From a virus, in IMG/VR virus record IMGVR_UViG_3300001041_000036, positions 1-39,530 of that record: 39,530 bases of DNA, one strand, 5' to 3'. The notes under the pieces are model-generated. The model made no database searches. It was not told where the DNA came from and was given only the letters and a program-made list of their open reading frames with translations. The position numbers were made by a program, and so were the translations under genes. Each line of letters starts with the position of its first letter. Positions within the stretch are counted from its first letter, which is position 1. Shown in pieces: positions 1 through 39,530 of the stretch.

Positions 1-1
1 T

Positions 2-1564
2 ACAACGGCAATGAGAACTACTTTGGGACTTGGTGCACTTGCGACCAAAAATACAGTCGTTTCAACTGATATGTTCGATGGGATCGCAATGAGAAGGAAC
101 GAACTTAAGCGCAGACTTCCTAGGTGGAGTTCAACTGTTCTTGCAGTCGATTGTAATGGAGATTTTACCGACTTATCAAACGCACCAACAACTCTTACAA
201 CTACAGGTACCGTTGCATTTGTAGCTGATACTAACGGAATTGGTACTCAAGTCGCAGACTTTGCAGGTGCTAGTAATTCAGTAACCGAAACCGCAATAGA
301 CTTAAATGGTCATTCGTTTTCGTTAGCATGTTGGTACAAGAAAGCCGCCGTTGGTGATTTTGGGTATATTATAGGGCAAACAGGTGCGGGAGTCACTAAT
401 AACACAATGCTGTTTGGATATAATGGAGTGGCAGGAACTTTTAGTCTTGTATTTTGGGGGAATGACTTAAACTACACATCTGCACCGAACGACACGAATT
501 GGCATCATGCAGTTGGAACTTACGACACGTTGACTAATATCCAGGCTTTGTATATTGACGGTGTTTTAGTTGCAACGAGGACTTCCACATCAGACTTATT
601 ATCTAATAAAACTATATATATAGGTCGTTCGGAAAGTAATGGAGAATGGGGAGGACTTGTTCAACAAGCAGTTATTTGGGATAATACTGTCTTGACGTCT
701 TCTGAAATTTCTTCACTCTATTCAAAGGGTGATTTAACATCATTTGGACAGTTAGCGAATACAAGCAGTAGTGTAGAATCATTTTTGTTAAATACAGGTA
801 TTGCTAAATTATGGACTCCTAGCGACTTAATTCGTGCAATTGATATTGACTTTTCAAGTTCTCCACTTGGAACATTGACTACCATAACAAATACTGGCTC
901 ACTTGGTGGAAATGCAGCACAAGCAACAGGTTCAAGGCAACCAGTGATAATAACTGATTTAAATGGAGTTAAATGTTGCTCGTTTGATGGAATAGACGAT
1001 TTCCTAGAGAGTAGTATTGCATGGCCGCTTGGTACTCACTACGCATTATTTGCAGTTTATAGATACGTTGCAACTGGTCAAAATAAAATGATAATATCAG
1101 ACGTTCACACACCAGATGGTAATATTAGTTATTGTATGGGTTTTGACAATGCGACCGGAGAACATACTTCAACCGCAAATTCCATTGGTGGAGCGCACTT
1201 CAATGGTTCTTGGAGAGCTGGGGCATCTACCGGATACACAGCAGGTAATTTTGGATTCCACTTTGCGCAGTATGACGGTGTAAACATTGCAAATAAATCA
1301 AATGGTGGGACTACTGTAAATACAGCCCAAGTATCAGACCCGGCAGGTGCACAAACAACACTCACAAGAATATGCGCAGATTGGAATACAGCTACTGTTG
1401 ATTATTCAAATGTTCGCATATTTAGAATATTAGGATTTGTAGCAGGTGCTGGTCTTTCCGCCGATACTATAGAACGGCTAGAAGGTTGGGCAGCTTGGAC
1501 TCACGGACAGCAGGCACTACTTCCCACAACGCACACCTATAGGTACAAAAGACCCCTAGTTTAA
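2..1564 (+). CDS. Phage tail fibre / receptor-binding protein, C-terminal part (5' partial)
   Basis: The frame is open to the left edge and no ribosome binding site precedes the ATG at 11, so the gene probably starts upstream. The first residues (LGLGALATKNTV) match the short linker motif common in long tail fibre and collar proteins. Two concanavalin/LamG-like jelly-roll regions follow, at about residues 45-240 (WYKK, NWHHAVGTYD, LYIDGVLV) and 280-510 (FDGIDDFLES, ending ERLEGWAAW...LPTTHTY, a typical C-terminal signature of phage lectin-like domains). The protein is likely exposed at the tail tip and binds host surface glycans; that role is inferred. A stem-loop directly follows the stop, and the next gene is a paralogue of the second domain. 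Confidence 0.75.
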   Translation, partial: TTAMRTTLGLGALATKNTVVSTDMFDGIAMRRNELKRRLPRWSSTVLAVDCNGDFTDLSNAPTTLTTTGTVAFVADTNGIGTQVADFAGASNSVTETAIDLNGHSFSLACWYKKAAVGDFGYIIGQTGAGVTNNTMLFGYNGVAGTFSLVFWGNDLNYTSAPNDTNWHHAVGTYDTLTNIQALYIDGVLVATRTSTSDLLSNKTIYIGRSESNGEWGGLVQQAVIWDNTVLTSSEISSLYSKGDLTSFGQLANTSSSVESFLLNTGIAKLWTPSDLIRAIDIDFSSSPLGTLTTITNTGSLGGNAAQATGSRQPVIITDLNGVKCCSFDGIDDFLESSIAWPLGTHYALFAVYRYVATGQNKMIISDVHTPDGNISYCMGFDNATGEHTSTANSIGGAHFNGSWRAGASTGYTAGNFGFHFAQYDGVNIANKSNGGTTVNTAQVSDPAGAQTTLTRICADWNTATVDYSNVRIFRILGFVAGAGLSADTIERLEGWAAWTHGQQALLPTTHTYRYKRPLV

Positions 1565-1571
1565 TAATAAC

Positions 1572-1591
1572 GGCTGTCATTCGTGGCAGCC
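1572..1591 (+). terminator. Intergenic stem-loop after tail fibre gene
   Basis: GGCTGTCA pairs with TGGCAGCC (8 bp, one G-U) around a TTCG loop, 8 bases after the stop codon. The following bases (TATTTCCTT) are only moderately T-rich, so this may be a weak terminator or an RNA-stabilising hairpin. Confidence 0.55.
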
Positions 1592-1615
1592 TATTTCCTT
1601 AAGGTGGTGAAATAG

Positions 1616-2569
1616 GTGAGAAGCGGTTTCGCTGGAATATATTACCCTCAGACAGCAACTGAACAAACAAGCGTTCCTATAGGTAAAATGGCCTTACTAT
1701 CAGGCGAAACGGTAGTAAAAGTGAAACTAAGCGATGGAACATTTATCCCGTTAGGTGGCATAACCGACATTACTGACTTTGGTAGGGACTTAATTGACCT
1801 GCCGAATATAACAGAGCTAAAGATATTGTTAGGTACGGCTACAGCATGGCAACCAACGGCATTGACTAGGCGAGTAGATGTTGACTTTACTAATGTAAGC
1901 CTTGGAGCAATTGCAAGCATAACTAACACTGGTTCTGTCGGAGCAACATTTTATCAAGCAACAGAAGCCGACAAGCCTACAGGCATAGATTTCCTGACAT
2001 ATAGGGGAGCTTCATTTGATGGAACTAATCATATGACAAGTGAAAATGCATGGAACGTAACAGCAAACTATGCGTTCTTTATTGTGTTTTCTTATGATGC
2101 AGAACCACCAGAACAACAATACTTATATAGTGGTTTTTCTGTACTTACTAGCAAGGTTCCTCATACTGTCGGGTCTCGTAACACGTCAGGTAATCTAATA
2201 GGAGCAGCACACTTCGTTAACGATGTATGGCATTCAGGCAACGGAAGCTCGGCTAATTATGGCAGCATTGACTTTGTGTATTGTTCTTATGACGGTGCTA
2301 ATTTTCATACTAAATTCAATGGTAGAACAGATTCTTTGGTAGCGGATGCAACAGCTCCAGACGTTGGATACAATACACTTGGAGTTATTGGTGCATCTGA
2401 TGAGTATGACAAAAATCTTAAAGGTAAAATTTTTAGGGTTATAGGATTTTCTTCACATCAATCTGATGCTGATATAGCCAAAATGGAAGGATGGGCAGCG
2501 TGGGCATTCGATAGAGTTAGCGAATTGCCAACAGGACACACATACAAAACCATTAGGCCAATAATATAA
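1616..2569 (+). CDS. Lectin-like tail protein, paralogue of the upstream fibre
   Basis: 317 residues from a GTG preceded by AAGGTGGTGA. The N-terminal ~90 residues (IGKMALLSGETVVKVKLSDG) look like an attachment domain. Residues ~95-317 form a concanavalin/LamG-like region that parallels the second domain of the upstream gene (DVDF...ITNTGS, ASFDG, AHF, KMEGWAAW...LPTGHTY). Two adjacent genes sharing the binding domain suggest duplication and divergence of a receptor-binding module. Function is inferred from fold-type motifs; no catalytic motif is visible. Confidence 0.7.
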   Translation: MRSGFAGIYYPQTATEQTSVPIGKMALLSGETVVKVKLSDGTFIPLGGITDITDFGRDLIDLPNITELKILLGTATAWQPTALTRRVDVDFTNVSLGAIASITNTGSVGATFYQATEADKPTGIDFLTYRGASFDGTNHMTSENAWNVTANYAFFIVFSYDAEPPEQQYLYSGFSVLTSKVPHTVGSRNTSGNLIGAAHFVNDVWHSGNGSSANYGSIDFVYCSYDGANFHTKFNGRTDSLVADATAPDVGYNTLGVIGASDEYDKNLKGKIFRVIGFSSHQSDADIAKMEGWAAWAFDRVSELPTGHTYKTIRPII

Positions 2570-2602
2570 GGCGGCTTTAAATGAGTCGCCTACTTATTTT
2601 TA
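2570..2602 (+). terminator. Stem-loop with T-run after second tail gene
   Basis: GGCGGC pairs with GTCGCC (one G-U) around a 9-base loop, followed by TACTTATTTTT. It starts right after the stop of the lectin-like gene, in the same layout as the hairpin after the previous gene. Probably a partial terminator that lowers expression of the downstream lysis genes. Confidence 0.5.
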
Positions 2603-2616
2603 AAGGGAGTGATAAC

Positions 2617-2808
2617 TTGAAAGGCACTAAAAAATGCACAGAAAACGAAACTAAGCACAAAAAAGAACTATTAAGAATGTCTTCTGAAAATCGACGGCAT
2701 GGTTTAGCGACCGTTAAACTTGCCAAAGAAGAAGCAAAGGCCGCTAAACCGGGTAAGTCTACTAAACCAATGAAGCCCACGAAAACTATGAAGATGGGCA
2801 AATATTAG
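2617..2808 (+). CDS. Small lysine-rich basic protein
   Basis: 63 residues from TTG, chosen because AAAGGGAGTGATAAC sits just upstream; the in-frame ATG at 2581 lies inside the terminator-like hairpin and has no ribosome binding site. The protein is strongly basic, with a C-terminal stretch of K/P/T/M (KPGKSTKPMKPTKTMKMGK). No family recognised. It sits between the tail proteins and the holin-like gene. Confidence 0.5.
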   Translation: MKGTKKCTENETKHKKELLRMSSENRRHGLATVKLAKEEAKAAKPGKSTKPMKPTKTMKMGKY

Positions 2809-2817
2809 GAGGTATAC

Positions 2818-3000
2818 ATGTTAGAACGACTTAGAAGACCTGCACTGGCAATAGCTATTTTAGGTTCCGTGAAATTGGTGACTGACACGTTTGGGATATC
2901 AATATTAACCAACGAAAGCATTAACGCTATCGCCAATGGTGTTGCTGCAGTTGCTACTATTGTTGGGATTCTGATTAATCGAACAACTACAACGGAATAA
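2818..3000 (+). CDS. Holin-like small membrane protein
   Basis: 60 residues with ribosome binding site TTAGGAGG. A short basic N-terminus is followed by two hydrophobic segments (LAIAILGSVKLVTDTFGI and INAIANGVAAVATIVGILI) and a polar tail, the usual layout of a small two-span phage holin that lets endolysin reach the cell wall. Position at the end of the late tail operon fits. No endolysin gene is visible next to it, so the assignment rests on topology and position; a small membrane protein of other function is possible. Confidence 0.65.
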   Translation: MLERLRRPALAIAILGSVKLVTDTFGISILTNESINAIANGVAAVATIVGILINRTTTTE

Positions 3001-3015
3001 AATATTTTCCTTCCG

Positions 3016-3059
3016 AATAATCCCTTCTGTTCTTAATTGAATGGAGGGGATTATTTTTT
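3016..3059 (+). terminator. Rho-independent terminator of late operon
   Basis: AATAATCCCTTC pairs with GAGGGGATTATT (12 bp, one G-U) around a 16-base loop and runs into TTTT. It lies 15 bases after the holin-like gene and before a new promoter, so it marks the end of the late transcript. Confidence 0.9.
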
Positions 3060-3094
3060 ATGCCTAAATATAGGACATACGGGGTCTTTATTGC

Positions 3095-3123
3095 TTGTAT
3101 TCATACACAGTAAGTAGTATAAT
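3095..3123 (+). promoter_or_regulatory. Sigma-A-type promoter for the 3149-7364 block
   Basis: TTGTAT, 17-base spacer, perfect TATAAT, about 20 bases before the first gene of the next block. The -35 box is weak (three matches), which leaves room for regulation. Confidence 0.55.
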
Positions 3124-3148
3124 TAACGTATAGAAAAGAGGTGTTTTA

Positions 3149-3277
3149 GTGAAAAGGATTGACTTGACCATCACAGACACACAGCGTGAATGGTTGGAGA
3201 AACTAGCTGAAAAATTAGGAATAAGTAAATCTGAGATTGTAAGAAGAGTTTTAGATAAGGAGATGAAAAAGAAGTGA
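3149..3277 (+). CDS. Ribbon-helix-helix (Arc/CopG-type) regulator
   Basis: 42 residues from GTG, with AAAGAGGTG upstream. The pattern fits the RHH fold: a short beta strand (KRIDLTIT), helix A (DTQREWLEKLAEKLG) and helix B (SKSEIVRRVLDKEM). Such proteins bind operators as dimers through the strand. As the first gene after a promoter with a weak -35 box it may autoregulate this block. Two overlapping genes follow. Confidence 0.65.
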   Translation: MKRIDLTITDTQREWLEKLAEKLGISKSEIVRRVLDKEMKKK

Positions 3278-3390
3278 CATCTAAAGAAGTGATGGAGTTT
3301 ACTATGTTCGGTTCAGGTATTTTATATTACGCAGCGTTTTGTTTCTATCGTCAATGGATGCAAAATAAAGAGGAGATGAAAAGGAAATGA
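3274..3390 (+). CDS. Small membrane protein, unknown
   Basis: 38 residues, start GTG overlapping the previous stop (GTGA). One hydrophobic segment (MFGSGILYYAAFCFY) is followed by a basic tail. The stop overlaps the next start (ATGA), so it is translationally coupled on both sides. No family recognised. Confidence 0.5.
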   Translation: MTSKEVMEFTMFGSGILYYAAFCFYRQWMQNKEEMKRK

Positions 3391-4130
3391 GGACGATTGA
3401 TTATCCAACCAAAACTCAGGAAGAATATGACCAAAGCTGGCTTGAGCGCAGGAAATTAAGAACGGATAACAAAGCCCTTCACAGTTCTAAAGAGAGCGTT
3501 AAGGATGATGAATTATCCACAGAAATACTTAATTACTGGAACTCAAAAGGAATAATTGTTCATCGTAAATACTCAAAAAGAACGCCACTTATACTAAGAA
3601 AAATAATTAAGGATTACTCTAAGGAAGAGATATTAAAAGCAATTGATAATTATGTAACAGTTATCAACGATAATAAATATTTGTTTGATTACAAATGGAG
3701 CCTTGAAACATTTTTGCAAAAACCAAACGCTTTTCCTGATTTTGTAGATGGAGGAAGCAAGTGGTTAAGTTATCTGGCGTCTATAACCATAAAAGACAAA
3801 CCTAGAAAAGAGCAACCGACTTTAATTATTGGACCGAATGATAAGGTTATAATTGCCAGTAGCGACTTTCATTCTATTGAAGAATCATACTTAGCGATGA
3901 TTGACGCTTTTAACCGTATGCCATACGGTGAATACTTACAGACTTCTCATTGGTTACATTTTAAAGGAGAAGCATTGAAAGATGCAGGTTTTAAATGCCG
4001 AACGTGTTGCAGTAAAGAAACTGTCCTGAATGTACATCACAATAATTATAGTAATCGCGGTCGAGAGACATTTAATGACGTTGTTGTGTTATGCGAAGTA
4101 TGCCACGCCAAATTTCATAATAAAGAATAA
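3387..4130 (+). CDS. HNH nuclease with replisome-organizer-like N-terminal region
   Basis: 247 residues. Residues ~50-130 (ILNYWNSKGIIVHRK, YSLEETFL-type segment ending WSLETFLQKP) resemble the C-terminal helical domain found in Bacillota phage replisome-organizer/DnaD-like proteins. Residues ~180-247 are an HNH zinc-finger nuclease: CRTC, VHHNNY, then CEVCHAKFH. This is an unusual pairing. The protein may be a nuclease that uses a replication-protein DNA-binding domain for targeting, or a homing endonuclease that captured it. ATGA overlap with the upstream gene shows co-translation. Confidence 0.65.
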   Translation: MRTIDYPTKTQEEYDQSWLERRKLRTDNKALHSSKESVKDDELSTEILNYWNSKGIIVHRKYSKRTPLILRKIIKDYSKEEILKAIDNYVTVINDNKYLFDYKWSLETFLQKPNAFPDFVDGGSKWLSYLASITIKDKPRKEQPTLIIGPNDKVIIASSDFHSIEESYLAMIDAFNRMPYGEYLQTSHWLHFKGEALKDAGFKCRTCCSKETVLNVHHNNYSNRGRETFNDVVVLCEVCHAKFHNKE

Positions 4131-4217
4131 TATTAATCATTTTGCTACAGAAGGGATTATGGCTAACCTGGTATTTGAGGCAGGATTACGTTAGGAATAA
4201 GCGAAGGAGATGTATAG

Positions 4218-4508
4218 ATGAGAGTCTACAGAATGTGCAATATGGACCACGGCTACGGTCCGATAACAACAAATGAAGATGATTGCATAGTGGAAATCGA
4301 AGAGGATTTAAACGAAAACGGAGAAAACGAGGAACAGGATTACATTAAGTCCAACTTACCCAAAATTAAGAAATCCCTAAAATCATTACCCATAGTAGGA
4401 GATATTAACGATGCTATTGCGATTGTTGTTTTCGGACCATATATGATTCAGGCTGAGGAAATGACGCAAGAGGAATATGATAGTTTTCCTGAGTTTGATG
4501 GGTATTAA
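4218..4508 (+). CDS. Hypothetical acidic protein
   Basis: 96 residues with ribosome binding site GAAGGAG. Strongly acidic in the first half (EIEEDLNENGENEEQD). No motif or family recognised. It lies in a cluster of small phage genes of unknown role. Confidence 0.55.
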   Translation: MRVYRMCNMDHGYGPITTNEDDCIVEIEEDLNENGENEEQDYIKSNLPKIKKSLKSLPIVGDINDAIAIVVFGPYMIQAEEMTQEEYDSFPEFDGY

Positions 4509-4542
4509 TTATTAAAGAAATAAAGAGAAGGAGGAAGTAAGC

Positions 4543-4962
4543 ATGGGAATAACAATAAGTTCAAAAAGGCATAGTTGCGACATGGGGTATGGTGGTTTCA
4601 ATAGGTTCAGGAACGTGGTAGCTGAAAAGGTTAGTAAGAAATTTAGTGAACATTATGTAAGAATGGATATACCAGAGGTTATGTTTTTAAGCGGAAGCAA
4701 TAGGCAGGATTTCTTTAAAAAGTATAACGCAACCACAGAGGAACTTATAGAGCAAAAAGAAGTAACGGAAGAAGTTGCTAATTTCTTATACCAAACGGAT
4801 TGTGGCGGAAAGATAGACAGAAAGCAAGCCAAGGAAATTTATTCACTGATTAAAGAGTACGACGATAATATTAGCTTTGGTTATTCGGGCAGAAAAGATT
4901 GTGCCAAAATGTCAGACTTGAAGAATGTTTTTTCCGACGGCACAAAGGTTGAATGGAGTTAA
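4543..4962 (+). CDS. Conserved-type phage protein, unknown
   Basis: 139 residues, strong AAGGAGGAAG site. It begins MGITISSKRHSCDMGYGGF and ends with GYSGRKDCAKMSDLKNVFSDG; this pattern resembles a protein seen in several Bacillota phages (from memory, no name known). Mixed alpha/beta, no membrane segment, no catalytic motif seen. Confidence 0.6.
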   Translation: MGITISSKRHSCDMGYGGFNRFRNVVAEKVSKKFSEHYVRMDIPEVMFLSGSNRQDFFKKYNATTEELIEQKEVTEEVANFLYQTDCGGKIDRKQAKEIYSLIKEYDDNISFGYSGRKDCAKMSDLKNVFSDGTKVEWS

Positions 4963-5011
4963 ATTGAAGTGTTAGGACATTTGATAAATAAGTGAAGGAT
5001 GAAGAAGTAGG

Positions 5012-5458
5012 ATGAGGGAAATTAAGTTTCGCGGCAAAAGGGTTGATGGTGGGGAATGGGTTGTAGGCTTTATTGAACTTCACTTGATTGACGGTGATTT
5101 GACCAAAATAAAGCAGGACGCATTCATTACTTACGATTACATGGATAAAATAGGAAAAGTTTATCGAGATAGGTTTGATGTCATCCCTGAAACAGTCGGG
5201 CAGTTCACAGGATTTTTCGACGATAATGGCAAGGAAATTTATGAGGATGATATCTTGACTCAGAAAGGTTATTGGCCATTAAGAATAGAGTTTCAAAAAG
5301 GTATTATGTGGGTCCGTGACTTAGAAAGAGTTCGCTATAACAACTTAATATTAAATACACCAATTGCGCTGTTTGACTTTAGCGGATACAAGATTATTGG
5401 AAATATTCATGACGACACTGAATTATTGGTGATTTGGAAGGAGAAAATAACCGAATGA
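5012..5458 (+). CDS. YopX family protein
   Basis: 148 residues. The opening REIKFRGKR, the central VGQFTGFFDDNGKEIYEDDIL and the closing IIGNIHDDTELL are the hallmark segments of the YopX family (PF09643), a beta-rich phage protein family of unknown function. The ATGA overlap couples it to the next gene. A second YopX protein lies at 27916-28365. Confidence 0.85.
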   Translation: MREIKFRGKRVDGGEWVVGFIELHLIDGDLTKIKQDAFITYDYMDKIGKVYRDRFDVIPETVGQFTGFFDDNGKEIYEDDILTQKGYWPLRIEFQKGIMWVRDLERVRYNNLILNTPIALFDFSGYKIIGNIHDDTELLVIWKEKITE

Positions 5459-5742
5459 AAGAAAATAAGGAAGCGATTAACTTAAACACTCCCGACTATC
5501 TAAAGGGATTGCATGACGGTTATATAAAAAATCGTACAGATTACTTCGAGCAATACGGAAATTTAGTAGCGGAACTAGATAGCCAAGTTCCAAGACAGTA
5601 TATTATTAAGACGGAAACAAAAAGCGAAATGTACAGAGCGTTGAAAGCGTGTGAATATTATTTATGTAGAATGTCATTTGTTGACGAGGAATTATTAGAG
5701 ATGGTTCGAAATGCGTTAAGGGAGGCGGATGGCAAAATATGA
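5455..5742 (+). CDS. Hypothetical protein
   Basis: 95 residues starting at the ATG that overlaps the YopX stop codon, with GGAAGGAG upstream. Rich in charged residues and predicted helical; no family recognised. The stop overlaps the next start. Confidence 0.6.
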   Translation: MKENKEAINLNTPDYLKGLHDGYIKNRTDYFEQYGNLVAELDSQVPRQYIIKTETKSEMYRALKACEYYLCRMSFVDEELLEMVRNALREADGKI

Positions 5743-6110
5743 ACTGTCAATCCTGCAACGAACCAACTAAATACATCCTTGGACTATGGGATGGATCAAA
5801 CGGAACTCATGGCGCAATATTCGACTGCCATAATCTAAGTTGTGAAATAAACAAGAATAGGTTAAAGGAAGCTGATCGTTCCGAGGAAAATAGAAATAAG
5901 GTCATTGATGAAAATGCGAAGAACGGTATATTCATGGAGTTAATCAAAAGCAGGAGGAAGTCGCTGCTTATCACCATTACGAAGATGTCTCGATTACTTG
6001 GCATATCCCCTGCAACATATAGCGATTATGAGATGTGCCGGGTTGCGCTGCCTGTGGAGATGGTTGAGAGGATTGAGGATGTTTTTAGAAAGGAGATGGG
6101 AAAATGTTGA
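5739..6110 (+). CDS. Zinc-finger plus helix-turn-helix protein
   Basis: 123 residues. The N-terminus has CQSC near residue 3 and further cysteines (DCHNLSC), suggesting metal binding. Residues ~65-120 look like an XRE-type HTH (MSRLLGISPATYSDYE, LPVEMVERIEDVF). Probably a DNA-binding regulator. Overlaps both neighbours by a few bases in the same operon. Confidence 0.6.
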   Translation: MNCQSCNEPTKYILGLWDGSNGTHGAIFDCHNLSCEINKNRLKEADRSEENRNKVIDENAKNGIFMELIKSRRKSLLITITKMSRLLGISPATYSDYEMCRVALPVEMVERIEDVFRKEMGKC

Positions 6111-6232
6111 ACGATTATGACCTGTATGCGATATTTTGGATAGGATTATTTTCTTGTATAGCAATAAGTAATATCGCGTCAAATCTACAACCAAGAATCA
6201 TAATAAAAAAGGATGATATTAATAATGACTAA
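6104..6232 (+). CDS. Small membrane protein, unknown
   Basis: 42 residues, good AAAGGAGATGG site. One transmembrane segment (YAIFWIGLFSCIAISNIA) then a basic tail. It overlaps the previous and following genes. No family recognised. Confidence 0.5.
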   Translation: MLNDYDLYAIFWIGLFSCIAISNIASNLQPRIIIKKDDINND

Positions 6233-6512
6233 ATACCAGCACTACAAGGGTGGCATGTACACTCTCCTTCACATAGCAACTCATTCCGAAACAGGAGAAC
6301 AACTCGTAGTGTATCAGAACACAGAGGGTAAGGTGTGGATTAGGCCGCATGATATGTTTTTCGAGGATGTTGTTGTGGATGGTGATAGAGTGCCGAGGTT
6401 TAGGGAGATAAAGGAGTACACGAAGGATAGAGAGGATGGAGATTGGTCGCTTGATTGGGAAGATGCTATTTCTGAATCAAGGAAGATGTTGCCTGTCAAA
6501 GAAATATTGTAG
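6225..6512 (+). CDS. DUF1653 family protein
   Basis: 95 residues. KYQHYKGGMYTLLHIATHSET, split by a conserved LVVYQN and WIRPHDMFFEDV, is the DUF1653 pattern: a small beta-barrel-like domain of unknown function common in phages and bacteria. The start at 6225 was preferred over an ATG 12 bases upstream because family members begin just before the KYxHYKGG motif and the ribosome binding site spacing is better. Confidence 0.8.
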   Translation: MTKYQHYKGGMYTLLHIATHSETGEQLVVYQNTEGKVWIRPHDMFFEDVVVDGDRVPRFREIKEYTKDREDGDWSLDWEDAISESRKMLPVKEIL

Positions 6513-6523
6513 GGGGATGAAGT

Positions 6524-6676
6524 ATGATAGGTAGTGATTGGGTTCCTGATTGGGAAGATTGCGAGGGTGCAAAGGAAAAGATTGGCTTAATAATATTTTA
6601 TATTGTCATAATTGGAGCGATTCTTGTTCAACCATTTTACCAAGTATATCTAAGGATCAGAAGGAGAAAGTATTAA
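6524..6676 (+). CDS. Small membrane protein, unknown
   Basis: 50 residues, site AGGGGGATGA. Acidic N-terminus, one transmembrane segment (IGLIIFYIVIIGAILV) and a basic tail (YLRIRRRKY), so probably N-out, C-in. TAATG overlap with the next gene. Function unknown. Confidence 0.5.
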   Translation: MIGSDWVPDWEDCEGAKEKIGLIIFYIVIIGAILVQPFYQVYLRIRRRKY

Positions 6677-7002
6677 TGAGTGAACGAAATGACAGTATAG
6701 AAAGAATTATAGAACTAGAAAACGCGCTAGAAAACTTGCTGAGGCAATGCCGACAAACAAGCGATTCGATGGGACACAAGGGAACACGCAGAATATTTGC
6801 CAGTGATTATTTTATGATGGTGTGGGAAGAGGCTAGGGAAGTGCTTGGTATTAATCTCGAATTAAAAGAAAGCATTGCGGTTGCAGATAAGTTGCAAAAT
6901 GATTTAACTAGATTAGGCATAAAGTCGGTCATAGATATGGCAAGCGGAGAACTTGTTATAAATATTGCGGATAACTTAGATTTTGGAAAATCAATATTGT
7001 AG
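6676..7002 (+). CDS. Hypothetical helical protein
   Basis: 108 residues from the ATG in TAATG, with AGAAGGAG upstream. N-terminal helix (SIERIIELENALENLLRQC) looks coiled-coil-like. No family recognised. A longer reading in this frame starting near 6550 overlaps the membrane-protein gene and lacks a ribosome binding site, so it was not used. Confidence 0.55.
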   Translation: MSERNDSIERIIELENALENLLRQCRQTSDSMGHKGTRRIFASDYFMMVWEEAREVLGINLELKESIAVADKLQNDLTRLGIKSVIDMASGELVINIADNLDFGKSIL

Positions 7003-7016
7003 GAGGATGAAGAGGG

Positions 7017-7364
7017 ATGAGCTTAGAAGATATCCTAAAAGCACAAAAATATATAACCAATATCCGTGATGAAAATGTTATCGTGTTAGATCATTTCAAA
7101 AAGGAGATTGAAACGAATAAGGATAGCAAATCATTTTACAACACATTGGTTTACGACAACAGGATAAAGAACTGCAATACGATTTTGGAAGCACTCGGAA
7201 AACAAGTACCTATGAAACCAATTATAGAAAAGTGGAATCCTGCGCGATGTCCTTCCTGTGGAGAATCATTAAGTGAGAGTGCAGGAGATGGGTATTATCG
7301 ACATAATTACTGCCTAAATATTTGCGATTGTGGTCAAAGGTTAAAATGGGAATATACAAAATAG
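7017..7364 (+). CDS. Zinc-ribbon phage protein
   Basis: 115 residues: a helical first half and a C-terminal zinc ribbon (ARCPSCGESLSE, GDGYY, CLNICDCGQRLKW). This layout, with the PxKPIxxxWxPxxCPxCG lead-in, is common in Bacillota phages; function unknown. Last gene of the rightward block; a strong terminator follows. Confidence 0.7.
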   Translation: MSLEDILKAQKYITNIRDENVIVLDHFKKEIETNKDSKSFYNTLVYDNRIKNCNTILEALGKQVPMKPIIEKWNPARCPSCGESLSESAGDGYYRHNYCLNICDCGQRLKWEYTK

Positions 7365-7371
7365 CACAAAC

Positions 7372-7399
7372 AAATACCCTCCAACTAGGAGGGTATTTT
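7372..7399 (+). terminator. Rho-independent terminator
   Basis: AAATACCCTCC and GGAGGGTATTT form an 11-bp perfect stem with loop AACTA, followed by CTATTTC. It separates the rightward block from the leftward lysogeny block and may work for both strands. Confidence 0.85.
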
Positions 7400-7409
7400 C
7401 TATTTCAAG

Positions 7410-7505
7410 TTAGTCAACTTTCAAAAGCCTACAAAGCAACTTCCCAACCCGAACGGCAACGGCATAGATCGCCAATGCCTCCACTATAATAAATACACTC
7501 GCCAT
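7410..7505 (-). CDS. Very small hydrophobic protein
   Basis: 31 residues, ATG preceded by a very good GGAGGG site (spacing 6). Hydrophobic N-terminal helix (SVFIIVEALAIYAVAV) and a basic C-terminus. Similar small membrane peptides can be toxins or regulatory peptides, but no family is recognised. Confidence 0.4.
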   Translation of the reverse strand: MASVFIIVEALAIYAVAVRVGKLLCRLLKVD

Positions 7506-7517
7506 AATTATCCCTCC

Positions 7518-7913
7518 TTAAACATATTCCCCACCCATTCGACCATTCGTCGCTTTAGACATGTACACGGTACCGCATTCCAAACAAGTTAAGCTGATTA
7601 TGTCGTAGTCCTTGCCGTGGTTCTCCTTCTCGGTGCGTAAGTATCGAGCCTCCTTTGTCCCAGATCCGCATCCTGGGCACTTGTTGGTCACTCTTGCCCC
7701 TTCGATCGAGATAATGGGTAGATCCTTATAGTACTGAATAATTCTGACTGAATAATCGAAGATAGGCATCCTATGAATATTGGGATACTTATTGATAATT
7801 TGGGCTATCCAGCGCATTAAATTGTTCCGACTACATTTACCATGGGCGTATAGATTGATGAGCTTGTGGACGTGTTCACGGTCCTCTAAGGTGGGAAATT
7901 TTATTGCTAGCAT
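7518..7913 (-). CDS. Zinc-ribbon protein, unknown
   Basis: 131 residues from the ATG preceded by GGGGAG (spacing 7); the frame extends upstream but without a site. C-terminal four-cysteine zinc ribbon: CPGCG at about residue 80 and CLECG about 30 residues later. First ~75 residues are helical. It is read in the same direction as the XRE regulator and may be co-transcribed with it. Confidence 0.55.
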   Translation of the reverse strand: MLAIKFPTLEDREHVHKLINLYAHGKCSRNNLMRWIAQIINKYPNIHRMPIFDYSVRIIQYYKDLPIISIEGARVTNKCPGCGSGTKEARYLRTEKENHGKDYDIISLTCLECGTVYMSKATNGRMGGEYV

Positions 7914-8008
7914 GTGTTCACTCCCCTTTTTTGTCTGATGATAAGGTATATGACCATTTGGGTATAATATGACTAATCGGTCATTAATTGAGTAAAAAAA
8001 TATAGCCC

Positions 8009-8197
8009 TTAATCGGGCCATAAGTAATCGACAGTTTCCTCAAGTGCTTTCGCTATTCGCTTTGCAACAAAAAGAGAAAGATTTGGTTTTAAATCATTTT
8101 CTATTAAACTGATGTGTCGTTGGTTTACTTTTGACAATTTCGAAAGATCATTTTGAGTCAGACCTCTTTTAAGTCTAACCTCCCGGACTCTATTCAT
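8009..8197 (-). CDS. XRE-family HTH regulator
   Basis: 62 residues, essentially one XRE helix-turn-helix domain: REVRLKRGLTQNDLSKLSKV then HISLIENDLKPNLSLF and AKALEETVDYLWPD. The start was set at the ATG with GGTG 7 bases upstream; another ATG two codons upstream is possible. It lies between the candidate attP and the zinc-ribbon gene, and could control integration/excision genes. Confidence 0.8.
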   Translation of the reverse strand: MNRVREVRLKRGLTQNDLSKLSKVNQRHISLIENDLKPNLSLFVAKRIAKALEETVDYLWPD

Positions 8198-8272
8198 ATT
8201 CATCACCACAGGAAATATATTCCACATAGAGGGGTAATACCCTGCTTGCATAAAAAATATTGCCATCAAGTT

Positions 8273-8322
8273 TGTTGTACTAATTAATCACTACCAACGG
8301 GAAGTGGAGAACTAGTACAACA
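8273..8322. other. Candidate attP site of the serine recombinase
   Basis: A 50-bp imperfect inverted repeat lies 2 bases beyond the recombinase stop codon. The outer arms TGTTGTACTA and TAGTACAACA are perfect (10 bp); inner pairing continues with CACT/AGTG and CC/GG, in all 18 of 25 symmetric positions match around a centre at 8297/8298 (AC). Length, symmetry and position beside the integrase gene are those known for attP sites of large serine integrases. An operator of the adjacent XRE protein is an alternative. No T-run follows, so it is not a terminator. Confidence 0.7.
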
Positions 8323-8324
8323 TA

Positions 8325-9657
8325 TTAAATAAAAAAAATATCAAAATGCTTTTCATTGTCGATCTTAATTTCTTTTATTATTCCTCTCCATAGAGTTCTC
8401 TTTTCTGTTTTTTTCAAAGTAATATAAATACTCCTGAAATCACTCTGAAGGAAATCCCTAAGTCCCTGTACATCAATTTTTTCAGATGGAGTCTCGTTAT
8501 TCTTTAGTTGATCAGTGTACATATCGAAATCCTTTTTATACTCATCAATGTCAATGAGATTGTTTATATAAAGCTCCTTTAGCCTAGTTAGTTTATTTTT
8601 TATTACAGATTTATTAACCTTAGGTTTCTTTTGTTGCTCAACTTTGATTTCATAGTCAACGATATACGAATTTATTTCTTCTTCAATGTGATTGATTAAA
8701 TATTCTTCAACGTAGTTCTCGCTAACGGCATATTTACGAGTACACAAACGTCTTTGAACATATTGATAACAACGATAATATTGATATTCTTTATATCCAT
8801 TATGTGTCATCGCTCCGGATAATCGGCTACCGCATTCAGTACAGGTAAGTAAACCGGAAAAGATATAAATTCTGTCGGTTTGATTTCTACGATAAGTCTT
8901 TCTTTTTAATATTTCTTGAACATTATCAAACTGCTTAATTGAAATAAGTGGCTCACAAAAATCTTTAACGTTTTGGAATTCTCCTTTGTATAGTGAGTTA
9001 GAAAGTACCCTTACAACGGAAGAGTAAGATAAATTAACGTCATATTTATCTCGTATATAGGTGATAGTACCCCTTCGGCTTTGGTTTAGCTCAAAATGAT
9101 TAAATATTTCTATAACTAACCAAGTATTATCATTGTCATGCACCACATGTTTTTTCTCGATCTTCAGTCCAATTGGGATAGAACCGGTAATAGCTTCTTT
9201 TCGTTTTACTTTATTTTCGAAAACAAATTTGATGCGTTCGCTTGTTCTGTCAGATTCATCTTGAGCCACTGATAGCATGATATTAATATGTAGCCTACCA
9301 CTGGCCGTTGTGGTGTCGTAATTCTCAAGGATAGCCCTCCATCCCACGTTATGCTTATCTAATGTTTCTTGGATTTTATAATAATCCTTAACACTTCTAA
9401 ACCAACGATCCATTTTCAGGAAAATGATCAAGTCAAGTTTTCCGGCCATAACATCGTCTATCATCCTCATAAATTCTTTACGGCTACTGTACGCCTTCCT
9501 GGCCGTTTGTCCTTCATCTACATATGTATCTACTATTAACATGTCATGCTCTTGCGCATACTTCGTGAGAGCTTCTTTTTGTGACTGGATGGAATATCCG
9601 TGATGAGCCTGTTCCAATGTGCTGTCAAACCCGAATGTATATAGCTACTCGCATCAT
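8325..9657 (-). pseudogene. Large serine recombinase (integrase), 5' end interrupted
   Basis: From the TTG at 9617 to the stop there are 430 codons with resolvase-domain motifs (EQAHHGYSIQSQ, VDTYVDEG, FLKMDRWFRS, SGRLHINIMLSVAQDE), the recombinase domain, a zinc ribbon (CTECGSRLSG...YYRC) and a coiled-coil C-terminus, as in integrases of temperate Bacillota phages. Upstream, an ATG at 9657 reads MMRVAIYIRV then TGA at 9627-9625; the catalytic-serine codons (STLEQ) are in another frame, offset by 4 bases. The TTG start alone would lack the catalytic serine. The true start and first twelve codons lie at 10400-10365, beyond an HNH gene. Either the gene is broken or expression needs splicing or frameshifting. 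Confidence 0.85.
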
Positions 9658-10301
9658 TCAGTGATCATCCCCTTTTTTATTCTATGGTGCTCCATTGCAT
9701 GTTCTCTATGCGACTGGAACAACCTCAAATTTTCTATTTCATTATTTACTTTGTCTTCATCAATATGATGGACAATTTCATTATCAGTTAAGTATCTCCC
9801 AAGTAATTCCTCCATAACTAGCCTATGCTGGTAAACGTAACCACGATTATCACAATGAGGGTGACTGGGCATTTTAATTTCTACATAGCCATTTCCCTTA
9901 ATATGTTTACCTCCTTTCCAGTTTCCGCTATTTTCACCTTTTCTACCGTGTGAAGCCTTTTCTGCCTCTGGCATTACTCTTCCCTTAGACCAATGGCACC
10001 CCCTGGTTTTAATTGTTGCTTTTAGCCTTTCACTTTGTTCTCTCTTGTATTCATCAGTGAATCTCAGGCCATACATCCCATTCTTTTCCCCTGATCTGTC
10101 ATAAATCTTTAACGCTTCTTCCAGACTGCGCGTTTCGATATTATATTTTTTTAAATGACTATGAATGGTCATGGCGGTCACATTAAGTAATTTTGCAATA
10201 TTCGTACATCCTAATTTTTCGTTTGTGTAAAAATTGTTCAAGGTTTCCTTTAGATCTCTTCCTTCGTCCATAAACCTAATTTCTAATTTTGATACAGCCA
10301 T
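9654..10301 (-). CDS. HNH homing-type endonuclease inside the recombinase gene
   Basis: 215 residues. N-terminal HTH-like part (NIAKLLNVTAMTIHSHL), a NUMOD3-like DNA-binding motif (GEKNGMYGLRF) at about residue 72, and a C-terminal HNH_3-type nuclease (HRLVMEELLGRYL, EIVHHIDEDKVNNEIENL). These are features of mobile phage homing endonucleases. The start at 10301 gives a good AAAGGG spacing. Its stop overlaps an ATG that begins a second copy of the recombinase N-terminus (ATGA). It sits exactly between the two parts of the serine recombinase. Confidence 0.85.
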   Translation of the reverse strand: MAVSKLEIRFMDEGRDLKETLNNFYTNEKLGCTNIAKLLNVTAMTIHSHLKKYNIETRSLEEALKIYDRSGEKNGMYGLRFTDEYKREQSERLKATIKTRGCHWSKGRVMPEAEKASHGRKGENSGNWKGGKHIKGNGYVEIKMPSHPHCDNRGYVYQHRLVMEELLGRYLTDNEIVHHIDEDKVNNEIENLRLFQSHREHAMEHHRIKKGMITE

Positions 10302-10325
10302 AATATACATCCCTTTTGGTTCACA

Positions 10326-10343
10326 CTCTAATATATATTAGAG
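10326..10343. repeat. 18-bp perfect palindrome
   Basis: CTCTAATATATATTAGAG reads the same on both strands. It is 25 bases upstream of the HNH start codon, inside the insert in the recombinase gene. Could be an operator, a promoter element or the hairpin end of the insert. Confidence 0.6.
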
Positions 10344-10350
10344 CATTTTA

Positions 10351-10364
10351 TGATTATATAATCA
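10351..10364. repeat. 14-bp perfect palindrome at the insert edge
   Basis: TGATTATATAATCA is perfectly palindromic and starts (minus strand) with the TGA that ends the 12-codon recombinase 5' fragment, i.e. within two bases of the inferred insertion junction. It lies 7 bases from the 18-bp palindrome. Confidence 0.6.
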
Positions 10365-10400
10365 AGTGCTTACCCGAATGTAGACGGCTGTTCTAATCAT
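10362..10400 (-). pseudogene. Original 5' end of the serine recombinase gene
   Basis: Read leftward, ATG at 10400 encodes MIRTAVYIRVST then TGA. This is the classic N-terminus of a serine recombinase (beta strand, Arg, catalytic Ser in RVST). AAGGAG with a 7-base spacing stands upstream. The frame agrees with that of the recombinase body: joining AGCAC (10370-10366) to ATTGG (from 9618) gives RVSTLEQAHHGYS without a break and a 442-residue protein. A 747-base insert separates them. Confidence 0.8.
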
Positions 10401-10442
10401 AAAAAATCTCCTTACCTAAATTTTATGTAAATGACATTACCG

Positions 10443-10838
10443 CTACGCTCTTTTAGCCTGGCTGACGTACTCTTCTCTTGCAGCAGCCTCTTCGTCTAAT
10501 TTAAGCTCGACAATGCCTAGTACCTTCATTTGGTTGTCGTGGGATAGTTTACGCCATGAAGTGATTAGTTTTTGTTCGTCGTTGGATAGCTCAATAGATG
10601 GGCTTTCATGCACACAACTTTTTTCAGCTCCTAAAAGCCATGCGATATCAACGTCGAGTGCATCTGCGAATTCGTTTAACTTAGACGTTGTAGCGTCTTC
10701 CACTTTCCCGGATTCGTACTTAGATACGCTTCCCTCGGAAAGATTAACCTTTAGTCCTAGTTGTTTCTGGGTTAGAGATAGGATCTTTCGCCTTGACCTT
10801 ATCCTACTACCTATTTTTACATAATTTAGAAGAACCAT
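10443..10838 (-). CDS. CI-like XRE repressor
   Basis: 131 residues from ATG with GGGGG 7 bases upstream. N-terminal XRE HTH (RRKILSLTQKQLGLKVNLSE, SVSKYESGKVEDAT, LDVDIAWLLGAE) and a short helical C-terminal part instead of a protease domain. Divergent from a Cro-like gene with promoters for both and inverted repeats between them, so it is the likely lysogeny repressor. Lack of a LexA-type peptidase suggests induction by antirepressor rather than RecA-stimulated self-cleavage (inference). Confidence 0.8.
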   Translation of the reverse strand: MVLLNYVKIGSRIRSRRKILSLTQKQLGLKVNLSEGSVSKYESGKVEDATTSKLNEFADALDVDIAWLLGAEKSCVHESPSIELSNDEQKLITSWRKLSHDNQMKVLGIVELKLDEEAAAREEYVSQAKRA

Positions 10839-10863
10839 TCCATTACCCCCATTTCTTAGCAAC

Positions 10864-10892
10864 ATAATACAATAAATTTTCGTCTAAATCAA
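10864..10892 (-). promoter_or_regulatory. Leftward promoter of the repressor
   Basis: On the minus strand TTGATT, 17-base spacer, TATTAT, about 25 bases upstream of the repressor start codon. Confidence 0.75.
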
Positions 10893-10931
10893 TATTATTA
10901 TGAAAAATCCTGTAAATATTTCGTTTGGCTA

Positions 10932-10960
10932 TTGATTTTTAAATACTCAAATGATATATT
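10932..10960 (+). promoter_or_regulatory. Rightward early promoter
   Basis: TTGATT, 17-base spacer, TATATT with an extended -10 TG (TGATATATT). It faces the Cro-like gene and heads the long early operon; the operator-like repeat lies just downstream of the expected start site. Confidence 0.8.
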
Positions 10961-10968
10961 TACTTTAG

Positions 10969-10989
10969 AAACTTTCGTTGAAAGAAAGT
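10969..10989. promoter_or_regulatory. Operator-like inverted repeat
   Basis: AAACTTTC, 3 bases, GAAAGAAAGT: an inverted repeat overlapping the start region of the early promoter. The same AAACTTTC half-site recurs at 11219-11241, which supports a role as repressor/Cro binding site. Confidence 0.55.
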
Positions 10990-11008
10990 GCAAAAAGGGG
11001 GGAACGAA

Positions 11009-11257
11009 GTGATTTATCACAAGAAAGAGTTTGAGAAAAAGTTAATAGACAAAGACCTTAATCGTAAGAAATTGGCTGAAAAACTCGGGATAACTGCGAA
11101 CACTTTACATTCAAAAATTGAAGACACGGGGTCAGAGTTTAAGCTTTCTCATGCTCAAAAGATTGCCGATATCTTAGACATGACGACATCTGAATTCCTG
11201 TTAATTTTTTTTAACAAAAAACTTTCTCCTGACGAAAGTTTGACGAAGGTCAGCTAG
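11009..11257 (+). CDS. Cro-like HTH protein
   Basis: 82 residues from GTG with AAGGGGGG upstream. One HTH domain (DLNRKKLAEKLGITANTLHSK, LSHAQKIADILDMTTSEFL). First gene of the early operon and divergent from the CI-like repressor, so probably a Cro-type repressor. A GTG seven codons upstream overlaps the operator and was rejected. Confidence 0.75.
   Translation: MIYHKKEFEKKLIDKDLNRKKLAEKLGITANTLHSKIEDTGSEFKLSHAQKIADILDMTTSEFLLIFFNKKLSPDESLTKVS
11219..11241. promoter_or_regulatory. Second operator-like inverted repeat
   Basis: AAACTTTC, 7 bases, GAAAGTTT: perfect 8-bp arms near the 3' end of the Cro-like gene and about 30 bases before the next start. Shares its half-site with the repeat at 10969-10989. 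Confidence 0.5.
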
Positions 11258-11271
11258 AGGGGGCATATGTC

Positions 11272-12057
11272 TTGGTAATTACATCAAAGCTAGTTCAGGG
11301 TGGAAAATTCAGGGTATTAGAAAGCGGAGTTATATACAAAATTAAAGACGGCAAGGAAACATTGGCGAACATTGTTATGACCACTAGGCTTAAAAAATAT
11401 GGGATTGTAAGTTTTACCGAAAATTCCAAGCAGAAACATTATTATGTCCATAGATTAGTTGCCGAAGCATTTTGCGAAAACCCAAACAACTATCAACAGG
11501 TTAACCATTTAGACGGGAACACGCTAAACAATATTCCAAGTAATTTGGAATGGTGTACCCCAAGTCAAAATATTATCCATGCATACAAAACCGGATTAAT
11601 AGACCGAATCAAATATACCGAACCATGCCAAGTATGTGGTCAGCCAACTCACTCAAAGGATGGAGTGTGTTCAATATGTAATCGAGAGATGTTGAGTCAA
11701 GCACATACAGACGGTGCTTTGTCAGAGTTAAGAGAAAGGCTATCGATTATAAATCCAGAGTCACTGAACCAAAGACAAGCTGAAATCTTATCACTTAGAC
11801 TAGAAGGTAAGACGCTTCAAGAAATAGGCGATAAATTCAAAATGACCAGGCAAGGTGTGGATCAAATCATAGGGGGCTTGCTAGTAAGAAGTATCTCTCC
11901 GATTAAAAAAAATCACTTAATTGGGAAAGAGCGTAAAAGACTGTTAGCAAAGATATCAAAGAAAGAGGGCAAGGTTAAGGCGGCACTCGACATGGTTGAG
12001 GAATTAAAAAGGGAAATAAGATCACTTAAGGGATTACTAGCTGAATTTCCGGGATAA
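11272..12057 (+). CDS. HNH_3 endonuclease fused to zinc ribbon and sigma-70 region-4-like HTH
   Basis: 261 residues from TTG with AGAGGGGG upstream. Residues ~10-115: HNH_3-type nuclease region (YYVHRLVAEAFCENP, QVNHLDGNTLNNIPSNLEW, PSQNIIHAY). Residues ~119-142: CQVCG...CSICN zinc ribbon. Residues ~165-205: sigma region-4-like HTH (LNQRQAEILSLRLEGKTLQEIG then MTRQGVDQI). The C-terminus is a coiled coil. May be a homing-type nuclease or a DNA-binding regulator; the operon position right after Cro is typical for regulators. Confidence 0.7.
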   Translation: MVITSKLVQGGKFRVLESGVIYKIKDGKETLANIVMTTRLKKYGIVSFTENSKQKHYYVHRLVAEAFCENPNNYQQVNHLDGNTLNNIPSNLEWCTPSQNIIHAYKTGLIDRIKYTEPCQVCGQPTHSKDGVCSICNREMLSQAHTDGALSELRERLSIINPESLNQRQAEILSLRLEGKTLQEIGDKFKMTRQGVDQIIGGLLVRSISPIKKNHLIGKERKRLLAKISKKEGKVKAALDMVEELKREIRSLKGLLAEFPG

Positions 12058-12152
12058 AGAATGTCTCAGGGGATGATGTTGAGAGAATTTGTATTGCGCT
12101 GAAAGTACCAGCAGACGAATTCATTAAGCCGGAATTAGTAGAGATTAGATAG
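12045..12152 (+). pseudogene. Remnant of an XRE-type HTH gene
   Basis: An open frame without a start codon ends DDVERICIALKVPADEFIK...EIR, the typical C-terminal part of a one-domain XRE regulator. It overlaps the end of the preceding gene in a different frame. Probably a 3' remnant left by a recombination event. Confidence 0.4.
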
Positions 12153-12170
12153 TGGATAAGGAGAGGGCAA

Positions 12171-12815
12171 ATGAAAATTCGTACTGAAATATGGCTTGAT
12201 CATGAAATTAGATTTGTGGAAATCAAGCCGAGAAATTGGTGGGCTGTTGCGGTTGATGTTTGTAAGGCTTTGGATTTGAAACAGGTAACGAAAGCCCTAA
12301 AAGGTTTATCCTCCCCCGGGGTTACTACTAGTAAGGTAGGGGTGGAGACAGGAAAGAAAAAAGATGGTACACCTGCTATTCAAATAGTAGAACTAAATCT
12401 AATCGATACCAAAAATATTTATCGACTCGTTTTCAAAAGTCGCAAGAAAGAAGCTATCCAATTCCAGGATTGGGTATTTGATATTATCGAAACACTCCGT
12501 AATGCGGCTGGCCTCGAAGGATTTCAAATATTCCGCACTCTTGACAAGGAGCACCAAATAAAAACCATGGATGTTCTGAAACGAGGATTGAGTAACCCAG
12601 TAAGAGTTGACTACATCAAAGCAAATCAGATTGCCAACAAAGCCGTATCTAACATGTTTGGCTATCCGAAGATGGTTAAGAAGGACGAAATGACTCCCGA
12701 AATGCTCATACCTCGCCAGGAAGTTCTTGACGAAACCGTAAACCTAATGGCTGTCAAGGATAAATTCGGGCTGGATCTGTCGGTTAGTAAAACTGTTTAC
12801 GAGAGGTATCACTAA
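12171..12815 (+). CDS. BRO-N family antirepressor
   Basis: 214 residues, AAGGAGAGGG site. Residues ~1-115 form a BRO-N domain (EIRFVEIKPRNWWAVAVDVCKAL, NIYRLVFKSRKKEAIQFQDW, VFDIIETLR; the last two are consecutive). The C-terminal ~100 residues (VDYIKANQIANKAVSNMFG, MTPEML) match the DNA-binding/antirepressor tail found with BRO-N in phages. Likely counteracts the repressor during induction. Confidence 0.8.
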   Translation: MKIRTEIWLDHEIRFVEIKPRNWWAVAVDVCKALDLKQVTKALKGLSSPGVTTSKVGVETGKKKDGTPAIQIVELNLIDTKNIYRLVFKSRKKEAIQFQDWVFDIIETLRNAAGLEGFQIFRTLDKEHQIKTMDVLKRGLSNPVRVDYIKANQIANKAVSNMFGYPKMVKKDEMTPEMLIPRQEVLDETVNLMAVKDKFGLDLSVSKTVYERYH

Positions 12816-13081
12816 TGGTTGAGTTAAGTGGAGAAGTTCACTGCCAATGCTGTATGTGCCCCAAGGAGATATGGAAACCATCCATTAAAAACTACCAAGG
12901 AGACGAGTGTGAACTCTACGACTCATTCAGTTCTCTTATTGAAGATGATATGACACCCGAAGAACTTACCGTCATAACCATAACCGAATTGCCAAAAGAA
13001 TACCCAGATATCGAGGACATAAATGCATTGACCAAAGAGCTAGTAGGAATAGCCATTGAATGTGGCTTTATTACACCCTAA
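12815..13081 (+). CDS. Hypothetical cysteine-containing protein
   Basis: 88 residues, TAATG overlap with the antirepressor gene. N-terminal CQCCMC cluster could bind metal; the rest is acidic. No family recognised. Confidence 0.5.
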   Translation: MVELSGEVHCQCCMCPKEIWKPSIKNYQGDECELYDSFSSLIEDDMTPEELTVITITELPKEYPDIEDINALTKELVGIAIECGFITP

Positions 13082-13122
13082 CCAAATCTCATCTCAACTT
13101 AATTAATAAGGAGGAAAAACAA

Positions 13123-13344
13123 ATGACAAACACTATCAACCCAAAAGAGACTGAACAAAAGGTGCAAGCTTCTGCTCAGTCAATGTGCATGATTTGCGGA
13201 AAAAAAGATCACGTAGAGGGTGCAAGATGCTGTAGCCATTGCGGTCAAAGTTTCATTAATCCACCTCAACAAAAGTGCGAATGTGGCAGGTGGAAGCACA
13301 GTAGGAAAAATTACTGTTCAGACTGTGGAAATAAGAATTGGTGA
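13123..13344 (+). CDS. Double zinc-ribbon protein
   Basis: 73 residues from ATG with AAGGAGG upstream. Four CxxC-type pairs: CMICG, CSHCG, CECG, CSDCG, i.e. two zinc ribbons. It ends 4 bases from a convergent gene that also encodes a double zinc ribbon. Function unknown; such proteins often mediate nucleic acid or protein contacts. Confidence 0.65.
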   Translation: MTNTINPKETEQKVQASAQSMCMICGKKDHVEGARCCSHCGQSFINPPQQKCECGRWKHSRKNYCSDCGNKNW

Positions 13345-13348
13345 TTAG

Positions 13349-13540
13349 TTAGCTATGAGCAGCTATACTTCCCAATGTATCCGGTTCCCTAAGATCGTCT
13401 TTCCCACAATTAGGGCAAAGCTTGGTGTCAATAGACACCTCAGAGCGACAATGATTACAGACTAACTTTTGGGCAGCCTCACATGAGGTACAGAAGTTGG
13501 CTCCATCGTCTAACATAGTTTCACATTTTACACATTTCAT
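13349..13540 (-). CDS. Double zinc-ribbon protein (convergent)
   Basis: 63 residues, GAGAGGTGGTG site. Cysteine pairs CVKC, CTSC, CNHC, CPNC give two zinc ribbons of the DZR type. It is the only leftward gene inside the rightward early operon, facing the preceding zinc-ribbon gene, which suggests separate acquisition. Confidence 0.65.
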   Translation of the reverse strand: MKCVKCETMLDDGANFCTSCEAAQKLVCNHCRSEVSIDTKLCPNCGKDDLREPDTLGSIAAHS

Positions 13541-13640
13541 TTAGGTTCACCACCTCTCTATATCTTGTCAACTTCGACGCGAGAGGGGAAAAGCCTGTAA
13601 AACTTTGCGAAAAAGCTGATATAGGGAGAAAGGAGGACGC

Positions 13641-13772
13641 ATGAATATAAATATACTCTTTGAAACCTTAGCTAAAATTATCGGGGAACGTGAAGGTATA
13701 GATATTACGGTGGTGTCGGTTTCTGCCAACAAGCCGGAAACAGGTGTAGGATTTGGATCCTTTAATCAGTAA
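13641..13772 (+). CDS. Hypothetical small protein
   Basis: 43 residues, very good AAGGAGGACGC site. Sequence starts MNINILFETLAKIIGERE; pattern of helix plus strand, no family recognised. Overlaps the next gene by 20 bases. Confidence 0.5.
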   Translation: MNINILFETLAKIIGEREGIDITVVSVSANKPETGVGFGSFNQ

Positions 13773-14022
13773 GACGGTTCAGGGTAAGTATTTGAGTCAG
13801 GATGACAAGCTTATTAAAAGAAAGCGAGACACTAACATGCTAAAATCCATCCTCGAACAAACAACAGGCCCGCTAACCCCATCCCAATTCGCTCACCTCA
13901 TGGACCTAACCACGACTGACATCAGAGTAAACAACATTGGATTCAAGCGCAGGACGAGCATGGCATATGTTATCAGAGTGGCAGAGATTAGTTTTAGGAT
14001 TTTAACTAGGTGGGAGGAGTAA
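13753..14022 (+). CDS. Hypothetical protein, possible HTH
   Basis: Up to 89 residues from a TTG at 13753 (start uncertain). Contains LTPSQFAHLMDLTTTDIRVN, a possible short HTH. Basic overall. No family recognised. The next ribosome binding site overlaps its end. Confidence 0.45.
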   Translation: MDPLISKTVQGKYLSQDDKLIKRKRDTNMLKSILEQTTGPLTPSQFAHLMDLTTTDIRVNNIGFKRRTSMAYVIRVAEISFRILTRWEE

Positions 14023-14024
14023 TT

Positions 14025-14207
14025 ATGGATAAATATCGCGGAAAGTACAAGAAGTGCCGAACGTGTATACACTCTATCGAACCTTTAATGGTAATGGTAC
14101 TCGTAAGGGAATCGTGCCCAAATAAGCACAAGTTTTCGGGTGGGGATATGGTGGATAAGTACACATGCAAAAAGTGTGAACATTTTGAAGAGAAAGAGGG
14201 AAGTTAA
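14025..14207 (+). CDS. Four-cysteine zinc protein
   Basis: 60 residues from ATG with GGGAGGAG (spacing 6). CRTC near the N-terminus, a middle C, and CKKC near the C-terminus suggest one zinc site. No family recognised. Confidence 0.5.
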   Translation: MDKYRGKYKKCRTCIHSIEPLMVMVLVRESCPNKHKFSGGDMVDKYTCKKCEHFEEKEGS

Positions 14208-14209
14208 AT

Positions 14210-14767
14210 ATGTAAATTGGAGATTTTGTTAAAGGAAAGCCAAACAACGGATATGGCATCACGAACGAGGATATGACGAGGGGTGTTGTGGTTGAGATAT
14301 TATCCGGTGATCGTATTAAAGTTAAAGTTATGGATCATGTAGATGGCGGAACTGGTATGTATGAGGTTAGTGCTGTCGGATTCGAATTAATAGGCCACCA
14401 AAAGAAGTTTGACAGGCCAGAAGTCTTGGAACTACTTAAAAACGGATACAAGAAAGCAATATTGGATTACGACCTTAGCGATGCAGACCTTAGCGATGCA
14501 GACCTTAGCGGTGCAGACCTTAGCGGTGCAGACCTTGATTTCTCTTGTTTGCCACTAAGATGCGGAGGACTTCGTTGGAAAATCGATAAACGTCTGGCTT
14601 GTCAATTAGCTTACCATCTCTGTTCTATGCAGTGTGACGATAAGGAATATTTGAAGATGCGGGATTCGGTTCTCGGTTTTGCGAACCAATTTCACAGGGT
14701 TAATGAGTGCGGAAGACTAAATAACCAAGATAAAGAAGAGTGCTTATTAAGGGAGGATATTAATTGA
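14210..14767 (+). pseudogene. Pentapeptide-repeat protein with TAA as second codon
   Basis: The expected start ATG at 14210 (GAGGGAAG upstream) is followed at once by TAA; the same frame then runs on as IGDFVKGKPNNGYGITNED and through to 14767. Related phage proteins begin MKIGD..., so AAA to TAA is the likely change. Translation could only restart at ATT 14216 or ATG 14273 (164 residues). Contents: N-terminal beta domain, four A(D/N)LSx pentapeptide repeats (residues ~67-87 of the short form) and a C-terminal helical region (CLPLRCGGLRWKIDKRLACQ). Confidence 0.65.
14471..14530 (+). repeat. Four 15-bp tandem repeats
   Basis: Unit GACCTTAGCGATGCA repeated four times (units 3 and 4 have GGT for GAT). 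They encode the pentapeptide repeats and are identical enough to allow copy-number change by slippage. Confidence 0.9.
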
Positions 14768-15433
14768 ATGCCTAAGTGTAAATATTGCGGAATCCAAATC
14801 CCAAATGGAAGAAAGTTAAGGAACCAACATGAACAGAATTGTGAAAGGAAAGTCAAGATTGAGGATTGGCAGAAAAGAGTAGCGGAAAGCGAAGGTAAAA
14901 CCTTTTGGTATGTGGATACTAATAAGTTTGTTCTCAAGGCTTGCGTTCTAAGTAATCACTATAAAATGATTAAGTTTTTTATAAATGGAGAATTAGACAA
15001 ATGGTCACAAAGTGTATGCGAAAAAGATTTATTCAGTAGCGAATCGGGGGCTCAGACAAGACTAGATTATTTAAAGAACCTGTATCTAGGGACATTTAAG
15101 TATAAGCCGTATATGAGGGAAGAGATGCTCGTCGATCATCTAGGGGAACTGAAACACATTGAAAATGCAATAACCGAAAGATTAGAAGGCTTCCCCAATT
15201 TTACAGGCATTGACTTCTGTAATGTTGGCGCACGAGGTATTCAGATACGTGGTCATCACCGACAAATTAAGGGTTACACATATGGTTCCCAGCCCACGAT
15301 AGAATATGACTTTTCTAATTACCTGGATACTGTGGATGAGTTCGTGGCAATGTGGGAAAAGAGCGATATTCCCGAAAGGATACACAGAGAGCTAAGTATG
15401 ATTGCTGAAGGCAAAAAATACGGGTGGGATTGA
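14768..15433 (+). CDS. Hypothetical protein with N-terminal zinc finger
   Basis: 221 residues, AAGGGAGGAT site. N-terminal CKYCG ... H ... C (residues 4-25) looks like a C2HC finger; the remainder is a mixed alpha/beta region with no recognised motif (DFCNVGARGIQIRGHH). Directly follows the pentapeptide gene. Confidence 0.6.
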   Translation: MPKCKYCGIQIPNGRKLRNQHEQNCERKVKIEDWQKRVAESEGKTFWYVDTNKFVLKACVLSNHYKMIKFFINGELDKWSQSVCEKDLFSSESGAQTRLDYLKNLYLGTFKYKPYMREEMLVDHLGELKHIENAITERLEGFPNFTGIDFCNVGARGIQIRGHHRQIKGYTYGSQPTIEYDFSNYLDTVDEFVAMWEKSDIPERIHRELSMIAEGKKYGWD

Positions 15434-15478
15434 AGTAAATGAGTGATTCCGATTCACCATACGAAAGGAGCAAGCCTA

Positions 15479-15625
15479 TTGCGTAAAGATCAAGCCAGAA
15501 GGCTAAAATTCCAAGAGGCTCAACGCATCCAATCGAAGTTTATTTCAAGTTTTAAGGATGTTCTGAAGCCGGTGCAGTTAACTGAGGGTCAGTTGAGAGT
15601 CTTTACATCCAAACTTATTAAGTAG
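15479..15625 (+). CDS. Hypothetical small basic protein
   Basis: 48 residues from TTG with AAAGGAG 8 bases upstream. Basic, helical (KDQARRLKFQEAQRIQSKF). A 15-codon reading frame starting at the ATG 15439 ends on its start (TTGCGTAA) and may couple translation. No family recognised. Confidence 0.4.
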   Translation: MRKDQARRLKFQEAQRIQSKFISSFKDVLKPVQLTEGQLRVFTSKLIK

Positions 15626-15637
15626 GGAGGATTCTTT

Positions 15638-15877
15638 ATGGTTAAACAAGCAACCCAAACTTGTCTGTGCGGAAAAGAAGTCAACCTGCCTGACGGTGAA
15701 GTTAAGATAACCTGTTTGTGTTCTCGTGTTTGGGAAATTAGTACAGAAGGAGTACTGTTCACGAATCTGATGTTCCCATTTTGTCAGGGAGAATGTTCTA
15801 GGCGGGATAATGTTCCTATTGTGGCAAAGCGTGAGCGTCCAAGGAATAAGAGGAAGAGGAGGGCGTTGGAATGCTAA
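15638..15877 (+). CDS. Cysteine-rich hypothetical protein
   Basis: 79 residues, GGGAGG site. CLCG, CLC and CQGEC suggest metal binding in the first two thirds; the tail is basic (KRERPRNKRKRR). Overlaps the next gene by 7 bases. Confidence 0.5.
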   Translation: MVKQATQTCLCGKEVNLPDGEVKITCLCSRVWEISTEGVLFTNLMFPFCQGECSRRDNVPIVAKRERPRNKRKRRALEC

Positions 15878-16170
15878 AGAAATTCGCCAAAGCCATCGGC
15901 TACCAAGCATCAAAAATAGGTTGGATCAATCGTGAAATACAAGCCTATAAGATCGAGCAGGAGAAGAAGTCTATCGAGGAACGCATTAAGCGCAATAAGG
16001 CTGATTTCACCGAGTTAATGCGGTGTGGTAATACTGTTCGAGGAGAGGATAAGGATGATGGAAGGATGAAGGCTGTAGTGGTGGATTATGTTGGCAGGGG
16101 GAGAGTTGGGGAGCCGTTTAATCCGGTGTTTACTCGCGAGAACAGTATTTGCATGGGGAGAAAGGAATAA
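15871..16170 (+). CDS. Hypothetical protein
   Basis: 99 residues, AAGAGGAGGG site. Basic helical N-terminal half (EKKSIEERIKRNKADF) and a beta-like C-terminal half (VVVDYVGRGRVGEPF). No family recognised. Immediately before the PAPS-reductase-like gene. Confidence 0.5.
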   Translation: MLKKFAKAIGYQASKIGWINREIQAYKIEQEKKSIEERIKRNKADFTELMRCGNTVRGEDKDDGRMKAVVVDYVGRGRVGEPFNPVFTRENSICMGRKE

Positions 16171-16989
16171 ATGCTAGTTGTAGCTTACGGAGCAGGTACA
16201 GACAGTACCGCAGAGCCAGTGGAAATGGTCAAGAGGGGTATTCTTCCAGACTTAATTCTCTTTGCTGATACAGGGGGGGAGAGGCCCGAAACCTATTGGT
16301 ACATCGTTATGTTTTCATTGTGGTTAGTTGGATATGGATTCCCCCCGATTACGGTTGTTAAAAAGGTAGACCTTCATGGTGAAGTAATGACACTTGAAAC
16401 AAATTGTCTTGAGCAAAACATGCTTCCATCACTAGCTTATGGATTCAAGTCGTGTTCACTAAAATTCAAAGCACAACCGCAGGATAAGTTTTGTAATCAT
16501 CACCCATTGGCGATTGCAACGTGGAAAAGCGGAGAAAAGGTTATCAAAGCAATTGGTTATGAATTCGGAGAGGAACGCAGAGCTAAGGATTACGATGACA
16601 AAAAGTACAGTTTTTGGTATCCGCTTATTGAGTGGGAAATGGACAGGGATGCTTGCGTTAAAACCATAGCCGATGCAGGATTACCGCAACCAGGTAAAAG
16701 CAGTTGTTTTTACTGCCCAAGTATGAAAAAGTCTGAGATTCTAGAACTAAGGGATTCGCATCCTGACTTGCTAAAAAGAGCACTAGACATGGAGTCCAAC
16801 TCAGAGCTTACAACAATACCAGGATTGGGTAGAAGTTATGCCTGGTCAGAATTTATCAATTATACAGAGTACATGGAAAATGAGAAAGCAAATGCTCGAT
16901 GCGGTGAAAAAGCGTTGGGTAACGGTAATTATCAACCCGCAATGTTCGTCGATGTCGTAGACCAAGCGTGTGGATGTTATGACGGATAA
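16171..16989 (+). CDS. PAPS-reductase/ATP-PPase (PP-loop) family protein
   Basis: 272 residues. N-terminal PP-loop variant YGAGTDSTA (residues 5-13) and LILFADTGGERPETY are typical of the phage PAPS-reductase-like family, which adenylates or reduces an unknown substrate. Cysteines CSLKFK and SSCFYCP may bind metal or take part in sulfur chemistry. Members are known in phages and near DNA-modification genes, but the role here is unknown. Ends in CGCYDG. Confidence 0.75.
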   Translation: MLVVAYGAGTDSTAEPVEMVKRGILPDLILFADTGGERPETYWYIVMFSLWLVGYGFPPITVVKKVDLHGEVMTLETNCLEQNMLPSLAYGFKSCSLKFKAQPQDKFCNHHPLAIATWKSGEKVIKAIGYEFGEERRAKDYDDKKYSFWYPLIEWEMDRDACVKTIADAGLPQPGKSSCFYCPSMKKSEILELRDSHPDLLKRALDMESNSELTTIPGLGRSYAWSEFINYTEYMENEKANARCGEKALGNGNYQPAMFVDVVDQACGCYDG

Positions 16990-17011
16990 AAAAGATAAGG
17001 AGCAAAGCAAC

Positions 17012-17425
17012 ATGCGAAAATTAACCAAAGATGAACTCTCTGCCATCCAAGACCTAGAAGATAGCCAACTCATCGAGCAATGGTCAATTGACGGTCACTC
17101 CAACGCACTAAGACGCGTCACGGTCATATCCAAGGTAAATGCTGACTGGGACGAGATAGATGTCTTACTAAATGCAATATTTCCTGAATTAGAATACCGA
17201 GGCAAGGCAGGGATTAGCGTCAAGGATGGTGTTATTTATGAGTGTTTTTCGATAGATGTTGACGGAGAAACGCTGATTAATCTTGTTATTAAGAAAGCAA
17301 TTGGGCAAAAAGAAGAGGCCCTGCTGCAAACAGATGCCCCGACTGACAAAGAAAATACTCAAGGATATTCTACCATATTGGATGATACTTTAGAACTACG
17401 GGGGCCATGTGAATCTTTTGTTTAA
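17012..17425 (+). CDS. Hypothetical protein
   Basis: 137 residues from ATG with ATAAGGAGC upstream; an earlier in-frame ATG at 16979 overlaps the previous gene and has no clear site. Acidic, alpha/beta. No family recognised. Confidence 0.5.
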   Translation: MRKLTKDELSAIQDLEDSQLIEQWSIDGHSNALRRVTVISKVNADWDEIDVLLNAIFPELEYRGKAGISVKDGVIYECFSIDVDGETLINLVIKKAIGQKEEALLQTDAPTDKENTQGYSTILDDTLELRGPCESFV

Positions 17426-17609
17426 AGGCAGAGAATTTTATCGAGAATTTCATGAGCAGAATCACGAACATTCCGAGGAACAGTGTGATGCAGAGGACGA
17501 ATGCGATTGCTGCAAGTGGGATGAGCTATGTACTGGTGGATGTAAATCCGAGATGATTCATACGGCTTGTGGGTATAAATTTGAGAAGAAAGAAGAGGAA
17601 GAAATATGA
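17409..17609 (+). CDS. Cysteine-rich small protein
   Basis: 66 residues from GTG with CGGGGG upstream. Acidic with seven cysteines (CDAEDECDCC, CTGGC, ACGYKF), probably metal binding. It overlaps the genes on both sides, including the SbcC-like ATPase gene (ATGA), so it may act with the recombination module. Confidence 0.5.
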   Translation: MNLLFKGREFYREFHEQNHEHSEEQCDAEDECDCCKWDELCTGGCKSEMIHTACGYKFEKKEEEEI

Positions 17610-19609
17610 AAACAATTAAACTTCAATCGTTATCTCTTAAAGATTTCAAAGGGGTAGAGAATTTTACCCTTGAATTAAACGGAAAAAACGCTGACATTTT
17701 CGGTAAAAATGCAACAGGGAAAAGTACACTTTTTGATAGTAGCCAGTGGCTTCTTTTCGGGAAAGATTCATCAGGTCGCGCAGACTATCAGATAAAACCG
17801 CAGGATGAGGACGGAAACGAGATCCATCGCTTGGATTGCATTGTCGAAGGAGTTTTCCTTGTTGATAATAATAAGCTCAAGCTCAAGCGTCAACTCTCTG
17901 AAAAATGGGTGAAGAAACAGGGAACCCAAGTGAAAGAGTTTACTGGCAATGAAACAAAATATTGGGTCAACGATGTCCCGGTAAAAGCCAAAGACTATAC
18001 TCTTGAAATCAACATGCTCATAAAGGAAAATATCTTCAAACTCCTGACAAATCCCCTCTTTTTTAATACCAATGAGAAGGGATTTGGATGGCAGGAACGG
18101 AGAAAGATTCTGTTTGAGATATGCGGTGATGTGTCGGATTCGGACGTTATTGATTCGCTAGTTTCCGTAGGCGACAAAAGTATGTTGGATTTACAAATGG
18201 TCATTAACTCCGGCAGGACAATTGAACAACACAAATTAGTAGTTTCGGAGAAGATTAAAAGCACTAAATCCCAAATGGATGGGATACCATCACGGATCAA
18301 TGAGCAACAACGAAATATCACAGAAGATGTCACTGACTACACAGCAATAGAAACCTCGCTACAAGCCCATGGAGACACTTTGCAAGCGATTGAATTAGAA
18401 CTAGCTATGAACGCCAAGGGGGCTAGTTTATACCGCCAGAAACAGCAACAGGCGTATAAGTTGCAGGGCGAATTGGATGCTCGAAAAAAGGATCTCGATA
18501 ACTACTCTTTGTCTGGACTAAAAAAGGCAATTGAGGAAAAATCGCAACTCGAAGGTGAGAGATACCTTATATCCACAGAGGTTAAGAAGTTGGGTTCTAA
18601 TTCCGAATTAAGGTCCATGGAGCTAGAAAATATAGAAAAGTTAATTATCGAACTCCGTAAAACATGGGCAGAGGAAAACGCCAAACAATTCATTGCCCCT
18701 GATGGGTTTAGCTGCCCAACTTGCGAACAATCACTACCCGAAGGTAAGGCGCAAGAGAAGATTGATAAGTTAAAGGAAAACTTTGACAAGAATAAAAATC
18801 AGGTTATCTCCGGTGTTCGTAAACAGGGTACAGATGCAGGAAGTAGAGCTGAATTCCTTAATAAAGAGAAAACGTTAGATGCTGAGATTTTAACCAAACA
18901 CGAAACTAGATTAACTCAAATATACGAGAGAATTGTCGAGTTAGAAAATGACATAGAGCGCGAGAAAACTGAACACGGCAACGGATACAACTATTCTCTT
19001 GATTTGAAATATTCAAGTCTGACTGACGAACTCCAAGCCTTGCAAGTCGAACTTGACAAGCCTATCGAAGATACAACTTCCGACCTTCTGTATAAAAAGC
19101 AAGAAACAGCTTCCTTAATCGAATGGCTAAACAGAACACTCAACCAAAAGGAAGTTATCGAAAAAGCAAAACTTCGTATCGAAGAACTCAAGGCAGAAGA
19201 AAGCAAATTAGCTGCCGAAATAAACAGCTATGAGCGTCAAGACTATCTAATTAAGCAATTCACAACTGCAAAGGTCAAGATACTTGAGGATTCGATTAAC
19301 AACCGGTTTAAGACGGTTAAATTCAAGCTATTCGACACGCTGAATGATGGGACGGAAAAAGAAGTCTGCCGTACGTTAGTTAATACGAATGGCGTTTGGG
19401 TTGAATTTGATGGGGCGAATAACGGTGGCAAAATTGTAGCTGGTCTTTCGATTATTGAAATGTTGTCGGAATACTACGGGGTATCCTGCCCGATTTTCAT
19501 TGATAATTTTGAGTCAGTCACGGGTACTGTGGATGTAAACTCGCAAGTTATTAAGCTCATTGTGAGTGCGGAAGATGAAAAATTAAGAGTAGTGGGGAAT
19601 AAAGCATGA
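17606..19609 (+). CDS. SbcC/Rad50-like AAA ATPase
   Basis: 667 residues. Walker A GKNATGKST at residues 33-41, long coiled coils, a zinc-hook-like CPTC near residue 370, and a C-terminal ATPase half with the Walker B-like CPIFIDNFESV near 630. This is the domain order of SbcC/Rad50-type SMC-like ATPases. Directly followed (ATGA) by RecT and then a metallo-beta-lactamase-fold protein, a known phage recombination arrangement in which the ATPase is thought to replace or support an exonuclease. Substrate: DNA ends (inferred). Confidence 0.85.
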   Translation: MKTIKLQSLSLKDFKGVENFTLELNGKNADIFGKNATGKSTLFDSSQWLLFGKDSSGRADYQIKPQDEDGNEIHRLDCIVEGVFLVDNNKLKLKRQLSEKWVKKQGTQVKEFTGNETKYWVNDVPVKAKDYTLEINMLIKENIFKLLTNPLFFNTNEKGFGWQERRKILFEICGDVSDSDVIDSLVSVGDKSMLDLQMVINSGRTIEQHKLVVSEKIKSTKSQMDGIPSRINEQQRNITEDVTDYTAIETSLQAHGDTLQAIELELAMNAKGASLYRQKQQQAYKLQGELDARKKDLDNYSLSGLKKAIEEKSQLEGERYLISTEVKKLGSNSELRSMELENIEKLIIELRKTWAEENAKQFIAPDGFSCPTCEQSLPEGKAQEKIDKLKENFDKNKNQVISGVRKQGTDAGSRAEFLNKEKTLDAEILTKHETRLTQIYERIVELENDIEREKTEHGNGYNYSLDLKYSSLTDELQALQVELDKPIEDTTSDLLYKKQETASLIEWLNRTLNQKEVIEKAKLRIEELKAEESKLAAEINSYERQDYLIKQFTTAKVKILEDSINNRFKTVKFKLFDTLNDGTEKEVCRTLVNTNGVWVEFDGANNGGKIVAGLSIIEMLSEYYGVSCPIFIDNFESVTGTVDVNSQVIKLIVSAEDEKLRVVGNKA

Positions 19610-20613
19610 CAACAGATATAGCGATAAATGAACAAACCATGGCAGAACGATTTATGGGCAAGGTAACGGAATTATTTCAAGGAAGCGTAGGGGAGATTGT
19701 CCTAACTAATTTCCAAAAACGTCTGATCCAAAACTATTTCATCGTTGCCGATATGACCCTTAAAACTGCTGAAGAGAAGCGTAAAAAGAAAACCAAGAAC
19801 CAGGACCCCTTGCCTATTGTTTGGGCAAATATCGATATGGAGGAACTTTCCCAAAACGTTGTAGCTGCCGCGAGGATTGGTTGGGACCCGCAACAGGACA
19901 ACCATGTCAGTCTTATCCCATTTAAGAAGAATGGCGTGGCTAAATATGGATTAACCTTTATGCCTGGGTATCGAGGAATTGAACTAAAGGCAGTTAAATA
20001 CGGCCTAGATGCTCCAAATGTTATTGTTGAACTCGTTTACTCTACCGACAAATTCAAATCTATCAAAAAGAGTCACACCAATAAGGTTGAGTTTTATGAG
20101 TTTGAAATTACCAACGACTTTGACCGGGGCCAGTTAGTGGGTGGGTTTTATTACCACTCATTCCCTGATAATCCAGAGAAAAATAAGCTTGTTGTTTTAT
20201 CGATAAAGGACATCGAAAAAAGAAAGCCCAAGTATGCCTCAGTTGAATTTTGGGGTGGGGAAAAGGACGTTTGGGATAACGGTAAAAAAGTCGGCAGGGA
20301 AACCATAGAGGGATGGCACGACAAGATGTGCTATAAGACAATTTACCGGGCCGCCTATAAAGACATCACAATCGACAGTCAAAAGATTGATGACGATTAT
20401 ATGCGACTAAATCAACTTGAAAACGAATTCAAAGAGGCCGAAGTAGAACAAACGATTGTGGAAAACGCTAACAATGGCAATGTTGTTGATATCGTATCCG
20501 AAGACGTTCCGAACGACCACGAAAATGAAGAAGGTATTACTGATGCTGAGATAGTTGAGATGGATAAGTTGGCTGAAGAGTTGAACAATCCACCAACAGG
20601 GCCGGGATTCTAG
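19606..20613 (+). CDS. recT: RecT single-strand annealing protein
   Basis: 335 residues. FQKRLIQNYFIVADMTLK, AARIGWDPQQDNHVSLIPF, MPGYRGIELKAVKYG and WHDKMCYKTIYRAAYK follow the RecT family order. RecT anneals complementary single strands and drives phage recombination. The C-terminal ~60 residues are acidic and probably disordered. Translationally coupled to the SbcC-like gene. Confidence 0.92.
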   Translation: MTTDIAINEQTMAERFMGKVTELFQGSVGEIVLTNFQKRLIQNYFIVADMTLKTAEEKRKKKTKNQDPLPIVWANIDMEELSQNVVAAARIGWDPQQDNHVSLIPFKKNGVAKYGLTFMPGYRGIELKAVKYGLDAPNVIVELVYSTDKFKSIKKSHTNKVEFYEFEITNDFDRGQLVGGFYYHSFPDNPEKNKLVVLSIKDIEKRKPKYASVEFWGGEKDVWDNGKKVGRETIEGWHDKMCYKTIYRAAYKDITIDSQKIDDDYMRLNQLENEFKEAEVEQTIVENANNGNVVDIVSEDVPNDHENEEGITDAEIVEMDKLAEELNNPPTGPGF

Positions 20614-20614
20614 T

Positions 20615-21358
20615 ATGAATCTAAAAGTAATTGGTTCGGGGAGTAAGGGTAATTCCTATCTCCTCGAAGCCCCTACCGGAACTCTAATTCTAGATGCAGG
20701 AATGAAATATAAAGACATACAGAAAGCTCTAGGATTTGATTTAAGCCGTGTTTATGGATGCCTAGTAACCCACGAACACAAAGATCACTCGAAGGCCGTT
20801 AAAGGGCTTACTCTTTCTAGTATTGATTGTTATATGTCCATGGGGACTCTAAAAACAATGGAATCCCTAAATACTCATAGGTTGATGCCTGTTATTTCGG
20901 GAATGCAATTTGACGTTGGAGATTTTACGATTCTCCCCTTCGATACCGAGCATGATTGCGCTCAACCACTTGGATATTTAATTCAGTACAGACCAACGGG
21001 TGAAAAACTACTTTTTGCAACAGATACGTACTTCATAAGAAATCGCTTCAATGGATTAAATTATGTGCTAGTTGAATGTAACTACTGCAAAGACACATTA
21101 GATGCAAATATTGAATCAGGATACATTCAATCTAGTATGAAAAACCGTCTATTGGAAAGCCATTTTTCACTGGAACACGTCAAGGAGTTCTTATCCGCTA
21201 ATGATTTGTCAAAGGTAAAAAAAATAGTTTTACTTCATTTATCCTCAGTTAACTCGGACGCAGAAAGAATGGTCAGGGAAATAACGGAGTTAACGGGTAA
21301 GGATACGGAGATTGCTGAAGCTGGAAAAAACATACCGTTGGAACAATTTACGTTCTGA
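20615..21358 (+). CDS. Metallo-beta-lactamase-fold hydrolase (YycJ-like)
   Basis: 247 residues. SGSKGNSYLLE at the N-terminus, zinc motif THEHKDH at residues 52-58, then DTEHDCAQPLGYLI, FATDT and a late ESHFS/LLHLSS. This matches MBL-fold proteins of the YycJ type, putative DNA exonucleases. In phages such genes often accompany RecT, so it is the likely exonuclease partner (inferred from context). Confidence 0.85.
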   Translation: MNLKVIGSGSKGNSYLLEAPTGTLILDAGMKYKDIQKALGFDLSRVYGCLVTHEHKDHSKAVKGLTLSSIDCYMSMGTLKTMESLNTHRLMPVISGMQFDVGDFTILPFDTEHDCAQPLGYLIQYRPTGEKLLFATDTYFIRNRFNGLNYVLVECNYCKDTLDANIESGYIQSSMKNRLLESHFSLEHVKEFLSANDLSKVKKIVLLHLSSVNSDAERMVREITELTGKDTEIAEAGKNIPLEQFTF

Positions 21359-21374
21359 TTAGGGAGGCGGGATT

Positions 21375-21535
21375 ATGAAACATTGAACTGTTCGGAGTGC
21401 GGGATCAAAACATCTCGCATAAACGCGCATCATCCAGATTACAGTAAACCTCTCGATGTTAAGTGGCTTTGCCCACTGTGCCACAGGGATAAACACAGGA
21501 CATACCCAAGAAGCAACCGTAAATTGACTCAATAA
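21375..21535 (+). pseudogene. HNH-like zinc-finger gene with frameshift at the start
   Basis: An ATG at 21375 with AGGGAGG (spacing 7) reads only MKH before TGA. One base out of frame is a 50-codon stretch [33 protein letters not shown], the recognisable HNH-type zinc finger of small phage proteins. One more A in the AAA run would give [10 protein letters not shown]. Translation from TTG 21383 would keep the domain but with poor site spacing. Either a real lesion, a weak start, or a homopolymer sequencing error. Confidence 0.6.
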
Positions 21536-21555
21536 CCATTTTAAGGAGGAGCCAA

Positions 21556-21777
21556 ATGCAAAACACAGCAACGCAAATAGATCCCATCCTATTCACAGAA
21601 CTCTACATGTCCGGCCTAAACGACATCGAAGTCGGCAAAATCATAGGCTGCGGTAAATCCCGGATTCAGAAAGAGCGCAACGAGTTAGACTTACCGCCGA
21701 ACAAGGATATTTTTGCATGGCAAAAGGGTCTAGATAATGCCGAATTAGCGAAGATACCTGCTAAATATCGGAGGTAG
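21556..21777 (+). CDS. Small HTH protein
   Basis: 73 residues, AAGGAGGAGCC site. HTH pattern DPILFTELYMSGLNDIEVGK, then IIGCGKSRIQKERNELDLP, similar in layout to the N-terminus of the protein at 25370. Probably DNA binding. Followed by the first modular-repeat protein, as the second such HTH gene is preceded by the other one. Confidence 0.6.
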   Translation: MQNTATQIDPILFTELYMSGLNDIEVGKIIGCGKSRIQKERNELDLPPNKDIFAWQKGLDNAELAKIPAKYRR

Positions 21778-21779
21778 TT

Positions 21780-22247
21780 ATGGCTTATCAGTATTGGATA
21801 ACTCCCGAACATTACTCTATAGCAGAAGAAAATGGCATAAGTACAAACACTCTAGAAAAGAGAGTTCGGGACAGAGCGTGGCCGATAAAAGAAGCCATAA
21901 CTACCCCTCCAAAAAAACGCAATTTATACACAGAATGGGTTGTATTAGCTAAGACAAATGGGATAGGCAAGAGAACATTCGAGACAAGAATTTACAGGCA
22001 TGGATGGACCCCTGAGAAGGCAGCAACTACGCCTGTACTTGATCCAAGGAACAACATGAAAGTGGTCGGAGAAGCAAATCGAAAGCATCAGAAAAAATAT
22101 GAGGAATTGGCACTCAGGAACGGTATTTGTCGCAGAACTTTTTTAAGCAGAGTGCTTAGGAAATGGAGTCTTGAGGATGCGGCAACTAGGACGGTGGAAA
22201 CTAATCGTTGGCATAGCGATAAAAAGAAGGAGATGGAGAAGAAGTGA
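21780..22247 (+). CDS. Modular HTH-repeat protein A
   Basis: 155 residues consisting almost only of three related units of ~45 residues: AEENGISTNTLEKRVRDRAW, AKTNGIGKRTFETRIYRHGW and ALRNGICRRTFLSRVLRKW, each followed by a K/E-A-A-T-x-P tail. The units look like nuclease-associated modular DNA-binding domains, but no nuclease domain is attached. Paralogue of 24932-25357. Likely a standalone sequence-specific DNA binder (inference). Confidence 0.6.
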   Translation: MAYQYWITPEHYSIAEENGISTNTLEKRVRDRAWPIKEAITTPPKKRNLYTEWVVLAKTNGIGKRTFETRIYRHGWTPEKAATTPVLDPRNNMKVVGEANRKHQKKYEELALRNGICRRTFLSRVLRKWSLEDAATRTVETNRWHSDKKKEMEKK

Positions 22248-22504
22248 AGCCAATAGGAATCTCAGTAACAATGGACTCTTTCGGGAGGATTACGATACCC
22301 AAGCCATTGCGGTTAACGATGGGATATGACACTACGACACCGCTAGAAATGGTGTCAGATGGAAAAGGTTTGAGGATACAGAAGCACTCGATAGAGTGTA
22401 TGTTTTGCGGATCTGATATTAAGGTTGTCGCGTGGCATGGGGATATGGTTTGCAGAGCATGTTCCTCTGATATTTTGGCGAAGAGTGTGAAGGAGGGTGT
22501 TTAG
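22244..22504 (+). CDS. AbrB/SpoVT-type DNA-binding protein with zinc ribbon
   Basis: 86 residues from GTG. VTMDSFGRITIPKPLRLTMG is the swapped-hairpin AbrB/SpoVT N-terminal DNA-binding motif (residues 8-27), followed by CMFCG...CRAC, a zinc ribbon. AbrB-type proteins bind DNA as dimers and act as transition regulators or antitoxins. No toxin partner is evident next to it. Confidence 0.75.
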   Translation: MKPIGISVTMDSFGRITIPKPLRLTMGYDTTTPLEMVSDGKGLRIQKHSIECMFCGSDIKVVAWHGDMVCRACSSDILAKSVKEGV

Positions 22505-22506
22505 GG

Positions 22507-22818
22507 ATGAAGACTGGTGAAATGTACACATATGCGTTAGCTAATCCTAATGCTAAATTTTATAGAACCAACTTAAATAATGCTGTTTATAAATTCCTTA
22601 ATGGGCACTTAGTTTATTCCGATAACGATAAGTTTTCATGTGAAGTTCCGAAACTTGATGAAGATTGGGAATTATTTCGCGAGTCAGTTGATTTCATGAC
22701 CGCCGTGAATAGCGGGAAGAGGATAAGGCCAGTCGATCATACCATTGACGGTTTCCTTAGATTCACGGAATGGGATCTCAGCCTTAAAATGATCAACGGC
22801 CTATGGCTAGTCGAGTAG
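22507..22818 (+). CDS. Hypothetical phage protein
   Basis: 103 residues. MKTGEMYTYALANPNAKFYR and DWELFRESVDFMTAVNSGK, then a TEWDLSLKMINGLW end, resemble a beta-rich Bacillota phage protein of unknown function (from memory). Last gene before a convergent unit. Confidence 0.55.
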   Translation: MKTGEMYTYALANPNAKFYRTNLNNAVYKFLNGHLVYSDNDKFSCEVPKLDEDWELFRESVDFMTAVNSGKRIRPVDHTIDGFLRFTEWDLSLKMINGLWLVE

Positions 22819-22835
22819 ATCATGCAAAGAAATAA

Positions 22836-22858
22836 GGCAGAGATCAATCATCTCTGCC
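22836..22858 (-). terminator. Terminator of the RHH gene
   Basis: GGCAGAGAT and ATCTCTGCC form a perfect 9-bp stem with a 5-base loop; on the minus strand TTATTTCTTT follows. The stem overlaps the stop codon of the RHH gene. It may also slow rightward transcription. Confidence 0.8.
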
Positions 22859-23026
22859 GACTGAATCCTTATTTTTCCAATATGTCTTTAATCCAAGTTC
22901 TATTAGATCACGGATAGCAACGGACTTTGGCGGTAATGTCCCGACATCCTTGCGGTATTTATCTATCTCTGACGCTAAGGGTTCCGGTAGCACGAAATTG
23001 AAGCGATATAGCTTATCATTTGCCAT
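22844..23026 (-). CDS. Ribbon-helix-helix regulator
   Basis: 60 residues, AGGGAGGATG site. Beta strand KLYRFNFVLP, helices EPLASEIDKYRKDVG and SVAIRDLIELGLKTYWK fit the RHH fold. It is divergent from a DUF559 nuclease gene, and both promoters lie within one long inverted repeat, so it very likely represses both genes. Confidence 0.7.
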   Translation of the reverse strand: MANDKLYRFNFVLPEPLASEIDKYRKDVGTLPPKSVAIRDLIELGLKTYWKNKDSVGRDD

Positions 23027-23059
23027 ATTTTATCATCCTCCCTAAAGTTATATGTTACT

Positions 23060-23130
23060 TATTATAACACAAGTTAAGTTTATTATGCACCATGTTAAAT
23101 TATACAAACGACACAACTTGTGTTATAATA
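23060..23130. promoter_or_regulatory. Divergent promoters inside a 16-bp inverted repeat
   Basis: TATTATAACACAAGTT (23060-23075) and AACTTGTGTTATAATA (23115-23130) are perfect inverted copies separated by 39 bases. Each arm holds an outward-facing extended -10 TGTTATAAT: minus-strand ATTATA at 23061-23066, plus-strand TATAAT at 23124-23129 (with TATACA 17 bases upstream). The arms are probably operators for the RHH protein. Confidence 0.75.
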
Positions 23131-23151
23131 TAGGAGAGGAGTGATGTAGGG

Positions 23152-23553
23152 TTGAATAAGATTGAGCAAAGGTTCCAAGATGCGTACGATGAATTGGTTA
23201 ATGAAGATCCTGAATTTCCGGCAATTGTGGAACTTTTAAGTCAAGTTGTGATTGGAATCTATAAAGTTGACTTTGTTTATGAAAAGTGTGTCATCGAGAT
23301 AGATGGACATGAATTTCACAAAAGCAAAGAACAACGAGAGAAGGATTACAAGAGAGAAAGGTATTTAATGCGCCAAGGATATACAGTGATACGTTATATG
23401 GGTACTGAAGTATTTTTAAATCCAAAAGAATGCGTGACGGAGGCCATTGATCTTGCTAACGAAATAACACGCAGGGATATTTCTGACTTTCTCAACGGGT
23501 ATGATGAGGGTTTTGGGAGAGGAATGGAAATGTTAAATAATGCAGGAAGGTGA
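23152..23553 (+). CDS. DUF559-type (Vsr-like) endonuclease
   Basis: 133 residues from TTG with GGAGAGGAG upstream. Residues ~35-100 give the DUF559 core of the PD-(D/E)xK/Vsr fold: YKVDFVYEKCVIEIDGHEFH, RERYLMRQGYTVIRYMGTEV. D and E/D-x-D are in place, so the enzyme may be active on DNA. It is controlled together with the divergent RHH gene. It could be a repair nickase, a moron-type defence nuclease or a toxin-like effector. Confidence 0.75.
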   Translation: MNKIEQRFQDAYDELVNEDPEFPAIVELLSQVVIGIYKVDFVYEKCVIEIDGHEFHKSKEQREKDYKRERYLMRQGYTVIRYMGTEVFLNPKECVTEAIDLANEITRRDISDFLNGYDEGFGRGMEMLNNAGR

Positions 23554-23557
23554 GTAG

Positions 23558-24382
23558 GTGCCTAATAGGATTTTAAAGGAATCCATTTGCACTAGCGACA
23601 CGATAGATCAATTAACTACAGAAGAGGAGAACTTCTTTTATAGATTAATTGTAAATTGTGACGACTACGGTCGCATGGATGGAAGAATAAAAATACTTAC
23701 CGCAAAATGTTACCCTCTTAAAGATAATTCGATAACTAACGACATAGTGAAAAGATTAATAAAACTAATAGATGTAGGATTGGTTGTGAGCTACGTAAGC
23801 GGAGGGCTACCATACCTGCAAATAAAAACGTGGGAAAAGCACCAACAAATAAGGGCAAAAAGAAGCAAATACCCAGAGCCAACATCAGAGACATACAACG
23901 GATATCAGATGATATCGGATGATTGCATATGTCACCGTAATCCAATCCAATCCAATCCAAATCCAATCCAAATCCGAATCCAATCCGAATCCAAAACAAT
24001 ACCCGAAGATATTTCTTCGCCTACACTCAGTGATAAGTCGGAGATGCTCTTCGAAGAATTTTGGGAATCGTATCCAAGGCATATCAATAAGACAAAGACC
24101 ATGAAGGCGTGGAATACTAGAAGGAAGGAAGGAGTTGACCCCAATGACCTAGTTTCTGCATCTAGGAACTACGCAACATCTAGGAAGGGTAAGGATCAGC
24201 AATTCACCCAACATCCTTCCACCTTCTTAGGGCCTGCAAAACCATATGAAGATTATGTACATTATCCATTGGATGAAGATAAATCAAAACTATGGGTTAA
24301 AAATGAACCATCCATTCAGGACAATATAACAGCCCAATGGTTATCTATGCACGAGGAGGCAGAAAATAATGGACAAGCCTGA
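23558..24382 (+). CDS. Phage replisome organizer / replication initiator
   Basis: 274 residues from GTG. N-terminal winged-helix region (residues 1-110: MPNRILKESICTSDTIDQL, FFYRLIVNCDDYGRMDGR, LPYLQIKTWEKHQQIR) typical of phage initiator proteins, a repeat-coded linker (NPIQSNPNPIQIRIQSES), and a C-terminal segment (FEEFWESYPRHINKTKTMKAW) common in these proteins. Followed directly by a G39P-like loader. It likely binds the repeats inside its own gene to open the origin. Confidence 0.85.
   Translation: MPNRILKESICTSDTIDQLTTEEENFFYRLIVNCDDYGRMDGRIKILTAKCYPLKDNSITNDIVKRLIKLIDVGLVVSYVSGGLPYLQIKTWEKHQQIRAKRSKYPEPTSETYNGYQMISDDCICHRNPIQSNPNPIQIRIQSESKTIPEDISSPTLSDKSEMLFEEFWESYPRHINKTKTMKAWNTRRKEGVDPNDLVSASRNYATSRKGKDQQFTQHPSTFLGPAKPYEDYVHYPLDEDKSKLWVKNEPSIQDNITAQWLSMHEEAENNGQA
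23939..23992. repeat. AATCC iterons, probable replication origin
   Basis: Ten consecutive AATCC units (AATCC, AAATCC or GAATCC) within the initiator gene. Origins embedded as iterons in the initiator gene are known for lambda-like and many Bacillota phages, so this is the prime origin candidate. The encoded linker is low-complexity, which suggests the DNA sequence rather than the protein is under selection. Confidence 0.65.
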
Positions 24383-24908
24383 GTTTGCTAAATTTTATTC
24401 ATACATCACGTCAATTACCACTGATACCAAGCCGTCACCACAAAGGATGGAGGTATACTGGGACGCTCTTAAAGATTTACCCTTTAACATAGCCATGACC
24501 TCAGCTAGAAAAGTAATAGCAACCCTTGAGAATCCTTTCCTCCCAATGCCAGCCGTATTCCGAGGGGTGGCGGCACAAATCACAGGACCGAACATCCCGC
24601 CAGCACCGGACGCATGGGCAGAGGTTACAAAGTCAATCCGTAACCTCGGCATATATCGCGAACCGGAAGCGTTGGCAAGTCTTAGTCCTTTAACAAGAAA
24701 AGCAGTTGAAGCGATTGGATTTAAAGATATTTGCCTATCTGAAAACATTGATGTTATACGGGGTCAATTCCGAATGGCGTATGAGGCCTTGGAGAAAAGG
24801 GAGATAACGGACGCGAAAACCCCGCAATCTTTAAAGCAAATCATAGCAACAATGCAAGGGGCAAAGGATTTAGCCGAACCGAAACAGATAGCAAAGATTG
24901 ACACCTAA
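24369..24908 (+). CDS. Replicative helicase loader/inhibitor (G39P-like)
   Basis: 179 residues, GAGGAGG site, overlapping the initiator gene. Residues ~1-70 (KFYSYITSITTDTKPSPQRM, VYWDALKDLPFNIAMTSARK, ENPFLPMPAVFRG) match the G39P-type N-terminal fold that binds the host DnaB-type helicase. C-terminal helical tail. Delivers helicase to the origin opened by the initiator. Confidence 0.75.
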   Translation: MDKPEFAKFYSYITSITTDTKPSPQRMEVYWDALKDLPFNIAMTSARKVIATLENPFLPMPAVFRGVAAQITGPNIPPAPDAWAEVTKSIRNLGIYREPEALASLSPLTRKAVEAIGFKDICLSENIDVIRGQFRMAYEALEKREITDAKTPQSLKQIIATMQGAKDLAEPKQIAKIDT

Positions 24909-24931
24909 AACAGTGAGGGGGCTTGGTTGTG

Positions 24932-25357
24932 ATGAGCTATAACTTCTATATCCCACCAACTGCATATGAAATAGCTAATAAAAACGGAATAAGCACAAGG
25001 TTACTCACTGACAGAGTAAGAATCCTGGGATGGAGCATTGAAAGAGCAAAGAAAGATCCACCTCGAAAGCAAGGTGATTGGAAGAAGTGGACAGGTGTTG
25101 CAAAGGAGAACAATATTCCCCTCTCTGCATTTTACAGAAGGGTAAACGAATTGGGTATGAGTCCAGACGATGCAGCAACCATTCCCATGATGGGCAAGAG
25201 AACACTGATAGACAACATAGCAATAGCAAAAAGGAAATACCCCAAGGAATACGAGGACATGGCATTGGCTAACGGGATTGGAAAGAAAACTTTTGTGAGC
25301 AGGATGTTTAGGAAATGGGATCCTTTAGAGGCGGCGACTAAACAAGTTAAGAGATAA
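24932..25357 (+). CDS. Modular HTH-repeat protein B
   Basis: 141 residues, start aligned with its paralogue at 21780 (MSYNFYIPP versus MAYQYWITP), GAGGGGG upstream. Three units: ANKNGISTRLLTDRVRILGW, AKENNIPLSAFYRRVNELGM and ALANGIGKKTFVSRMFRKW, each with an A/P-rich tail. No catalytic domain. Probably a DNA-binding protein; the duplicated gene lies next to a small HTH gene in both places. Confidence 0.6.
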   Translation: MSYNFYIPPTAYEIANKNGISTRLLTDRVRILGWSIERAKKDPPRKQGDWKKWTGVAKENNIPLSAFYRRVNELGMSPDDAATIPMMGKRTLIDNIAIAKRKYPKEYEDMALANGIGKKTFVSRMFRKWDPLEAATKQVKR

Positions 25358-25369
25358 GGAGGAACCTAA

Positions 25370-25747
25370 ATGCGAAAGCTAAAATTCAACGAACAAAAAA
25401 TCTTGCAGCTCTACAACTCCGGCAAAAACGATACCAAAATTGGAAAGGCAGTCGGGATAAAGCCAAACACCATAGCGTGTTGGAGGCACAGGAATAATCT
25501 CCCGTCCAAAATTGGAAACATATCGGATGGAACATACCTGACCGGGGTTAGTTACCGAGATGTGCTGGAACCTGAGCAGGTTGACGTAATGAGCGAGTTT
25601 CTTATCAACTTTATTAAAGCTGGAAAACAAGCTGTGGAGTCAGGAGTTAAGCCGGACGTTATGGGATTTATGGATGCTTATGCCGGCAGGACTAAGAAGT
25701 GGTCAGAGGAAAGACGGAGCGAGATGACGGGGACGGTGGCAAGATGA
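25370..25747 (+). CDS. HTH protein
   Basis: 125 residues, AAGGAGG site. N-terminal HTH (FNEQKILQLYNSGKNDTKIG, then AVGIKPNTIACWRHRNNLP) and a helical C-terminal region. ATGA overlap with the deaminase gene. DNA-binding role inferred. Confidence 0.65.
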   Translation: MRKLKFNEQKILQLYNSGKNDTKIGKAVGIKPNTIACWRHRNNLPSKIGNISDGTYLTGVSYRDVLEPEQVDVMSEFLINFIKAGKQAVESGVKPDVMGFMDAYAGRTKKWSEERRSEMTGTVAR

Positions 25748-26095
25748 ACTACTTCGACGAAGCCCGAAAACTCCTACCCCTCTCAAACTGCCTAAAACGT
25801 CACTACGCCTGTGTAATCGTGATGGGTGGTCGAAGTTATATCCAATGGGTATAATGAGTCGCCTGAAGCATGTACTACGTGCTCTAGGATGGATATTGAA
25901 CATAACACGGGAAGTTATGATGATTGTTTAGCCGTGCATGCTGAGGTTTCTGCTTTGGTTAGGTCTAAGGTTGATCTTGGGGGTGCTGAGTTATATCTAG
26001 TCTGCTCGGATGAGGTTGATCCTATACCGTGTCCGGCATGTCAGAAGTTGTTGGACTTCGCAGGAGTTAAACAGGTGAGGGAGGTGCAGAAATGA
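25744..26095 (+). pseudogene. dCMP/cytidine deaminase-family gene with frameshift
   Basis: Start ATG 25744 reads MNYFDEARKLL, then RHYACVIVM, and hits TAA at 25852. The next frame carries on the family sequence from about 25826: ISNGYNESPEACTTCSR, VHAEVSALVR (zinc/catalytic HAE) and CPACQK (PCxxC) to 26095. Deleting one G in ATGGGTGGTCG restores a single ~116-residue deaminase. The enzyme would feed dUMP to dTMP synthesis, fitting the dUTPase downstream. Either a lesion, a sequencing error or a recoding site. Confidence 0.75.
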
Positions 26096-26316
26096 AGCGC
26101 GGCAATATGCGAACCTACGGCACAGTATTAACGGAAAAGCTAGTTAGCGAAAAATGCACGACATGGGCTAGCCCATGTGTTAGGTACTTTGTCGATGCGA
26201 GTGGTAACAGGATAAGCGAGCCAGATAAGGTTGTAGCAGAAAGCGCATACATTGAGCCTACGGAATACAGAAAGAGGGTTGATAATTTGAAAAGGGACGA
26301 AAAAAGATATGGGTAA
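26092..26316 (+). CDS. Hypothetical protein
   Basis: 74 residues, ATGA overlap with the deaminase stop, site GAGGGAGG. Polar, charged C-terminus. No family recognised. Confidence 0.5.
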   Translation: MKRGNMRTYGTVLTEKLVSEKCTTWASPCVRYFVDASGNRISEPDKVVAESAYIEPTEYRKRVDNLKRDEKRYG

Positions 26317-26842
26317 TACGGAAAGAAGTAGAAACATTTGGGATGGAATTCAAAGACGATGCAACCCTGATAATTGGAACGGTAGTCTTTTGAACTACAA
26401 AGGGTGTTGGTGTTGTGATGAATGGTTATCGTATAAGAACTTTAAAATATGGTATGAAGAAAATACGTACAACATTGACGGAGAGAACTTAGACATAGAC
26501 AAGGACATTATAGTTCGCGGAAATAAACTATATAGCCCGGATACATGCGTACTTGTCCCACACGGTATAAATTGTATTTTTAGAAAACGTACACATCCTA
26601 AGTTTAATCACCCCGTAGGAGTTGTGATTGACCGTAAGACGGGTAAGTATAGAGCTAGGTGTAGAGATGGGAAGCTTATTTTGTGGGGAACTATATTTCA
26701 CAATACGCCTCACGAGGCTTTTGTGGAATATAAGGAATTAAAAGAATCCTTAATCAAGAAACACGCAGAACTCTACAAGCCATTAATACCGAAAGTTGTA
26801 TATGAAGCAATGATTAATTATCAAGTAAGTATCTATGATTAA
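26309..26842 (+). CDS. Phage protein with cysteine pair and basic C-terminal domain
   Basis: 177 residues. RSRNIWDGIQRRCNPDNWNG, GCWCCDEWLSYKNFKIWYEE, LDIDKDIIVRGNKLYSPDTC and VLVPHGINCIF form a pattern seen in phage proteins related to homing-endonuclease/AP2-type DNA-binding proteins (from memory). The C-terminal part (GVVIDRKTGKYRARCRDGK) could be an AP2-like beta-sheet DNA-binding domain. Nuclease activity is not evident. Confidence 0.5.
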   Translation: MGNTERSRNIWDGIQRRCNPDNWNGSLLNYKGCWCCDEWLSYKNFKIWYEENTYNIDGENLDIDKDIIVRGNKLYSPDTCVLVPHGINCIFRKRTHPKFNHPVGVVIDRKTGKYRARCRDGKLILWGTIFHNTPHEAFVEYKELKESLIKKHAELYKPLIPKVVYEAMINYQVSIYD

Positions 26843-26856
26843 GGAGGAGTTAGGGC

Positions 26857-26964
26857 GTGGGAGTTGCTACCTTACTCTGGAGAGTGGACCACGGTTGGGT
26901 TAATGATGAATTATTTATTGAACCAAACTTGAATAATAAATGGAGGAATTACATTGCTAAATAG
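26857..26964 (+). CDS. Small hypothetical protein
   Basis: 35 residues from GTG with AAGGAGGAG upstream. Begins MGVATLLWRVDHGWVNDELF. It ends over the SSB start, so translational coupling with ssb is likely. No family recognised. Confidence 0.4.
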   Translation: MGVATLLWRVDHGWVNDELFIEPNLNNKWRNYIAK

Positions 26965-27358
26965 AATTTGTCTCGTGGGTCGTATTTGTAAGGAGATTGA
27001 GTTGAGATTTTCCCCTTCGGGAGTCGCGATTGCCAACTTCACGCTTGCGGTTGAAAGAAACTTTAAAAGTGCTAATGGGGAGCGAGAAACTGATTTCATT
27101 CCATGTGTAGCATTTAAACAAGCAGCCCAATATGCCGGGGACTACATCGGAAAGGGAAAATTAGCGTCAGTTGATGGAAGATTACAAGTTCGCACCTACG
27201 ATGGTAACGACGGTAAAAAACGATGGGTGACTGAGGTTATCGCGGATAGCATCAACGGTTTAAGCCCAAGGGAACAACAGGACAACAACGCAACAAGCGT
27301 AAATCATTCATACGGAACAGAGGTTAATTTAGATGATGGAGATTATGTCCCATTCTAA
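26954..27358 (+). CDS. ssb: Single-stranded DNA-binding protein
   Basis: 134 residues from TTG with TGGAGGAA upstream. LNRICLVGRICKEIELRFSP, ANFTLAVERNFKSANGERET, DFIPCVAFKQAAQYAGDYIG are the OB-fold signature of bacterial SSB; the acidic tail ends DDGDYVPF, close to the usual DDxIPF tip that binds partner proteins. Protects single strands in phage replication and recombination. Confidence 0.93.
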   Translation: MLNRICLVGRICKEIELRFSPSGVAIANFTLAVERNFKSANGERETDFIPCVAFKQAAQYAGDYIGKGKLASVDGRLQVRTYDGNDGKKRWVTEVIADSINGLSPREQQDNNATSVNHSYGTEVNLDDGDYVPF

Positions 27359-27370
27359 TCTAAAATAAAT

Positions 27371-27397
27371 AGGGGTGCATGCTAACCAATCACCCCT
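27371..27397 (+). terminator. Stem-loop after ssb
   Basis: AGGGGTG pairs with CACCCCT (7 bp) across a 13-base loop. No T-run follows; the next ribosome binding site starts just downstream, so it may be a processing or attenuation hairpin rather than a terminator. Confidence 0.4.
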
Positions 27398-27413
27398 CAA
27401 AGGAGGCCTACAA

Positions 27414-27704
27414 TTGAAAAACACAAAAACAAACAGACTAAAAACCCTCTACCCCACGCTCATCGATCTAGAAAAGGCAATAGAAAAGTTTGGTAACGTA
27501 TCAAAGCTTGCTTATCACCTTGGTATAAGTCGGACAACTATTACAGATTACAGACTGACATTGGGTGGTAATGGATCTATTCGGAGTGGTCGCAGGTACA
27601 TGAAGGATTGCGAGCTGGATGAGAACATTCGGAAGGTCGTCGATGGTGCAGGGGTAGTTGGGGTTGGGGAAGCGCATCAGTGGATGGGGAGAACGAAGAT
27701 ATGA
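27414..27704 (+). CDS. HTH protein
   Basis: 96 residues from TTG with AAAGGAGG upstream. HTH region LEKAIEKFGNVSKLAYHLGI, SRTTITDYRLTLGG. Small DNA-binding protein of unknown target. Stop overlaps the next start (ATGA). Confidence 0.55.
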   Translation: MKNTKTNRLKTLYPTLIDLEKAIEKFGNVSKLAYHLGISRTTITDYRLTLGGNGSIRSGRRYMKDCELDENIRKVVDGAGVVGVGEAHQWMGRTKI

Positions 27705-27916
27705 AAAGGGTAAAAATGATCATCAGAAACATATATGGAGAATGCGAAGTTGTCTGCCGTGAATGTGGCAAGGTGGCAAGGGAGGCAGAGAAGGTTATAA
27801 GGTTAAAAATGCCCTATTGCGGTAGCTGTGATATGAGGATTGACAATGCTAGTCAAAATTATTGCGGATACTGCGGGAAAGAATTGGATTGGGATAACAA
27901 GGAGGAGGAGGTTTGA
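27701..27916 (+). CDS. Zinc-ribbon protein
   Basis: 71 residues. Three cysteine pairs: CRECG, CGSC, CGYCG. The second and third likely form one ribbon. Coupled to HTH and YopX genes on either side by overlapping start/stop codons. Confidence 0.55.
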   Translation: MKRVKMIIRNIYGECEVVCRECGKVAREAEKVIRLKMPYCGSCDMRIDNASQNYCGYCGKELDWDNKEEEV

Positions 27917-28365
27917 TGAACGGAAGGGGTATTAAATTTCGTGCATGGGATAATCTGAAAAAAAAGATGCTACAGGTACCTACGTTATATTTTAACGATA
28001 TTAATTATGTGGCAAGCACAATACGGGAACACAATAATTTTCTATCAGTTAACGAAGAAGCCGAGCTAATGCAGTTCACTGGCCTACGCGATAAAAAGCG
28101 AACCGAGGATTATCCGGAGGGACAGGAAGTTTTTGAGGGGGATGTCTTCCCCGATCATTTCAACAGCAAAGTTCGCGGTGTTGTCAAACTTGGCGAATAC
28201 CGAAACCCATTCAACGACGATAGGCATGGTGGTCATGTGGGGTTTTATATCGAGTGGAAGGGTGACTGTGGGTTGAATCGAAAAGACTTGGCTTACTGGA
28301 TAAAGGTATCGTGTGTAATTGGGAATATATACGAGAATCCTGAGCTTTTGGGTGAAAATGTATGA
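27916..28365 (+). CDS. YopX family protein
   Basis: 149 residues, AGGAGGAGG site. RGIKFRAWDNLKKKML, MQFTGLRDKK, EGQEVFEGDV, and VIGNIYENPELL are the YopX signature segments in order. Second YopX in the window; only distantly similar to that at 5012. Function unknown. Confidence 0.85.
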   Translation: MNGRGIKFRAWDNLKKKMLQVPTLYFNDINYVASTIREHNNFLSVNEEAELMQFTGLRDKKRTEDYPEGQEVFEGDVFPDHFNSKVRGVVKLGEYRNPFNDDRHGGHVGFYIEWKGDCGLNRKDLAYWIKVSCVIGNIYENPELLGENV

Positions 28366-28865
28366 TATTGGCTATTGATCCAGGAAGCGCAGAGAGTGCG
28401 TATGTTGTTCTTGATGAAAAACTTAAACCAATCGAATATGGAAAGGTGAAGAATGATTTATTAATAGGCTTTATAGTTGGAGATAGATTTAAAAAAGTGA
28501 ATAACTTCGCAATAGAAATGGTCGCGTGTTATGGAATGGCGGTAGGTAAGGAAGTTTTCGACACTTGCGTTTGGATAGGAAGATTTTATGAGGCGATTGA
28601 TACCTGTAATATGGAATCTCCAACACTTATTTATCGCAGTGAAGCAAAAATGAACCTCTGCCATATCATGAATGCAAAGGATGGAAACATAATTCAGGCA
28701 TTAGTGGATAGGTTTGCTTATGGAGTTGGAAATAAAGGAAAAGGTACGAAGAAAGATCCGGGTTGGTTTTATGGATTTTCAAAGGACATTTGGCAGGCAT
28801 ATGCTGTCGGTGTGACGTATGCGGATTTGTACTTGAAGGAGGATAAGGATGGGAAATTAATTTAA
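28362..28865 (+). CDS. RuvC-like Holliday junction resolvase
   Basis: 167 residues. RNase H-fold signature: AIDPGSAESAYVVLD (first Asp at residue 6), AIEMVACYGM (Glu), and the C-terminal KDIWQAYAVGVTYADLYL (acidic pair). This is the phage RuvC-like family that resolves branched DNA before packaging. ATGA overlap with YopX. Confidence 0.75.
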   Translation: MILAIDPGSAESAYVVLDEKLKPIEYGKVKNDLLIGFIVGDRFKKVNNFAIEMVACYGMAVGKEVFDTCVWIGRFYEAIDTCNMESPTLIYRSEAKMNLCHIMNAKDGNIIQALVDRFAYGVGNKGKGTKKDPGWFYGFSKDIWQAYAVGVTYADLYLKEDKDGKLI

Positions 28866-28894
28866 CCGTAGAGAAATAGAGTGGTTCAAAAACG

Positions 28895-28972
28895 ATGAGG
28901 GATGCATTGGCTAGAATCATGACCTTTATATTAAACCCAAAAGTTAAAAAGAGAACTAAAGCAACGCAATAA
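28895..28972 (+). CDS. Possible 25-residue basic peptide
   Basis: ATG 28895, short hydrophobic segment then KVKKRTKATQ. No clear ribosome binding site, so support is weak. A short direct repeat GCAATAATAG follows. Confidence 0.2.
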   Translation: MRDALARIMTFILNPKVKKRTKATQ

Positions 28973-28996
28973 TAGCGCAATAATAGGAGGATGGTA

Positions 28997-29626
28997 ATGA
29001 AAATTAAGTGTTCCAAAAAAGTTGTAATGAATTTTGATGGCATAGTCGCCTTTGTTAAGGGGAAAACATATGAGGCTAATGAGGATGAGGACGGGGGATT
29101 TTGTATAACCAATGAGCAGAATTCCCCACATTGGGGATCATATAAATGGGTAAATGAGAATTTCGTTTTCCTAGAATTGAGGGGTATTAACATTATTCCC
29201 ACTAAACTAATGGGAACCACAGACCCCATATTCCTCCCATACCGCAAGCACGCAAACGATGCAGGGGCAGACCTAAGAGCTCGGATAGAGCAGCCAATAA
29301 GATTGCATCCTGGGCAACTGTACAAAGTTCCATCGGGTGTTGCCGTAGAGATACCACACGGATACGTTGGACTACTACAGCCAAGGTCAGGGGCATCATC
29401 TGAGGGTAAACTCGTTATTACTGGAACAATAGATTCGGGATATGTTGGCGAAATGTCCATGAATATATTTAATCCTCTCGACTCGAATTATGTAGTTATA
29501 AACCCAAAAGAGCGCATTGCCCAACTGGTGGTGGTTCCATACTTACAGACTGAGTTTGTTCAAGTTGATGAGCTGGGGGAGAGCGAGCGGGGAATACAGG
29601 GCTTCGGAAGCACAGGAAAGGAATGA
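28997..29626 (+). CDS. dut: dUTPase with N-terminal extension
   Basis: 209 residues, AGGAGG six bases before ATG. Residues ~80-209 carry all five dUTPase motifs: AGADLRA, PRSGASS, GTIDSGYVGEMSMNIFN, ERIAQLVVVP, RGIQGFGSTGK. It hydrolyses dUTP to dUMP and keeps uracil out of DNA. The first ~70 residues (KCSKKVVMNFDGIVAFVKG, then KTYEANEDEDGGFCI) are a small beta-domain found alone in other phages, here apparently fused; the family norm is ~145 residues. Confidence 0.92.
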   Translation: MKIKCSKKVVMNFDGIVAFVKGKTYEANEDEDGGFCITNEQNSPHWGSYKWVNENFVFLELRGINIIPTKLMGTTDPIFLPYRKHANDAGADLRARIEQPIRLHPGQLYKVPSGVAVEIPHGYVGLLQPRSGASSEGKLVITGTIDSGYVGEMSMNIFNPLDSNYVVINPKERIAQLVVVPYLQTEFVQVDELGESERGIQGFGSTGKE

Positions 29627-29727
29627 TTATTATAGACAGCAATATTTGTCCAGAATGTGGACAAAGGCTTAGGAATGAAGGAGGATGCGTCGTATGCCCA
29701 GTGTGCTTTTGGTCGCCTTGCCTTTAA
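29623..29727 (+). CDS. Mini zinc-ribbon protein
   Basis: 34 residues, ATGA overlap with dut. CPECGQRLRNEGGC and CPVCFWSPC resemble the zinc tail at the C-terminus of adenosylcobalamin-dependent ribonucleotide reductases (CPxCGxxLxxxxGCxxCPxCGxSxC), here as a separate peptide. May be a stand-alone zinc-ribbon or the remains of such an enzyme. Confidence 0.55.
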   Translation: MIIIDSNICPECGQRLRNEGGCVVCPVCFWSPCL

Positions 29728-29846
29728 TCAGGAGTGGTTTGAGTATTGGCTTATTTGCACTCAGTCTTGGATTATGGATAACTAACAATGTTTCTGACGC
29801 AATATTTACAGGCTTAGTGGCGTTGTATATTAGACCAGAAGAATAG
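29694..29846 (+). CDS. Small membrane protein
   Basis: 50 residues, GAAGGAGG nine bases upstream (an ATG three codons earlier abuts the site). Hydrophobic stretches VLLVALPLIRSGL and SIGLFALSLGLWI, short C-terminal tail. Overlaps the zinc-ribbon gene in another frame. No family recognised. Confidence 0.45.
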   Translation: MPSVLLVALPLIRSGLSIGLFALSLGLWITNNVSDAIFTGLVALYIRPEE

Positions 29847-29861
29847 AAAGGGGAAAATAGG

Positions 29862-30197
29862 ATGAAAAAAGTAATTAATGGAGTTGGCAAAGATGCACTA
29901 ATAGAGGAAAACGAATCAGGAGGAAGACAATCAAATTCTGGGTATCGCTTTGATTTGATAGATCCTAAAGCATTATTTGCTACTGCTAAGGTATTGAAGG
30001 AGGGGTTTGATAAGTACGGAGAGGATAACTGGCGAAAAATACCAACTAGAGATCACTTAAACCATTTACTAATTCATGTGTACGCCTACCTTGCGGGGGA
30101 TCGACAGGATGAGCACCTAAGCCATGCTGTATGTCGAGCTATATTCGCCTTGGGAGTGGACATTGATATTAGAGAGGAGATGGAAGCTAAGTGCTAA
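29862..30197 (+). CDS. DUF5664 family (putative dNTP pyrophosphohydrolase-like)
   Basis: 111 residues, AAGGGG site. RFDLIDPKALFATAKVLKEG, then KYGEDNWRKI, HLNHLLIHVYAYLAG and EHLSHAVCRAIFAL follow the DUF5664 pattern (dATP/dGTP diphosphohydrolase-type, all-alpha, metal-binding E/D and H residues). Probably hydrolyses purine dNTPs or a related nucleotide. Fits beside dut. Confidence 0.75.
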   Translation: MKKVINGVGKDALIEENESGGRQSNSGYRFDLIDPKALFATAKVLKEGFDKYGEDNWRKIPTRDHLNHLLIHVYAYLAGDRQDEHLSHAVCRAIFALGVDIDIREEMEAKC

Positions 30198-30445
30198 TGG
30201 ATAAAATTAGGGCAAGGCTGGACAAGAGATATAATACGGATTTGACGGTAAGGCTGGCTGATATGGGGTTTACTCCTACGACTTATCATAGGCTGAGACG
30301 CGCAGGGATAGAGATTGTAGGGGATTTGGTTAGGATGTCGTGGAAAGACCTCATGGGGCGCAGGAACATCGTTAGAAGGGATTGTGTGGAGGTTGAAGAG
30401 AAGTTGGAGGATATGGGGTTGGGTTTAAGGAAGGATGGGAAATAA
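30197..30445 (+). CDS. RNA polymerase alpha C-terminal-domain-like protein
   Basis: 82 residues, TAATG overlap. Residues ~15-78 align by eye with alpha-CTD along the whole domain: LADMGFTPTTYHRLRRAGIE, then IVGDLVRMSWKDLMGRRNI and VEVEEKLEDMGLGLR, where host alpha has ...CLKxxGIxxVGDLVQ..., NLGKKSL..., and LxxxGLxLR. The alpha N-terminal domain is absent. At positions known to touch DNA in E. coli alpha (R265, N268, G296, S299) this protein has T, H, V, D. It may be a decoy that binds transcription factors or sigma, or simply a helix-hairpin-helix protein. Confidence 0.65.
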   Translation: MDKIRARLDKRYNTDLTVRLADMGFTPTTYHRLRRAGIEIVGDLVRMSWKDLMGRRNIVRRDCVEVEEKLEDMGLGLRKDGK

Positions 30446-30598
30446 GTGGACCAACGAAAAATATAGTTATGTCCTGAATGTGGAGCAAGATTAACGGATT
30501 GGCAAAGGATTATGGAAGGTTGCCAAAGGTGCGAGGAGAGACGATTGGTAAAGAGGATGGAGGAAGTTAATGAATTTAAAAATACGCCTAAAGTTTAG
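30446..30598 (+). pseudogene. Zinc-finger gene with in-frame TAG at codon 7
   Basis: GTG 30446 (AAGGATGGG upstream) reads MDQRKI then TAG 30464-30466; the same frame continues LCPECGARLTDWQRIMEGCQ, RCEERRLVKRMEE to 30598. The zinc finger is intact after the stop, and no alternative start precedes it. One base change would make a 50-residue protein. TAG is an ordinary stop elsewhere in the window. Confidence 0.55.
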
Positions 30599-30707
30599 TG
30601 ACATCATAAAGCTGGTATTCGGTAGAGATGTGATGGTATTGGACCCGTACAGCAACAGTATTTATATAGTGAAAAAGGGGGAGGATACTGGAATTTATAA
30701 GGAGTAG
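30570..30707 (+). CDS. Hypothetical small protein
   Basis: 45 residues, TGGAGGAAG site. MNLKIRLKFSDIIKLVFGRD then VMVLDPYSNSIYIVKKGEDT; beta-rich. Overlaps the end of the zinc-finger gene. No family recognised. Confidence 0.5.
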   Translation: MNLKIRLKFSDIIKLVFGRDVMVLDPYSNSIYIVKKGEDTGIYKE

Positions 30708-30719
30708 GAAGGGGAATGG

Positions 30720-30815
30720 ATGATGTTCTACGGATTAAAAGACAGGAATATTTCGTGGCGAAGGGGTTCTGGGAGAAAATTATGGTTTCCGTGTAGGTCG
30801 AGAAAGTGGTGGTAG
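30720..30815 (+). CDS. Possible Trp/Arg-rich 31-residue peptide
   Basis: ATGATG after AAGGGGAATGG. MMFYGLKDRNISWRRGSGRK then LWFPCRSRKWW. Strongly basic and aromatic. A frame from 30716 (26 codons) competes, so the call is weak. Confidence 0.3.
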   Translation: MMFYGLKDRNISWRRGSGRKLWFPCRSRKWW

Positions 30816-30818
30816 GGT

Positions 30819-31091
30819 ATGTCTCATGGAATAGCGAAAGTAAAACCGTCAGCCACTGATTGCCAATCGTTCATCAATACGGCTGAAGGTTATAATGTCA
30901 CGCCAGATTGCACTAATTGCCATAAAGAGCAAACTGTTGAAATACTTCAATTCGTTTCATCGTTCTTTGGCGCATATGGAATCTGTAAAAACAATAATAA
31001 TGAATTTATTAAGATTAATACGCATCAACTTGAGTCGATTACTAGTTGCCCAGTGTGTGGAAAAATAGATATTGGAGGTGAAGATCAATGA
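30819..31091 (+). CDS. Hypothetical protein with cysteine pairs
   Basis: 90 residues. CTNCHKEQ in the middle and CPVCGK near the end could form a zinc site. No family recognised. The GTGGTAGGG before ATG is a moderate site. Overlaps the next gene by four bases. Confidence 0.5.
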   Translation: MSHGIAKVKPSATDCQSFINTAEGYNVTPDCTNCHKEQTVEILQFVSSFFGAYGICKNNNNEFIKINTHQLESITSCPVCGKIDIGGEDQ

Positions 31092-31477
31092 CAATACAAG
31101 AATTTGCCAAGATGCTGGATGGTCGGGAATATTTAGGCGAGATGATTTTAGCCGAAAAGGAATTGGCGAAGGCGTTGGGGTTTGTGGTGGTATTTGGATA
31201 TTCGGACGACAATGCCGAACTAGAGGGAGCTATCGACGAGGAAGTCACTTGCTATGATGGTACTGAGATATACCTAAATAAAGATGGTATTTTTGAGGAA
31301 TGCAAACATTCGAGGGCTGCTAAGAAAAAGTGTAAGGTTATTAAAGGTATTTGGGATAAGGAAGAGTATTCGTGGATTTACGAAACGGATATTCCACACG
31401 CAACTTTTGATGTTATGGAAGACGGTGGGAAGTTTTGCAGAGGAATTGTGTTTGATATTAAGAGTTTGGGGGAATAA
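31088..31477 (+). CDS. Hypothetical phage protein
   Basis: 129 residues, TTGGAGGTG site. MTIQEFAKMLDGREYLGEMI, VVVFGYSDDNAELEGAIDEE, then acidic beta-rich sequence. Resembles unnamed conserved proteins of Bacillota prophages (from memory). Confidence 0.55.
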   Translation: MTIQEFAKMLDGREYLGEMILAEKELAKALGFVVVFGYSDDNAELEGAIDEEVTCYDGTEIYLNKDGIFEECKHSRAAKKKCKVIKGIWDKEEYSWIYETDIPHATFDVMEDGGKFCRGIVFDIKSLGE

Positions 31478-31479
31478 AG

Positions 31480-31632
31480 ATGGGGCTAATTAAAAAGTTT
31501 AAAAAGTGGTATTGGAAAAATAGAAGATGTAATACATGTGAATTTGTTTGGAATGGTAAGGAATGCCCCCTTAAGCCTGGTACTGGCTTTTTGGAAGCGA
31601 TGCATTGTTCAAAATATAAGAGGGGTAAGTAG
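31480..31632 (+). CDS. Small basic protein with cysteines
   Basis: 50 residues, weak GGGGGAATAAAG site. IKKFKKWYWKNRRCNTCEF, ECPLKPG, and HCSKYKRGK: basic, CxxC plus two more Cys, so metal binding is possible. Lies just before the late regulator. Confidence 0.45.
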   Translation: MGLIKKFKKWYWKNRRCNTCEFVWNGKECPLKPGTGFLEAMHCSKYKRGK

Positions 31633-31638
31633 AGGGGG

Positions 31639-32088
31639 GTGGACTCCATAATTACAAAACAAAAAAGACCTCCATGGCATTACTCGACTATTTCCCGCCT
31701 AACGCGCTACAAGGGGAATCAGGACCGCATAACTTACCTACTAAGGGAACTATCCATGATGGGGGTTAAGACGACGCAGGTGTGTAGTGATATGCCTCAT
31801 GGGAGTGGCGTGAGTGATTCGACGGGTGATCTGGCATCTAAGATTTATGACAAAAAGAAATTGCTCGTAGAATTGCAAAATGAAAACGAGTTGATTGATT
31901 TAGCGGTGGGTATGCTTCCGGATGCCAAGAAACTCATAATAGACACAAAGTATTTACAGGAAAATAAGGATGATTACGCGCAAAGGGTTCTGCGGAAGAA
32001 TCACGGGCTTAGGAGTCGGGATAGCTATTATCGGTTGAAGGATGAGGCTGTCGAGGAATTGGCTAAGACAATGGGGGAGAAGTGTTAG
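31639..32088 (+). CDS. ArpU/DUF1492-like late transcription regulator
   Basis: 149 residues from GTG. N-terminal RITYLLRELSMMGVKTTQVC, DMPHGSGVSDSTGDLASKIY, then a helical region and SRDSYYRLKDEAVEELAKTM, which is the sigma-like HTH end of ArpU/DUF1492 phage proteins. Such regulators sit at the end of the early operon and switch on late genes. A terminator follows. Confidence 0.75.
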   Translation: MDSIITKQKRPPWHYSTISRLTRYKGNQDRITYLLRELSMMGVKTTQVCSDMPHGSGVSDSTGDLASKIYDKKKLLVELQNENELIDLAVGMLPDAKKLIIDTKYLQENKDDYAQRVLRKNHGLRSRDSYYRLKDEAVEELAKTMGEKC

Positions 32089-32178
32089 TACAAATATCAA
32101 ACAATATTCATAACTAAATCCATTGGAATAGTCGGAATTAAAATGTTACACTCTAAAGGACATAATAACTTACAAAAT

Positions 32179-32219
32179 AAAGACGCTCTCGGCCTATAAT
32201 GTGGCTCGGAGCGTCTTTT
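32179..32219 (+). terminator. Terminator of the long early operon
   Basis: AAAGACGCTC and GAGCGTCTTT form a perfect 10-bp stem with additional inner pairing (CGGCC/GGCTCG) and TTTTG after it. It ends the rightward operon that starts at 10932. Confidence 0.9.
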
Positions 32220-32243
32220 GTAATTTTCAGGGGGTAACTTATT

Positions 32244-32402
32244 GTGGATTGCAAATTATGCTCTAGGTATAAGTGTTGCCCTGATAAGGATAATCCTCCT
32301 AAGAATTGCGTTAGGTTTATTGAGTTTACGGATGGTAAGAGGTTTGAGATGGTCGATAAGGTAATGAGGCATAATAAAGGGGTTTACATTGCTCCGGGAT
32401 AA
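32244..32402 (+). CDS. Small cysteine-rich protein
   Basis: 52 residues from GTG with AGGGGG upstream. CKLCSRYKCCPDKDNPPKNC in the N-terminal half suggests a metal site; the rest is a small alpha/beta region. Read rightward between the early terminator and the leftward island; its own promoter was not identified. Confidence 0.5.
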   Translation: MDCKLCSRYKCCPDKDNPPKNCVRFIEFTDGKRFEMVDKVMRHNKGVYIAPG

Positions 32403-32426
32403 AAAAGGAGCCCTATTTCTAGGACT
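32401..32426 (-). terminator. Terminator of the leftward island
   Basis: On the minus strand AGTCCTA and TAGGGCT form a 7-bp stem (one G-U) with a GAAA loop, then CCTTTTTT. It overlaps the stop codon of the last leftward gene. Confidence 0.8.
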
Positions 32427-32793
32427 TCCCGAAAACTTTAATTCCCCATCGTAATTCGAGGGCTGTTATCGCGGTTCGGCGAAGAGTTTCGTCCATGTAA
32501 TAAGATTTGTCCATGGTATCAACTTGCTCTCCTTCCTTATTAGACCACGAATTTCCTGCCCAAAGACTGAATGCCCAATACAAGGCGGCGCGATGGCCAC
32601 TACCAAAATCGGTGTCAAATATTTTACTCCATTTGATTTCTCGGCGTTTTGGATTGATGTGCTTCAGTGTTTTGTTGCGTAGTTCGGAATCGGAAGTTAA
32701 GGAAAAAACTGTGCTGTACCATTCTGAATCAGTGATTAGTTTGCCTGGGCAGAGGGATTCGAAAGCGTTTAGATGTTCTTGATCGTTAAACAT
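32419..32793 (-). CDS. DUF6075-like hypothetical protein
   Basis: 124 residues, AAGGAGGAT site. FNDQEHLNAFESLC, WYSTVFSLTSDSELRNKTL, HRAALYWAFSLWAGNSWSNK, and DETLRRTAITALELRWGIKV resemble DUF6075 and related proteins (assignment from memory). All-alpha, cytosolic. Last gene of the leftward island; function unknown. Confidence 0.55.
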   Translation of the reverse strand: MFNDQEHLNAFESLCPGKLITDSEWYSTVFSLTSDSELRNKTLKHINPKRREIKWSKIFDTDFGSGHRAALYWAFSLWAGNSWSNKEGEQVDTMDKSYYMDETLRRTAITALELRWGIKVFGKS

Positions 32794-32885
32794 GTGTTAT
32801 CCTCCTTACGCCGATTTAGCCCGGCTTGGCTTTGATCTACTGATATTAGAACTCTATGATAGGCTCCTTGCGAGCTGTCGGGCTA

Positions 32886-33182
32886 CTACGCTAAGTACTC
32901 ATGTTCTCGACAATACACCTTTCCGGTCTCGGGGTTACGGGCACCGTAGGAGACGCAATCATTACACCCTTCGTGTGAGCATCTAACGGGTTTCCCAGGA
33001 CCGATATATTCAATTTCGTTAAGAAAACGGTCAGATAATTGGTTTTTACCTATAGCGCGCAGGTCAGACTCGACATTGCTTGCATAGCGGCCCAGGTAGT
33101 CAATGCCGAGAGATTTGATTTTTGTAATAGTGGATAAATGGCTAGACAGTTGCTTGTTGATAAAACGAGTTCTTGTGCTCAT
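32886..33182 (-). CDS. Hypothetical protein with C-terminal zinc motif
   Basis: 98 residues. Helical N-terminal two thirds (TKIKSLGIDYLGRYASNVES), then CSHEGCNDCVSYGARNPETG and YCREH, a probable zinc site. Stop and start of neighbours nearly abut; the 90 bases to the next gene downstream hold no obvious gene. Confidence 0.55.
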   Translation of the reverse strand: MSTRTRFINKQLSSHLSTITKIKSLGIDYLGRYASNVESDLRAIGKNQLSDRFLNEIEYIGPGKPVRCSHEGCNDCVSYGARNPETGKVYCREHEYLA

Positions 33183-33183
33183 C

Positions 33184-33360
33184 CTAATTCCTTCTTTCTT
33201 CGTTCGATTTAGTAGTCCTTATTTTGGACAGTAGCTCTTTTAGCTTTGCGTACTCGGCATCTGTGAGCTGGAATGTTCGGCGAGTGCGGCCAGTTGGTTT
33301 GCGTCCGGAGCCGGGGCGGTAGCCGCCGTGGGTTGCGGGTTGCGTTTGCGTCTTATCCAT
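33184..33360 (-). CDS. RHH-like small DNA-binding protein
   Basis: 58 residues, GGAGG eight bases before ATG. GGYRPGSGRKPTGRTRRTFQ then LTDAEYAKLKELL: an AT-hook-like basic lead (RPGSGRKP) and a beta strand plus helix as in RHH proteins. A related layout occurs at 36023-36190. Confidence 0.6.
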   Translation of the reverse strand: MDKTQTQPATHGGYRPGSGRKPTGRTRRTFQLTDAEYAKLKELLSKIRTTKSNEERRN

Positions 33361-33372
33361 TTATTACCTCCG

Positions 33373-33639
33373 TTAGTTTTCTACGTGTGCAATATTTGCC
33401 CCCACAGATGTCCAAACTTCATAGCCATCTCCTTTGAGTTTTTGGATTTTAGATTCAGCATCTTTCGATAGGCCGTTAATGTGCGTTCTGTTCCAAATAT
33501 GTTGCGTGTGGGATGTACCTCGGACCTTAAAACTGATTTTCTCGTATTCCGCATCATTATTTGGGCCGCTAAACTCGTTCCCAGTGTCACCTTTGATGCA
33601 TTTTTGAGCGGTGATCTCATAATACTCGTACTTTTTCAT
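33373..33639 (-). CDS. Hypothetical protein
   Basis: 88 residues, AAAGGAAG site. Polar, alpha/beta (KKYEYYEITAQKCIKGDTGN; VRGTSHTQHIWNRTHING). No family recognised. Part of the third leftward transcription unit. Confidence 0.5.
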   Translation of the reverse strand: MKKYEYYEITAQKCIKGDTGNEFSGPNNDAEYEKISFKVRGTSHTQHIWNRTHINGLSKDAESKIQKLKGDGYEVWTSVGANIAHVEN

Positions 33640-33663
33640 GTCATAAAACTTCCTTTCTTTCCT

Positions 33664-33921
33664 TCAGGCTAAAACAAAGCTAATACGTTTTTTTGTGTCG
33701 TTATTTTGGATCGTAACTCCTTTGTACCTTCTGCTGTTTACAAAATGGGACTCGATAAGGTTACGTATTTGGTAGTTACCACCATCTAGGTAAACCTCGA
33801 TAAGCGATCCACTCCAACCAAATTGGATATCTGGGCAATTTGAGCACCCATCCAATATCTTGCTAATGACTGACTTAACCCTTGCAATTCTCGCGCTCAT
33901 AACCTCGTCCTCTTTAGACAT
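33664..33921 (-). CDS. Hypothetical protein
   Basis: 85 residues, GGAGGTATGC site. N-terminal helix, then beta-rich (IQFGWSGSLIEVYLDGGNYQ). No family recognised. It starts one base after the upstream gene ends, so the two are probably translated together. Confidence 0.5.
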   Translation of the reverse strand: MSKEDEVMSARIARVKSVISKILDGCSNCPDIQFGWSGSLIEVYLDGGNYQIRNLIESHFVNSRRYKGVTIQNNDTKKRISFVLA

Positions 33922-34368
33922 TTAGCATACCTCCATGATTAAGTCTACATCAAAAACTATCGCGCCATCCTGAGTGGTTACGGCCATAATTCCGTTAGGC
34001 TCTGCGATGCGCTCCCAGAACCATTGATATAGATCAGAGTCCCAAGCGTTGGCAGAGTCTACAATGTCGGATGGGTCAAAGCTGTTGTATATACTGAGTG
34101 CATCAACGTCATTTTCTTTTACGTTGTAGTAGTAATCATCTGTACATCCGTTTCCGAAATCCCCACTAAATCCATTCGCCTGGTCGTGCTTCCAAGTTTT
34201 AATGATCAGGGACTTCAAGGATTTAATTGTGCGGCGATTGTCTTTAGTGGATGCAAAAACGAACTCGTTTACACCGTAGTTTTCTACCTTATTCCTATTA
34301 GTGGAAAACATTGCGTGTCCCCAGTTTGACATTGGATTTTTAGAATTGGTAAAGCGATGATAAAGCAT
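33922..34368 (-). CDS. Hypothetical protein, first gene of unit from P34400
   Basis: 148 residues, AAGGAGGTCGCC site. The N-terminus (LYHRFTN, WGHAMFSTNRNKVENYGVNE, FVFAS) has the spacing H-F..G.AMFS...YG seen in some ADP-ribosyltransferase-like folds, but catalytic residues cannot be confirmed by eye. The rest is acidic (DSDLYQWFWERIAEPNGIMA). Function unknown. Confidence 0.5.
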   Translation of the reverse strand: MLYHRFTNSKNPMSNWGHAMFSTNRNKVENYGVNEFVFASTKDNRRTIKSLKSLIIKTWKHDQANGFSGDFGNGCTDDYYYNVKENDVDALSIYNSFDPSDIVDSANAWDSDLYQWFWERIAEPNGIMAVTTQDGAIVFDVDLIMEVC

Positions 34369-34399
34369 GTTGGCGACCTCCTTTATTTAATCTTGATTT

Positions 34400-34428
34400 A
34401 TTGTACTACTTTTCAAGATAGATGTCAA
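34400..34428 (-). promoter_or_regulatory. Consensus sigma-A promoter (leftward, unit 3)
   Basis: TTGACA, 17-base spacer, TACAAT on the minus strand, ~25 bases before the ribosome binding site of the 34368 gene. Confidence 0.85.
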
Positions 34429-34522
34429 CATGATTCGTGGGTATTTAATCAAGTTTATTTAGGATGCTTGAGCTTAGTAATTAGCGTTGTAATGCAATGT
34501 TAATCTGTGGGCTTAGGGGTAG

Positions 34523-34547
34523 AGGAAAGACTCTCTATTTGAGAGCC
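34523..34547 (-). terminator. Terminator of leftward unit 2
   Basis: On the minus strand GGCTCTC, loop AAATA, GAGAGTC (7 bp, one G-U) then TTTCC. It overlaps the stop codon of the small RHH gene. Same design as the terminator at 36010-36035. Confidence 0.6.
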
Positions 34548-34669
34548 TTGAAGTATGCTTCTAGTGCTTCTGCTACTATCTTAGCCATTGCCTTGTTGGT
34601 GTCCTTGGAGTGCTGGTCTAATTGTTGCCTGAGTTCTAGGGATATTTTGGTGTTTAGGACTACTTGCAT
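34535..34669 (-). CDS. RHH regulator
   Basis: 44 residues, AAGGAGG site. Beta strand QVVLNTKIS, helix LELRQQLDQHSKDT and helix NKAMAKIVAEALEAYFKAL are an RHH domain. Lies directly downstream of ardC in the same unit, so it may autoregulate that unit. Confidence 0.65.
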   Translation of the reverse strand: MQVVLNTKISLELRQQLDQHSKDTNKAMAKIVAEALEAYFKALK

Positions 34670-34718
34670 GTGGTTTCCTCCTTCTCCGAGCAATGGGTAC
34701 CCGGCTGACCTTGTGGTA

Positions 34719-35549
34719 TTAATACTCTGCCTTGATTCCTCTAATGTGGTCTGCTGCTTTTTGCGCTTGACTTGCTGCGAATACTACGAGTTTAGGATCT
34801 CCCTTTAATGCTCTCAACCAAGATGAGACATAAGATGCTGAATTTTCAAAGGTTGTTTGGTCAATCCCTGCAACTGTGCAAAGCATCGCGGCTCCAATCT
34901 CTGCTACTAATTCCTCCTTACTGTAAGTCTCTGAACCGAATGCTGCTATTCCAGTGATTCCGGTCCGGTTCAATCGCGACTTATGACCTGTGCTATGTAC
35001 CATTTCGTGGAACATAGTGGAATAGAATTCTTCGGGGTTGTTGTAGTCGTTTATTTCTGGTACACTTATCGAGTCGGTGGAAGGCATATAGAAGGCTTTA
35101 CCTGGCGCGTAGCTTATCGGAGGGCAATTCCGGTAGGCTACTTTTATTTGCTCTGCTGATTCGATAGGACTATGTTCGTTAGCTACTACTTCTTTGCGCT
35201 TGGACTTCATCCCCTCAACTTGGGTATTGATCTCAAAAACCGTGAAGTATCTCAGAAAGGGAATTTTCTTCTCGGGATCTTCTTCATTCTCAAACATTTT
35301 CCAGAATACCACCATTTGTCCTTTAGCTCCCTTTTTGACTTTGCCACCAGATTCTTTTATTTTATTGAAGGTAGCATATTCGCCGGGTTCGAGTAACATT
35401 GCGTTGATGCCGCGATATTCTCTTTGAGTTTCCCAAGCTACTGCGCCGCATGAATTCCAAGGTTTTCTCCAGGGTATAACGCCTGATTCAAGTTTCTTAA
35501 TGATGCGCTCAGTTACCATTTCGTATACGTTTTGTTTAGCTGCTGCCAT
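34719..35549 (-). CDS. ArdC-like antirestriction protein
   Basis: 276 residues from ATG with GAAGGAATT upstream. N-terminal ssDNA-binding region (residues ~5-110: MVTERIIKKLESGVIPWRKP, YRGINAMLL, GAKGQMVVFWK) and C-terminal zinc-metallopeptidase-like region with FHEMVHSTGHKSRL (HExxH) and EELVAEIGAAML. ArdC proteins bind single-stranded DNA and protect incoming DNA from host restriction. The only visible large gene in its unit. Confidence 0.88.
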   Translation of the reverse strand: MAAAKQNVYEMVTERIIKKLESGVIPWRKPWNSCGAVAWETQREYRGINAMLLEPGEYATFNKIKESGGKVKKGAKGQMVVFWKMFENEEDPEKKIPFLRYFTVFEINTQVEGMKSKRKEVVANEHSPIESAEQIKVAYRNCPPISYAPGKAFYMPSTDSISVPEINDYNNPEEFYSTMFHEMVHSTGHKSRLNRTGITGIAAFGSETYSKEELVAEIGAAMLCTVAGIDQTTFENSASYVSSWLRALKGDPKLVVFAASQAQKAADHIRGIKAEY

Positions 35550-35578
35550 ATCAATTCCTTCTTTCAAGTTTTTACTTC

Positions 35579-35612
35579 CGCCTCCACACCCTACTTAAAG
35601 GATGTAGAGGCG
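35579..35612 (-). promoter_or_regulatory. Hairpin upstream of ardC
   Basis: CGCCTC pairs with GAGGCG and inner ACA/TGT and CCT/AGG also match. It lies 30 bases upstream of the ardC start codon within the transcript, so it may tune ardC translation or be a weak attenuator. Confidence 0.4.
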
Positions 35613-35633
35613 AGAGCAAAAGCTCCCTGGTGG

Positions 35634-35810
35634 TTACTGCTCAATTTTGAAAGTTATTTCAAGCTGTGGGTTTGCTTTTACTAATGCTTTTTCGTACTCT
35701 CGGTACATCATGTTTGCTTTTAATGCTGCTTCAATGGTATCTCCGAGATTAAATGTTTTTCCGCTTTCCTTGTGGTATCCGTAGGCAATCCTAGTTTTTG
35801 TCTTTTTCAT
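35634..35810 (-). CDS. Small hypothetical protein
   Basis: 58 residues from ATG with AGAGGAGG upstream; a longer frame starting at 35852 lacks a site. Basic N-terminus, then YGYHKESGKTFNLGDTIEAA and a helical tail. No family recognised. First gene of leftward unit 2, upstream of ardC. Confidence 0.5.
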   Translation of the reverse strand: MKKTKTRIAYGYHKESGKTFNLGDTIEAALKANMMYREYEKALVKANPQLEITFKIEQ

Positions 35811-35947
35811 GTGGGTTCCTCCTCTTAATTTGAACCTTCCGCATCGTGCCAACTCTTGCCTTGTTAGGCTGTCTCAGACCATCACTCGGCTGAGGGACGC
35901 TTTTGTTTGGCTGAGTTGGTAGAGGATGCTTTCGGTTCGTTGATCTT
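35811..35947 (-). promoter_or_regulatory. Structured leader RNA (~137 nt) before the ardC unit
   Basis: Between the promoter and the first gene of the unit, three helices can form a three-way junction: outer stem CCAACTC/GAGTTGG (35849-35855 with 35913-35919), and inside it GCCT/AGGC (35858-35861 with 35866-35869) and CTCAG/CTGAG (35873-35877 with 35890-35894). Long, GC-richer than neighbours, no gene. Could be a riboregulator or simply a leader; no known riboswitch class was recognised. Confidence 0.45.
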
Positions 35948-35953
35948 GTGTGT

Positions 35954-35982
35954 ATTGTATAGCTAGTTGGCTAGTATGTCAA
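35954..35982 (-). promoter_or_regulatory. Consensus sigma-A promoter with tandem ACTAGC (leftward, unit 2)
   Basis: TTGACA, 17-base spacer, TACAAT on the minus strand. The spacer holds ACTAGC twice, 2 bases apart, plus an inverted GCTAGT overlap, typical of an operator for a small RHH repressor. Confidence 0.85.
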
Positions 35983-36009
35983 GAGGTATTTAGGGATTAT
36001 TTTTTGGTA

Positions 36010-36035
36010 AAGAGAAGACCACTTATTTAGTGGCC
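36010..36035 (-). terminator. Terminator of leftward unit 1
   Basis: On the minus strand GGCCACT, loop AAATA, AGTGGTC (7 bp, one G-U) then TTCTCTTT, overlapping the stop codon of the RHH gene. Confidence 0.65.
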
Positions 36036-36190
36036 TTAGTTCGGATGTAGTCTGATATGGTTTGCCCTGCTTCTGTGGCTAGTTGGCGTATGGTGGACCA
36101 TTCTGTATCGGTCATGCGGATTGTGCGGTTGGTTGCTTTTGCTTTTATTGGTTTGCGACCGGAGCCGGGGCGTTTACCTCCACTTGTCAT
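36023..36190 (-). CDS. RHH-type DNA-binding protein
   Basis: 55 residues, GGAGATAACACA before ATG. GGKRPGSGRKP lead, then NRTIRMTDTEWSTIRQLATE and AGQTISDYIR: an RHH domain (strand RTIRMTD, helix, turn, helix). Downstream of the methyltransferase-like gene; likely regulator of unit 1. Confidence 0.65.
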   Translation of the reverse strand: MTSGGKRPGSGRKPIKAKATNRTIRMTDTEWSTIRQLATEAGQTISDYIRTKATK

Positions 36191-36202
36191 TGTGTTATCT
36201 CC

Positions 36203-36766
36203 TTACTTATTAGCGTTATAAAAGGCGTTTGCAAATCCCTGGGGTGTCATACTGCGTAACATTTTAGTTTTTTCTGACTTGCCACCTAGCTTTTGCAACC
36301 AACTTCCTTGACTGCAAACCCTGATTGGTTCGACTGGATTCCTTTTCGGCTCATTGAATCTTCCCCACAAGAGAGTTTTCTTTGTGTAGGGATCGCCATA
36401 ATCACAAGGATTAAATATTAACTGCGGATCTCCTAGCCATTTTCTAAGTCTACCAACTGGGTTTTCTAGTGCCCAAAATGAAGGCCTGGTCATTGCTATG
36501 ATGCGTAAACATGCCATTGTGATTGACATAGATTTAATGGTTGTTCCGTCCTGGTCCTTCCTATTCCAGTATTGCGCCCCGCTGACACTAAAGTCTGTAC
36601 ATACCGGAGCCGCTAATACTCCATAGACATTATCAGGTGGTACATAAGTTAATACATCATGTTTAGGCAAAGTAATAAGCCGGACGTCATATCCGTGATT
36701 TTTGTACGGCTTAGACCATGAACCAGTTCCTCCACATAAATCAAGGATGATCTTGTCACTATTCAT
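36203..36766 (-). CDS. Small cytosine-C5-methyltransferase-like protein
   Basis: 187 residues. Motif I-like DLCGGTGSWSKPY (residues 9-21), motif IV-like APVCTDFS with the catalytic-type Cys (the usual PPC is PVC), motif VI-like ENPVGR and CDYGDPYTKKTLLWG. No target-recognition domain, and much shorter than a typical C5 methyltransferase (~300+). It belongs to a small phage family; may methylate phage DNA against restriction, or be a pseudoenzyme. TAATG overlap with the upstream gene. Confidence 0.7.
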   Translation of the reverse strand: MNSDKIILDLCGGTGSWSKPYKNHGYDVRLITLPKHDVLTYVPPDNVYGVLAAPVCTDFSVSGAQYWNRKDQDGTTIKSMSITMACLRIIAMTRPSFWALENPVGRLRKWLGDPQLIFNPCDYGDPYTKKTLLWGRFNEPKRNPVEPIRVCSQGSWLQKLGGKSEKTKMLRSMTPQGFANAFYNANK

Positions 36767-36924
36767 TATTTAGCCTCTACAAGATGATACTTGCCGTCGA
36801 TGTATTCGAGTAGTTGGGCGCTTGACTCGTTATCGAATGATTCTCTAGCATGCTTGAGGTTGCCGAACTCGTACTCAAAGGATTCTCCATCTTCAAAGAC
36901 TTTAACGATAAATAAGTGTGCCAT
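36766..36924 (-). CDS. Hypothetical small protein
   Basis: 52 residues, GGGAGG site. MAHLFIVKVFEDGESFEYEF then a helical acidic part. First gene of leftward unit 1. No family recognised. Confidence 0.55.
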   Translation of the reverse strand: MAHLFIVKVFEDGESFEYEFGNLKHARESFDNESSAQLLEYIDGKYHLVEAK

Positions 36925-36957
36925 GTGTTTCCTCCCTCGTTTTTTTGATCTGATGTT

Positions 36958-36987
36958 ATTATATACCTAATGATATGATTTATGCAA
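36958..36987 (-). promoter_or_regulatory. Leftward promoter of unit 1
   Basis: TTGCAT, 18-base spacer, perfect TATAAT on the minus strand, ~30 bases before the 36924 start. Together with the rightward terminase gene this 260-base region (36925-37184) is divergent; the rightward promoter is not clear. Confidence 0.7.
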
Positions 36988-37184
36988 TGTCATTTATCAA
37001 ATATAGTTAAGTTTATTTTGTTTTTGTGTTGCTCTATAGAAGTAATGTTTTAAGAGTGCTATTAAGTTATTGAGTAGGAATGCATTGAATTGCTTAGTAG
37101 TGGGCTTAAAATAGCATTGTAGGGCTTGTTGTGGGGTATTAACGATTAGCTTCGACTAACTAATAAGATGGAAGGTGATTAAGT

Positions 37185-37730
37185 ATGGGTGTAAAGTTGA
37201 CAGTTAAGCAAGAGAAATATGCTCAAGGGTTATTTACTGGGATGACTCAAAGGGAAGCGTATAAGGCGGCTTATGATGCTGGGAACATGTCTGATAAATG
37301 CATTGATGAAGAAGCTTGCAAGCTATTTGCAAACCCAAAGCTCGCCCAAAGGATTGAACAATTACAGGATGAAGTTAAATATAGGAACATGGCAACAGTA
37401 GAGAGAGTGGTTGCGGAATATGCCAAAATAGCCTTTTCAGACATAAAAGACTTCCTTTCGTTTAAGACTGAGAAGACAATTGTGGACACTGATGACGAGG
37501 GAAATCCTATATATGGATACAAACAAATAGTAGATGCCAAATCTTCTGAGGAAATAGATGGATCTATGGTGAATGAGGTGTCTATTGGCAAAGATGGGAC
37601 GTTTAAGTTCAAGCTACACGACAAAAAAGGTGCATTAGATATGATCGGTAAGCACCTGGGCATGTTTGTAGATAAGGTTGAAGTAGATGCCGCTCAAACT
37701 ATCACAATCCGCATTGAAGACACTGAGTAA
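37185..37730 (+). CDS. Terminase small subunit
   Basis: 181 residues, GGAAGGTGAT site. N-terminal HTH LTVKQEKYAQGLFTGMTQRE, AYKAAY; ANPKLAQRIEQLQDEVKYRN and ERVVAEYAKIAFSDIKDFLS are typical of the Terminase_2 family (XtmA-like). It recognises the packaging site and recruits the large subunit, whose gene begins at 39398. Confidence 0.88.
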   Translation: MGVKLTVKQEKYAQGLFTGMTQREAYKAAYDAGNMSDKCIDEEACKLFANPKLAQRIEQLQDEVKYRNMATVERVVAEYAKIAFSDIKDFLSFKTEKTIVDTDDEGNPIYGYKQIVDAKSSEEIDGSMVNEVSIGKDGTFKFKLHDKKGALDMIGKHLGMFVDKVEVDAAQTITIRIEDTE

Positions 37731-38603
37731 TATATTATTTATAACTATTATATTTTAATAGTTGATATAATAGTGTCCTTCAGTGGTGGAATTAGACCTT
37801 TGTATTATCATTTAGAGGGTGTTTTGAGAGGTAATAGGCTGAGATCAGCCTATAGGTTGATTTTGAATGTGACAGAATTACCATTGTGTAACATTCGTTC
37901 AGTGATCATCCATTAGGACATGGCACAAAGCAAAGACTATTGGATATCCGGTAGCCAATGCCAAACAGATGATAGTTGTGCTAGATGGCTGTCGCTCTAC
38001 ACTACTAGTCATTACCAAGGATGAGTATTGTCCTTGTCCTGCTCTCCCTGCTCTGCCCTATGGGGTATGTCTGATATGCCGGACTGACCGGACACTAGGG
38101 GTAGGGGGACGGTACTAGGACCACCGAGGCATGGGGCCGGTATACCCATCGTATATATGTATACCTCTCCCCCTATCTCTCCAATGAATTCATCAACCAT
38201 GAATACCTCATCCTCTCCTACAAAAACATAATCCACAAGTATATCCATACGAACACTTCCTAATAAACTCAATACATAAAGCATAACTCCAACATAAGCA
38301 TGAACCCCAAAACTAAAGCAAAGCCCAATGCCGCATTCCAAATTTTGCGCGCTCAATTTTTATAGATTTTTAGTAATGCCCTTTGCGATAGTGAGGGGTG
38401 TTTGTTATGCGATGAACTCAAATCATGCGTACTCAGACGTAGTTATTATTGTGAGTCTACGTGATTAATCATTAATTATCTCGGTTTAAATGCCTAAAAG
38501 TGGCTTATATCAACGCTTTTGGTGATTTTAATTATTTTTTATTGCCTAATTTTACAGGTGCATACGATATTCCAAATGCACCTACGTTTTTGGAGGTGGT
38601 TTA
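37731..38603. other. ~870-base region without a credible gene
   Basis: No frame with a ribosome binding site and protein-like sequence was found. Contents: inverted repeat AACTATTA/TAATAGTT (37743-37763), stem ATAGGCT/AGCCTAT (37834-37853), a GC-rich block (38030-38150) with direct repeats CCGGAC, ACTAGG and CCTGCTCT, interleaved inverted repeats ACTCA/TGAGT and ACGTAG/CTACGT (38430-38461), and a hairpin before the next gene. Position beside the terminase small subunit suggests a packaging (pac/cos) site. Confidence 0.5.
38556..38583 (+). terminator. Hairpin with T-run before the 38604 gene
   Basis: AGGTGCAT and ATGCACCT form an 8-bp perfect stem with a 12-base loop, followed by ACGTTTTT and then the ribosome binding site GGAGGTGG. 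Probably an attenuator or the terminator of a transcript through the non-coding region. Confidence 0.55.
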
Positions 38604-39134
38604 GTGCATAAGGTGACTAATATTATTGATGAAAATGGAGAGATAGTTAATACGAAAAGAGCTTATTTTAAAGATATGTTTGACGAGGAAAAAGGTTATC
38701 TATTTTGGAATAAGACCGGATTCGTCAAGACGTTCCAAGATGTAGAACTTCCTAAAAAGATAACCAAGACTGACATAGCAAACTTATTCCTATTGAGTAA
38801 GAAGGTTTACTCCACTACTAATATGATTGGATACCGCGGTAATGGTGGCATAAGAGTGATGAGTGTCGAACAGATGGCAAGGGTTATCAGGGATACAGAC
38901 AGACATACAGTTACCTTTTTAAATAGGATGATTAAGCATAGGATTATTGCTAGGGTAGAGGTGAAGGTTGGTGAGGATGATATCGTCACTCAATATTATT
39001 TCAACCCTATTTACTTTTTCTCATCTAATCGGTTGTCGCTGAATCTTTACCTGTTGTTTCAGAATGATTTGGAACCGTTTATTCCTGAGTATGTTCGGCA
39101 GAAGTTTAAGTTATTGAAACCTCAAACCCCTTAA
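38604..39134 (+). CDS. Winged-helix DNA-binding phage protein, replication-initiator-like
   Basis: 176 residues from GTG with GGAGGTGG upstream. YFKDMFDEEKGYLFWNKTGF, LPKKITKTDIANLFLLSKKV, MSVEQMARVIRDTDRHTVTF, LNRMIKHRIIARVEV and NPIYFFSSNRLSLNLYLLF resemble winged-helix phage proteins related to plasmid-type initiators (from memory). It lies between the two terminase genes, an unusual place for replication, so a regulatory or packaging role is equally possible. Confidence 0.6.
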   Translation: MHKVTNIIDENGEIVNTKRAYFKDMFDEEKGYLFWNKTGFVKTFQDVELPKKITKTDIANLFLLSKKVYSTTNMIGYRGNGGIRVMSVEQMARVIRDTDRHTVTFLNRMIKHRIIARVEVKVGEDDIVTQYYFNPIYFFSSNRLSLNLYLLFQNDLEPFIPEYVRQKFKLLKPQTP

Positions 39135-39190
39135 CCCCTTCTTTCAACCCCAAACCCTTGATTACAAGCCCAATTTCAGGAGGAAATAGC

Positions 39191-39364
39191 ATGTCTGAAA
39201 ACAGAGCGTGTAAAGTATTCGATCCAACAGACCCTACTTACGGCAAAACCAACTGTGCTTCATGCCGCGTATTCAACGGAACAACCTGCAAAGACGAACC
39301 CTATGTGATGGCAATACATGAACCCGCAACAATTATCCATACCGGATGGTGTAATAATGGCTAA
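39191..39364 (+). CDS. Small cysteine-containing protein
   Basis: 57 residues from ATG with AGGAGG upstream. CKVF, NCASCRVFNGTTC and WCNNG suggest a metal site. No family recognised. An 11-codon frame (39357-39392) overlaps its end and the terL ribosome binding site. Confidence 0.5.
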   Translation: MSENRACKVFDPTDPTYGKTNCASCRVFNGTTCKDEPYVMAIHEPATIIHTGWCNNG

Positions 39365-39397
39365 TTATAGATATTTCTATTATTGGAGGTGATGCCA

Positions 39398-39530
39398 ATG
39401 CCCAACATTGATATACGCATAAGTGCTAAAGTGTTCAACAAGATATACATGCCATGCCTAGAGACTGATTTCCGCTATGAAGTATACTATGGTGGAGCCT
39501 AGCTGGATCGGGAAAGTCGGTATTTATAGC
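39398..39530 (+). pseudogene. Terminase large subunit, 5' end, with 5-base insertion in Walker A (3' partial)
   Basis: ATG 39398 follows a perfect GGAGGTGAT. MPNIDIRISAKVFNKIYMPC, then RYEVYYGGA matches the start of phage terminase ATPases just before Walker A. TAG follows at 39500-39502. Skipping five bases (TAGCT, 39500-39504) the frame continues GSGKSVFI, completing GGAGSGKS. So the gene is shifted exactly inside the ATP-binding loop. The window ends here. It may be an inactivated gene, an assembly artefact, or a site of ribosomal bypass (GCC take-off, TAG, GCT landing). Confidence 0.7.

Follow-up and report, generated by a model that had tools for sequence, protein, structure and literature searches.

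A stop codon in the Walker A motif of phage terminase genes, probably hopped by the ribosome and linked to homing endonucleases

We analysed a viral stretch of DNA, the whole 39,530-base IMG/VR record (the window), whose terminase large subunit gene (terL) carries five extra bases inside its Walker A motif. The first frame reads MPNIDIRISAKVFNKIYMPCLETDFRYEVYYGGA and is closed by TAG at 39500–39502. TAGCT sits between a GCC codon and GGATCGGGAAAG (GSGK), and the codons that follow from 39505, GGA TCG GGA AAG TCG, spell GSGKS. The product matches Terminase_3 and the phrog terminase large subunit. The best overall explanation, to which we give a probability of about 0.78, is that ribosomes hop over the stop and that the insert originated in a homing-endonuclease cassette. 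Features of the site and its upstream neighbourhood are collected in Table 1.

Table 1. Features at and upstream of the interrupted terL, all in window coordinates.
Feature	Position	Strand	Basis
Terminase small subunit (Terminase_2)	37185..37730	+	profile match
phrog_31110 protein, function unknown; same place as the T5orf172/GIY-YIG-type ORF of the L004 background	38604..39134	+	profile match
Small ORF with CxxC motif, immediately 5' of terL, common to the L004 background	39158..39364	+	sequence comparison
Shine-Dalgarno GGAGG of terL	39385..39389	+	sequence
terL first open frame from ATG, 34 codons, last residues YEVYYGGA, then TAG	39398..39502	+	sequence
Take-off codon GCC, Ala, residue 3 of GGAGSGKS	39497..39499	+	sequence
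Extra bases TAGCT, with TAG closing the first frame	39500..39504	+	sequence, sister contigs
Landing codon GCT, Ala, matching the take-off codon	39502..39504	+	sequence; covariation across 26 lineages
terL resumed frame GSGKSVFI, ended by the contig end	39505..39530	+	sister contigs extend 468 codons

That the TAGCT insert is a real feature is, at the least, virtually certain. An exact scan of 2.9 million viral contigs in IMG/VR for TATGGTGGAGCN followed after 0–30 bases by GGATCGGGAAAGTC yielded seven further contigs, and in every one the spacer is exactly five bases with the same letters. These contigs come from six samples (3300009285, 3300025030, 3300025012, 3300025000 twice, 3300024999 and 3300001041). 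A sequencing or assembly artefact could be suspected from the position of the contig end, 39530, 26 nt past the insert; against eight contigs from six or more samples, with long flanks on both sides, the chance of this is negligible. The first-pass annotation had thus read the five bases and their TAG exactly, and the artefact that it kept as an alternative is ruled out by the agreement of many contigs. The last bases of the window, tatagc, adjoin the first base that differs between two alleles, a difference that would probably explain why the assembly stops there.

Beyond the insert, five of the seven sister contigs have 468 further terL codons before the gene's stop; in the other two the contig end comes first. 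One sister contig, of 65.8 kb, starts at terL residue 148 and stops at residue 189; its ends overlap, and it is therefore apparently a complete circular genome. The two main alleles, L004 and L002, are separated by 24 synonymous and two non-synonymous codon differences (dN/dS 0.04), the latter being the final two codons of terL, and this ratio indicates that the part of terL past the stop is under purifying selection. Two sequences, L006 and L007, are recombinants between the two alleles. Since they recombine near the site, some of the synonymous divergence may be older than the insert. In the window clade, homology between the two backgrounds extends over ~390 nt upstream of the P-loop.

Comparison with related terL genes for an insertion at this codon, an idea of the first-pass annotation, revealed that the window is one case of many: in pattern scans, ~26 independent terL lineages had a stop codon at this very Walker A residue and resumed 2–9 nt further on, at G[SG]GK[ST]. 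The scans were degenerate: their only requirements were GGN GGN G[CG]N followed by a stop, then GGN-N[CG]N-GGN-AAR as the re-entry point, with no selection for matched codons. Further relatives were fetched via the downstream half of TerL, which is unable to select for the insert. This set held three more interrupted forms at the same residue, beyond the window clade: L098 (GCG-TA-GGT), L109 (GGT-TAA-GGA) and L111/L112/L123 (GGT-TA-GGC). Within it, terL genes with an ATPase domain show frame breaks at the P-loop only; an apparent frame break in the MAG contig L140 was discarded, being scaffold Ns. In a group of contigs (L125–L138 and L141) the similarity to TerL begins only near residue 229, in the nuclease domain, their ATPase half being too different or separate.

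Interrupted TerL types include GGAGSGKS, GGGAGGGKS and GGAKGGGKT; intact YGGGAGGGKS-family relatives are under-sampled. On a tree built from 26 interrupted and 93 intact TerLs, the trait must have changed state 13 times or more. There the window clade is sister to an intact terL with 85% identity (L094), and interrupted L236 is nested within an intact group. Scans for gaps of 12–42 nt returned none in terL, and an out-of-sample test on Arg-type P-loops gave no matched case. A weak candidate of that type is L326 (699–736, minus strand), where the P-loop reads GGR and TGACATTGA stands before GCGKT, with an unmatched landing codon. Scan matches in ParA, SbcC and similar P-loop proteins were rejected as chance frames with a non-homologous upstream half. 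No stop version was found in isolated phages or plasmids; the Bacteroides phages BS-TP1 and Versailles, considered as such isolates, are both intact.

The take-off and landing codons are synonymous in 19 of the 26 lineages. Chance would give about one such lineage, and 19 was not reached in any of 200,000 simulations. Gly take-offs land on Gly and Ala take-offs on Ala in the majority of cases. Matched Ala pairs around TA include GCC-TA-GCT, GCT-TA-GCT, GCC-TA-GCA, GCC-TA-GCC, GCC-TA-GCG and GCA-TA-GCA; the Gly pairs include GGT-TA-GGC, GGT-TA-GGT, GGT-TAA-GGA and GGC-TGAAT-GGC; and longer gaps occur in GCG-TAG-GCT, GCT-TAA-GCA, GCC-TGAAC-GCC and GCC-TAATTC-GCA. The seven unmatched landing codons (GTT three times, GTA, GAG, ACA and TCC) are each one base off an Ala codon. 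In the +5 class the landing codon begins with the third base of the stop, so the null is ~1/4 rather than 1/16; even so, 13 of 14 members are matched. All three stops are used (TAG 15, TAA 6, TGA 5), and GCC is the take-off codon in 15 of 22 Ala cases, compared with 12 of 74 intact terLs. The lineages carry shifts of +2, +5, +6, +7, +8 and +9, with +5 the commonest. No fixed frameshift direction explains such a range, and only the landing codon, rather than a frame, is what interrupted terLs have in common.

A ribosome hop from GCC to GCT over the TAG is the best explanation for the window, and such a hop is likely. The ribosome would read GGT GGA GCC, whereupon TAG would enter the A site; the peptidyl-tRNA-Ala would leave GCC, shift 5 nt forward and re-pair with GCT, and translation would resume at GGA to give the exact family P-loop, GGAGSGKS. 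Such a hop, with its likeness to T4 gene 60, had been proposed from the window letters, and the matched-codon rule in 19 of 26 lineages, for which the scans did not select, lends it support. Homology and dN/dS support a single protein that would be made from both terL parts. In 24 of the 26 lineages the resume frame lacks a start codon 5' of the P-loop, so that reinitiation could not restore this loop. RNA structure at the site was nothing unusual relative to shuffles, and the 5', take-off and 3' stem-loops of the gene 60 type were not found; for a 5-nt gap they may be unneeded. An intervening sequence of the group I/II intron or intein kind was also considered and rejected, the insert being only 5 nt and the window without any Rfam match.

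An ordinary programmed frameshift (−1 or +2) at GCC TAG would yield GGALAGSGKS or GGAAGSGKS. Five extra bases do correspond to the −1 phase, and a −1 shift would still leave [AG]xxxxGK[ST]. However, the site lacks an X XXY YYZ slippery heptamer, the phase differs among related terLs, and a frameshift gives no reason for a conserved synonymous landing codon. We regard this reading as improbable.

Slightly less probable still is a disabling insertion, in which terL would be dead and the carriers would be defective phages or satellites that borrow a terminase. The facts that agree with it are the lack of an isolate with the stop version and the number of copies: the 12 records in which the Terminase_3 model detected terL have one apiece, and that one is interrupted. 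Selection speaks against it, since pairs of interrupted terLs have dN/dS of 0.02–0.15 at dS up to 1.6, with L181/L230 (0.38) as the exception. The P-loop residues are moreover intact on both sides of the insert, the trait recurs at one codon only, and the 65.8-kb genome is apparently complete and circular. A pseudogene was rejected on similar grounds, the breaks being confined to the P-loop instead of scattered and dN/dS being low in most pairs. The disabling alternative of the first-pass annotation is therefore not supported: purifying selection persists downstream and the trait recurs.

Hopping over the stop would make the insert harmless and thereby allow it to be retained. As to its source, HNH or NUMOD domains lie upstream of 11 of the 20 interrupted terLs that have upstream sequence but only 1 of 83 intact ones (p = 9e-9; 6e-6 with one clade collapsed). 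The eleventh locus depends on individual HNH assignments or on the T5orf172 ORF of the L004 background, and the contrast is unchanged with ten. Directly 5' of terL lie NUMOD4-HNH_3 genes in L148, L154 and L286 (and, with a weaker NUMOD4, L261), HNH_3 with a zinc finger in L205, HNH in L156, L284 and L267, a shortened HNH remnant in L231, and a NUMOD3 protein with an AP2/HNH-like motif in L236; the T5orf172/GIY-YIG-type ORF of the L004 background lies ~280 nt upstream of terL. Serine recombinases are not enriched 5' of terL (2 of 21 interrupted versus 6 of 83 intact). Small ones occur there in L098 (952–1521) and L218 (10998–11570), and intact terLs have them too. Short ORFs 5' of terL in L221 (8536–8736) and L231 (363–593) look like internally deleted HNH remnants that keep their start and end.

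One relative exposes the boundary of the acquired DNA. As far as the terS stop, L236 and the intact L113 share 99.94% identity over 1,693 nt. There follows in L236 a 912-nt block (L236:1936–2847) made up of an HNH gene, terL codons 1–38 and TAGGC; the corresponding stretch of L113 measures ~94 nt. Just before the insert the two differ at 19 of 60 positions; just after it, at 1 of 60. A cassette-free allele with its boundary at the insert is thus shown for that relative only, and because near identity is regained right after the insert, the insert of L236 has the appearance of a mobile cassette's 3' end. L233 carries the same block joined to another downstream allele.

A homing-cassette origin is likely for the inserts in general. 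The presumed target of the endonuclease would be the Walker A codons of intact terL alleles; after cleavage, repair would copy the endonuclease, the terL 5' end and the insert into the recipient, up to the break. Most likely, then, a free-standing homing-endonuclease cassette has the insert as its 3' end, where it presumably serves as a mark of self-protection. The scar of endonuclease cleavage envisaged in the first-pass annotation seems borne out in its link to an endonuclease, by the upstream domains and the L236/L113 boundary; its disabling character is not, as the insert would rather be a tolerated end mark of a cassette. For the window itself, where no endonuclease gene adjoins terL, the chances that its lineage once carried such a cassette seem about even. 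Three HNH genes lie elsewhere in the window, at 9654–10310 (minus strand), 11272–12057 (plus) and 3387–4130 (plus).

Alternatively, the hop could be kept for regulation, either to hold TerL low or late or to sense charged tRNA or release factor; the endonuclease link would then be secondary. Several lineages without an adjacent endonuclease, the window included, would fit, as would the suspected bypass case of Streptomyces phage Hau3 at the same P-loop, which uses the rare codon UUA (PMC5009743). Yet endonuclease enrichment is strong, the cassette boundary is clean at the insert and the state changes often on the tree, so we consider regulation unlikely as the main cause and favour the hopped cassette end.

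The suspected bypass in the Hau3 terminase has been cited as a host adaptation (PMC5009743). In the Hau3 sequence (JX182369; L317 2600–2640) the bypass site falls exactly within the P-loop of TerL, where KGWG GGC-TTACTCC-GGT KDP shows a matched pair of Gly codons. Hau3 differs from the set described here in its A-site codon, UUA instead of a stop, and in its gap of 10 nt.

The established precedent is T4 gene 60, with matched GGA codons, a UAG after take-off and a 50-nt gap that is thought to protect against an adjacent homing endonuclease (PMC5009743, PMC11194080). The terL inserts share the matched take-off and landing codons and the stop right after take-off, but their gaps are 2–9 nt rather than 50, the gene is another one, many lineages are involved and conserved stem-loops were not found. 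Bonocora et al. (2011; cited in PMC8300805) reportedly called MobA plus the bypass segment a mobile cassette. The likeness to this MobA/gene 60 cassette lies in a free-standing HNH gene 5' of a bypassed insert and in an insert thought to be nuclease-protective (PMC5009743); the differences are the terL P-loop as target, several unrelated HNH types, the tiny insert and, in the window copy, the missing adjacent endonuclease. Synthetic E. coli stop-hops also have matched codons around a stop but are constructs (PMC5009743). The byps of Magnusiomyces mitochondria resemble the terL set in being many short inserts corrected by translation (PMC5009743); they are mitochondrial and spread over many genes, not placed at one codon of one gene. 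A 2016 review knew of no natural in-frame stop-hop and expected shorter counterparts with matched codons (PMC5009743). Relative to known bypasses, the terL set stands apart in its very short gaps, true stops, repeated origin and varied HNH link.

It is somewhat more probable than its opposite that these terLs expose a widespread class of phage mobile elements hidden at translation, not by RNA or protein splicing, in which the Walker A codons of TerL are the target of free-standing homing endonucleases, whose cassettes finish with 2–10-nt stop junctions hopped via synonymous codons. If so, they would be the first natural family of short stop-hops that recurs, with many origins and with Hau3 as a sense-codon variant. 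Bypassing has for decades had one well-studied phage example; a single essential gene now adds ~26 independent natural candidates. Their comparative grammar (GCC favoured, +5 favoured, any stop) offers a direct route to testing what hopping minimally requires. Given the link to homing endonucleases, hopping may be a third means, besides introns and inteins, by which a mobile element can occupy an essential gene and leave it functional. In practice, gene finders will miss or split TerL, a main phage marker gene, in genomes of this kind.

In L207, a second HNH gene (NUMOD4-HNH_3, 1946–2500) lies within the 3' half of the interrupted terL and splits it again. No tRNA was found in the window. A large serine recombinase gene is present at 8325–9617 (minus strand), which makes the window phage probably temperate.
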